Below, piece by piece: positions 1 to 36,874 of a DNA stretch of 36,874 bases. The stretch lies in contig JAGXAY010000012.1 in the NCBI GenBank assembly GCA_018971385.1, positions 1 through 36,874 of the forward strand, read 5' to 3'. The notes below the pieces were generated by a model, which worked only from the letters and a program-made list of their open reading frames with translations, was not told where the DNA came from and did not search any database. This DNA is from Acidobacteriota bacterium (GTDB taxonomy: Bacteria > Actinomycetota > Acidimicrobiia > Acidimicrobiales > RAAP-2). Each line of letters starts with the position of its first letter. The stretch's first letter is position 1. A program made the translations under genes and the position numbers.

Positions 1-1
1 G

Positions 2-115
2 GCGACCGGCACCTACCTCGGCGCGCGCCTCGCCGGTGAGGGCGTCGAGATCGCCCTCGTCAACGCCATGACCGCGGCCGCGGTGGTGGTCGGAGGTCTC
101 GGCGCCGAGTCCTGA
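2..115 (+). CDS. 3' end of an unidentified protein (partial)
   Basis: An open frame enters from the left edge and ends at a TGA at 113-115, giving 37 residues beginning ATGTYLGARLAGEGVEIA and ending in GLGAES. The tail is Ala/Val/Gly-rich and moderately hydrophobic, as in the last helix of a membrane protein or a buried strand-helix of an enzyme. I do not recognise the family. It converges on the importer permease gene with five bases between the two stops. The start and most of the gene lie outside the window. Confidence 0.5.
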   Translation, partial: ATGTYLGARLAGEGVEIALVNAMTAAAVVVGGLGAES

Positions 116-120
116 CGGGT

Positions 121-1410
121 CTAGTCGTGGTGATAGGCCACGCCGTCGGCGGCTGGGGCGCGCACCCGTCCGATCAGCCCCGCCACCACCGCGATGGTGA
201 TGAGGTAGGGGAACATCTGCAGGACGTAGAGCGAGACCGGCACCTGGTACGAGGTGAGGGTGTAGGAGAGGTAGACCGAGAGGCCGAAGATCACCGAGGC
301 CACGACCGCCCCCGACGGGCGCCAGCGCCCGAAGATCATCGCGGCCAAGGCGATGTAGCCCAGCCCCGAGGTGTAGTTGGGCTGGAACTGGCCCTGGGAG
401 GCCATGAAGGCGACGCCGCCGACGCCGGCGATGGCCCCGCCGAGGACGACGTTGACGTAGCGCACGCGCACCACGTTGATGCCCACCGTCGCCGCGGCGC
501 GCGGGTGCTCGCCGACCGCGCGCACGTGCAGGCCGTAGCGGGTCTTGAAGAGGGCGAAGCTGATCACGCCGATGAGAATCAGCATCAGATAGAAGAAGCC
601 CGACTGGTTGAAGAGCACCGGTCCCACCACGGGGATCTTCGAGAGCAGGGGGATCGCGAGGTTCGGCGCGAGCGTGCCCGTGTTGTACTGGGGGAACGGC
701 GTGAAGACCTGCAGGTTGAGATAGGACGACAGTGAGCCGAGCATGGTGACCAGCACGACGCCGACGATGATCTGGTCCGAGAGGTAGCGCAGGGCGAAGA
801 ACGCAAGGATCCAGCCGATCGCCCCGCCGACCACGGCTCCGCCGATGGCCGCGTAGATGAAGTTGTGCGTGGTCGAGGCCAGCATCGAGCCCACGAACGC
901 CCCGCCGATGAACTGACCTTCGATCGCGATGTTGACGACGCCCGAACGCTCGCACATGACGCCCGACAGAGATCCGAAGACGAGCACCATGGTGACTTCG
1001 GATGAGCCGATGAGCAGCGCCGTCAAATTGACGAAGGAGACCGGCGACGGCCCCGGACTACGCGCGGCCCAGATCAAGAGGGCGAGAAGGAACAAGACGG
1101 CCACGCCGCCGAAGCGCCACATGACCCCGCGCGCCGGACGTCGGATGAAGGTCTCGGCCGCCAGGGCGATCATCACGAGCGCGAGGAGAACGTCCGCCAG
1201 GCGCGAGTTCAGCGTGAGGGTGCCCACGTGCCAGGGCGCCGACTCGCTGAGGTTCACCGGGTTGAACAAGAAGGAGGAGTGCGCGCTCGACACGCTGCCG
1301 AAGGCGAAGACGACGAGGGAGAAGAGGCCGATGACGCCCATCATGAGGGCAATCACCCGCACCCTTCGGTTGGATACCTCGGAGGCGACACTCTGCTCGG
1401 TGACGCTCAT
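121..1410 (-). CDS. BMP-type (nucleoside) ABC importer, second permease
   Basis: A 429-residue multi-spanning permease of the BPD_transp_2 family (the YufQ/NupQ position of BMP/nucleoside importers). The visible family signature is CERSGVVNIAIEGQFIGG in the middle. Near the C-terminus is a cytoplasmic coupling loop, GLHVRAVGEHPRAAATVGIN. About ten hydrophobic segments are apparent. The ATG at 1408-1410 overlaps the TGA of the upstream permease (ATGA), so the two are translationally coupled. The open frame runs further upstream in the shadow of the first permease, but the coupled ATG is the natural start. It should form the heterodimeric channel with the preceding permease. The substrate is inferred from the binding-protein family and could be a nucleoside or related compound. 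It is the last gene of the four-gene operon. Confidence 0.9.
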   Translation of the reverse strand: MSVTEQSVASEVSNRRVRVIALMMGVIGLFSLVVFAFGSVSSAHSSFLFNPVNLSESAPWHVGTLTLNSRLADVLLALVMIALAAETFIRRPARGVMWRFGGVAVLFLLALLIWAARSPGPSPVSFVNLTALLIGSSEVTMVLVFGSLSGVMCERSGVVNIAIEGQFIGGAFVGSMLASTTHNFIYAAIGGAVVGGAIGWILAFFALRYLSDQIIVGVVLVTMLGSLSSYLNLQVFTPFPQYNTGTLAPNLAIPLLSKIPVVGPVLFNQSGFFYLMLILIGVISFALFKTRYGLHVRAVGEHPRAAATVGINVVRVRYVNVVLGGAIAGVGGVAFMASQGQFQPNYTSGLGYIALAAMIFGRWRPSGAVVASVIFGLSVYLSYTLTSYQVPVSLYVLQMFPYLITIAVVAGLIGRVRAPAADGVAYHHD

Positions 1411-2699
1411 GCGCCCCATCCCTTCGTGGCCAGTTCGAGCTTGACGACGGGTGCGGCGCGCAGGCGGAAGATCTCCTTCACCAGCACGGGTGTCGCCACG
1501 AACAAGACGATGGCCGACTGGATCACCGAGGCCAGGTCGAGGGGGATCCCGGTCGTTCCCTGCATCGCGCGCCCGCCGACGCCGAGGGCGGCGAAGAGCA
1601 GCGAGGCCCAGACGATGCCGCCCGGCTTGTTTCGCCCGAGCAGCGCCACCGTGATCGCGGTGAAGCCGATGCCGGCGCTGCCGATCAGGAATCCCCCGTC
1701 GATGTAGTGCGTCGTGCTCGCGACCTGGACGACGCCGGCGAGGCCCGACAGCCCGCCGGAGATCACGAAGACCAAGATGATGACGACCTTGGCGTTGATG
1801 CCCGAGGCCTTCGCCGCCGCCGGGTTCGCGCCGGTGACGCGGAAGTCGAAGCCCATGGAGGAGCGCTCGAGGAACCACCAGGCGAAGGCGACGGCGAGAG
1901 CCGCGACCACGATGCCGTAGTTCACGCGCAGTCCCGACGCCGCGCCAAAGAGCGGGTGAAGTTGGGCCGATGAATCCATCGTGCGCGAGATGTCGTTCTG
2001 CTGGCCGGGCTGTTGGAACGGCGTCGAGAGGACCGAGAAGAGAAGGAACGCGTAGATCACGTAGTTGAACATGATCGTGACGATCACCTCGTGCGCCCCG
2101 GTGTAGGCCTTGAGGAACCCCGGCACCAGGCCGGCGAGCGCCCCGCCGGCGAAGCCGCACGCCAACGTGAGCGGCAGGTGCACGATCATCGGCACGTGCA
2201 CCATCGATCCGACCACCGCCCCGGTGACGCCGCCGAGCACCGCCTGGCCGTTCGCGCCGATGTTGAAGAGTCCCGTCTGGAACGCGATGCCCACGCCGAG
2301 ACTCGTGATGATGAGCGGCGTCGCGTAGGTCAAGGTCTCGGACAACGGCGTCAGCGTCGCCTCCCAACCCTGTCCGGTCGTGATCGAGTGCCAGAGGTTG
2401 GCCGGGTTCACCACGGCGCCGTTGAACATCGAGCGATACGCCGCACCGACGTTGTCCCAGGTCACCTTGAGCGCGCGAAAGATGCCGGTGCCGCTGTGGA
2501 AGATCCCGCGCCAGGAGTCGAGCACCGCGGGCGTGGTGGTGATGATCACGAGCGCACCGACGACCAGACCCAGGATCAGCGCGTAGAAGGTGATCATGAT
2601 CGGGCTGCGGCTGTTGAGGCGCCATCGACGCCGCGCTGGTGCCGCGGGGGCGCTCGGCGCGCTGGCCGGGGCCTGGGGATCGGTGGAAAGGTCACTCAT
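1407..2699 (-). CDS. BMP-type (nucleoside) ABC importer, first permease
   Basis: A 430-residue permease of the BPD_transp_2 family (the YufP/NupP position). It has a Pro/Ala-rich, Arg-containing cytoplasmic N-terminus of about 30 residues and then about ten hydrophobic segments. The family signature AFQTGLFNIGANGQAVLGG lies in the middle. The coupling loop FRVTGANPAAAKASGIN follows about 110 residues later. Its ATG overlaps the ATPase stop by eight bases, and its own stop overlaps the next permease start (ATGA). ATPase and both permeases are therefore read as one coupled unit. It pairs with the downstream permease to form the membrane pore for the substrate delivered by the binding protein encoded at 4287-5381. 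Confidence 0.9.
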   Translation of the reverse strand: MSDLSTDPQAPASAPSAPAAPARRRWRLNSRSPIMITFYALILGLVVGALVIITTTPAVLDSWRGIFHSGTGIFRALKVTWDNVGAAYRSMFNGAVVNPANLWHSITTGQGWEATLTPLSETLTYATPLIITSLGVGIAFQTGLFNIGANGQAVLGGVTGAVVGSMVHVPMIVHLPLTLACGFAGGALAGLVPGFLKAYTGAHEVIVTIMFNYVIYAFLLFSVLSTPFQQPGQQNDISRTMDSSAQLHPLFGAASGLRVNYGIVVAALAVAFAWWFLERSSMGFDFRVTGANPAAAKASGINAKVVIILVFVISGGLSGLAGVVQVASTTHYIDGGFLIGSAGIGFTAITVALLGRNKPGGIVWASLLFAALGVGGRAMQGTTGIPLDLASVIQSAIVLFVATPVLVKEIFRLRAAPVVKLELATKGWGA

Positions 2700-4203
2700 C
2701 GGCGGCCCCGGTGGTGCCGGCCATCAGCAGGCCGATGGCCTCGCGGCTCGCAGTGGGCTCGACGATGCCGCTGATGCGTCCGTCGAACATGACCGCGATG
2801 CGGTCGCCCAGCGCGAGCACCTCGTCGAGCTCGGAGGAGACGATGAGGGCGGCGTTGCCCTGATTGCGGTGGTTGACCACCTGGCGGTGCACGTACTCGA
2901 TCGAGCCGACGTCGAGGCCGCGGGTGGGCTGGGAGGCCATCAGGAACTCGAGGGGGCGCGAGAGCTCGCGCGCGACGATGACCTTCTGCTGGTTGCCACC
3001 GGAGAGCGACGAGACGGGCTCTTCCACCGACGTGGTGCGGATGTCGAAGTCGTGGGCGAGCCTCACCGCGTTGTCGTGCACCGCGGCGAGGTTGCGCGTG
3101 CCGCGCCGCGCGAAGGGCGCGCGCCGCGGCGTGTTGAGCACCAGGTTGTCCGCCACCGACATCGACATCACGAGACCGTCGCGCTGGCGGTCCTCGGGAA
3201 TGTGGCCGAGGCCGGCGTCGAGCACCTCTCGCGGCGTCCGGTTGGTCACGTCGCGCCCGTTGAGCAGGATCGTCCCCGACTCGACGTGGCGCATGCCGGC
3301 GATCGCCTCGACGAGCTCGGTCTGCCCGTTGCCCTGGACGCCGGCCAGCGCCATGATCTCCCCGGCGCGCACGTCGAGGGACACCCCGTTCACCTTGACC
3401 AGTCCGCGGTCGTCGCGCACCACGAGGTCGCGGATCTCAAAGACGCTCTCTCCCGGGCTGAACGCGGACTTCTCCACCGTCAGCTCCACGTCGCGACCCA
3501 CCATCAGCGAGGCCAGCTCGGACTCGGTGGCGGTCGGCTCCGCCGAACCCACGACGCGCCCGTCGCGGATGACGGTGATCACGTCGGCGACCGCACGCAC
3601 CTCCTTGAGCTTGTGCGTGATGAAGAGGATCGACTTGCCGGCGGCCGCCAGCGAGCGCATGATGGCCATCAGCGCGTCGGTCTCCTGCGGGGTCAGGACC
3701 GCGGTCGGCTCGTCCAGGATCAGGAGCTCCGCGTCACGCGAGAGGGCCTTTAGGATCTCGACTCGCTGCTGGAGCCCGACCGGCAGGTTCTCGACCGTCG
3801 CGTCGGGATCCACCTGGAGGTTGAACTGCTGGGAGAGGCGCACGATGTCCGCGGTGGCGCGCTTGTAGTCCACTCGATCGAGCGACTTGGTGGGTTCGAA
3901 TCCCAGCACGACGTTCTCGGTGACCGAGAAGACCGGCACCAGCATGAAGTGCTGGTGGACCATGCCGATGCCGCGGCGCACCGCGTCGCCGGAGTTGGCG
4001 AAGCGCACCGGTTCGCCGTCGATCAGGATCTCACCCTCGTCGGGGTGAAGCAGGCCGAAGAGGACGTTCATCAGCGTCGTCTTGCCGGCGCCGTTCTCGC
4101 CGAGCAGGGAGTGGATCTGGCCGGGCTCGACCGTCAGATCGATGCGATCGTTCGCGGTGAAGGAACCGAAGCGCTTCGTGATCCCTCGCAGTTCCAGGCG
4201 CAT
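2692..4203 (-). CDS. BMP-type (nucleoside) ABC importer, double ATPase
   Basis: A 503-residue protein with two fused ABC cassettes, typical of the sugar/nucleoside (RbsA/YufO-like) class. The first cassette has Walker A GENGAGKT at residues 35-42, signature LPVGLQQRVEILKAL and Walker B LLILDEPTAVLTPQE. The second has a degenerate Walker A (GVQGNGQTE), signature LSGGNQQKVIVAREL and a Walker B variant, FLMASQPTRGLD, where the usual Asp-Glu is replaced by Ser-Gln. This asymmetry is normal for the class, so one site probably carries hydrolysis. It would energise the two downstream permeases. The ATG at 4203 lies just after a perfect hairpin (4224-4263) and has no strong Shine-Dalgarno sequence. 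That fits lower expression than the binding-protein gene upstream. Confidence 0.92.
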   Translation of the reverse strand: MRLELRGITKRFGSFTANDRIDLTVEPGQIHSLLGENGAGKTTLMNVLFGLLHPDEGEILIDGEPVRFANSGDAVRRGIGMVHQHFMLVPVFSVTENVVLGFEPTKSLDRVDYKRATADIVRLSQQFNLQVDPDATVENLPVGLQQRVEILKALSRDAELLILDEPTAVLTPQETDALMAIMRSLAAAGKSILFITHKLKEVRAVADVITVIRDGRVVGSAEPTATESELASLMVGRDVELTVEKSAFSPGESVFEIRDLVVRDDRGLVKVNGVSLDVRAGEIMALAGVQGNGQTELVEAIAGMRHVESGTILLNGRDVTNRTPREVLDAGLGHIPEDRQRDGLVMSMSVADNLVLNTPRRAPFARRGTRNLAAVHDNAVRLAHDFDIRTTSVEEPVSSLSGGNQQKVIVARELSRPLEFLMASQPTRGLDVGSIEYVHRQVVNHRNQGNAALIVSSELDEVLALGDRIAVMFDGRISGIVEPTASREAIGLLMAGTTGAADE

Positions 4204-4223
4204 GGAGACTTATCGTAGCCACG

Positions 4224-4263
4224 GCAAAAGGACCCGGGTTCCTTCGAACCCGGGTCCTTTTGC
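4224..4263 (-). terminator. Perfect hairpin between binding-protein and ATPase genes
   Basis: Arms 4224-4241 and 4246-4263 are an exact 18-bp inverted repeat (GCAAAAGGACCCGGGTTC) with a 4-base loop. The leftward transcript ends the hairpin with CCTTTTGC, so a short U-run lies inside the closing stem rather than after it. It sits 23 bases past the binding-protein stop and 20 bases before the ATPase start. This is the usual place for a partial terminator or mRNA-stabilising hairpin that keeps the binding protein in excess over ATPase and permeases. Whether it terminates fully or partly cannot be read from sequence. Confidence 0.8.
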
Positions 4264-4286
4264 ACATGTCGCGAGCGCGACGTTGT

Positions 4287-5381
4287 CTACTTCGCGGGGT
4301 AGCTGTTCGGGTTCACCGAGAGCGAGCCGGCGATGATCGCGGCCTTGGCCTTGGCGATCTTGGCCTTGAGCGCCTTGGGCACCGTGATGCCGCCGTACTC
4401 GAGGGCCGTGCCGTTGTTCTTCAACGTGCCGACGTAGACGCCACCCTTGAAGGTGCCCTTGGCGGCCGAGAGGACCGCGGCCTTCACCGAGGACTCGACG
4501 CCCTTGGCGACGGTGCCGACGAACCACGAGCAGTCAGCCGGGTCCGAGACACAGCCGTTGGAGTCAACCCACATGACGCTGTGGCCCTTGCCGGCCTGCT
4601 GGGCCGCGGCGACCGAGCCCAGGCCGACCGAACCGGCGACCGGGAAGACGATGTCCGCACCCTGGGAGAAGAAGTTGGTGGTCAACGTCTTGCCCGCGGT
4701 CTGGTCGGTGAAGTTCCCGATGAAGCTGCCGTCGCCGGCGCACTTGGCCAGCGAGCAGGCACCCTTGCCGGGCGTCCAGCCGAGGGCCTTCACCGCCGCG
4801 CCGTAGGTCTTGTCGTAGTAGCGAACACCCGCGACGAAGCCGTTCATGTAGAGCGTCACCGCCGGGAAGTTCATGCCGCCGTACGTCGCGACCGTACCGG
4901 TCCTGGTCATGCCCGCGGCGAGGACGCCGCCGAGGAAGCCGCCCTGGTCAGTCTCGTACTGCAGCGACAGGACGTTCTTGCTCTTGGTCGTGGGCGCGTC
5001 GTCGACGATCGCGATGCGCTGCTTCGGGTGGGCGTTGGCGGCCTGGGCGGTCGCCTTGTCCATCAAGAAGCCAACGGTCACGATGATGCCGCAGCCCTGG
5101 TGCACGAAGTTGTTGATGTTCGGTACGTAGTCGGTCGACGAGGTCGACGACAGGTACTTGATCGTCATGTTCTTGAACACCTTCTTGGCGTCCTCGAGGC
5201 CCTTCCACGCCGAGGCGTTGAACGACTTGTCGTTGATGCCACCGGTGTCGGTGACGACACAGGCGTGGAACTTGCTCGCGGCGAGGGCCGTCTGCGCCAT
5301 GGACGTGGCACCTACGGTCACGGTGCCGAGAACCAGCGAGGTGGTTCCGAGCGCCATGCCGAGGCGTCGAATGCTCTTCAT
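4287..5381 (-). CDS. BMP family ABC transporter substrate-binding protein
   Basis: A 364-residue protein of the basic membrane protein/Med family (BmpA, PnrA, TmpC), the extracellular receptor of nucleoside-type ABC importers. The N-terminus MKSIRRLGMALGTTSLVLG is a Sec signal peptide with a likely cut after TALA. The family entry motif VTDTGGINDKSFNASAW follows directly, with Asp and Asn positioned to bind the ligand. No lipobox is present: the first Cys follows AASKFHA. Most Gram-positive binding proteins are lipid-anchored, so retention here is unexplained. The start is supported by GGGAG seven bases upstream. First gene of the importer operon; codons are strongly C/G-ending, as in highly expressed genes. 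The exact ligand is not visible. Confidence 0.9.
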   Translation of the reverse strand: MKSIRRLGMALGTTSLVLGTVTVGATSMAQTALAASKFHACVVTDTGGINDKSFNASAWKGLEDAKKVFKNMTIKYLSSTSSTDYVPNINNFVHQGCGIIVTVGFLMDKATAQAANAHPKQRIAIVDDAPTTKSKNVLSLQYETDQGGFLGGVLAAGMTRTGTVATYGGMNFPAVTLYMNGFVAGVRYYDKTYGAAVKALGWTPGKGACSLAKCAGDGSFIGNFTDQTAGKTLTTNFFSQGADIVFPVAGSVGLGSVAAAQQAGKGHSVMWVDSNGCVSDPADCSWFVGTVAKGVESSVKAAVLSAAKGTFKGGVYVGTLKNNGTALEYGGITVPKALKAKIAKAKAAIIAGSLSVNPNSYPAK

Positions 5382-5422
5382 GTGAATCTCCCTTGATTGT
5401 CACGTCACCATCGGACCCGACG

Positions 5423-5485
5423 GGCCTCGGGGTGACTCTGAAGGAGGATAGTCCTCCCGCAGAGTCCGTGCCGAGCCCCGAGGCC
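5423..5485 (-). terminator. Long three-part hairpin between MFS and binding-protein genes
   Basis: Three nested exact inverted repeats: GGCCTCGGGG (5423-5432) with 5476-5485, GACTCTG (5434-5440) with 5460-5466, and GGAGGA (5443-5448) with 5452-5457 around a 3-base loop. Together they make about 23 base pairs with small internal loops and one larger asymmetric loop. It lies 17 bases after the MFS stop and 42 bases before the binding-protein start, both read leftward. No U-tract follows. It could be a U-less terminator of the MFS gene, or a structured leader of the importer operon. Confidence 0.6.
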
Positions 5486-5501
5486 AGGGTTCATCAAGGA
5501 T

Positions 5502-6971
5502 TCACGCGGGCTCGCTGGCGAGCGGAGCGTCGGCGCTCGCCGGGGCCCGTCCGGTCCGGTGGGGGAGGGCCCAGGCCACCGCGAACGCCACCACGGTGAC
5601 TCCGGCCGAGATGGCGAACGCCCGCGAATATCCAGCGACCGGGGCGCTCGCGAGCGCCGAGCGAGAACCGCGAGCGGCCTCGACGAGAGCCCGCGTGCGG
5701 TCCGCCGCGACGGTGCCGAGCACGGCCAGGGAGAGCGACCCCCCCACTTGGCGAGACGTGTTGAGTACGCCCGAGGCGAGTCCGGCGTCGGCCCGGTCCA
5801 CCCCGGCGGTGGCCGCCGTGGCGAGAGGACTGAAGAGAAGACCCATGGCGAAGGCGCACATTACCGAGGGGCCGAGGACGGACGCGGCATAGGAACTGTG
5901 ATCACTGAGGTGCCCCAGGGCGAAGAATCCTCCCGTGGCGAGGGCCGCTCCGACGAGAAGTAGGGGCCGAACTCCCACTCGCACGAGGAGTCGCGACGAA
6001 ATTTGTGCACCGATAATGATGGCGAGGGCCATGGGCAAAAAGGCCACTCCGGCCGCGACCGGTCCGTACCCCAACGTTCCCTGAAAGAAGTAGGTAAGGA
6101 AGTACCACATCGCGAAGAAGGCTCCCCCGACGAGCACCATCACCAGGTTCGCGACCGTGAGGGGGCGAGATCGAAAGAGCCGAAAGGGCACCAACGGGTG
6201 GGACGCGACTTTGAGCTCCCACACCACGAAGAGGGCCAGCCCGACGAGGCCACCGACGACGGAGGAGAGAACGGATCGCGAACCCCAACTAGTCGACGCG
6301 GACGAGACGATTCCGTAGATCACCGCAGTGAGCGACACAGTCACGAGGACGGCACCCACCACGTCGAGTTTGGTGGTGGCGTTCGCGTTACGAAGTTCTC
6401 GTAGATACAGGGCGGCTACGACCACGGCCACGATGCCGAAGGGTACGTTAATGAAGAACACCCATCGCCACGACGCCCAACCGGTGAGCACTCCTCCGAG
6501 TAGTCCGCCGACGGCGCCACCGGCTCCGGCGACCGCGCTCCACGCGCCGATGGCCTTGGCCAACTGGGGTCCCTTGAACGTCGTTACGATCAGCGTGAGG
6601 GTTGCCGGGGAGAGAATTGCTCCGCCGAGTCCCTGGACAGCACGCGCCGCAATCATCTCGGCTCCGGTGTGGGCGAACCCCGCTCCTACCGACGAGAGAG
6701 TAAAGAGGACGACTCCCGCTAGGTAGACCCGTCGACGTCCGAGGAGGTCGGCGGCCCGACCTCCGAGAAGAAGGAACCCCGCGAAGGTGAGGACGTAGGC
6801 GTTCACCACCCACTGGGCTCCACTCGCGGAGAAGTGGAGGTCGCGGCCCATATCGGGCAGCGCCACGTTCACGACGGAGACGTCGAGGACGACCATGAAC
6901 TGAGCGACGCACGCGATGGCGAGAATGAGGCCATCAGGGGCGTGACGGGTGGAGGTTTTCGCGGAGGGCAT
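5502..6971 (-). CDS. MFS transporter, DHA2 (EmrB/QacA-like) family
   Basis: A 489-residue membrane protein with about 14 hydrophobic segments, the usual size and topology of drug:H+ antiporters of the DHA2 family. Visible motifs are the first-helix FMVVLDVSVVNVALPDM (with the family Asp), loop 2-3 GRAADLLGRRRVY (motif A), and the antiporter-type AGAGGAVGGLLGGVLTGW (motif C) in helix 5. It probably exports a hydrophobic or antibiotic-like compound with proton antiport; the substrate is not predictable. The ATG at 6969-6971 lacks a strong Shine-Dalgarno sequence. No regulator gene is adjacent, and the next gene upstream (ettA) is divergent with a 56-base gap. Confidence 0.88.
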   Translation of the reverse strand: MPSAKTSTRHAPDGLILAIACVAQFMVVLDVSVVNVALPDMGRDLHFSASGAQWVVNAYVLTFAGFLLLGGRAADLLGRRRVYLAGVVLFTLSSVGAGFAHTGAEMIAARAVQGLGGAILSPATLTLIVTTFKGPQLAKAIGAWSAVAGAGGAVGGLLGGVLTGWASWRWVFFINVPFGIVAVVVAALYLRELRNANATTKLDVVGAVLVTVSLTAVIYGIVSSASTSWGSRSVLSSVVGGLVGLALFVVWELKVASHPLVPFRLFRSRPLTVANLVMVLVGGAFFAMWYFLTYFFQGTLGYGPVAAGVAFLPMALAIIIGAQISSRLLVRVGVRPLLLVGAALATGGFFALGHLSDHSSYAASVLGPSVMCAFAMGLLFSPLATAATAGVDRADAGLASGVLNTSRQVGGSLSLAVLGTVAADRTRALVEAARGSRSALASAPVAGYSRAFAISAGVTVVAFAVAWALPHRTGRAPASADAPLASEPA

Positions 6972-7027
6972 GTCCCGAAGTGTACGGGTCGAGGGAGGTG
7001 GTCGATGCGTAATGGCAGACTGAAGAG

Positions 7028-8704
7028 ATGGCGGCTCAGTTCATCTTTACCATGCGCGACCTTCGACGGTTCTACCCGCCGGACCGGGAGGTCCTGAAGG
7101 GCATCAATCTGTCGTTCTACCCCGGTGCCCACATCGGCGTGATTGGCTCCAACGGGTCTGGCAAGTCGTCTCTTCTGCGGATTATGGCGGGCCTGGACGA
7201 TGGCTACAGCGGGGAAGCGAGGCTCACCCCGGGCTTCACCGTCGGGTATCTCCCCCAAGAGCCCCAACTCGATCCGACGAAGGACGTCGTCGGAAACGTG
7301 GCTGACGGGGTGGGCGAGCAGCGAGACCTCCTCGTGCGATTTAACGAGGTGTGCGCGGCGTTCGCTGATCCGGACGCCGACTTCGACGCTCTCCTCAACG
7401 AGCAGGCCACCCTGCAGACCCGGATTGACGCCCTCGGGGCGTGGGACCTCGAGCGGACTCTCGAGATTGCGATGGACGCCCTACGACTGCCTCCCGCGGA
7501 CGCCGACGTCACGACGCTCTCGGGGGGCGAGCGTCGCCGAGTAGCCCTGTGTCGACTCCTTCTCGCGAAGCCCGACCTTCTCCTGCTGGATGAGCCGACA
7601 AACCACCTCGACGCTGAATCCGTTGCGTGGTTGGAGCGGACCCTGAAGGAGTACTCCGGTACGGTGGTCGCGATCACCCACGACCGTTACTTTCTCGACA
7701 ACGTGGCTAAGTGGATTCTCGAACTTGATCGAGGTCGGGGGATCCCGTGGGAAGGTAACTACTCGTCGTGGCTCGACCAGAAGCGGGAGCGTCTCGCCCG
7801 CGAAGAGCGAGTGGATGAGGCCCGCCAGGCCGCCCTCGAGCGGGAACTGGAGTGGATTCGGATGTCGCCGCGAGCTCGCCAGTCCAAGGGTAAGGCGCGA
7901 GTGAACGCCTTTAATGAACTCGTCGCCGAAGCGGAAGCCGCCGAACGGCGACCGGACCGACTCGAAATTCATATTCCGCCGGGCCCCCGTCTCGGTGACC
8001 TCGTCGTTGAGGCGACGGGTTTGAGTAAGGGGTACGGTGACCGCCTCCTCGTGGACGCCCTCGACTTCACCCTGCCCCCCGGGGGCATCGTGGGCGTCAT
8101 CGGAGCGAACGGCGCGGGTAAGACCACTCTGTTCAAGATGCTGGTGGGCATCGACATCCCCGACGAGGGAACGCTTCGCGTCGGCCCGACGGTGCAGTTT
8201 GCCTACGTGGATCAGTCCCGGGACAATCTCGACCCCGCGAAGACCGTCTTCGACGAAATATCGGGTGGACAGGACCTCCTCGTAGTCGGATCGCGAGAGA
8301 TTCACGCCCGGGCCTACGTGGCGAGTTTTGGCTTTCGCGGCTCCGACCAGCAAAAGAAGGTGGGAGAGCTCTCCGGCGGTGAGAGGAATCGCGTCCAGTT
8401 GGCCGCGGTGCTGCGCCAGGGGGGCAACGTGCTCCTGCTCGACGAGCCGACGAACGACCTCGACGTGGACACGCTGCGCGCGCTCGAAGACGCTCTACTG
8501 GGTTTTCCGGGCTGTGCGGTGGTCATCAGTCACGATCGGTGGTTCCTCGACCGGATCGCGACCCACGTTTTGGCCTTCGAGGGAGACTCCCAGGTTCGGT
8601 GGTTTGAGGGGAACTTTTCCGACTACGAACTGGACCGCCACAAGCGGCTCGGAACGGACGCGGACCAGCCCCATCGACTGCGCTACAAGCCCCTGACCCG
8701 GTAG
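7028..8704 (+). CDS. ettA: Energy-dependent translational throttle protein EttA (ABC-F)
   Basis: A 558-residue soluble double-cassette ABC-F protein, close to the usual EttA length. EttA binds the ribosomal E site and gates entry into the elongation cycle according to the ATP/ADP ratio. The N-terminus (QFIFTMRDLRRFYPP, then VLKGINLSFYPGA) follows the EttA pattern. Walker A GSNGSGKS is at residues 40-47; signature LSGGERRRVALCRLL and Walker B LLLLDEPTNHLD follow. The second cassette has GANGAGKTT, LSGGERNRVQLAAVL and LLLLDEPTNDLD. The linker between cassettes is charged and helical (residues about 245-305), as expected for the P-site tRNA interaction motif. No transmembrane segment. ATG at 7028 has only a weak GAAGAG upstream. 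Confidence 0.95.
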   Translation: MAAQFIFTMRDLRRFYPPDREVLKGINLSFYPGAHIGVIGSNGSGKSSLLRIMAGLDDGYSGEARLTPGFTVGYLPQEPQLDPTKDVVGNVADGVGEQRDLLVRFNEVCAAFADPDADFDALLNEQATLQTRIDALGAWDLERTLEIAMDALRLPPADADVTTLSGGERRRVALCRLLLAKPDLLLLDEPTNHLDAESVAWLERTLKEYSGTVVAITHDRYFLDNVAKWILELDRGRGIPWEGNYSSWLDQKRERLAREERVDEARQAALERELEWIRMSPRARQSKGKARVNAFNELVAEAEAAERRPDRLEIHIPPGPRLGDLVVEATGLSKGYGDRLLVDALDFTLPPGGIVGVIGANGAGKTTLFKMLVGIDIPDEGTLRVGPTVQFAYVDQSRDNLDPAKTVFDEISGGQDLLVVGSREIHARAYVASFGFRGSDQQKKVGELSGGERNRVQLAAVLRQGGNVLLLDEPTNDLDVDTLRALEDALLGFPGCAVVISHDRWFLDRIATHVLAFEGDSQVRWFEGNFSDYELDRHKRLGTDADQPHRLRYKPLTR

Positions 8705-8773
8705 CCCGGCCGTATTCTGAGAATGTCGAAGGGCGACCCGGTACGAGCGTCAGCGGAGTCGTAATCTGGTCCG

Positions 8774-9532
8774 GTGCCGGGCACCGACTACTCCGCGTAT
8801 CTCAAAATCCCCGAACTGCTCACATTGCAAGTACCCCTCACTGAGGGGGCCGACGACGAGTTGCTCTTCATCGTCGTGCACCAGTCCTACGAACTGTGGT
8901 TCAAGGTGTGCCTCGAAGAACTACGAAAGGCCCGTGAAGCACTTCGTGAGTCGCGTCCGACTCGTGCCCTACGACCGCTCGGACGCCTCCTCGAGATTGA
9001 GGACCTCCTCCTCTCGCATCTTCGCGTTCTCAACTCCATGTCCCCCGAAAAGTTTCTGGAGTTTCGCGATCCACTCGATCCGGCGTCTGGTTTTCAGAGC
9101 TACCAGTTTCGAGCAATCGAGTTTCTCTCGGGGGCGGGGCGGGCCACGTTACTCGAGAGCGGGCTCTTCAGCGATGACGTCGTCGAGTGGTTACGAGGGG
9201 TTCGAAATGAAGGTTCGGTGTGGGAGGGTTTCGTCCACGCCCTTCGCCACGAGGCGGGTCCGTCGGGCCTGGGGCGCGCGACGTCCGATCTTCTGCTCGA
9301 CCTCTACCGCCACCACGAATCCGAGCCGCGGAGCGCGCTGCACGCCGTCGCGGAGCGCTTGCTCGATCACGACCAACATCTCGCCCAGTGGCGCCATCAG
9401 CACTACCTCATGGCCGCTCGCCAAATTGGCCAACGCCCCGGCACGGGTGGTTCGGCGGGCATGGGGTATCTCGGATCGACGTTAGGTTTTCGGATGTATC
9501 CCGACTTGCGGGACGTGAGGAGCGCATTATGA
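8774..9532 (+). CDS. kynA: Tryptophan 2,3-dioxygenase
   Basis: A 252-residue haem enzyme that opens the indole ring of L-tryptophan with O2 to give N-formylkynurenine, the first step of the kynurenine pathway. Visible family elements are DELLFIVVHQSYELWFK (residues 28-44) with the distal-pocket His36, and the substrate-carboxylate region RDPLDPASGFQSYQFR (about 97-112). WRHQHYLMAARQIG carries the probable proximal haem ligand His210, followed by the GTGGSAG loop. Length matches compact bacterial enzymes. Start is GTG at 8774. The stop overlaps the ATG of the kynureninase gene (ATGA), so the two are coupled. The arylformamidase that normally acts between them is not in the window. Confidence 0.95.
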   Translation: MPGTDYSAYLKIPELLTLQVPLTEGADDELLFIVVHQSYELWFKVCLEELRKAREALRESRPTRALRPLGRLLEIEDLLLSHLRVLNSMSPEKFLEFRDPLDPASGFQSYQFRAIEFLSGAGRATLLESGLFSDDVVEWLRGVRNEGSVWEGFVHALRHEAGPSGLGRATSDLLLDLYRHHESEPRSALHAVAERLLDHDQHLAQWRHQHYLMAARQIGQRPGTGGSAGMGYLGSTLGFRMYPDLRDVRSAL

Positions 9533-10761
9533 CCACCCGTGACGAGTGCCAGTCTCTCGATGAGACTGACTCCCTGTCGGCCCTACGCGAAGAGTTTCTT
9601 CTCGATGATCGACTGATCTACCTCGACGGGAACTCCCTCGGGCCCCTCTCTCGTTCGTCTCAGCGCCGAGTACGTCAGGCACTCGACGTCCAGTGGGGCG
9701 AAGGTCTCGTGCGGTCGTGGGGTGAAGCGGGATGGATGGAACAGCCCGAACGCCTGGGCGACCGCATGGCCCGTCTCATCGGTGCGGGCCCCGAAGAAGT
9801 GGTCGTCGCGGACACGCTGACGTTTTTGCTCGCCAAACTGCTCGGAGCCGCCCTCGAGTTGCGACCCGAACGCTCGGTCATCGTGACCGACCGGGCGAAC
9901 TTTCACTCAGACCTCTACATCGCCGAGGGAATGGCGCAGTTGACCTCTCGCGGGGTTCGGGTGGTGGCGATTGATCGCGACTCGCTCGACCAGCACTTGA
10001 ATGACGAGGTCGCCGTCGTCATGCTGACCCACGTGGATTTTCGTAGCGGAGAGATGCTCGACCTCGAGGGAATTACTGCTCGTGTCCACGAGGCCGGAGC
10101 CTTAATGCTCTGGGACTTCGCCCACTCCACCGGTGCCGTGCCTCTCGACGTCACCTCGGCTCAGGTGGACTTCGCGGCGGGCTGCACCTACAAGTACGTC
10201 AACGCCGGCCCCGGTGGACCGGGGTTCGCCTACGTGGCTCCACGGTGGCAGTCCGAGATTCGTAACGTCTTGCCCGGATGGCTCGGTCACGTGGCTCCCT
10301 TCGATTTCGAAGGAACGTTCCGCCCGGCGCCGGGTGTCCGTCAACTGGTGACCTCCTCCCCGTCGGTGCTGGCCCTCGCGGCCCTCGAGGGGGCTCTCGA
10401 CGTGTGGGACCGAGTGGACATGGCGGAGGTTCGCCGAAAGAGTCTCGCCCTGACGGACTTGTTTATCGATCTCGTCGAAGAGCGGGTCCCGGGAGAGTTT
10501 GAGGTGGCCACTCCTCTCGATCACTCACGACGGGGATCTCAAGTTGCGCTGCGCCACCAGGAGGGCTACGGCATTATTCGGGCGCTGGCGGAGGTCGGGG
10601 TTATCGGAGACTTTCGTGATCCCGACATCTGTCGATTCGGATTCGCGCCGCTCTACGTGCGCTTCGTTGATGTCTACGACGCGGTCGAGCGACTGGTCGA
10701 CGTTCTCGAGCGAGGCGCCCACCAGCGAGACGAGTTTCGCGTTCGTCGCGCGGTGACCTGA
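9529..10761 (+). CDS. kynU: Kynureninase
   Basis: A 410-residue PLP enzyme of aminotransferase class V that cleaves kynurenine to anthranilate and L-alanine. Visible: IYLDGNSLGPL (residues 30-40) near the N-terminus; WDFAHSTGAVPLDV (195-208) with the PLP-ring Asp196; and CTYKYVNAGPGGPGF (219-233), where Lys222 is the Schiff-base lysine. The open frame extends upstream through the dioxygenase gene. The ATG at 9529-9531 overlaps the kynA stop and gives the normal family length. With KynA it forms a two-gene tryptophan-degradation unit whose expected product is anthranilate. Its stop lies one base from that of the convergent purU gene. Confidence 0.95.
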   Translation: MTTRDECQSLDETDSLSALREEFLLDDRLIYLDGNSLGPLSRSSQRRVRQALDVQWGEGLVRSWGEAGWMEQPERLGDRMARLIGAGPEEVVVADTLTFLLAKLLGAALELRPERSVIVTDRANFHSDLYIAEGMAQLTSRGVRVVAIDRDSLDQHLNDEVAVVMLTHVDFRSGEMLDLEGITARVHEAGALMLWDFAHSTGAVPLDVTSAQVDFAAGCTYKYVNAGPGGPGFAYVAPRWQSEIRNVLPGWLGHVAPFDFEGTFRPAPGVRQLVTSSPSVLALAALEGALDVWDRVDMAEVRRKSLALTDLFIDLVEERVPGEFEVATPLDHSRRGSQVALRHQEGYGIIRALAEVGVIGDFRDPDICRFGFAPLYVRFVDVYDAVERLVDVLERGAHQRDEFRVRRAVT

Positions 10762-10762
10762 C

Positions 10763-11608
10763 CTACTGTTCGAAGACGACGGTCCGCTGACCGACGAGAA
10801 CGACGCGGTCCTCCGCCCAGAGGCGCAGAGCCCGATTAAGCACTCGGCGCTCGATATCGCGACCCGTCGAGACGAGGTCGGCCACGCTCCGAGCGTGGGT
10901 CACCCGGGCGACGTCCTGTTCGATGATGGGCCCCTCGTCGAGGTCGGGGGTAACGAAGTGGGCGGTGGCCCCAATGATTTTGACCCCGCGGTCGTGGGCC
11001 TGGTGGTAGGGCCGCGCGCCTTTGAATCCGGGGAGGAAGGAGTGGTGAATATTGATGACCCGCCCCGCCAGGTCGGTGCAGAGAGCGGGTGAGAGTATTT
11101 GCATGTAGCGAGCGAGGACGACGAGATCGACCCGGAGATCGACGACCAAATCGCGAAGTTGTTGTTCGGCGACCTCACGCGTGTCGTCGGAGATTGGAAT
11201 GTGATGAAACGGGACACCGTGGTGGGCGGCCACGGGGGCGAGGGTGTTGTGATTCGACACAATCGCGACGACCTCGAGGGGAAGATCACCGTGGTCGACG
11301 CGATAGAGAATGTCGAGGAGGCAGTGGTCGTACTCGGAGACCATGACCACGATGCGGTGGGGGTGAGCAAGATCACGAACTCGAAGATCGGCGTCGAAAC
11401 GTTCGAGATCTCGAGCGAGCGTCTGGAGGACGTCGGGGAGACTTCGATCCGCTTCGAGGTGAGTTCGCATCGAAAACAGACCGGTGACGGGATCAGTGAA
11501 CTGGTCGTTTTCGAGGATGTTGCCACCGAGGCGCACCACGGACTCTGCGACGGCGAAGATAATTCCCGGTTGGTCGGCGCACTGGAGCGAAGCGATGAAA
11601 TGTGCCAC
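10763..11608 (-). CDS. purU: Formyltetrahydrofolate deformylase
   Basis: A 281-residue cytosolic enzyme that hydrolyses 10-formyl-THF to THF and formate, balancing one-carbon pools and supplying formate to PurT in purine synthesis. It has an N-terminal ACT domain (about residues 3-80, starting FIASLQCADQPGIIFAVAE). A formyltransferase-fold domain follows (about 85-270). Catalytic elements are VSNHNTLAP (118-125), INIHHSFLPGFKGARPYHQA (185-204) with Asn186/His188, and TPDLDEGPIIEQD (220-232) with the catalytic Asp. Start is GTG at 11606-11608. The AGGA in front of it lies inside an inverted repeat (11615-11646). Converges with kynU with one base between the stops. Confidence 0.93.
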   Translation of the reverse strand: MAHFIASLQCADQPGIIFAVAESVVRLGGNILENDQFTDPVTGLFSMRTHLEADRSLPDVLQTLARDLERFDADLRVRDLAHPHRIVVMVSEYDHCLLDILYRVDHGDLPLEVVAIVSNHNTLAPVAAHHGVPFHHIPISDDTREVAEQQLRDLVVDLRVDLVVLARYMQILSPALCTDLAGRVINIHHSFLPGFKGARPYHQAHDRGVKIIGATAHFVTPDLDEGPIIEQDVARVTHARSVADLVSTGRDIERRVLNRALRLWAEDRVVLVGQRTVVFEQ

Positions 11609-11614
11609 GGGTAC

Positions 11615-11646
11615 GTCCTAACACTGGGGAAAGTTCAGTGTAGGAC
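11615..11646. promoter_or_regulatory. Inverted repeat covering the purU ribosome-binding site
   Basis: GTCCTAACACTG (11615-11626) pairs with CAGTGTAGGAC (11636-11646), leaving one bulged A and a 9-base loop. It lies between the divergent purU and ppa genes. In the leftward purU transcript the only Shine-Dalgarno-like AGGA is in the 3' arm, about seven bases before the GTG, so the hairpin would sequester it. As DNA it could equally be an operator shared by both promoters. No known riboswitch class is recognisable. Confidence 0.5.
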
Positions 11647-11719
11647 ACGGGGCTGTTCGCGAGGAGGCTACGAATGGTGGGCGGTAGACTCGCGGAAGCA
11701 ACTCTGACGGAGGTAAGCA

Positions 11720-12202
11720 GTGGACACGGTCAACGTGGTGGTGGAGATTCCGGCGGGTAGTCCTAATAAGTACGAGTACGACCACGAGACGAACCAGATG
11801 AAGTTGGATCGCCACCTCATCGTGTCCATGGGTTACCCCGCGGAGTACGGGTTTATTCCCGACACTCTCGGAGGCGACGGCGACCCGCTCGACGCGCTGG
11901 TGTTGACGGCCTACCCCACGTTTCCGGGCTGCCTCATCGAGACGAAGATTCTCGGGGTTTGCATGATGACCGACGAGAAGGGTGAGGACGCCAAGCTCAT
12001 CGGTGTTCCGTCCTACGACCCCCAGTGGAAGCACGCGACGGATATCACCGACGTACCTCAGGCCACGCTCGACCGTATCCGCCACTTCTTTGAGGTCTAT
12101 AAGGACCTCGACGAGGGGAAGTGGGTCAAGGTCGAGGGGTTTCAGGGGCGCGAGGCCGCGCTCGTCGAGTTGGCGGCGTCGCAGGTTCGCTTCCGGGGCT
12201 AA
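11720..12202 (+). CDS. ppa: Inorganic pyrophosphatase, family I
   Basis: A 160-residue soluble enzyme that hydrolyses pyrophosphate to phosphate and pulls biosynthetic reactions forward. The signature DGDPLDALV is at residues 53-61, with metal-binding Asp53, Asp55 and Asp58. Other conserved parts are EIPAGSPNKYEYD (9-21), GYPAEYGFIPDT (38-49) and the C-terminal FFEVYKDLDEGKWVKV. Length matches the compact actinobacterial enzyme. Start is GTG at 11720 with GGAGG six bases upstream. It is followed within 20 bases by three small coupled genes in the same direction, which may share its transcript. Confidence 0.95.
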   Translation: MDTVNVVVEIPAGSPNKYEYDHETNQMKLDRHLIVSMGYPAEYGFIPDTLGGDGDPLDALVLTAYPTFPGCLIETKILGVCMMTDEKGEDAKLIGVPSYDPQWKHATDITDVPQATLDRIRHFFEVYKDLDEGKWVKVEGFQGREAALVELAASQVRFRG

Positions 12203-12221
12203 CGGAGTTCCTCCCCTTCCC

Positions 12222-12803
12222 GTGCCCCGCGCGCTCGACTCCGCTCGACGCTCGGTGCTGTTGTCACAGGGAGTGTTCTTTCTTCCGCTCGGCGTCTGTG
12301 TCGCCGAGGTTCACACGCACGCGGCGAACCTGGACGGGATTTCGTACTACGGAGTTCACCTGACCACGCTTCCCCTCATCGGCGTCGCGTACCTCGGGGC
12401 GGCGTACTTCTTGTGGCGAGCGGGCACGACGCTCCTCGACGGCACCCGTCCTCGGGAGTTCGCGTGGGGGCTACGTCTGGTTGCGGTGTCTCTACCGGCC
12501 CTCCTCGCCACTCCCTATTCGGCGGGGCCGTGGTGGAACTGGTCCCACATGGTGATTGGGGTTCTCTCCGCTCTCATCGAGTTTGGCCTCGCCATCGACC
12601 TCGTCATTCGAGACGCCCGGGGGGTGAGTGCGGTGGCGGGCCTCGTCCAGTTGATCGGGGGCCTGGTTGCGGCGGCGTCTCTCCCGAACTGGAGCTTCCC
12701 GTATCTACTGTGGGGGGAGATTGTTTTTGAACTGGGTTTTGCGGCGGTGATGATGCGGTGGCTCAGCCCCGAATGGTCGTCGTCGAGAAGGATGGCGACA
12801 TGA
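12222..12803 (+). CDS. Predicted six-helix membrane protein, unknown function
   Basis: I do not recognise this 193-residue protein. It has about six hydrophobic segments (roughly 13-30, 45-66, 83-100, 108-127, 134-155 and 160-178), short loops and a Ser/Arg-rich C-terminus. No catalytic motif is evident. The region SAGPWWNWSHMVIG around the third and fourth helices is Trp-rich, with a His that could lie at the membrane face. The open frame extends into ppa, but the GTG at 12222 lies just past the ppa stop. A GGAG lies 14 bases upstream, which is rather far. The stop overlaps the next gene start (ATGA). Start uncertain; existence likely from coupling and sustained hydrophobic coding pattern. 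Confidence 0.65.
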   Translation: MPRALDSARRSVLLSQGVFFLPLGVCVAEVHTHAANLDGISYYGVHLTTLPLIGVAYLGAAYFLWRAGTTLLDGTRPREFAWGLRLVAVSLPALLATPYSAGPWWNWSHMVIGVLSALIEFGLAIDLVIRDARGVSAVAGLVQLIGGLVAAASLPNWSFPYLLWGEIVFELGFAAVMMRWLSPEWSSSRRMAT

Positions 12804-13102
12804 CGTTTTCCGCGGACGACGCGACACGCGTGGCTCGAGCCGCCGTGATTGCGGGGTGGAGCATTGGCGTGGTGAGCCCGCACGAGTTGATGGCCACCCG
12901 AGACGGTGATCCCGTCGGGTGTCCCCGGGTGGTGCGCTGTCGAAAGAAGGGTGGTTCGTGGGTGCTCTGGTTGTACGAATCAGGGGATGACGTCTCGGGC
13001 GAGGGAGTCGTGGTGGGAGAGGTAACGGGCGGCGCGCGCGACTGTGGACGAGCACTGAGAGATGTACTCGCGGGCCTCGGTCACGACGAGGACTACTCGT
13101 GA
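12800..13102 (+). CDS. Small soluble protein, unknown function
   Basis: A 100-residue protein that I do not recognise. It begins MTFSADDATRVARAAVIAGW and contains a middle segment GGSWVLWLYESGDDVSGEG that looks like a beta-hairpin. It ends with a short helix, CGRALRDVLAGLGHDED. A mixed alpha/beta cytosolic fold is likely; there is no transmembrane segment and no known catalytic motif. The ATG at 12800-12802 overlaps the stop of the membrane-protein gene (ATGA). The stop overlaps the GTG of the next membrane-protein gene (GTGA). It is thus sandwiched between two membrane proteins and may be their cytosolic partner. Confidence 0.6.
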   Translation: MTFSADDATRVARAAVIAGWSIGVVSPHELMATRDGDPVGCPRVVRCRKKGGSWVLWLYESGDDVSGEGVVVGEVTGGARDCGRALRDVLAGLGHDEDYS

Positions 13103-13656
13103 TTCGCGCCCTCTACCAGTGGACTCGACGGTGGCCAGTGTGGGCTCGTCGAGGTCTCGACATCGCGCGTATCGACTTTCGCTCGCGGCGCCCCCCCTCT
13201 ACGCTGAGCGTGGTACTCGCCACGGCGGTGGCTCTCGTCGGGTCGCTCCTCGCGGACGCGCTTCTCGCTCGACTCGGAGTCACGATGTTTCCCAGTATCG
13301 GTCATTACGCCCACCTGAGATTCTCCGACTACGCCAAACTGACGACGCCGGGCGTTGTCGGAGCGGCCCTCGGGTGGCCCCTCGTCGTTCGCGTATCCTC
13401 CCAGCCGACGTGGCTCTACCTTCGCGCCGCTCTTGTTGTCACGGTGGTTCTGCTCACTCCGGATGCCGCTATCTGGTACCTGGGCCAGCCCGTGGACGGC
13501 GTGTTCGTCCTGGTGTGGATGCACCTGGCTATCGCCATCGTGACGTTTCTCTCGATGATTACTCTCGCCCCGGTGGGGCGCCGTCGTTACTCCGAGACGA
13601 GAGGGAATCCGGGATTCGCCCGAACGTCACCGTTCCGGTCGACGGACAGGGCGTAG
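13099..13656 (+). CDS. Predicted four-helix membrane protein (DUF6069-like)
   Basis: A 185-residue membrane protein with a basic N-terminal stretch of about 30 residues. About four hydrophobic segments follow (roughly 38-58, 78-98, 104-128 and 134-158), then a basic, hydrophilic C-terminal tail. The four-helix pattern resembles DUF6069 proteins, but this is a shape-based guess and function is unknown. The GTG at 13099 overlaps the stop of the previous gene (GTGA). Its last 70 bases overlap the 3' end of the convergent apbE gene. The overlapping tail follows the last helix and is probably not essential. Confidence 0.6.
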   Translation: MIRALYQWTRRWPVWARRGLDIARIDFRSRRPPSTLSVVLATAVALVGSLLADALLARLGVTMFPSIGHYAHLRFSDYAKLTTPGVVGAALGWPLVVRVSSQPTWLYLRAALVVTVVLLTPDAAIWYLGQPVDGVFVLVWMHLAIAIVTFLSMITLAPVGRRRYSETRGNPGFARTSPFRSTDRA

Positions 13657-14345
13657 TAGTCGTCGAGACGGTGAATGATGTCCATGACTTCGTCACCACC
13701 GACGACGAGGGCCGTGGCGAGGGCGTCGCAGACGGTGAGATCCGGTCCCACCACACTGGCGGACGCGAGGGCGGTGCGGAAGGTGCCGTGACGAGTATCG
13801 AAGAGGTGCGCCCCCCGCTGGGACTCCCCCGAGGTCGCAATGGCGGAGTTGACCTCGACGGCCGCAATCAGCGTGAGTTCGTCCGAGGGGTTCGTAATGC
13901 CCACACGAAAGGGAGTTCCATCCTCGTCCGTGCCACGCAGAGCGATATCGCCTCCGGCGTTCACGATGACACCCGTGGCGTCGACGTGATCGAGAGCCCG
14001 CAAACAGCGCTGCGTCGCCCACCCTTTCACCAGGCCCGTGGGGTCCACCCCACCGGGCAACGCCCACGGGTCGAACCACCCCTTGGTGAGATCCTTAAGC
14101 CGTCGACATTCGCCGAGGACGTCGGCCACCTCGCTCGGGACTTGGGACAGAGATACCTCTCCTCGACGTAAGCGACTCACGGGACTGTCGGGCTTCCAGG
14201 TGGAAAATACCCGGTCTGCTTCGCGCAACACCGCTTCGGCGTTGGCGAGTGCCTCGTCTCGTTCCTCGGACGCCTCTGATCCGAAGAAATCCACGGTCAC
14301 GACGGTGCCCATCACCTCAATGAGGTGTCGGGTGGGCACGCGCAC
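13587..14345 (-). CDS. apbE: FAD:protein FMN transferase (ApbE family)
   Basis: A 252-residue flavinyltransferase that moves FMN from FAD onto a Thr of partner proteins outside the cytosol. Family motifs: EVMGTVVTVDF near the N-terminus; VFSTWKPDSPVSRL (46-59); FDPWALPGGVDPTGLVKGWATQR (91-113); NAGGDI (129-134); ATSGES (170-175); and HLFD (180-183). The metal-site region is DLTVCDALATAL (202-213). It is short and shows no signal peptide or lipobox, so its side of the membrane is unclear. The GTG start at 14345 directly abuts the stop of the FMN-binding gene, its obvious substrate. Third of three contiguous leftward redox genes. Confidence 0.92.
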   Translation of the reverse strand: MRVPTRHLIEVMGTVVTVDFFGSEASEERDEALANAEAVLREADRVFSTWKPDSPVSRLRRGEVSLSQVPSEVADVLGECRRLKDLTKGWFDPWALPGGVDPTGLVKGWATQRCLRALDHVDATGVIVNAGGDIALRGTDEDGTPFRVGITNPSDELTLIAAVEVNSAIATSGESQRGAHLFDTRHGTFRTALASASVVGPDLTVCDALATALVVGGDEVMDIIHRLDDYYALSVDRNGDVRANPGFPLVSE

Positions 14346-15158
14346 TTAAATGAGCCCTTGGGTCTTCAGTTTGTAGAGGGCGTTCTGGAGAGACACGTCG
14401 AAGCCCGCGGAGGTGTAGGTGGCACCAGACACCGCGACGACGTTCAACTGAGGGTTATTTCCACTCACGGCCATGGAGTGTTGTTGCGAGCTCGAGAGAC
14501 CCAGGACGGCTTTCTCGAGAATGGGAATGGCCGCATTGTCAATCACCGCTGAGCGAGGGTTACCGCCGTCGGTCAACTGACCGATGGCGAGAGACGTGAT
14601 CTTCTTATTGGCGACGGTGACCTTGACGCTCAGGACTCCGTAGTAGTAGTTGACGAGCGGACCCGTGAGAACTTGCTTGCCCGCCGGCTTCTTGGCCGTG
14701 GTCGGCGTCGTCGGCTTCTTCTTCACCGTGGTCGTCGTGGTCGGCTTCTTCTTGGCCGTGGTCGTGGTAGTCGGCTTCTTCTTCTTAGCGGTGGTCGTGG
14801 TGGTCTTCTTCTTCACCGTCGTGGTTGTCGCCAGCGCATGTTCACCGCCCACGCTCGAGGTGGAGGTGGTGGCGGAGCGAAAGGCCGTCAGGGTGGCGGG
14901 GGTGGAACGACCGAGTGACGCTTTCGTCGATCCGGAGACCGTCGACGGAGTTGTCGTCGTGCTGGAACCAACCCCAACGGACACTCCGGTGGAACCAGAA
15001 CTGGTCGAGCTCGTCGAACTCGTGGAACCGGAGGCACCACTCGCCCCGACCGACGATGTGGGGAAGTTGAGGTGCACGGAGACGGGGGTCGACCTAAATC
15101 CGAGGACCGCCGCGAGGCCGACCGCCGTTCCTATGACGACAAATGGCGTGCGCTTCAT
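14346..15158 (-). CDS. Secreted FMN-binding domain protein with Lys/Thr-rich stalk
   Basis: A 270-residue extracytosolic flavoprotein, probable target of the adjacent ApbE. Residues 1-22 form a signal peptide or N-terminal membrane anchor (MKRTPFVVIGTAVGLAAVLG). Residues 35-105 are Ser/Thr/Gly-rich. Residues 111-157 are five near-copies of TTTT-x-KKK-P. An FMN_bind domain follows (about 165-268), with VSGATYTSAGF at 243-253. Thr247 of SGAT is the expected covalent FMN site; the Asp usually three residues before the Ser is Val241. Start ATG at 15158 has GAGAGGAA upstream. Electrons would come from the membrane reductase encoded just upstream. The stalk likely spans or binds the cell wall. Confidence 0.88.
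   Translation of the reverse strand: MKRTPFVVIGTAVGLAAVLGFRSTPVSVHLNFPTSSVGASGASGSTSSTSSTSSGSTGVSVGVGSSTTTTPSTVSGSTKASLGRSTPATLTAFRSATTSTSSVGGEHALATTTTVKKKTTTTTAKKKKPTTTTTAKKKPTTTTTVKKKPTTPTTAKKPAGKQVLTGPLVNYYYGVLSVKVTVANKKITSLAIGQLTDGGNPRSAVIDNAAIPILEKAVLGLSSSQQHSMAVSGNNPQLNVVAVSGATYTSAGFDVSLQNALYKLKTQGLI
14688..14828 (-). repeat. In-gene tandem repeat encoding a KKKPTTTT stalk
   Basis: About five degenerate units of roughly 30 bases encode residues 111-157 of the FMN-binding protein. Each unit gives four or five Thr, one spacer residue (Val or Ala), three or four Lys and usually Pro. The copies differ mainly by synonymous changes and a one-codon length change. Such an array can expand or contract by slippage and so vary stalk length. 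Confidence 0.85.
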
Positions 15159-15182
15159 AATGACTATTCCTCTCGGTGGATT

Positions 15183-16565
15183 TTAGAAGGTAAAAGACTC
15201 GAAGTGGATACGACTGTGGGGAACACCCGCCTCCTGGAGGGAGGCGACGACGGATTCGGTGAATCCCTCTGGTCCACAGATGAAGACATCGCTGTCGGCG
15301 AGGCCGTGAGCGAGAGACGTCAGCGTGGCGGCGTCCAATGAGACGTCGTCCCGGGAGCCGATGAGTTCGTGGTACGAGCCCTTACGCGCTTCCACCAGCA
15401 GTTTCATTTCGTCGCCGTGGACGACATCCTCGGCGGTGCGAGCTCGGATAATAACGCTCACCGGTCGATTCTCCGGAAGATCCTCGAGGAGAGCGCGCAG
15501 CGGAGTGATACCCACGCCGGCACCAATCAAGACGACGCGTTCGCGGGTCATCCGGTGACGGGTGAAGGCACCGTAGGGTCCCTCCACGAAGACACGGGTG
15601 CCCACTTTGAGATCTTTGAGGGCGGAGGACTGATCCCCGAGTCCCTTCACCGTCACCCGCAAAAACGGGGGTCGGGGGAGGGCCGAGAGGGAGTAGGGGT
15701 GGGAGTGCCACCACAACTCCTTGGCCATGAAGCGCCACTGGAAGAACTGTCCGCCGTTCACGGCGAGACGATCGAGGTGTCGTCCGCTGACGGTGACCGA
15801 CCGGACCCCGGGGGCCACCTCAGAGATGTCCGCCACGCGCAGGCCAAACCGGAGGTTGCGAACAACGGGAACCGCGACGCGCCAGAGCAGGGTCACGACT
15901 CCCGCACCAATCCAGGTCCACGTCCACATCTGCGTGCTGAGCGGGTGGCCGAGGAACATGATTCCTGTGCGGATCTGGTGCATGAAGGCCAGTCCGAGCC
16001 CGAGGTAGGTGTAGAGGTGAACCACCCACCACGTCTCGTAGCGCATCTTTCTGCGAGCAATGCGAATGGAACTGAACGCCGCGACGAGCAGAAGAATCCA
16101 TCCCACGTAGGCGGCGAGCATGTCGGGGTAGTGCAGGACAAAGATCCAGGCTTGGCTGAGAATCGAGTTGTGGAGCATCTGGGCGTAGCCGAGAATGGCG
16201 GCCAGAACGTGGAGCGAGGTCAGACTCGTCGCCCAGGGGGCCACTTTGCGGTGCCAGCGCACCAACTGGTCTTGGCCCACGGTGCGCTCCAGCCACGGGA
16301 GGCGGACCATGAGGAGAACCATGAGGAGGAGGAGGTAGCCGCCCCAAAATCCGGAGAACCGGGTCACCGCGAGAGCCCAGCCCCCGGGGGAGTAGAGGGC
16401 GGAGTGGCCCTCGGTCTCGAGCGCGAGCGCGGTGACGGCCCCGAATCCGACTCCCGCGAGCCCGGCGAGGAGATTGGCAATCTGGGGCCGTGGTGAGAGG
16501 GTGCGACGGCTATCTCCACTACGGGGGGAGTGCCACTCGGTGGTGTGCTTAGTGGAGGTAGCCAT
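15183..16565 (-). CDS. Ferric-reductase-like haem membrane protein with FAD/NAD(P)H reductase domain
   Basis: A 460-residue fusion. The N-terminal half has about six membrane helices of the ferric reductase-like transmembrane domain with candidate haem ligands His105, His119, His183 and His196. The C-terminal half is a ferredoxin-reductase module: HPYSLSA (289-295) for FAD, GAGVGITP (348-355) for NAD(P), and CGPEGF (430-435). It should carry electrons from cytosolic NAD(P)H through haem across the membrane, here most likely to the FMN-binding protein encoded next. ATG at 16563-16565 is preferred; in-frame TTG (16580) and GTG (16571) lie just upstream and none has a strong Shine-Dalgarno sequence. 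NADPH-oxidase-like superoxide production is a less likely alternative. Confidence 0.9.
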   Translation of the reverse strand: MATSTKHTTEWHSPRSGDSRRTLSPRPQIANLLAGLAGVGFGAVTALALETEGHSALYSPGGWALAVTRFSGFWGGYLLLLMVLLMVRLPWLERTVGQDQLVRWHRKVAPWATSLTSLHVLAAILGYAQMLHNSILSQAWIFVLHYPDMLAAYVGWILLLVAAFSSIRIARRKMRYETWWVVHLYTYLGLGLAFMHQIRTGIMFLGHPLSTQMWTWTWIGAGVVTLLWRVAVPVVRNLRFGLRVADISEVAPGVRSVTVSGRHLDRLAVNGGQFFQWRFMAKELWWHSHPYSLSALPRPPFLRVTVKGLGDQSSALKDLKVGTRVFVEGPYGAFTRHRMTRERVVLIGAGVGITPLRALLEDLPENRPVSVIIRARTAEDVVHGDEMKLLVEARKGSYHELIGSRDDVSLDAATLTSLAHGLADSDVFICGPEGFTESVVASLQEAGVPHSRIHFESFTF

Positions 16566-16586
16566 CGTCACGGGAGTCAAAGTACT

Positions 16587-16628
16587 GAGAGTTCATAAGG
16601 TTTCCTACAAATACAGTACGGAACTCTC
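16587..16628. promoter_or_regulatory. Inverted repeat upstream of the membrane reductase gene
   Basis: GAGAGTTC (16587-16594) and GAACTCTC (16621-16628) form an exact 8-bp dyad with a 26-base spacer, each preceded by an AGTAC tract nearby. It lies in the AT-richer gap between the DUF1003 gene and the reductase gene, where a secondary promoter or operator for the flavin redox genes would sit. No specific regulator is identifiable. Confidence 0.35.
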
Positions 16629-16639
16629 TCAAAATCGGT

Positions 16640-17149
16640 TCAGTTCGACACTGAATCGTTTCCTGGCGGGGGAGGGAAGGTTCCGGCGTCCATCCCCAAA
16701 TGGCGCCCAATTTCGGTGACGTGGCGGTGAAGCTCATCCAGGAGGTCGGTATTTTGCTTGACCTGACCGGTGAGCGCGGTGTTTTCCTGTAACAGAACTT
16801 TCAAGTCCTCGGTGTTGTGTTCGGTGTGCACCGCGACTTCGGAGGCCACGGCGTCGGACCGCTTGGCGGCGATGAGGAGGGCCGCCGCTTGCACGCCCGC
16901 CATCATCGACAAGAAGAGGTTGAGCAAGATGTAGGGGTAGGGGTCAAAGGCCCGGTGGTGGAGAACCCGGGTCAAGACGACCGTGTTCGTGAGAGCCCAC
17001 GCGATCATCACGGCGAAGAAGGCGAAGACGAAGGTCCAACTGCCCATGGCGTTTCGCATTCGGTCCGCGGCCCGTTCGCCGAGGGTGAGTTCACTACGGG
17101 GACGGACCCCAGGGTGAAGGTGCCAGACCGACTTCCAGGGAGACGCCAT
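16640..17149 (-). CDS. DUF1003 family membrane protein
   Basis: A 169-residue protein matching the DUF1003 pattern: an N-terminal LGERAADRMRNAMGSWTFV, a first helix ending in Trp-Ala-Leu-Thr-Asn, then FDPYPYILLNLFLSMMAGVQAA, which is the family hallmark. Two membrane helices (about 37-57 and 72-95) are followed by a hydrophilic, probably coiled-coil region (about 105-150) and a Pro-rich tail. Function of the family is not established. It is encoded upstream of and in line with the flavin electron-transfer genes with a gap of about 75 bases. It could be their first gene or an independent one. Start ATG at 17149. Confidence 0.8.
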   Translation of the reverse strand: MASPWKSVWHLHPGVRPRSELTLGERAADRMRNAMGSWTFVFAFFAVMIAWALTNTVVLTRVLHHRAFDPYPYILLNLFLSMMAGVQAAALLIAAKRSDAVASEVAVHTEHNTEDLKVLLQENTALTGQVKQNTDLLDELHRHVTEIGRHLGMDAGTFPPPPGNDSVSN

Positions 17150-17197
17150 CTCGCTACTTTCTCACACCTCGACGGGCGACCGCTTACTCTGAGGAAC

Positions 17198-18004
17198 GTG
17201 AAGGGGTCCCCCGAACTATCGACCTCGAAGGTACTCTCCCTCTACTTGCTCATTCCGGCGGGAGCGAACGTCGTTATGCAGCTGGCGTTGGCGCCGGTCG
17301 CCCGGGCGGTTTTAGAGTCACCCGTCCGGGAGGGCTCTCTCCGTGAGCGTCCGTGGAAGAGGAGCCGAACCACACTGACCTACGCGGGACTCGCCGCCTT
17401 CGGCACGGAGGAGGAGCGCCGAGCGCTGCGACGCGCTGTTGCGCGCCAGCATCAGCGGGTGAGGTCGGACGGTGCGACACCCTACGACGCCTCCGATCCC
17501 GACCTCCAACTCTGGGTGGCGGCGTGCATGTACGTCGGCCTGCGCGACGGGTATCGACTCTTCTACGGCGCTCCGCCGGAGGACGCCCTCTACGAACTCG
17601 CCTCACGTTTCGCGACCACTCTCAACGTCCCGCCCCATCGCTGGCCCCCCACTCGCGCGGAGTTCGAGCGGTATTGGCATTCTCAGCGTGACCGGGCGGA
17701 GGTGGATGGGGAGACGCGAGAGTTCTTCGACGACCTTCTCCATCTGCGATGGTGGTCACGAGTCCTATCTCGCGGACTGGGGAACTACCACGCCCGCATG
17801 TCGATGGGATTTGTTGATCCGGTAATCCGCGAGCGCGTCGGCTGGGAGTGGTCAAACGAACACCAGGCTCGCTGGGAGCGATCCCTGCGCCCGTGGGTGC
17901 GCGCGGCTCGCTGGACCCCCGCCTCTTTCGCCAGCCTGCCCTTGCGGGTGCTCATGGCGCACGGACGGTGGCGAATGAGGCGCCAGCGCGCCTTTACGGA
18001 CTAG
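17198..18004 (+). CDS. DUF2236 (MpaB/rubber-oxygenase-like) family protein
   Basis: A 268-residue protein of the oxygenase-like DUF2236 family, which includes latex clearing protein and fungal MpaB. Visible family elements are the early LSLYLLIPAGANVVMQLA stretch, then RTTLTYAGLAAFGTEEE, ARQHQRVRS with the conserved His85, and YDASDPDLQLWVAACM (96-111). These are followed by the expected ELASRFATTLNVPPHRWPPT region. Members are haem proteins acting on hydrophobic substrates; substrate here is unknown. The GTG at 17198 has GAGGA only three bases upstream. An ATG at 17276 is a possible but shorter start that would lose a conserved segment. Its stop overlaps that of the convergent SDR gene in the tetranucleotide CTAG. 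Confidence 0.75.
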   Translation: MKGSPELSTSKVLSLYLLIPAGANVVMQLALAPVARAVLESPVREGSLRERPWKRSRTTLTYAGLAAFGTEEERRALRRAVARQHQRVRSDGATPYDASDPDLQLWVAACMYVGLRDGYRLFYGAPPEDALYELASRFATTLNVPPHRWPPTRAEFERYWHSQRDRAEVDGETREFFDDLLHLRWWSRVLSRGLGNYHARMSMGFVDPVIRERVGWEWSNEHQARWERSLRPWVRAARWTPASFASLPLRVLMAHGRWRMRRQRAFTD

Positions 18005-18963
18005 TCGTCCGCGAGGTACGGGGAGATGGTCTGGTGGAGATAGGTCAACAGAACCGAGCGGTCGCGCTCGGCGTCCGTGCGGGTTCGCGACAACCGGTGC
18101 GTGGGGCGGACGCGTCGATCGAGCCAGAGGGCTCCGGGCGTCTCCACAATGTCGGGGCAGCCGCTCAGCCAAACGAGATCAGCGGCCCCCTGGGACGCGC
18201 TTCGTAAGAGGGGGGTCATGACGGTAGAAAATCGAGGGAGGGACTCGCGCAGTCCCGCCGTCGCGGTCCAACCGGGATGAACAGCCGCGCTCGTGAGACC
18301 CTTCAAGTCGTGGAGTGCCTCGACCCAGACCAGCTGCGCCCGTTTGACTCGGGCGTAGGTGGCCACTCCGGAGTAGGGGGTGGGGGGCTCGAGAAGGGCG
18401 CTCAAGTCGAAGGGCCGGGTGTAGAGGCCGCCCGAGGTCATGGCCACGACGCGCCCGGGTCGCTCCTCGCTCCACCGGCGAGCGAGGAGCGTCGTGAGTA
18501 AGTGGGGCCCGACCACCTGGGCGGCGAAGGTGATCTCGACGCCCTGCGCCGTGTGGGTCAACTCCGGAGTAATCGCCCCGGCGTTGTGCAGGAGCACCGT
18601 CGGAGCGGGTTCGGAGTCCAGTTGAGCGACGAGGGACGCGACGTCGTCCAAGTTGCTGACGTCACTCACGATGACCCGACCCTGACTGCGGGGGTGGTGT
18701 CGTCGGAGTTCGAGTTCGAGATCGCGGGCTCGGCTCGGTGAGCGACCCACGCCGATAACGACCGCCCCGCGCCGCGCGAGTTCGAGAGCGGCGGCTCGGC
18801 CGATTCCCGACGTGGCTCCGGTCAACAGCACCTCCGTCTCGGGGGGGATGACGGGTGGAGTCCAGTGATCGACACGGGATCGGCACGCGATACCGATGCG
18901 ACTGAAACTGGCGACGACCGACGCTTCGAGGAGTCGATCCACCCCGCGGGAGAACCGGCTCAC
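18001..18963 (-). CDS. Short-chain dehydrogenase/reductase (DHRS12-like)
   Basis: A 320-residue classical SDR. The cofactor loop TGATSGIG is at 48-55, NAG at 127-129, catalytic Ser177 in MTSGG, and Tyr203-x3-Lys207 in TYARVKRA. The HPGWTATAGLRESLPRF stretch after the active site and a 40-residue N-terminal extension (GVDRLLEASVVASFSRIG) resemble the DHRS12 type. The NADP preference and substrate are not visible. An open frame extends about 110 codons upstream, but the GTG at 18961-18963 overlaps the stop of the SRPBCC gene (GTGA) and gives a normal length. SDR genes often accompany the FAD oxidoreductase-DUF1365-CFA synthase cluster, which here diverges from this pair. Confidence 0.88.
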   Translation of the reverse strand: MSRFSRGVDRLLEASVVASFSRIGIACRSRVDHWTPPVIPPETEVLLTGATSGIGRAAALELARRGAVVIGVGRSPSRARDLELELRRHHPRSQGRVIVSDVSNLDDVASLVAQLDSEPAPTVLLHNAGAITPELTHTAQGVEITFAAQVVGPHLLTTLLARRWSEERPGRVVAMTSGGLYTRPFDLSALLEPPTPYSGVATYARVKRAQLVWVEALHDLKGLTSAAVHPGWTATAGLRESLPRFSTVMTPLLRSASQGAADLVWLSGCPDIVETPGALWLDRRVRPTHRLSRTRTDAERDRSVLLTYLHQTISPYLADD

Positions 18964-19388
18964 GTGGTGAGCGCGCGGCGCAAACCCTGGTGGGCCGCGT
19001 CGCCAATCTTCTGGAAGGCCCGAGCAAAGAGGGGGCCGAGCAGGACCCAGATGCCGAGAGGGTTGAGGAGAGCGTCGTACGTGACGCGTGATCCAGTCGG
19101 AGTGGACTCCACCGTGATGGTATCCAGAGATTCCACTCGTCCATTCGAGGCCCGCACAACGAACTGGTGGGGAGGTTGAAAGGCGGTGACTTCGTAGGTG
19201 AGGGGCATTTCCCGGCCCCGAAAGAGGGTGACGACTTCGTAGCGGGCGCCGAGTCGAGGCTCGCCGTCGAGCGCACGAGCTCGGGCTACACCCGGGTCCC
19301 ACTCGGCCACGTGGTGAAAGTCGGCCAGATACGCAAAGACATCGTCCGGTTGCCGAGTCGTGTCGACCACGGCGCGGTAGTGAGCCAC
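18960..19388 (-). CDS. SRPBCC (START-like) domain protein
   Basis: A 142-residue single-domain protein of the SRPBCC/polyketide-cyclase fold. It has an N-terminal strand HYRAVVDTTRQPDDVFAYLAD, the middle RGREMPLTYEVTAFQPPHQFV, and a C-terminal long helix RAFQKIGDAAHQGLRRAL that closes the hydrophobic pocket. Such proteins bind lipids or aromatic ligands, so a lipid intermediate is plausible given the CFA-synthase neighbourhood. Start is GTG at 19388 behind a strong AGGGAGG, which overlaps one arm of the dyad at 19396-19421. Coupled by overlap to the SDR gene. Confidence 0.8.
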   Translation of the reverse strand: MAHYRAVVDTTRQPDDVFAYLADFHHVAEWDPGVARARALDGEPRLGARYEVVTLFRGREMPLTYEVTAFQPPHQFVVRASNGRVESLDTITVESTPTGSRVTYDALLNPLGIWVLLGPLFARAFQKIGDAAHQGLRRALTT

Positions 19389-19395
19389 GAGACCT

Positions 19396-19421
19396 CCCTT
19401 AAAGTAAGAACAGATTAAGGG
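19396..19421. promoter_or_regulatory. Dyad in the divergent promoter of the lipid-modification locus
   Basis: CCCTTAA (19396-19402) and TTAAGGG (19415-19421) are an exact inverted repeat with a 12-base spacer. They lie in the 73-base gap between the SRPBCC-SDR pair and the FAD oxidoreductase-DUF1365-CFA operon. The arrangement suits a dimeric repressor or activator controlling both directions. In the leftward transcript the arm nearer the gene overlaps the Shine-Dalgarno sequence AGGGAGG, so an RNA role is possible. No regulator gene is adjacent. Confidence 0.5.
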
Positions 19422-19461
19422 CGAACCCGCTGTTTGGTGCGCCCGAGTGAGGAGTTGCGGT

Positions 19462-20718
19462 ATGAAGGTGGCGGTAGTGGGTAGTGGGGTCTCCGGACTC
19501 GTCTGTGCCCACGTCTTGGACGCTCGTCACGACGTCACGTTGTTTGAGGCCGACTCTCGGCTCGGGGGTCACGCCCACACTCAGCGGGTCGTCGTCGATG
19601 GTCGTGAGGTGTCGGTTGACACCGGCTTCATCGTCTACAACGAGCGAAACTATCCTCTCCTGACTCGACTCTTTCGTGACTTGGGGGTAGCGACGCGCTC
19701 GAGTGACATGAGTTTCGCCGTGGCGGACGAAAATGAAGACCTGGAGTGGTCCGGTTCGTCGCTACGGGGGTTGTTCGCTCAGCCGCGTAACGTCGTGCGC
19801 CCGGCGTTTTGGGGAATGCTGCGTGATATTGCGCGATTTAATCGACACGCTCGTCGTGACGTGGAGGCGCACCTCCTTCACCCCGATCTCTCCCTCGCCA
19901 CCTACCTCGATCGAGGTCACTACGGGAGGGCGTTTCGCGAGTGGTATCTGGTGGCGATGGGGGCCGCCATCTGGTCGGCCGACCCGGAGACGTTCAGTGA
20001 TTTTCCCGCCGCGTCGTTCCTGCGATTCTTCGACAATCACGGCTTGCTCGGCGTGAGGGGGCGCCCGGAGTGGCGATCCGTCGTGGGGGGGTCTGCCACC
20101 TACGTGGAGGCCCTCTCCCGACGGTTGCGGGGACGCATTCTTACCTCGACACCCGTGAGCGCCATCCGCCGCCTCGGCTCGGGAGTCCTCGTCAGTTCGC
20201 TCGCCGGGGAGGAGGAGTTCGATCACGTCATCGTGGCCACCCACTCGGACCAGGCCTTGTCACTACTTCGCGACGCCGACCCGGTGGAGCAAGACGTGTT
20301 GTCGGCACTGCGCTATCAGGACAACGAGGCCGTTCTGCACACGGACCCCTCCGTGCTGGCTCGCCGACCAGCGGCCCGCGCGTCCTGGAATTGGCGGCGA
20401 ATCCCCGAGTCTCGTGAAGCGACCCTCACCTACGACCTCTCCCGCCTGCAGGGACTCTCCGGTCGGCCGTTGTACCTCACGTTGAACCAGAGTGACGCCA
20501 TTGATCCCACGAGCGTGATTTCGGTCACTCGGTACTCCCATCCGGTGTTCGACAGCACCGCCCTGAGGGCGCAGGTGCGCCACGGGGAGATCAGTGGGCG
20601 TCGCGGAGTGTCCTTCGCGGGCGCCTATTGGGGGTACGGTTTTCACGAGGATGGCGCGGCATCGGCGATGCGCGTCTGTACACACCTCGAACGAGACGTC
20701 GACGTGGTGGGGGCGTGA
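19462..20718 (+). CDS. FAD-dependent oxidoreductase (COG2907, amine-oxidase-like)
   Basis: A 418-residue flavoprotein with an N-terminal dinucleotide-binding motif, VAVVGSGVSGLVCAHVL (3-19), and LFEADSRLGGHAHT about 30 residues in, typical of NAD/FAD-binding proteins of COG2907. The conserved DTGFIVYNERNYP follows. These proteins are almost always encoded beside DUF1365 and cyclopropane-fatty-acid synthase and are thought to act on the same unsaturated or cyclopropanated acyl chains. The exact reaction is not settled. ATG at 19462 has AGGAG seven bases upstream. The stop overlaps the GTG of the DUF1365 gene (GTGA). First gene of a three-gene coupled operon. Confidence 0.88.
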   Translation: MKVAVVGSGVSGLVCAHVLDARHDVTLFEADSRLGGHAHTQRVVVDGREVSVDTGFIVYNERNYPLLTRLFRDLGVATRSSDMSFAVADENEDLEWSGSSLRGLFAQPRNVVRPAFWGMLRDIARFNRHARRDVEAHLLHPDLSLATYLDRGHYGRAFREWYLVAMGAAIWSADPETFSDFPAASFLRFFDNHGLLGVRGRPEWRSVVGGSATYVEALSRRLRGRILTSTPVSAIRRLGSGVLVSSLAGEEEFDHVIVATHSDQALSLLRDADPVEQDVLSALRYQDNEAVLHTDPSVLARRPAARASWNWRRIPESREATLTYDLSRLQGLSGRPLYLTLNQSDAIDPTSVISVTRYSHPVFDSTALRAQVRHGEISGRRGVSFAGAYWGYGFHEDGAASAMRVCTHLERDVDVVGA

Positions 20719-21467
20719 ACTCCGTTCTCTATCGCGGGTGGGTGACTCACCATCGTCACGGAGTCGCCGCGACGGGGGGCGTCGACCACCGGTTTCGTTA
20801 TCGAGTGACGATGCCCCTCGTGTTCCTCGACGAGATGGAAGACGTGGCGAAGCGTCACTGGACGTGGCGAATCCTCGTGCGATTTCGCCGTCGAGATTTC
20901 GTAGGACCGCCGGACGTTCCCCTCGATACGGTGATTCGACAGCGCGTGAGCGAGGTACTGGGCCGCCCCTACGAGGGCCGAATTGCCCTCCTCGCCCAGT
21001 GGCGTATGTGGGGCTTTCACTTCAACCCCCTGAGTCTTTATTACTGCTTTGGAGAGGACGGCGAGCGCCTCGACGCGGTGGCCCTCGAGGTCCGCAATAC
21101 CCCCTGGCTGGAGCGCCATCTCTACGTTGTGGAGGGCTCGACTGGCGTGGCCTCGTTCGAGAAGGAGATGCACGTCTCGCCCTTTCTCGACATGGCTCAT
21201 CGATACGAGTTTCACTTCTCTACGCCGGGGGAGACCTGTCGCGCAACTCTCGTCAACTGGCGAGGTGACGAGCGGGTCTTCGACGCCTCATTGGTGATGT
21301 CGCGAGAGGAGCTCACTCCTCGCAGCATGGCGCGGGTTGCCGTTCTTCGCGGATGGGAGAACGCGGCGGTGACCGCGCGTATCTACTGGCAGGCGGCGCT
21401 GTTGGCTCGCCGACGGGCGACCTTCTTTCCTCATCCCGCCCGACCTCGGGAGGTGTCTCGTGGCTGA
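20715..21467 (+). CDS. DUF1365 family protein
   Basis: A 250-residue protein with DUF1365 hallmarks: an N-terminal LYRGWVTHHRH, then VDHRFRYRVTMPLVFLDEMED, the signature WGFHFNPLSLYYCF, and ALEVRNTPWLERHLY. It has no signal peptide. Biochemical function is unsettled, but the family is a constant partner of the COG2907 oxidoreductase and CFA synthase and is presumed to work on membrane acyl chains. GTG at 20715 overlaps the preceding stop; its own stop overlaps the next start by eight bases. Confidence 0.88.
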   Translation: MNSVLYRGWVTHHRHGVAATGGVDHRFRYRVTMPLVFLDEMEDVAKRHWTWRILVRFRRRDFVGPPDVPLDTVIRQRVSEVLGRPYEGRIALLAQWRMWGFHFNPLSLYYCFGEDGERLDAVALEVRNTPWLERHLYVVEGSTGVASFEKEMHVSPFLDMAHRYEFHFSTPGETCRATLVNWRGDERVFDASLVMSREELTPRSMARVAVLRGWENAAVTARIYWQAALLARRRATFFPHPARPREVSRG

Positions 21468-22737
21468 GGCCTCGTCCATCGTTCACCACAGTGAGAATCT
21501 CGGTGGTGGTTACGACCGGGGGATTGCTGTCGCGCGACGCATTGTCCATCGTTTACTTACTCGAGTGACCTCCGGAACCATCGATCTGGTCGAAAGGGGG
21601 CAGTCCCACCGGTACGGTTCGGGTCCGTCCGTACGAGTGACCGTCCTCGATCCGCGGGCGTACGTCGCGGTCCTGCGGGGAGGTTCGGCGGGCTTTGGCC
21701 GTAGCTTCGTGGCCGGGTGGTGGGAGTGTGATGACGTCACGACTCTGGTTCGAATCCTTATTCGCTCCCTCGAACGCCCCCTCGCCCCACTCGATAGGTG
21801 GGCGAGATGGATCGCCCCCGTGCGGGATCGCCTCCCCGAACGACGGCGTCGTGAACGACCTACGGACCGGGAGTTCATACGAGCCCACTACGACTTGGGG
21901 AACGATTTCTATCAGTTGATGCTGGACGACACGATGATGTACTCCTGCGCCTACTTCAGCGATCCCGGGATGTCTCTAGCGGACGCCTCGAGGGCCAAAC
22001 TGGACCGGCTCGCGCGAAAACTTCGAGTGGCCCCCGATGATCACGTGGCCGAAATTGGCACGGGCTGGGGTGGGCTCGCGGTCCACTTTGCGGAAAACTA
22101 CGGGTGTCGAGTGACGAGCGTCACCATCTCCGACGCTCAGTTCGAGGTCGCGCGTCGGCGAGTGGCCGAGCGGGGGCTGGACGACCGGGTCACGATTCTC
22201 AACTTGGACTACCGAGACCTCGGCGGCACCTACGACAAGGTGGTGTCGGTCGAGATGGTCGAGGCTATTGGCTGGCGTCAACTGCCTACCTACTTCTCCA
22301 CCTTGAACCGACTGGTCGCGCCCGAGGGCCTCGTGGCGGTGCAGGCGATCACCATCGACGACGAATCCTACGAGCGGGCGAAGTGGACCGACGACTTCAT
22401 CAAGGATCTCGTCTTCCCTGGAGGCTTCCTCCCCTCCCTCTCTACTCTCGTCACGACGTCGTCACGGGCGTCCTCACTTCGGGTTCTGGACGTCGACGAC
22501 ATCGGACGTCACTACCCCGAGACCTTGTCGAGGTGGCGAGAGAACCTTCGAGCCCACCGTGACCAGGTGGACGCCCTCGGGTACCCCGAACACTTTCACC
22601 GACTCTGGGATCTCTACCTCGGCTACTGCGAGGGGGCGTTTCTCGAGCGTCACATCTCTGACGTCCAGATACTGTTCGCCGGACCGAAGTACCGCAACGA
22701 ACTCGGTGCTACGCGGGGTGGGCTCGCCGTCTCGTAG
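21460..22737 (+). CDS. cfa: Cyclopropane-fatty-acyl-phospholipid synthase
   Basis: A 425-residue SAM-dependent enzyme that adds a methylene across the double bond of phospholipid acyl chains at the membrane surface. The N-terminal lipid-binding region (about 1-130) is followed by the hallmark AHYDLGNDFYQLMLDDTMMYSCAYF (142-166). The SAM site EIGTGWGGLAVHF (198-210), VTSVTISDAQFEVAR, and SVEMVEAIGWRQLPTYF follow. Start is GTG at 21460 after a GGGAGG. It could instead introduce a methyl branch, as related actinobacterial enzymes do; the adjacent oxidoreductase would suit either chemistry. The 3' end overlaps the convergent membrane-protein gene by 29 bases. Confidence 0.93.
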   Translation: MAEASSIVHHSENLGGGYDRGIAVARRIVHRLLTRVTSGTIDLVERGQSHRYGSGPSVRVTVLDPRAYVAVLRGGSAGFGRSFVAGWWECDDVTTLVRILIRSLERPLAPLDRWARWIAPVRDRLPERRRRERPTDREFIRAHYDLGNDFYQLMLDDTMMYSCAYFSDPGMSLADASRAKLDRLARKLRVAPDDHVAEIGTGWGGLAVHFAENYGCRVTSVTISDAQFEVARRRVAERGLDDRVTILNLDYRDLGGTYDKVVSVEMVEAIGWRQLPTYFSTLNRLVAPEGLVAVQAITIDDESYERAKWTDDFIKDLVFPGGFLPSLSTLVTTSSRASSLRVLDVDDIGRHYPETLSRWRENLRAHRDQVDALGYPEHFHRLWDLYLGYCEGAFLERHISDVQILFAGPKYRNELGATRGGLAVS

Positions 22738-24895
22738 TGCGTTCCCGCGCGCTAATAACTGCGGCCGTGACGAGACTCGCGACGGCCAGGAGGTAGAGGA
22801 GCGGGTAGCCCGACTGGCCGACGTAGAGGAACTCCACTTCGTGAACTCCGGCACTGACGCGCACGGCGACGAGGGCGGGCGACACTATCTGCGGGGGAGC
22901 CGGACGCCCGTCCACGAAGACTCGCCAGCCGGGGTCGTAAGAAGCGGCGAGAACAACCACGGCGGTACGCCGAAGGTCGACCGTGGCCCGGGCTCGTCCA
23001 CTGGTCACGAGTGAGTCGGCTTCGCTCACCACCACTCCCGCCGGGCCCGTCACGGTGTCTCCGGGGGCCAGGGTGGGGTCGGCCGCGGGATGAGACCCGA
23101 GTGCCACCGTGTCGTAGCGGCCGAGGGTGGGAGCGCTGGAGGAGAGAAACGGGGCGCTCAGCGGGCCGAGAGTGGCCGTCGTGGCGTGGATGACTCCCAC
23201 GGTGTCGACGACGCGGACGAGGCCGGTTGAGGGCAGTCGCCAGAGGGCGAAGTAGGTGGTCCGGCGAACCAGGGTGGCGGGAACGGGTGGGGTGGCGGCG
23301 ACACTGGTCGTGGGCAGGAGTAGCCAGTGAACGCCGAAGGTGGCGTAGTCGCCCGGGTTACGCTCGTCGAAGTACGCCTCGGGGTCGGTCATCAAGCTCG
23401 ACGTCCGGAGAGTAAATCCCACCGTATCGATGAGGTGCTGTTCGAGGTAGATGTACACCGGAACGTCGCCGAGATAGAAGGTTCGACCCCAGTTAGAGGG
23501 CATCCCCGCGTAGATTCGTCCTCCCCCCTCGCGTTGAGTGATCGAAATGAGCGCGTCCAGTGCGGGGGCGTAGCGGGTGGTGATGGAACGTTCGTAGGAG
23601 ATCCACGCGGCACTTCGCTGGTCGTAGCGGTGAACTTCACTCCACGCGGGGAAGAGGACAACGACAGCGACGATGGTGGCGACCAAACCTCGAGTGAGTG
23701 AGTAGGAGGGCCAGGAAACACTCGGCGAGCTGAACCAGCTCCGACCCACCTCTACCAGGAGTCGCGCCCCTCGACCCGCGAGGTAGAGCGCCACGAGCTG
23801 GACTTCGGCGATGTAGCGCTGTAGGAGCAAATTCTGATTCCCCGGGATGAGATCAATCAGGAAACTCAGGGTGGGTCGACCGATGAAGAGAATGAGAAAC
23901 ACCGCACCGAGCAGGACGAGTACCCGACCCCGCTCGTCGTTTCGCCATTGACGAAGGGCGTCGAGTACTCCGAGGGCGGCGAGAATTGTGAGGAGGGGTA
24001 GACGACCCGAGTCGAGGACGGCGCCGCTCAGTACCCAACTGAGAACGCGAGCCCCCCCGTAAGAGTTGTTGATGGTCGTGCCCACCTGAAACTGATTGAC
24101 GGCGAGGTATCCGAGCCGGTGGAGGAGGGGGAGGGTGACCCAGGCCGACGCCATCAGGCCTAGGGCGAGGATGAGTCCGGCACGCGGCAGTCTCCGTCGC
24201 CACTGGGTGGGCGCGCTCAGTACCACGACGCCGAGAGCGAGAACTGCCGCGTAGGCCGTGAGGAAGTGGAAGGCGATGGTGGCGGCCAGGGCGGCGACCG
24301 CGAGAACCAGGTGACGACGCCGCGTGACGAACTGCCAACTCGCTCCCCACACCAACGGGAGGGTCCACATGGCCCACTCCTGGCTCCAGAGTCCGTTACC
24401 AATCCAGACGTAACTCTTGTGTTCGAAGCCGTGACCGGTGATGGACATGAGGAGGGGCGCGAGGAGGGCGGCGACACCGGCGGTCCAGGGTCCGAGATCG
24501 AGAAGCCGAGCGGAGTAGTAGACGGCAATCGGCCACAGGCTGAGGAGGAGGTAGAGAGACCAGGCGAACAACACCGCGGGCGAAGAGACCCATCGAGACA
24601 CCTCGCCCATCAGGATGGCTGACGCACTCTGGTACTCCACGAAGAAGGGCGAACCGAGCGAGAGAAATCCGTACCAGTGGTCGAGGGGAGAGGCCCCCGA
24701 GGCGAGGAGCCGCTCGGACAGCGTCGTCATCTGGAGGTGCATGGCGGAGTCGTTCGGGTAGTTCACCGGAACGTGCTCTGCCCACAAGCTCCACAGATTG
24801 AAGAGAGTGGCCGTGAGTACGAGTAGGAGGGCTCCGCGTGGGAGGTGTCGGTGAAATGTCGTGTCGGCGTCCTCGAGGGCGAGTGCGACCACCAA
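22709..24895 (-). CDS. Large multi-spanning membrane protein, GT-C/YfhO-like
   Basis: A protein of up to 728 residues. The first 430 or so hold about 12 hydrophobic segments. The first external loop carries NYPNDSAMHLQMTTL with an Asp-x3-His pattern (Asp49), as in GT-C membrane glycosyltransferases. A long extracytosolic domain follows, ending with SYDPGWRVFVDGRPAPP, then VAVRVSAGVHEVEFLYVG and a last helix. This C-terminal pattern is typical of YfhO-like proteins. A role in transferring sugars from lipid carriers to cell-surface glycans is inferred. The start is uncertain: TTG (24895) or GTG (24892), both without a clear Shine-Dalgarno sequence. Divergent from the pirin gene and overlapping the end of cfa by 29 bases. 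Confidence 0.75.
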   Translation of the reverse strand: MVVALALEDADTTFHRHLPRGALLLVLTATLFNLWSLWAEHVPVNYPNDSAMHLQMTTLSERLLASGASPLDHWYGFLSLGSPFFVEYQSASAILMGEVSRWVSSPAVLFAWSLYLLLSLWPIAVYYSARLLDLGPWTAGVAALLAPLLMSITGHGFEHKSYVWIGNGLWSQEWAMWTLPLVWGASWQFVTRRRHLVLAVAALAATIAFHFLTAYAAVLALGVVVLSAPTQWRRRLPRAGLILALGLMASAWVTLPLLHRLGYLAVNQFQVGTTINNSYGGARVLSWVLSGAVLDSGRLPLLTILAALGVLDALRQWRNDERGRVLVLLGAVFLILFIGRPTLSFLIDLIPGNQNLLLQRYIAEVQLVALYLAGRGARLLVEVGRSWFSSPSVSWPSYSLTRGLVATIVAVVVLFPAWSEVHRYDQRSAAWISYERSITTRYAPALDALISITQREGGGRIYAGMPSNWGRTFYLGDVPVYIYLEQHLIDTVGFTLRTSSLMTDPEAYFDERNPGDYATFGVHWLLLPTTSVAATPPVPATLVRRTTYFALWRLPSTGLVRVVDTVGVIHATTATLGPLSAPFLSSSAPTLGRYDTVALGSHPAADPTLAPGDTVTGPAGVVVSEADSLVTSGRARATVDLRRTAVVVLAASYDPGWRVFVDGRPAPPQIVSPALVAVRVSAGVHEVEFLYVGQSGYPLLYLLAVASLVTAAVISARERTTRRRAHPA

Positions 24896-24935
24896 ACCAT
24901 CGTAGGCTCAGCACAGGACCGTGGGAGGTGCGTCG

Positions 24936-25802
24936 GTGGACATCGAGCGTTGGGTCAGTCACGACGCCGTCGTGGGGCGAGCCCGGGTTCGGCGCGCCCT
25001 GCCGCTTCGGGGGCGACGAACCGTCGGACCGTGGTGTTTTGCTGACCACTTCGGGCCCCTGGCGGTCGCCCCCGACGCCGGACTCGACGTGGCACCTCAC
25101 CCCCACTACGGGCTCGCCACCGTCACCTGGCTCCTCGACGGAGCACTTCTTCACCGGGACTCCCTAGGTAGCGAACAAATCATTCGCCCGGGTCAAGTCA
25201 ACGTCATGACGGCCGGATTTGGGGTGTCCCACTCGGAGGAAGCGGTCGACGACTACCGGGGGCTCCTCGAGGGTGTTCAACTATGGCTCGCCCTCAGCCC
25301 CGATGAGCGGGTCGGTGGCGCTCACTTCGCGCACCGTACCGACCCCGAACGTCTCCAGTGGAACGACTCCACGGCCTCCGTGATTGTTGGACAGTGGAGT
25401 CCCGGGACTCTGGTGGACGACGAGAGTGCCGTCGTCGGTGCCGAGGTCGTCGTGAGGGGACGTAGTGAGATTGTTCTCAACTCGTCGTACGAGTACGGGG
25501 TGGTGGCGCTGCGGGGATTGTGCCGGGTAGCTGAGGTCGTTATCGAACCGGGCGAGAGCGCGTACGTTCCAATGGGGCGAGAGCAACTTCAGCTCGAGGG
25601 CCACGAGGCGATCGTGATCATTCTGGGTGGAGCGCCGCGCCAGCAACCCCTCTTCATGTGGTGGAACTTCGTCGGTGAGTCGCGCGCGGACGTGGAGGCG
25701 GCCTACGACGACTGGCGAGATCACTCCGAACGATTCGGTACGGTCGCGAGTTCACTCGCGCGGATTGAGGCCCCCACGCCCTGGTGGATCACGACGCCGT
25801 AG
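24936..25802 (+). CDS. Pirin family protein
   Basis: A 288-residue bicupin. The N-terminal cupin shows the pirin sequence GPWCFADHFGP, then HPHYGLATVTWLLDGALLHRDS, with His residues of the metal site. VNVMTAGFGVSHSEE follows with the His/Glu that complete it. Pirins bind iron; some are quercetinases and others redox-responsive partners of transcription or metabolism. The role here is not determined. GTG at 24936 is chosen because GGGAGG lies seven bases upstream; the earlier in-frame GTG (24921) lacks a Shine-Dalgarno sequence. Convergent with the cation transporter gene with three bases between stops. Confidence 0.9.
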   Translation: MDIERWVSHDAVVGRARVRRALPLRGRRTVGPWCFADHFGPLAVAPDAGLDVAPHPHYGLATVTWLLDGALLHRDSLGSEQIIRPGQVNVMTAGFGVSHSEEAVDDYRGLLEGVQLWLALSPDERVGGAHFAHRTDPERLQWNDSTASVIVGQWSPGTLVDDESAVVGAEVVVRGRSEIVLNSSYEYGVVALRGLCRVAEVVIEPGESAYVPMGREQLQLEGHEAIVIILGGAPRQQPLFMWWNFVGESRADVEAAYDDWRDHSERFGTVASSLARIEAPTPWWITTP

Positions 25803-25805
25803 GAA

Positions 25806-26399
25806 TTACTCCTCGCTGGCGTGACGCCAGGCGTGGCGAACCTCGTTGAGGGCGTATCCGGCAATCACGAATCCGGCCACCGCGTCGGCCCACCACCAGT
25901 GCCACAGGCCGTTGGCCCCGACACCGAGAAAGACCGCCAGCGCGAGGAGCCCGTCGACTTGAGTAACTCGGGACTCGGTGATGAGCACGGGGTGTTCGAG
26001 TGCTCGACCGGTCGAGGCCTTCACGGACGCCAGCCAGAACATCGCGATAACGGTGGCGCCGGTCCAGATAATGCCGAGCCCGCTCGGACGGGGGGCGTGA
26101 TGGACGGCGAGGGCCCAGATGCCTTGGGCCGTCAAGTAGATCGCAATGAGGAGGAAGAGTCCGGCAATCACCCGTTGGGCGCGAACTTGTCCGAGGGCGT
26201 GGCGACCGGTCAACTCCCACACCACCACGGTCGAAGCCCCTATCTCGATCAGAGAATCGAGCCCGAAGCCCCCGAGAGCGACCGACCGGCTGGAGAGTGC
26301 GCTCACCGCGAGGACAACAATTCCGACGACGTTCCATGAGAGCGTGACGTACTCCGCCCGCAGTCCCCGACGAATGAGTGCCGTGTCGTCAACTATCAC
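25806..26399 (-). CDS. Short cation-transporter-like membrane protein (CDF-related)
   Basis: A 197-residue protein with about five or six hydrophobic segments. The family-like stretch GGFGLDSLIEIGASTVVVWEL (around 43-63) is followed later by VTQVDGLLALAVFLGVGANGLWHWWWADAVAGFVI. This resembles compact cation diffusion facilitator-like proteins that lack the C-terminal cytosolic domain. The Asp/Glu in the first stretch and the Asp in the later helix may bind a divalent metal. The ion is not predictable, and transport activity is inferred from family resemblance only. Start ATG at 26399. A terminator-like hairpin of the trxA transcript lies just upstream. Confidence 0.75.
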   Translation of the reverse strand: MIVDDTALIRRGLRAEYVTLSWNVVGIVVLAVSALSSRSVALGGFGLDSLIEIGASTVVVWELTGRHALGQVRAQRVIAGLFLLIAIYLTAQGIWALAVHHAPRPSGLGIIWTGATVIAMFWLASVKASTGRALEHPVLITESRVTQVDGLLALAVFLGVGANGLWHWWWADAVAGFVIAGYALNEVRHAWRHASEE

Positions 26400-26422
26400 G
26401 CCATCAGTCTGGCCGCTTGCCG

Positions 26423-26442
26423 TAGTCGTCCGTTGACGACTA
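26423..26442 (-). terminator. Hairpin downstream of trxA
   Basis: TAGTCGTC (26423-26430) and GACGACTA (26435-26442) are an exact 8-bp inverted repeat with a 4-base loop, 20 bases past the trxA stop in the leftward direction. No U-tract follows. It probably ends or protects the trxA mRNA ahead of the cation-transporter gene. A direct repeat of GGTGAC lies between it and trxA. Confidence 0.5.
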
Positions 26443-26462
26443 GGTGACCACTCGGTGACTCT

Positions 26463-26834
26463 TTAGGCGCTCGGAGCCTTCTGCGCGGCGATGTCCGCGT
26501 GGACCTTCTCCATGTCGACCGCTCGAGCCTGCTCGACGAGATCGCGTAGGGCGGCCTCAGGAAGGGCGCCGGCCTGGGAGAAGATGACAACCTGTTCGCG
26601 AATAATCATGAGCGTCGGAATCGACTGAATGTTGAACATGGACGCCAACTCGGGATTGGCCTCCGTGTCCACTTTGGCGAAGACGGCGTCCGGGAACTCG
26701 TCGGAGACCTTCGAGTAGTACGGGGCGAACATCCGACAGGGGCCGCACCACGACGCCCAAAAGTCCACCAGCACCATGTCGTTGGACGTGACAGTGGATT
26801 CGAAGTCGGCCAGGGTTAGGTCAACGGTACTCAT
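26463..26834 (-). CDS. trxA: Thioredoxin
   Basis: A 123-residue thioredoxin with active site WASWCGPCRMF (Cys30 and Cys33) and the cis-Pro loop QSIPTLMII. A slightly long C-terminal helical tail ends in AAQKAPSA. It reduces protein disulfides in the cytosol, needing a reductase not clearly present here. The ATG at 26832-26834 follows GAGAGGAG. An open frame extends upstream through non-coding promoter sequence and is not used. It is transcribed leftward from a promoter matching the sigma-R consensus (26914-26939), divergent from the Met-rich membrane protein gene. Confidence 0.95.
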   Translation of the reverse strand: MSTVDLTLADFESTVTSNDMVLVDFWASWCGPCRMFAPYYSKVSDEFPDAVFAKVDTEANPELASMFNIQSIPTLMIIREQVVIFSQAGALPEAALRDLVEQARAVDMEKVHADIAAQKAPSA

Positions 26835-26869
26835 GAGACTCCTCTCAAACGTGTGTTCAGTGTAGTGGC

Positions 26870-26887
26870 TATACCCACCGGGGCATA
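26870..26887. promoter_or_regulatory. CsoR-like imperfect palindrome in the trxA leader
   Basis: TATACCC-ACC-GGGGCATA is an imperfect dyad resembling operators of CsoR/CstR-type repressors (copper or persulfide sensors), which centre on ATACCC/GGGTAT half-sites. It lies between the predicted trxA promoter and the trxA start, a position where a bound repressor would block transcription. No CsoR-family gene is in the window and the right half-site has one mismatch, so this is tentative. Confidence 0.3.
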
Positions 26888-26913
26888 CGTCCGAACGAGC
26901 ACGCGCCCCTCCC

Positions 26914-26939
26914 AACGCGTCCCCCTTCAGCAATATTCC
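26914..26939 (-). promoter_or_regulatory. Sigma-R/SigH-type promoter for trxA
   Basis: Read on the minus strand, GGAAT (26939-26935) is followed after exactly 18 bases by GTT (26916-26914), continuing GTTGGG. GGAAT-N18-GTT is the consensus of disulfide-stress sigma factors (Streptomyces sigma-R, mycobacterial SigH). The predicted transcript start is about 70 bases before the trxA ATG. The -35 element shares the palindrome ATTCCGGAAT with the opposite promoter. Confidence 0.75.
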
Positions 26940-26965
26940 GGAATGTTTCACGTTGTCATTTCGTT
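26940..26965 (+). promoter_or_regulatory. Sigma-R/SigH-type promoter for the Met-rich membrane protein
   Basis: GGAAT (26940-26944), exactly 18 bases, then GTT (26963-26965), continuing GTTGGG. It matches the sigma-R/SigH consensus in sequence and spacing and abuts its mirror promoter for trxA. The predicted start lies about 40 bases before the ATG at 27013, leaving room for the AGGGAG ribosome-binding site at 27001-27006. Read-through could also express the sigma factor operon. Confidence 0.75.
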
Positions 26966-27012
26966 GGGGAGGTCGTTCCGCTCGATACCGAGCTCGTACA
27001 AGGGAGACTCCC

Positions 27013-27816
27013 ATGGCCACATCCACTTACGCTTCCTCACCGGGGCGGATCACGACAGAACCCCTCCTCAACGCGCGACTCCTCGGTCGAGGGGTGGCCG
27101 GGGGCTTGATGGGTGGGGCCGTGTTGGCAATGTTCATGATGATCGTGATGGCGGCGAACGGGTCCGGGTTCTGGAGTCCCCTTAACCTCGGAATCTCGGC
27201 CTTCGCCTTCACTGTCGTTCCCCCGTTGTCGATGTTGCCCTCGCTCATGACCTTGATGGGAATCTCCCTGCCCGCGAGTGCGATGCCGATGATTCAGAGT
27301 GCCATCGCTTCGGGTCACTTCACCCCCGCCGTTATGAACAAGTTGGTGGCCATGTTGACGGCCATGCACGTTCCAGCGAGTCAGATTCACGCGATGGCGC
27401 CGCTGATGTCGGGTACGGCGACGAACGCCGACGTGGCGGCCCTGATGAGAATGATGACGGTATCTCAGCGCGACACCATGATGGGCATGATGCCGGTAAG
27501 TCCGGGTCGAGTCATCGTGGGCATGATGTTGCACTTCATGATGTCGGCCGTCTTGGGCGTCGTCTTCCTCGTCATCTTCCGTGCTGCTCGACGCGTCGGC
27601 CTAACCCTCGTGGAGGGTCCGATGGGCGCACTCGCCGCGGGGATGTTGGGTGGTGCGCTCGTCTACGCGGTGATGCGCTGGATTCTTCTTCCCCCGACCA
27701 ATTCGATGATGGCGTTCGTTCCTCAGTGGGCGTTCTTCCTCGCTCACCTCATGTTCGGCGCGGTGGTGGGACTCGTTGTGGCGAGGGGTTCCCACCCGCG
27801 TTCGGTGCGTGCGTAG
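27013..27816 (+). CDS. Methionine-rich membrane protein, unknown function
   Basis: A 267-residue membrane protein with about 33 Met residues (near 12%), many clustered as Met-Met pairs, e.g. TMMGMMPVSPGRVIVGMMLHFMM. It has a hydrophilic N-terminus of about 25 residues and then about five hydrophobic segments. Between the second and third is a Met/His-containing soluble stretch (about 90-160). I do not recognise the family. Clustered Met and His could bind Cu(I) or act as an oxidant sink; this is inference. Start ATG 27013 with AGGGAG six bases upstream. It is driven by a predicted sigma-R-type promoter and followed by a hairpin before the FAD oxidoreductase gene. Confidence 0.8.
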   Translation: MATSTYASSPGRITTEPLLNARLLGRGVAGGLMGGAVLAMFMMIVMAANGSGFWSPLNLGISAFAFTVVPPLSMLPSLMTLMGISLPASAMPMIQSAIASGHFTPAVMNKLVAMLTAMHVPASQIHAMAPLMSGTATNADVAALMRMMTVSQRDTMMGMMPVSPGRVIVGMMLHFMMSAVLGVVFLVIFRAARRVGLTLVEGPMGALAAGMLGGALVYAVMRWILLPPTNSMMAFVPQWAFFLAHLMFGAVVGLVVARGSHPRSVRA

Positions 27817-27824
27817 ATCTACGC
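27811..27824. repeat. 14-base palindrome at the stop of the Met-rich gene
   Basis: GCGTAGATCTACGC is an exact palindrome that contains the TAG stop codon of the Met-rich gene. It lies just before the hairpin at 27833-27875. It may be a protein-binding site or simply part of the 3'-end structure. Confidence 0.35.
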
Positions 27825-27832
27825 CCGTACCA

Positions 27833-27875
27833 CTAGGGACTGGCTCGCGCCGTGGGGGCACGGGCCAGTCCCTAG
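27833..27875 (+). terminator. Strong hairpin between the Met-rich and FAD oxidoreductase genes
   Basis: CTAGGGACTGGC (27833-27844) and GCCAGTCCCTAG (27864-27875) are an exact 12-bp inverted repeat. The stem extends inward by three more pairs, one a G-U. No U-tract follows. It lies 16 bases after the stop of the Met-rich gene and 41 bases before the next ATG, so it could be a terminator or an attenuator controlling read-through into the sigma factor operon. Overlap of a new promoter here is possible but no clear -35/-10 pair is visible. Confidence 0.6.
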
Positions 27876-27916
27876 GTCGTAGGGTCGTCGACGAGTCAAG
27901 GGAAGGAGTGCAGAAC

Positions 27917-29290
27917 ATGCCTCGCCGCCACACCACCTCCGACATCGTCATCGTGGGCGGTGGTTCCGCCGCGCTGGCCGCCGCAGCCACCGCCCTGCGT
28001 CGACGCGCCAGCGTCACGATTGTGAGTTCCGAGCCCTTGGGGGGTGACTGCACCTTTCGGGGGTGCATACCGTCCAAGACACTCCTCACGGCAGCTCGCG
28101 AGGGGCTCGATTACCAGGTCGCGCACCGTCGAGTGCGACAGGTTATCGACCGCATCGCCCTTACCGAAAACGCGGATGTCTGGCGCTCTCGTGGAGTAAC
28201 GGTGGTCGAGGGTCGAGCTCACTTCGACTCTCCCAAGCGGGTGGCCACGGACGACCTTTTTCTGGAAGCCTCCGCCTTCATCGTGGCTACGGGATCCGCG
28301 CCGGCGCTCCCGCCGATAGAAGGGTGGAAGGGCCCGTGGACGCTCACCACGGACCAACTCTTTGACGTGACGGAGATCCCGGCGCGACTTCTTATCGTGG
28401 GCGCGGGGCCCATCGGGGTTGAAATGGCTGAGGCGTTCTCTCGACTCGGGTCGCGGGTCACATTGTTCGAAGGGGCATCACGCATACTTCCTCGTGAAGA
28501 GCCCGAAGCGAGTGCCGTGATTCACGAGTTTCTGATCTCACTCGGCGTCACCATTGAGACGAGTATCACCATCCGTCGCGTGGAGCACTCGGCGCAGGCG
28601 CGAGTTCACCTCGACGACGGGCGAGTCGTGGAAGCGGATTACGTCCTCGGAGCGACGGGTCGACGTCCCCGATCTCACGCTCTCGGGGTCGACGCCGCCG
28701 GTTTCGTCCTCGCACCCAGCGGCGCCATCACGGTCGATTCTCGCCAGCGGACGTCGGTGCGCGGTATTTATGCGGCGGGAGACGTCGCGCACGCCCAGCA
28801 GTTCACTCACGTGGCGTACGAAACGGGACGAATTGCGGCGACGAACGCACTATCCCCCGTCCCGTGGCTCCGCTTTCACCCCGAGTGGGTGTCGGCCGTC
28901 ACGTACACGGCACTCGAAGTAGCTCGAGTGGGAGTGCGTGAGGTCGATCTCGTGGGGACGAATGCTCGCGTCGCCTATCTGCCCCTGCACGAGACGGATC
29001 GCGCCATCGTGAGCGGAGAAGAACGAGGATTCGTCAAAATCCTCGCCGTGCCCCGTCCCCTGAGTCGTCACCACCTCGGTGGGCGAATCGTCGGTGCGAC
29101 CATTGTGGCACCCCGGGCCGGAGAGATGATGGCCGAGTTGAGTGTGGCGATTCGGGGGCACTCTTCCACGCCCCGCCTGGCCCTCACCTCGCGGGCGTAT
29201 CCCACCTGGAGCGTGGCGGTTCAGCAAGCCGTCGCGCAGCTCTTCGGGGAGTTCGGGGGGCGAACCGCTCGTCCGGTAGCGTCGGAATGA
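27917..29290 (+). CDS. FAD-dependent pyridine nucleotide-disulfide oxidoreductase (MerA-like core)
   Basis: A 457-residue flavoprotein of the class I disulfide reductase family (lipoamide dehydrogenase, mercuric reductase core, mycothione reductase). It has FAD motif IVIVGGGSAALAAAA (10-24), redox-active pair GGDCTFRGCIPSKTLL (Cys45 and Cys50), NAD(P) site IVGAGPIGVEMAE, and GIYAAGDVAH for FAD. No N-terminal metal-binding HMA domain. The C-terminal motif reads RAYPTWSVAV, with Arg where related enzymes carry the catalytic-base His. Substrate is unknown; a thiol or disulfide metabolite fits the sigma-R-type context. ATG 27917 with GGAAGGAG eight bases upstream. Its stop overlaps the sigma factor start (ATGA). 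Confidence 0.85.
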   Translation: MPRRHTTSDIVIVGGGSAALAAAATALRRRASVTIVSSEPLGGDCTFRGCIPSKTLLTAAREGLDYQVAHRRVRQVIDRIALTENADVWRSRGVTVVEGRAHFDSPKRVATDDLFLEASAFIVATGSAPALPPIEGWKGPWTLTTDQLFDVTEIPARLLIVGAGPIGVEMAEAFSRLGSRVTLFEGASRILPREEPEASAVIHEFLISLGVTIETSITIRRVEHSAQARVHLDDGRVVEADYVLGATGRRPRSHALGVDAAGFVLAPSGAITVDSRQRTSVRGIYAAGDVAHAQQFTHVAYETGRIAATNALSPVPWLRFHPEWVSAVTYTALEVARVGVREVDLVGTNARVAYLPLHETDRAIVSGEERGFVKILAVPRPLSRHHLGGRIVGATIVAPRAGEMMAELSVAIRGHSSTPRLALTSRAYPTWSVAVQQAVAQLFGEFGGRTARPVASE

Positions 29291-29856
29291 ATCATGCACC
29301 GGGCGCGTTAGGAAGATCGATGGACTCTCACCCCGCCACGTCGTCGGACTCGCCGAACGCCTTTTCGGAGGCGGTGGCGGGGCAGTTGCCCGTTCTTTTG
29401 CGAGTAGCCCGGACGATGACGTCAACGACACAGGACGCCGAGGATCTCGTTCAAGAGACGCTCGTTCTTGCTTTTCGCCACTGGTCGAGCTTCGACGGCC
29501 GGTACCTGCGGTCATGGCTCTTCACCATTATGAGGAACGCCCACGCGTCTCGTCATCGGCGCCGCCGGTTGGACGAAGTGGAGACGCCGAGCGAGCTCGT
29601 GGACGATCGACACGTTGATCCCGCCGACGCCGCCGCCCAGAGCGGTTTTCGTGACGCCGTCGGCCGGGCTCTTGAGCACCTCGACGAGCGCTATCGCCAA
29701 GTGGTGATTCTGGTGGACGTGGAGGGCTGCAGCTACGCCGAGGCCGCCGTGGCGCTGGACGTTCCCTCGGGAACGGTGATGAGTCGATTACACCGAGCTC
29801 GACGCGACATGCGCCGGCTTCTCGAGTCGTGGGGCTACGGCCCCGGAAAGGAGTAA
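29287..29856 (+). CDS. ECF sigma factor, sigma-R/SigH-like
   Basis: A 189-residue RNA polymerase sigma factor with only regions 2 and 4. Region 2 spans about 27-95, including DAEDLVQETLVLAFRHWSSFDG (50-71) and RSWLFTIMRNAHASRHRRRR. Region 4 spans about 122-182, with the helix-turn-helix DVEGCSYAEAAVALDVPSGT followed by VMSRLHRARRDMRRLLES. The C-terminal part closely follows the sigma-R/SigH pattern of disulfide-stress sigma factors. ATG 29287 overlaps the preceding stop; an in-frame ATG at 29320 with GGAAG upstream is an alternative. The anti-sigma gene follows after four bases. Predicted targets in this window are trxA and the Met-rich gene through the GGAAT-N18-GTT promoters. Confidence 0.92.
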   Translation: MNHAPGALGRSMDSHPATSSDSPNAFSEAVAGQLPVLLRVARTMTSTTQDAEDLVQETLVLAFRHWSSFDGRYLRSWLFTIMRNAHASRHRRRRLDEVETPSELVDDRHVDPADAAAQSGFRDAVGRALEHLDERYRQVVILVDVEGCSYAEAAVALDVPSGTVMSRLHRARRDMRRLLESWGYGPGKE

Positions 29857-29860
29857 GACG

Positions 29861-30163
29861 ATGGCCGGGCGATCCTTCCTGGAGTCACTCCGAGAGATGA
29901 AGACGTGTCACGAAATGGGGAAATGGCTCCAGAACTACCTGGACGGAGAGATTGACTCGGCAACGGCCGACCAAGTTCGCGACCACCTCGTGACGTGCGT
30001 GAAGTGCGGCATGGAGTTCGAGACCTACCGGCGAATTGTCGAGTCGCTCGACGAGCGTCCTAGCACGCCGGCCGTTATCAGCGACGACGTGGCGGTAGCG
30101 CGACTTCGCCGCTTCGCGGAGAACCTCACGATGGGTAATCCACTCGACGAAGACGAGCAGTGA
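29861..30163 (+). CDS. Zinc anti-sigma factor, RsrA-like
   Basis: A 100-residue soluble anti-sigma factor of the ZAS type. Cys16, His42, Cys46 and Cys49 (motif DHLVTCVKC) have the same spacing as Cys11, His37, Cys41 and Cys44 of Streptomyces RsrA. RsrA is the zinc thiol switch that releases sigma-R when oxidised to a disulfide. The His found four residues before the first Cys in RsrA is Glu12 here, while His17 directly follows Cys16, so the fourth zinc ligand may differ. No transmembrane segment. Start ATG 29861 with GGAAAGGAG upstream. The stop overlaps the GTG of the radical SAM gene. Confidence 0.9.
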   Translation: MAGRSFLESLREMKTCHEMGKWLQNYLDGEIDSATADQVRDHLVTCVKCGMEFETYRRIVESLDERPSTPAVISDDVAVARLRRFAENLTMGNPLDEDEQ

Positions 30164-31560
30164 CGATGTCTCGGTGGAGAAAAATCGGGGAGGTCACCCG
30201 TCCCGTCTCGAGGGAGATGGCTCGTGCGCTCGCTGATAGGTGGCGGGAGTTGCCGGAACACGTGAAGACTCCCGCTCAAGTGCTGGGGCGTTTCGGTCTC
30301 GGCTGTGAGGGAACTCACGGAGTGTTTCCCCGGTGCAACTTTTCGTGTACGCCCTGCTACCACTCCAGTGACGCCAACCGAGTAAGGGTGGATGGGGAAC
30401 ACACCGTTCGACACGTAGACGCCCAGATGGAGTTCTTGGCCCAGCGAGCTCCCCACGCTCACGCCCAACTCATTGGCGGGGAAGTGACTCTGCTCGATCC
30501 GGATGATCACGCTCGAACCCTCCAGTCGATGCGTCGGTGGGGACGAGAACCCATGAGCTTTTCTCACGGTGATTTCGACTACGAGTATCTCGAACGACTG
30601 ACTCACGACGCGCAGGGAAGACGACGACTGCGGCGGATCTCATTCGCCGTGCATCTCGACACCACGATGCGGGGACGACGAGGACTTCGTCGAACGGATG
30701 ACGAACGGGCTCTCACTCCCTACCGAGCCGCCGTCATGGCAAATTTTCGTCGTCTTCGTCGTGAAAAGAAGGTCTCCAGTTTTGTGGCCCACAATATGAC
30801 GGTGACGCCGGCCAACGTCGACCAGATTGTGGACGTCGTCCGGGAGTCTCAGGGCTTTGGATTTGGAATGTACTCTTTCCAGCCGGCGGCGTTCGTTGGC
30901 GATCGACGCCGTTGGCGCGAGGACTATTCAACTCTCGATGCCGACCGAATCTGGTCGAAGATTGAGGAGGGGGCCGGTTCGCCACTCCCCTACCGAGTCC
31001 TTCAAGTAGGGGATCTACGGTGCAATCGAACAGCGTGGGGTTTTTACGTGGGCGATCAATGGACGAGCTTCTTCGACGAGAATGATCCGCGAGACCTCGA
31101 GGCCCGAGATGCCTTGTTGCGCGATCTCGGAGGAGTTCACTTCTCGGCGCCTCCTTTCCTGCTCGTCCTTCGACTGTCCCGCGTTGTCCTGCGCCATCCG
31201 ACACTCATTCTGACCGCGGGGAGCTGGACTGTTCGAACGGTGCGCCGAGCGGGTGGATGGAAGAAACTACTTCGAGAGCGACCTCGCATCACGACGTTCG
31301 TGATGCACCGCTTTATGGACGCGGAAGAGGTCGGCCCGGCGTGGCGGGATCTACAAGACGGAACGTGGGCGGACGTTCCCGAGCGACGAGAGGTGCACGA
31401 ACGACTCCTCGCGTGCTCCTACCGGATGGCTCACCCCGAGACCGGGCAGCTCGTCCCCGCCTGCGTCCAACACGGACTGCTGGATCCCGAAGAAAACCGT
31501 CACCTGGCGAACGAACTTCCGTTACCCCGGCGTCGCGTGAAGGAGAGTCTCGAGAGGTGA
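30160..31560 (+). CDS. Radical SAM protein, possibly lipid-modifying
   Basis: A 466-residue radical SAM enzyme. The [4Fe-4S] motif is Cys59-x3-Cys63-x2-Cys66 in PRCNFSCTPCYH. HAQLIGGEVTLL carries the Gly-Gly-Glu SAM motif with Val in place of the usual Pro, and VTPANVDQIVDVVRES leads into MYSFQPAAF. That last arrangement (N-x2-QI ... QP) recalls MJ0619/Tes-type enzymes that act on lipid chains, but similarity by eye is limited. Extra cysteines occur late (DLRCNRTAWG, LLACSYRM, PACVQHG) and could bind an auxiliary cluster. GTG 30160 overlaps the anti-sigma stop; ATG 30166 is equally possible. Coupled downstream to the phosphatidyltransferase, so a membrane-lipid substrate is inferred. Confidence 0.82.
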   Translation: MTMSRWRKIGEVTRPVSREMARALADRWRELPEHVKTPAQVLGRFGLGCEGTHGVFPRCNFSCTPCYHSSDANRVRVDGEHTVRHVDAQMEFLAQRAPHAHAQLIGGEVTLLDPDDHARTLQSMRRWGREPMSFSHGDFDYEYLERLTHDAQGRRRLRRISFAVHLDTTMRGRRGLRRTDDERALTPYRAAVMANFRRLRREKKVSSFVAHNMTVTPANVDQIVDVVRESQGFGFGMYSFQPAAFVGDRRRWREDYSTLDADRIWSKIEEGAGSPLPYRVLQVGDLRCNRTAWGFYVGDQWTSFFDENDPRDLEARDALLRDLGGVHFSAPPFLLVLRLSRVVLRHPTLILTAGSWTVRTVRRAGGWKKLLRERPRITTFVMHRFMDAEEVGPAWRDLQDGTWADVPERREVHERLLACSYRMAHPETGQLVPACVQHGLLDPEENRHLANELPLPRRRVKESLER

Positions 31561-32177
31561 TTGATGCGCGGGCCCGGATCATGGTTGCTCCGGTGTTGGC
31601 TCGAGTGGCCGGTCGACTCGATCGTCGTGGTGTCTCTCCCGACGCGCTCACCCTGGCGGGTGTCGGAGCCGGACTTCTCAGCGTGGGAGCGATTCTGCTC
31701 CACTGGTGGTGGATTGCCCTCGGAGGGTGGTGGGCAAATCGTGTGCTCGACGGTCTCGATGGCGCACTCGCGCGCCGGCGCACCCCGAGTGAAATCGGGG
31801 GCTACCTCGACCTCGTCGCGGATTTTTTCATCTACGGTGCTCTCGTCGGATCACTGGGCTACGCCATCCCGAGTGCACGGGTCGCGAGCCTCTTTCTCCT
31901 CGTCGCGTACTACCTCTCGGGAACTGCCCTCCTCGCGGGGTCAGCGATCATTGCCCGTCGCGGTGCGCCAGACGAGGAGCGATCGCTCATCTTTCTCGGT
32001 GGACTCGCGGAGGGAACGGAGACCATCGTTGCCATGAGTCTCATCATGGTGCATCCCGGTTGGGCGGTGCCCGTAGAAGTGGGGTTCGGAGTCATGGTGA
32101 TGGTGACCTTCGTGCAACGCGTCGCGGGTGCGCTGTCGATTCTCCGGACGCGGGACGTGACGGGAGGTGAGCGATGA
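31557..32177 (+). CDS. CDP-alcohol phosphatidyltransferase family protein
   Basis: A 206-residue integral membrane enzyme with about five helices. The signature D-x2-D-G-x2-A-R ... G-x3-D-x3-D is present as VLDGLDGALARR (Asp65, Asp68, Gly69, Ala72, Arg73) followed by GGYLDLVADF (Asp85, Asp89). These residues bind the CDP-lipid and metal. It would transfer a phosphatidyl (or similar) group from a CDP-activated lipid to an alcohol acceptor such as inositol phosphate, glycerol phosphate or an unknown. An upstream open frame runs through the radical SAM gene. The GTG at 31557 overlaps its stop (GTGA) and gives the normal family length. The stop overlaps the methyltransferase start (ATGA). Confidence 0.9.
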   Translation: MIDARARIMVAPVLARVAGRLDRRGVSPDALTLAGVGAGLLSVGAILLHWWWIALGGWWANRVLDGLDGALARRRTPSEIGGYLDLVADFFIYGALVGSLGYAIPSARVASLFLLVAYYLSGTALLAGSAIIARRGAPDEERSLIFLGGLAEGTETIVAMSLIMVHPGWAVPVEVGFGVMVMVTFVQRVAGALSILRTRDVTGGER

Positions 32178-32944
32178 ACAGGGACGCGTGGGCGTCTTAC
32201 GTGAACGCGTTTCATCATCGATACCCCGGAATCACCCAGGACGTTCTTCGACTCGCCCGCAACCACGCCGGACTAACACCCTACGGGTGGATTGCGGCGG
32301 AGTTACCCCCGGTGGGCCTGGTGGTTGACCTGGCGTGTGGGGCGGGCCCTCTCGCGGAGTTGGTGGGGTCCTCTCGGTGGCTCGGACTCAACATCTCGGC
32401 GGCGGAGGTCGGACGAGCGAGAGATGAAGGGGTTCGTGGGGTCGTGCGAGCGGATGTGCGGGCGGTCCCGCTCGCGAGTGCGTCGGTGGACACCCTCGTC
32501 TGCTCGATGGCCCTCATGGTCGCTCCCGTCGCTGATGTCTTTCGGGAAAGTGCTCGCTTGCTTCGTCCCGGAGGGTGCCTCATCGCGACGACCCCCACGT
32601 GGCGAGGGCAAGGGTGGGCTGACCTCCGACGGACCTGGACGCTGTGGCGCGCGTGGGGGGACCGTCCCCAGTTCGCGAGCCGTTCACGGGAGAGTGCTCG
32701 ATGGGCGACGTACTACGGCATGGAGGTCGCCAGTGATCTCGTTGATCGATTCGATCTGCCTCTCGATCGAGACTCCGCGCAACTACTCGCGGACTCCCTC
32801 TACGCCCCCAGATCCACCGACGAATCTCGCCGGCGACTAGTCGACGGACTCCTAACGCTGCCGGACGGGAACTTCTCCCTCGTTCTACGTCGCCAACGTT
32901 GGGTGGTCGCACCGCTGCGGACCAGTCGGGGTCCTACGCCTTGA
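32174..32944 (+). CDS. Class I SAM-dependent methyltransferase
   Basis: A 256-residue soluble Rossmann-type methyltransferase (Methyltransf_11 style). Motif I is LVVDLACGAGPLAEL (49-63). GLNISAAEVGRAR follows, then VRADVRAVPLASASVDTLVCSMALM and the post-motif LLRPGGCLIATTPT. The C-terminal part has a helical lid and no membrane segment. The substrate is unknown. Coupling to the CDP-alcohol phosphatidyltransferase by ATGA overlap suggests it methylates the head group or the product of the radical SAM step. Last gene of the operon; its 3' end overlaps the convergent permease gene by 11 bases. Confidence 0.88.
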   Translation: MNRDAWASYVNAFHHRYPGITQDVLRLARNHAGLTPYGWIAAELPPVGLVVDLACGAGPLAELVGSSRWLGLNISAAEVGRARDEGVRGVVRADVRAVPLASASVDTLVCSMALMVAPVADVFRESARLLRPGGCLIATTPTWRGQGWADLRRTWTLWRAWGDRPQFASRSRESARWATYYGMEVASDLVDRFDLPLDRDSAQLLADSLYAPRSTDESRRRLVDGLLTLPDGNFSLVLRRQRWVVAPLRTSRGPTP

Positions 32945-34385
32945 GTGGCGGAGTCGAGGGGCGGTAGGTGAGCAGCACGGGGGAGTCGTGCAACCGCGCT
33001 GAGACGCCGGGAATCCGGCTGAGGGCCGCCCCGAAAGTAACGCTCAGGGCGGCGGTTGCGATAATCCAGGAGTAGGGGGCGGGGGGCCACGGATGGAACG
33101 TGTCGTAGACGACAACCCCGAGGACGAGAACCCCGAGAAGCAGTGCGAGGAGTGACCGGAGCGAACCTCGCTGGCGGACCACCCACACGGCCGCCGCGCC
33201 CACGGTGAGTAGGTACGCGAGAATGATGAGATAGGCACCGTACTCGACTATCAGAGTGAGGGCTCGTACTGCGGTGGGCTCTGTCGAGAAGGCGAGAAGG
33301 AGAGCGAGCGACGACGCGGCCGTCACGAGCAGGGCACCGTGGGGAGTGCCGTGACGAGGGTGCACGGCGGTGATGAAGCGCCGCAAGGGTCCCGGGGAGA
33401 AAACATCGCGACCGAGGGCGTAGATGAGTCGATTCGCGGCTACGACACAGGCGAGTTGTGCGCCAAAGGCACTGATGACGCCCGCGATGTTGACCGCCGT
33501 CCCCATGCCGGAACCCACGTAGGTCTGGCCCAAGTGAACAAATGGCGCCGGGTCGTTCGCGAGGCTCGCCGGTGACGCGTACGCGTTATCCGCAACCCAC
33601 GTAAAAAAGATGTAGACCAGTGCTGAACCCACGAGAGACGCCGCGATGGCCCGCGGAATCGATCGGTGCGGAGCGGTGGACTCCTCTCCGAGAACGGCGG
33701 CACCCTCGAAGCCACTGAAGGCGCCGAAGGCGTTGACGACACCAAGCCCGAGGGCGCCCCAGCTCACCCCCCGTGGTGAGAAGGGGTGGAGGGAGAGCGC
33801 GTGGTGGACTCCGCTCCTGCCGATCACCGCGACGGCGACGACGGCGAGGAGTACGACCGCGACAACCTCCACCACCAACATGACGGATGTGGCGTACTGG
33901 AGGGGTCGATAGGCCACGGCGATGGTCAGGACAAAACCGGCGAGGGCGAAGAATATCCACGGTAAGTGCACTCCGACCGAAGCCGCTAGGTTCTGGGCAA
34001 TGTCGGCACTCGAGGCGTAGACCGCACTCGCGAAGGAGATATAAACGAGGAGCAGCGTCCAAGCGGACACGAATCCGAATCGGGGACCTAGGGCAGCCGC
34101 GTTGAAGGCGTAGACCGAACCGGCGCTGTGCATTCGTCGGGAGAAGATGACGAAGGCGTACGCCACGAAAGACATGGCGACGAATCCCAGGAGATACGCG
34201 AGGGCGCCCGCGGGGCCGACCAGTGACGCGAGTACGGCGGGACCCACAATCACGCCAGCGACGGGGCCCTGAATCCCTACCGAAAGCGCCAGGGTTCGCC
34301 AGGTTTTGAGGTGATTTGCTCGTAAGGGATCGACCCCGGACACATTGCTAGGCATTGCGTGAAAGAACGCGCGGAAGCGGTGCAT
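32934..34385 (-). CDS. APC family amino-acid permease
   Basis: A 483-residue permease with about 12 hydrophobic segments. The first helix region (LALSVGIQGPVAGVIVGP) corresponds to the unwound helix 1 of the APC fold. NAFGAFSGFEGAAVLGEES in the sixth-helix region is the usual APC substrate-site pattern (G-F-E). It probably imports amino acids or amines by proton or sodium symport, or exchanges them; substrate unknown. ATG 34383-34385 with a weak GGGA upstream. The preceding gene in the same direction is the secreted protein gene, separated by 60 bases that contain a hairpin. Confidence 0.87.
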   Translation of the reverse strand: MHRFRAFFHAMPSNVSGVDPLRANHLKTWRTLALSVGIQGPVAGVIVGPAVLASLVGPAGALAYLLGFVAMSFVAYAFVIFSRRMHSAGSVYAFNAAALGPRFGFVSAWTLLLVYISFASAVYASSADIAQNLAASVGVHLPWIFFALAGFVLTIAVAYRPLQYATSVMLVVEVVAVVLLAVVAVAVIGRSGVHHALSLHPFSPRGVSWGALGLGVVNAFGAFSGFEGAAVLGEESTAPHRSIPRAIAASLVGSALVYIFFTWVADNAYASPASLANDPAPFVHLGQTYVGSGMGTAVNIAGVISAFGAQLACVVAANRLIYALGRDVFSPGPLRRFITAVHPRHGTPHGALLVTAASSLALLLAFSTEPTAVRALTLIVEYGAYLIILAYLLTVGAAAVWVVRQRGSLRSLLALLLGVLVLGVVVYDTFHPWPPAPYSWIIATAALSVTFGAALSRIPGVSARLHDSPVLLTYRPSTPPLKA

Positions 34386-34402
34386 TATTCCCGTTGTCTT
34401 TT

Positions 34403-34430
34403 CCGACGAACCTCCGTCACCGTTCGTTGG
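34403..34430 (-). terminator. Hairpin between secreted-protein and permease genes
   Basis: CCGACGAAC (34403-34411) pairs with GTTCGTTGG (34422-34430), nine pairs with one G-U, and a 10-base loop. It lies 16 bases after the stop of the secreted-protein gene in the leftward direction. No U-tract follows, so it is a possible terminator or mRNA end structure. Confidence 0.4.
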
Positions 34431-34445
34431 AGTCCACGGGGTGGT

Positions 34446-36200
34446 TCAGGGGAGAACCTCCATCCAGAACTGTTCGTTCGCGTGGTCGGGTGAGTTAGGA
34501 CTTGCCGCCTCCAAGTCCGTGGCGGGGAATGGCGTCCCCACGGGAAGCGTCTTACCGGCGTCGAGAAAACAACGGGTCATATCGATCGAAAAGCTCAGTT
34601 CGTTGGATGGCGCGTTCGTGGCGGCGTGATCATTCGACGAGTCAACCAGCATCCCGGCCCCCGGGGGCGGAGCCGAGGCCCCACTGCCCTGGAGTGTTTG
34701 GGGGTCAACCAGACTCAAGGTCGGACTCAGCGAGGACGTGACGTACGACCCGAGCGAGCACGAGCCGACACCGCCGAGATTGAGGACGTACCACAGATGT
34801 CCAATGTCCATCCACGGAGGTTCCCCCGCGCCCGCCACTCCGGCTCGTTGGGGTCGAAAGAAATGGAACGTGGCGATGACGTGACCAGTACTGGGATCGG
34901 GGTGAAGTATGAACGGCTGGGCCGCTGACCCGAGTGGATTAAGGGAGCCGTACGTGACCGAATTGGAGTACCCCGTGCTGTCACTCACCGTCGTAATCGC
35001 CGGAACCGTGACGAAGACGAACTGAATTGTGGTGGGTGTCTGTTGCCAGGTTGATCCCCCATCCGTCGAACTCGTCACCGTAATAACGTCGCCCGAGCCC
35101 ACCTCTGATGAGGGGGCGACGGGATTGAGGGAAAACTCTTGCAATCCCCCCGTGGTGGTTCCCAGTAATCCAGCGGGTGCGCTGGGCCCAATAATTTCGC
35201 CGAAAAGATTGGACATGTTGAGAGCCGTACCGGGAAAGGGGGTGGTGGAAAACGTGCCACCCAGTCCCGCCTGTCCGTTTTCTAGAACGGCTTGTCCCGA
35301 TCCACCGTCGGAACAAAAGGACAAGCCGTAACAGTTGAGGTCAACACGAAGTGCGGGAGTGATGGAGCTCACCGAGGGGAGCCCCAACAGTTTGATGTTG
35401 AGAGAAGATTCGAGGGTTTGATCGATGGACGCGGTCGTCACTCCATGTACGTCGGCGTTCACCGCGTGGTCCACGTAGAGGAAGAGTTGGGACATCCACG
35501 GTGACACGGTGGATGTGGTTGACACCGTATGCGAGGTCACACGACTGGTGGATTGGGGTTGCAGGGCCGCTAAGACCTTGTTGCCGCTGGGGGCGATGTT
35601 GAACAGTGCCGCGACGCCGCTGCAGTCCGGATCTCCTCCGAGCCCCCGGGACGAGGGGCAGGGGTGACCACGCTTGGCCACGGCGGCGAGCAGGGCGGTC
35701 AACGACGTCAGTCCAAGATTTTTTCCATTGCCAGCGGGACGAAGAGTGGCGCCCTTACCGGCCGAAAAGGCCCACCGATTAGCGACGAGACCTCGAGTCG
35801 TTGAAGTGGTGGCAAAGCCGTACGTCGAATGCATTGTGACGGCGCCTAAGTTCAGCGGGCCGGAGAATCCCGTATGAAAGACCGTGTAACGAGCCATGGT
35901 GAAGGGCGTCGCCGCAACGACTTCGCCCCCGTATCGCCCCTTCGGAGTAATGAAGTGCAACGTCCAGGTGGGTCCCGGCTGGGCGAGAGAGAACATCACG
36001 TCGCCTGAGTACCGGATGGTTTCTTGGCTCGTTCGGCCACTGCCGATGGCGAGCGCCACGACGGTCCACCCTCTCAGATTGTGAACCCTTCCAGTGATAC
36101 GCGAAGCCGCAATCGCTGACGAATGTGTTGACGGCACTACTAACCCGAGAGATCCGATGGCGACACCGAGTGCGACGATGCGAAGACCGTGACGATGCAT
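34446..36200 (-). CDS. Large secreted protein, unknown function
   Basis: A 584-residue exported protein that I do not recognise. Residues 1-31 (MHRHGLRIVALGVAIGSLGL, then VVPSTHSSAIA) form a signal peptide. The mature part is rich in Ser, Thr, Gly and Ala, looks largely beta-structured, and has six cysteines that could form disulfides (PCPSS/PDCSG, NCYGLSFC, SCSLG, TRCF). No sortase signal, lipobox or C-terminal anchor is present. A surface or matrix protein is plausible, but no enzymatic motif is visible. ATG 36198-36200 is chosen because GGAGG lies seven bases upstream; an in-frame start further upstream would hide the signal peptide. A 14-base palindrome lies 60 bases upstream. Confidence 0.8.
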   Translation of the reverse strand: MHRHGLRIVALGVAIGSLGLVVPSTHSSAIAASRITGRVHNLRGWTVVALAIGSGRTSQETIRYSGDVMFSLAQPGPTWTLHFITPKGRYGGEVVAATPFTMARYTVFHTGFSGPLNLGAVTMHSTYGFATTSTTRGLVANRWAFSAGKGATLRPAGNGKNLGLTSLTALLAAVAKRGHPCPSSRGLGGDPDCSGVAALFNIAPSGNKVLAALQPQSTSRVTSHTVSTTSTVSPWMSQLFLYVDHAVNADVHGVTTASIDQTLESSLNIKLLGLPSVSSITPALRVDLNCYGLSFCSDGGSGQAVLENGQAGLGGTFSTTPFPGTALNMSNLFGEIIGPSAPAGLLGTTTGGLQEFSLNPVAPSSEVGSGDVITVTSSTDGGSTWQQTPTTIQFVFVTVPAITTVSDSTGYSNSVTYGSLNPLGSAAQPFILHPDPSTGHVIATFHFFRPQRAGVAGAGEPPWMDIGHLWYVLNLGGVGSCSLGSYVTSSLSPTLSLVDPQTLQGSGASAPPPGAGMLVDSSNDHAATNAPSNELSFSIDMTRCFLDAGKTLPVGTPFPATDLEAASPNSPDHANEQFWMEVLP

Positions 36201-36259
36201 TACAACCTCCGTCCCCCGAAGACGAAGTAGGTGTACCACTCGTGTGCGATGGTCCACTC

Positions 36260-36273
36260 GGGACTTAAGTCCC
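36260..36273. promoter_or_regulatory. 14-base palindrome upstream of the secreted-protein gene
   Basis: GGGACTTAAGTCCC is an exact palindrome 60 bases before the start codon of the secreted-protein gene. Its position and symmetry suit an operator for a dimeric regulator. It shares the half-site GGGACT/AGTCCC with the arms of the hairpin at 27833-27875, though the spacing differs. Confidence 0.45.
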
Positions 36274-36874
36274 TAATGTGGCGTCAAGGATCAGCCGTTT
36301 CAGTATCGCGCATCAGGCGGCGTTTCTGAGCAACAGATCAACTGAGTGACATCCCCTCACGTGGTGTAATTTTCCTCGTCCTTCGTGAAGTCGGGCCATC
36401 GGAGTAGTTTTGATGTGTCCCTGCTCGACACGAGGGGAATACTCTGATGATTCATCTGCATCAGAGACCTTTCGATGTACACCACCCCAGGGAACGTTAA
36501 CCGCCCTCTCGGTAGGGGGTATCCATCTCACACCAAGTTCCGAACTGGGCCGGGTGCGTTCCTGATCGGATCAGTGCGGTGGTAGTCACATGGGCACCCC
36601 GCAAGGACAAAGAGTGACTAACCAACGAGCTAGGAGACCCTGTGTTTGTCACCGCATAAAGCGGCGCTCCAGGGGAGCCTTTTCGCATTCCAGAAGCAGA
36701 GGGTCCACGCGATATTGGGCGGTCTAGAACTTCTACCGCTCGGCGTCTGGTGGAGTTTTGAGTTGATTTAGGTCGGAAATTGGCCGGAACTGGCAATGTA
36801 GTCTGCGCCAATGGCGCCGTCGGTGGGGAAATCAGGCTTGATGGGCAGCCTTACCGAAGCTGTGACAGGGGCGC
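36274..36874. other. Gene-free region rich in inverted repeats
   Basis: About 600 bases with no convincing gene. Open frames here lack a start with a ribosome-binding site and show no known motif. Base composition is less GC-rich than the neighbours. Several short dyads are visible: CTCTGATG/CATCAGAG (36442-36466), CTGATC-G-GATCAG (36562-36574), TAGTCAC/GTGACTA (36583-36589 with 36614-36620), GCTCC/GGAGC (36666-36678), and GCGGT/ACCGC (36719-36739). A plus-strand reading frame from ATG 36811 runs off the window edge with 21 codons and could begin a gene, but has no good Shine-Dalgarno sequence. The stretch may be a structured RNA, a mobile-element end or a long regulatory region. Confidence 0.5.

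Follow-up and report, generated by a model that had tools for sequence, protein, structure and literature searches.

We propose, with confidence and doubt about evenly balanced, that a SigR/RsrA-like thiol-oxidation switch controls thioredoxin-type repair together with a conserved biosynthetic module whose likely product is a modified membrane phospholipid. The genes concerned, their putative control sites and their neighbors within the window (the whole 36,874-nt stretch of DNA analysed) are as follows.

26463–26834, minus strand: thioredoxin gene, predicted regulon member (TIGR01068; SigR-type site)
26914–26939, minus strand: promoter-like site GGAAT-N18-GTT for the thioredoxin gene (SigR-type sequence match)
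26940–26965, plus strand: SigR-type promoter-like site for the membrane protein gene (sequence match)
27013–27816, plus strand: orphan membrane protein gene, MEM (open reading frame; SigR-type site)
27833–27875, plus strand: strong hairpin without a T run between the MEM and FAD genes (fold of 27817–27916)
27917–29290, plus strand: FAD oxidoreductase gene (Pyr_redox_2, 207.6 bits, over cut-off)
29284–29309, plus strand: SigR-type promoter-like site for the sigma gene (sequence match)
29320–29856, plus strand: ECF sigma gene, SigH/SigR-like (proposed start 29320; open reading frame opens at 29287)
29861–30163, plus strand: zf-HC2 zinc anti-sigma gene (C16-H42-C46-C49)
30160–31560, plus strand: radical SAM (rSAM) gene, GTG start (Tes-like core; C-terminal cysteines C288, C419 and C435)
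31557–32177, plus strand: CDP-alcohol phosphotransferase gene, YnjF type by sequence, GTG start (CDP-OH_P_transf)
32174–32944, plus strand: class I SAM methyltransferase gene (Methyltransf_11)
32934–34355, minus strand: APC amino-acid-type permease gene (open reading frame opens at 34385; AA_permease_2, 125.7 bits)
34366–34391, minus strand: SigR-type promoter-like site for the permease gene (sequence match)

Gene layout and the probable five-gene unit

An earlier note on this DNA had described six near-gapless genes at 27917–32944, and this description was borne out: all six reading frames are intact, and the junctions read ATGA, a 4-base gap, GTGA, GTGA and ATGA. The sigma gene, however, probably starts at ATG 29320 and not at 29287, in which case the first of these junctions is no translational coupling. 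The proposed start lies 10 nt past the SigR-type site at 29284–29309, which itself overlaps the FAD stop codon and the ATG at 29287, and an ATG likewise follows the site by ~9 nt in loci L010, L018, L019 and L022. The sigma, anti-sigma, rSAM, CDP-alcohol transferase and methyltransferase genes thus likely make up a five-gene unit. Furthermore, the gene set reaches beyond the six genes to the thioredoxin, membrane protein and permease genes, which have like sites. No site stands directly before the window's FAD gene. The fold of the gap between the MEM and FAD genes has a z-score of −4.32 (1/200 shuffles equally stable), GC content is flat across the window (62–68%), and sigma-70-type promoters and terminators occur in the window near shuffle level.

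A SigR/RsrA-like pair and SigR-type promoter-like sites

The closest solved relative of the sigma factor is an ECF SigH chain (5zx2_F, E 7.5e-25), and its Sigma70_r4_2 domain (68 bits) passes the Pfam cut-off, as does the zf-HC2 domain of the anti-sigma (30 bits). In their own genome the sigma is the sole match to the NCBIfam equivalog TIGR02947 at E ≤ 1e-10, and nothing else exceeds the cut-offs of TIGR02947 or of its anti-sigma counterpart TIGR03988. As in SigR/RsrA of Streptomyces and SigH/RshA of Mycobacterium and Corynebacterium, an ECF sigma adjoins a CHCC zinc anti-sigma, and the GGAAT...GTT promoter type and thioredoxin-type targets are also shared. Thioredoxin-type genes are among the targets of known SigR/SigH thiol-stress regulons. 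Unlike these systems, both window proteins score far under the equivalog cut-offs (sigma, 95.1 bits against 251.55; anti-sigma, 26.9 bits against 62.5), and the sigma unit itself holds rSAM, YnjF-type and methyltransferase genes. The anti-sigma motif C16-H42-C46-C49 has spacing identical to the zinc motif of RsrA, C11-H37-C41-C44 (PMC4960319), and includes the N-terminal cysteine needed for disulfide sensing; CHCC recurs in 14 of 15 anti-sigma matches of the dereplicated loci, window included.

The SigR/SigH consensus is of the GGAAT-N18-GTT type (PMC3489674). This pattern occurs four times in the window (shuffle mean 0.53; 0/100 shuffles reach four), preceding the thioredoxin (79 nt upstream), orphan membrane protein, sigma and permease genes; the looser GGAAY-N17–19-GTT gives nine matches, a number that 10/100 shuffles reach. 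Across the 2.1 Mb genome, GGAAT-N17-CGTT occurs 12 times, four of them within this 7.5 kb (P = 7.8e-8 under even spread, the pattern and interval having been fixed after the sites were known), and a gene for a mycoredoxin-thioredoxin reductase-like fusion has another copy 36 nt upstream. Among 49 dereplicated loci, GGAAY-N18-GTT stands 34 times upstream of seven gene classes that were selected after the matches were known, compared with a mean of 0.23 and a maximum of 1 for 44 permuted patterns in the same loci. We infer that these observed sites are SigR-type promoters used by the window sigma. The importer genes had no upstream site in the 49 loci (0/15 binding proteins, 0/16 ATPases), nor was a SigR-type site found in Kineosporia locus L046. 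The loci of three culturable strains that carry the enzymes, Pseudonocardia sp. N23, Kineosporia sp. R_H_3 (which also has the methyltransferase) and Cryobacterium sp. Y50, likewise show no such site ahead of sigma or rSAM. Five loci without a sigma gene in cis have a site just upstream of rSAM (L024, L039, L044, L053 and L082), making sigma control in trans possible; L024, L039 and L082 have <2 kb of flank on one or both sides. The CHCC spacing and the four window sites support a SigR/RsrA-like thiol-stress pair in silico and leave the regulatory half of the earlier claim stronger than it was.

Conservation of the neighborhood across genomes

To the locus set, from which two fragments (L017, L086) and two duplicates (L020 of L011, L021 of L010) were removed, dereplication at 88% identity was applied, dropping 13 of 62 loci to leave 49. 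A transferase gene lies ≤220 nt downstream of rSAM on the same strand in 17/49, which indicates that the pairing is not due to chance, and midpoint rooting of the rSAM tree leaves transferase-bearing loci on either side. Neighbors were counted by BLAST at E ≤ 1e-4; the FAD, sigma and methyltransferase families being large, some of their other members may be among the genes counted. On this measure, the refuting case named in the earlier note, in which the lipid genes lie without the sigma/anti-sigma pair in most relatives, was half borne out, with a sigma match within 9.5 kb at 16/49 rSAM loci and at 14 of the 28 having a transferase gene; the association of the pair with rSAM, phosphatidyltransferase-family and methyltransferase genes is itself supported in silico by the sites and locus counts. 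In the literature searched, mostly at the level of listings, we found no description of a combined sigma/anti-sigma, rSAM, transferase and methyltransferase system.

An ordinary SigR-type regulon lying beside unrelated genes, assembled by chance or transfer, would account for the sparse occurrence of the rSAM protein, present in 3/41 relatives, 7/296 class genomes (one a fragment) and 12/396 phylum genomes (fragments included), with the own genome counted each time. It would likewise account for three congeners that have the sigma but not the module: in a genus survey of 61 genomes including the own, nine had a sigma match of ≥43% identity, with rSAM beside it in six (window, G008, G020, G692, G704 and G713) and no FAD, rSAM or transferase gene or site beside it in G002, G699 and G710. 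We nevertheless consider such an assembly very improbable, as the neighborhood is retained at 50–71% rSAM identity despite reshuffled gene order, and SigR-type sites stand before its scattered members. Several relatives carry MAG names (Acidobacteriota, Bacillota, Chloroflexi) that may reflect misbinning.

A Tes-like radical SAM protein

Radical SAM identity, as originally assigned, was upheld despite a Pfam Radical_SAM score of 23.1 bits (cut-off 29.5): each of the 39 aligned family rows, the window's among them, keeps CX3CX2C, and the structure prediction agrees in fold with radical SAM enzymes. In the fold comparison Tes (7tom) ranks first, with Z 21.9 over 348 residues at rmsd 4.4, compared with Z 14.6 over 218 residues for the next family; the Foldseek TM is only 0.54, and the cluster loop (57–74) was modeled with pLDDT <50. 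Tes, the tetraether lipid synthase, links membrane lipids of archaea to one another. In the predicted model, the protein appears to share with Tes/GDGT-MAS the overall fold, CX3CX2C and three C-terminal cysteines aligning with Tes homologs. Unlike Tes, its family has gaps in the N-auxiliary cluster cysteine columns (39/39 rows), and at the rubredoxin-type ligand positions D, T, L and H predominate instead of Cys-Cys-Cys-His. Sequence places the two far apart: the Tes family model NF045702 gives 15.3 bits (cut-off 450), identity to actinobacterial Tes homologs is 16–20% with a profile comparison probability of 42%, and neither the family profile nor L064 yielded a sequence link of note to solved structures. 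Among family models, three are weakly matched: Tes by 30/39 rows with the lowest best E, TrsS (NF045646; window protein 20.6 bits, cut-off 490) by 37/39 and viperin-like by 37/39.

The radical SAM enzymes ArsS and HpnH attach a 5′-deoxyadenosyl group to their substrates. Were the window enzyme to do the same, a nucleoside phosphorylase could then trim the product, and the resulting adenosyl- or ribosyl-derived compound might serve in detoxification. This is suggested by eight loci in which an MTAP-like phosphorylase follows rSAM (L026, L027, L029, L031, L038, L055, L056 and L057), six of them with a TIGR04282-type transferase as well (the L026 and L031 contigs end first). We judge it quite improbable, since the eight loci collapse to one group at 88% identity (1/49), the phosphorylase may merely salvage 5′-deoxyadenosine, and ArsS and HpnH are absent from the 12 families matched by the 39 rows (E ≤ 0.1). 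An arsenosugar pathway was rejected because TIGR04282 and phosphorylase genes follow rSAM in that single group and ArsS is not among the families matched.

A YnjF-type transferase and the nature of the product

The transferase passes the CDP-OH_P_transf (PF01066) cut-off of 22 with 35.3 bits. Its CDP-alcohol motif, D..DG..AR...G...D...D, is invariant at D65, D68, G69, A72, R73, G81, D85 and D89 in 22/22 aligned rows (window plus 21 related loci, out of 28 linked genes); an initial pattern with an overlong spacer matched 6/28. The protein is 36% identical to E. coli YnjF (E 4e-32), and both contain GGLxEGTETI. The own genome has four PF01066 genes, one of which (L091) was missed by the motif search, and the best match to the two of three paralogs compared, with L091 left out, was E 2e-4. 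By sequence the transferase is therefore classed as YnjF type, being nearer to E. coli YnjF than to those two paralogs. No function for YnjF, a membrane phosphotransferase, was found in the literature read, and its name occurs in none of the 25 papers listed out of 55 matches to a search. Relatives of YnjB, YnjD and YdjX/Z from the E. coli ydjXYZ-ynjABCDEF set occur near rSAM in other actinobacteria, where YnjB/C/D-like importer and DedA-like genes lie close by, as they do in E. coli. Unlike the window locus, annotated E. coli ydj-ynj has YnjF but no rSAM or methyltransferase gene; the window's own genome has no YnjB match at E ≤ 1e-30, leaving the ydj-ynj set incomplete there.

The lipid reading draws on the Tes-like rSAM fold, the YnjF/PIP-synthase-like transferase and the VTT/DedA-like genes near the module in relatives (linked at 10/49 rSAM loci). 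PIP synthase heads the transferase's fold list (Z 20.4; PIP synthases range 17.6–20.4), although the PIP synthase model NF045883 gives 32.5 bits (cut-off 170). DIPPS makes a soluble phosphodiester. This reading is made uncertain by the best PDB sequence match of the transferase family, Archaeoglobus DIPPS (4mnd, E 5e-11), whose fold score of Z 18.4 falls inside the PIP synthase range. The same regulon might instead drive synthesis of a DIPPS-like soluble phosphodiester or small molecule from a precursor brought in by an importer or permease, and a permease (12/49) or YnjB-type gene (14/49) is indeed linked at 26/49 loci together. Set against the top-ranking PIP synthases, the Tes-like rSAM fold and the VTT/DedA-like linkage, a soluble product appears somewhat unlikely, and a lipid product of the module remains plausible.

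Accompanying proteins

The methyltransferase (Methyltransf_11, 48.7 bits, over the Pfam cut-off) forms its own orthologous family, whose nearest NCBIfam is the distant DVU_1556 (NF045667; 44.8 bits, cut-off 155), also named TrsM, which is the family's commonest match (11/11). The FAD protein is a MerA-related pyridine-nucleotide disulfide oxidoreductase with a CTFRGC redox pair; CxxxxC is found in 24/39 FAD matches of neighboring loci. Mercury resistance was rejected on a score under the MerA cut-off (TIGR02053, 295.6 bits against 454) and the lack of a CC pair in the window copy's last 25 residues. The thioredoxin passes TIGR01068 (104.8 bits, cut-off 96.8). At E ≤ 0.01 the membrane protein matches nothing in Pfam or NCBIfam; its homologs lie near 8/49 rSAM loci, window included. 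In several relatives the permease gene is co-directional with the module.

Proposed mechanism and implications

By analogy with RsrA, oxidants would create a disulfide within the CHCC motif of the anti-sigma, which would lose its zinc and free the sigma. From GGAAT-N18-GTT the freed sigma would then transcribe its own five-gene unit as well as the genes for the thioredoxin, the mycoredoxin-thioredoxin reductase-like fusion, the membrane protein and the permease. Judging from its modeled fold and cysteines, the Tes-like rSAM may activate a C–H bond in its substrate, a lipid or a polyol; the YnjF-type enzyme would join a CDP-activated partner and an alcohol by a phosphodiester bond, most likely giving an inositol-type phospholipid that the methyltransferase would complete. 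The precursor could be supplied by the permease or, in other actinobacteria, by the YnjBCD-like importer. The likely outcome would be synthesis or repair of a modified membrane phospholipid under thiol stress. An unlikely extension of this scheme is that a short bacterial Tes-like branch forms C–C or C–S bonds on phospholipids with a YnjF-type head-group enzyme, is induced by disulfide stress and toughens the membrane, E. coli YnjF being a stripped-down remnant of such a lipid pathway. Other literature cited comprises PMC13188914, PMC13118837, PMC3688515, PMC3836016, PMC2731931, PMC3930520, PMC9207381, PMC9433317, PMC8941075 and PMC11186832.

The locus links, in one testable unit, an uncharacterised Tes-like rSAM family, the equally uncharacterised ydj-ynj/YnjF system of E. 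coli and roles of a thiol-stress regulon beyond thiol repair, and its promoter signature makes the regulon open to direct test. If the module does make a lipid, the locus would represent a redox-inducible membrane change; otherwise, metabolomics of strains that carry the full set should be able to reveal the YnjF-type product. Collectively, these results suggest that some actinobacteria may alter a phospholipid or related phosphodiester in oxidative stress.

Conservation of the operon and its neighbourhood

All six genes at 27917-32944, carried on one contig of a 2.1 Mb assembly (221 contigs, 96% complete), have intact reading frames and junctions matching the earlier description. Five of the six proteins score above their Pfam cut-offs and the radical SAM protein (rSAM) slightly below, its CX3CX2C motif being invariant in 39 of 39 alignment rows.

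27013-27816 (+), orphan membrane protein
27833-27875, hairpin
27917-29290, FAD disulfide oxidoreductase
29320-29856 (frame opens at 29287), ECF sigma factor, SigH/SigR-like
29861-30163, RsrA-like zf-HC2 anti-sigma factor
30160-31560, rSAM
31557-32177, YnjF-type CDP-alcohol phosphotransferase (CDP)
ending at 32944, methyltransferase

The earlier note knew of no system joining these genes, and we likewise found no description of the combination of sigma/anti-sigma with rSAM, CDP and methyltransferase in the literature library searched. Conservation was surveyed around 62 rSAM loci, reduced to 49 at 88% identity, by counting neighbours within 9.5 kb (BLAST E ≤ 1e-4), a count in which large families are possibly inflated and many contigs end early. 

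Neighbours of rSAM (class; all 49 loci; the 28 loci flanked by 4 kb or more on each side)
FAD-type; 31/49; 21/28
CDP; 28/49; 19/28
Sigma; 16/49; 12/28
Anti-sigma alongside sigma; 14 of the 16; 10 of the 12
YnjB-type binding protein; 14/49; 10/28
Methyltransferase; 13/49; 9/28
APC permease; 12/49; 8/28
VTT protein; 10/49; 9/28
Membrane protein; 8/49; 6/28

CDP follows rSAM within 220 nt in 17 of 49 loci (44 of the 49 extend at least 700 nt in that direction), and in 8 of the 49 anti-sigma precedes rSAM by no more than 220 nt. In a midpoint-rooted rSAM tree, CDP loci occur on either side of the deepest fork, as do sigma loci; in L023 and L059 the gene order is rearranged with the set still clustered. 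One MAG labelled Acidobacteriota (REEB343) holds three distinct rSAM loci (L039, L041, L061), either paralogs or misbinning. At L029:9461-10938 and at L026, L027, L031, L038 and L055-L057, the rSAM gene precedes an MTAP-like phosphorylase and, on contigs that extend further, a TIGR04282 'arsenosugar' transferase; none of these stretches showed a YnjF-type gene.

Sigma factor, anti-sigma factor and promoter-like sites

The closest solved structure to the sigma factor is ECF SigH chain 5zx2_F of M. tuberculosis (E 7.5e-25). At E ≤ 1e-10 nothing else in the genome matches the actinobacterial SigH/SigR model, whose cut-off this sigma factor nevertheless does not reach. The anti-sigma zinc motif, C16-H42-C46-C49, is spaced identically to C11-H37-C41-C44 of RsrA, whose N-terminal cysteine is required for disulfide sensing (PMC4960319), and the CHCC motif is kept in 14 of 15 anti-sigma matches from dereplicated loci. 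Of the 61 genomes of the genus surveyed, the window's own among them, 9 hold a sigma match of at least 43% identity, adjoined by rSAM in six. Sigmas of this kind also serve other roles, since genomes G002, G699 and G710 carry sigma and anti-sigma in stretches where no FAD, rSAM or CDP gene and no GGAAY-N18-GTT was found. Genome G020, which already has the module, bears on a different contig a second FAD-sigma-anti-sigma set (L199:4027-6172, sigma orientation) with SigR-type sites upstream of both FAD and sigma.

Promoters dependent on SigR and SigH take the form GGAAT...GTT (PMC3489674). The 36.9 kb window contains four copies of GGAAT-N18-GTT (shuffles: mean 0.53, 0 of 100 reaching four), which precede the thioredoxin, orphan membrane protein, sigma and APC permease genes; the looser GGAAY-N17-19-GTT gives nine matches, which 10 of 100 shuffles reach, so that the signal is carried by the exact form. 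Genome-wide, GGAAT-N17-CGTT, its C added only after the four sites were known, has 12 matches including those four, and the reversed pattern none. Another match lies 36 nt upstream of a gene fusing mycoredoxin-like and thioredoxin reductase-like parts (L176:1501-2756; 73.1 of 89.5 and 283.9 of 343.45 bits, neither reaching its cut-off). A 67% identical piece of this fusion also adjoins the module in genome G713 (L198). A match 78 nt upstream of murJ's shorter start, within its longer frame (L174), may be due to chance, and the remaining six could not be assigned convincingly to a gene. The window's FAD gene has no SigR-type site directly upstream and may be read from the membrane protein's site, though the strong 15-bp hairpin at 27833-27875, which lacks a T run and is a candidate terminator, attenuator or processing site, intervenes.

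Sites were then counted strand-correct in the 49 loci, from 200 nt upstream to 40 nt downstream of the estimated start.

GGAAY-N18-GTT sites by gene class, 49 loci
FAD; 6/19
FAD, matches to second query; 1/18
Sigma; 9/17
rSAM; 7/45
Permease; 4/12
Membrane protein; 5/8
Thioredoxin-like; 2/9
CcdA-like; 1/5
VTT; 1/10

Seven classes (FAD by the first query, sigma, rSAM, permease, membrane protein, thioredoxin-like and CcdA-like), picked post hoc once hits had been seen, total 34 sites, against a mean of 0.23 and a maximum of 1 for 44 permuted patterns scored on the same classes. None precedes anti-sigma (0/15), CDP (0/28) or methyltransferase (0/12) genes, which fits a position inside an operon, and importer genes also lack them (0/15 binding proteins, 0/16 ATPases). 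The named actinomycete loci (L040, L042, L045, L046, L049, L051, L052, L054) have one placed site only, at the VTT gene of L054. By this distribution across classes and loci, SigR-type sites are mostly an acidimicrobial feature. Thiol-stress control within the window's clade is very likely. The membrane protein, which neither Pfam nor NCBIfam recognizes and which recurs near eight of the 49 rSAM loci, is a candidate new thiol-stress protein family.

Structural comparison of the enzymes

A sequence profile search found no solved relative of the radical SAM protein. Its structure model (pLDDT 85.9 overall, below 50 in cluster loop 57-74) best matched tetraether lipid synthase (Tes), both by Foldseek (E 2.9e-11, 457 columns, TM 0.54; next family 2.4e-6, 245 columns) and by VIA (Z 21.9, 348 residues, 4.4 A; next Z 14.6, 218 residues). 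In an alignment with eight Tes homologs from actinobacteria (232 to 319 bits against NF045702, all below the cut-off of 450), the protein shares C49, C59, C63, C66, GGE106-108, C288, C419 and C435; the profile comparison was weak (42%, E 2.6e-4). The Tes N-cluster cysteine columns are gaps in the radical SAM family, and the rubredoxin-type columns hold different residues. The protein is not a Tes, because it fails the NF045702 cut-off and lacks the N-terminal sites; it may work in a Tes-like way. In Tes, a C-S bond forms when the C-terminal cluster captures the radical of the substrate (PMC9433317).

The model of the transferase (pLDDT 90.9) is nearest to PIP synthases (Z 17.6-20.4), a range that includes Archaeoglobus DIPPS and AF2299 (18.3-18.4), followed by cholinephosphotransferase (14.9), PGP synthase (14.0) and PS synthase (10.8); by sequence, its top match is DIPPS. 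Our first guess on these grounds is an inositol-type alcohol, lipid or soluble. C419-x9-G-x5-C435 of the radical SAM protein resembles a general SPASM/twitch pattern as well, and the case for lipids is therefore weakened.

Two genomic settings and the E. coli ydj-ynj locus

In many acidimicrobial MAGs the module is accompanied by an APC permease and mostly also by sigma/anti-sigma, and in Pseudonocardia, Kineosporia, Microbacteriaceae and others rSAM has a YnjB-type binding protein, two permeases and an ATPase nearby, in most cases together with a VTT protein. Two binding proteins tested exceed the YnjB family cut-off (433.5 and 381.2 of 203 bits), and the methyltransferase orthologous group, with an invariant GIT near its N-terminus (11 of 11 rows), is present in both settings. 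In E. coli MG1655, ydjX, Y, Z and ynjA, B, C, D, E are consecutive, followed by ynjF on the opposite strand. The window transferase and YnjF share 36% identity over 199 residues (E 4e-32) and the motif GGLxEGTETI; the two compared among the genome's three other transferases lack this motif and match YnjF far more weakly. CDP genes of 32 loci (duplicates included) match YnjF at E ≤ 1e-5.

In draws of 396 genomes each from the phylum, YnjB occurs in 36 and the rSAM protein in 12, and six genomes are common to the two sets (1.1 expected if the two draws are identical; P 2e-4). Stretches with YnjB-type, CDP and FAD genes lacking rSAM also exist (for example L163-L165 and L167); at L167:7205-14401, sigma and anti-sigma adjoin YnjBCD-type, CDP-alcohol transferase and FAD genes. 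FNR activates E. coli ydjXYZ-ynjABCD (PMC3688515), and genetic grouping places ynjABCDEFI with the Suf iron-sulfur genes (PMC3930520); the literature examined names no function for the locus. The rSAM, YnjF-type, FAD and methyltransferase genes are probably functionally linked, and the chances that the product of the module is a lipid are about even.
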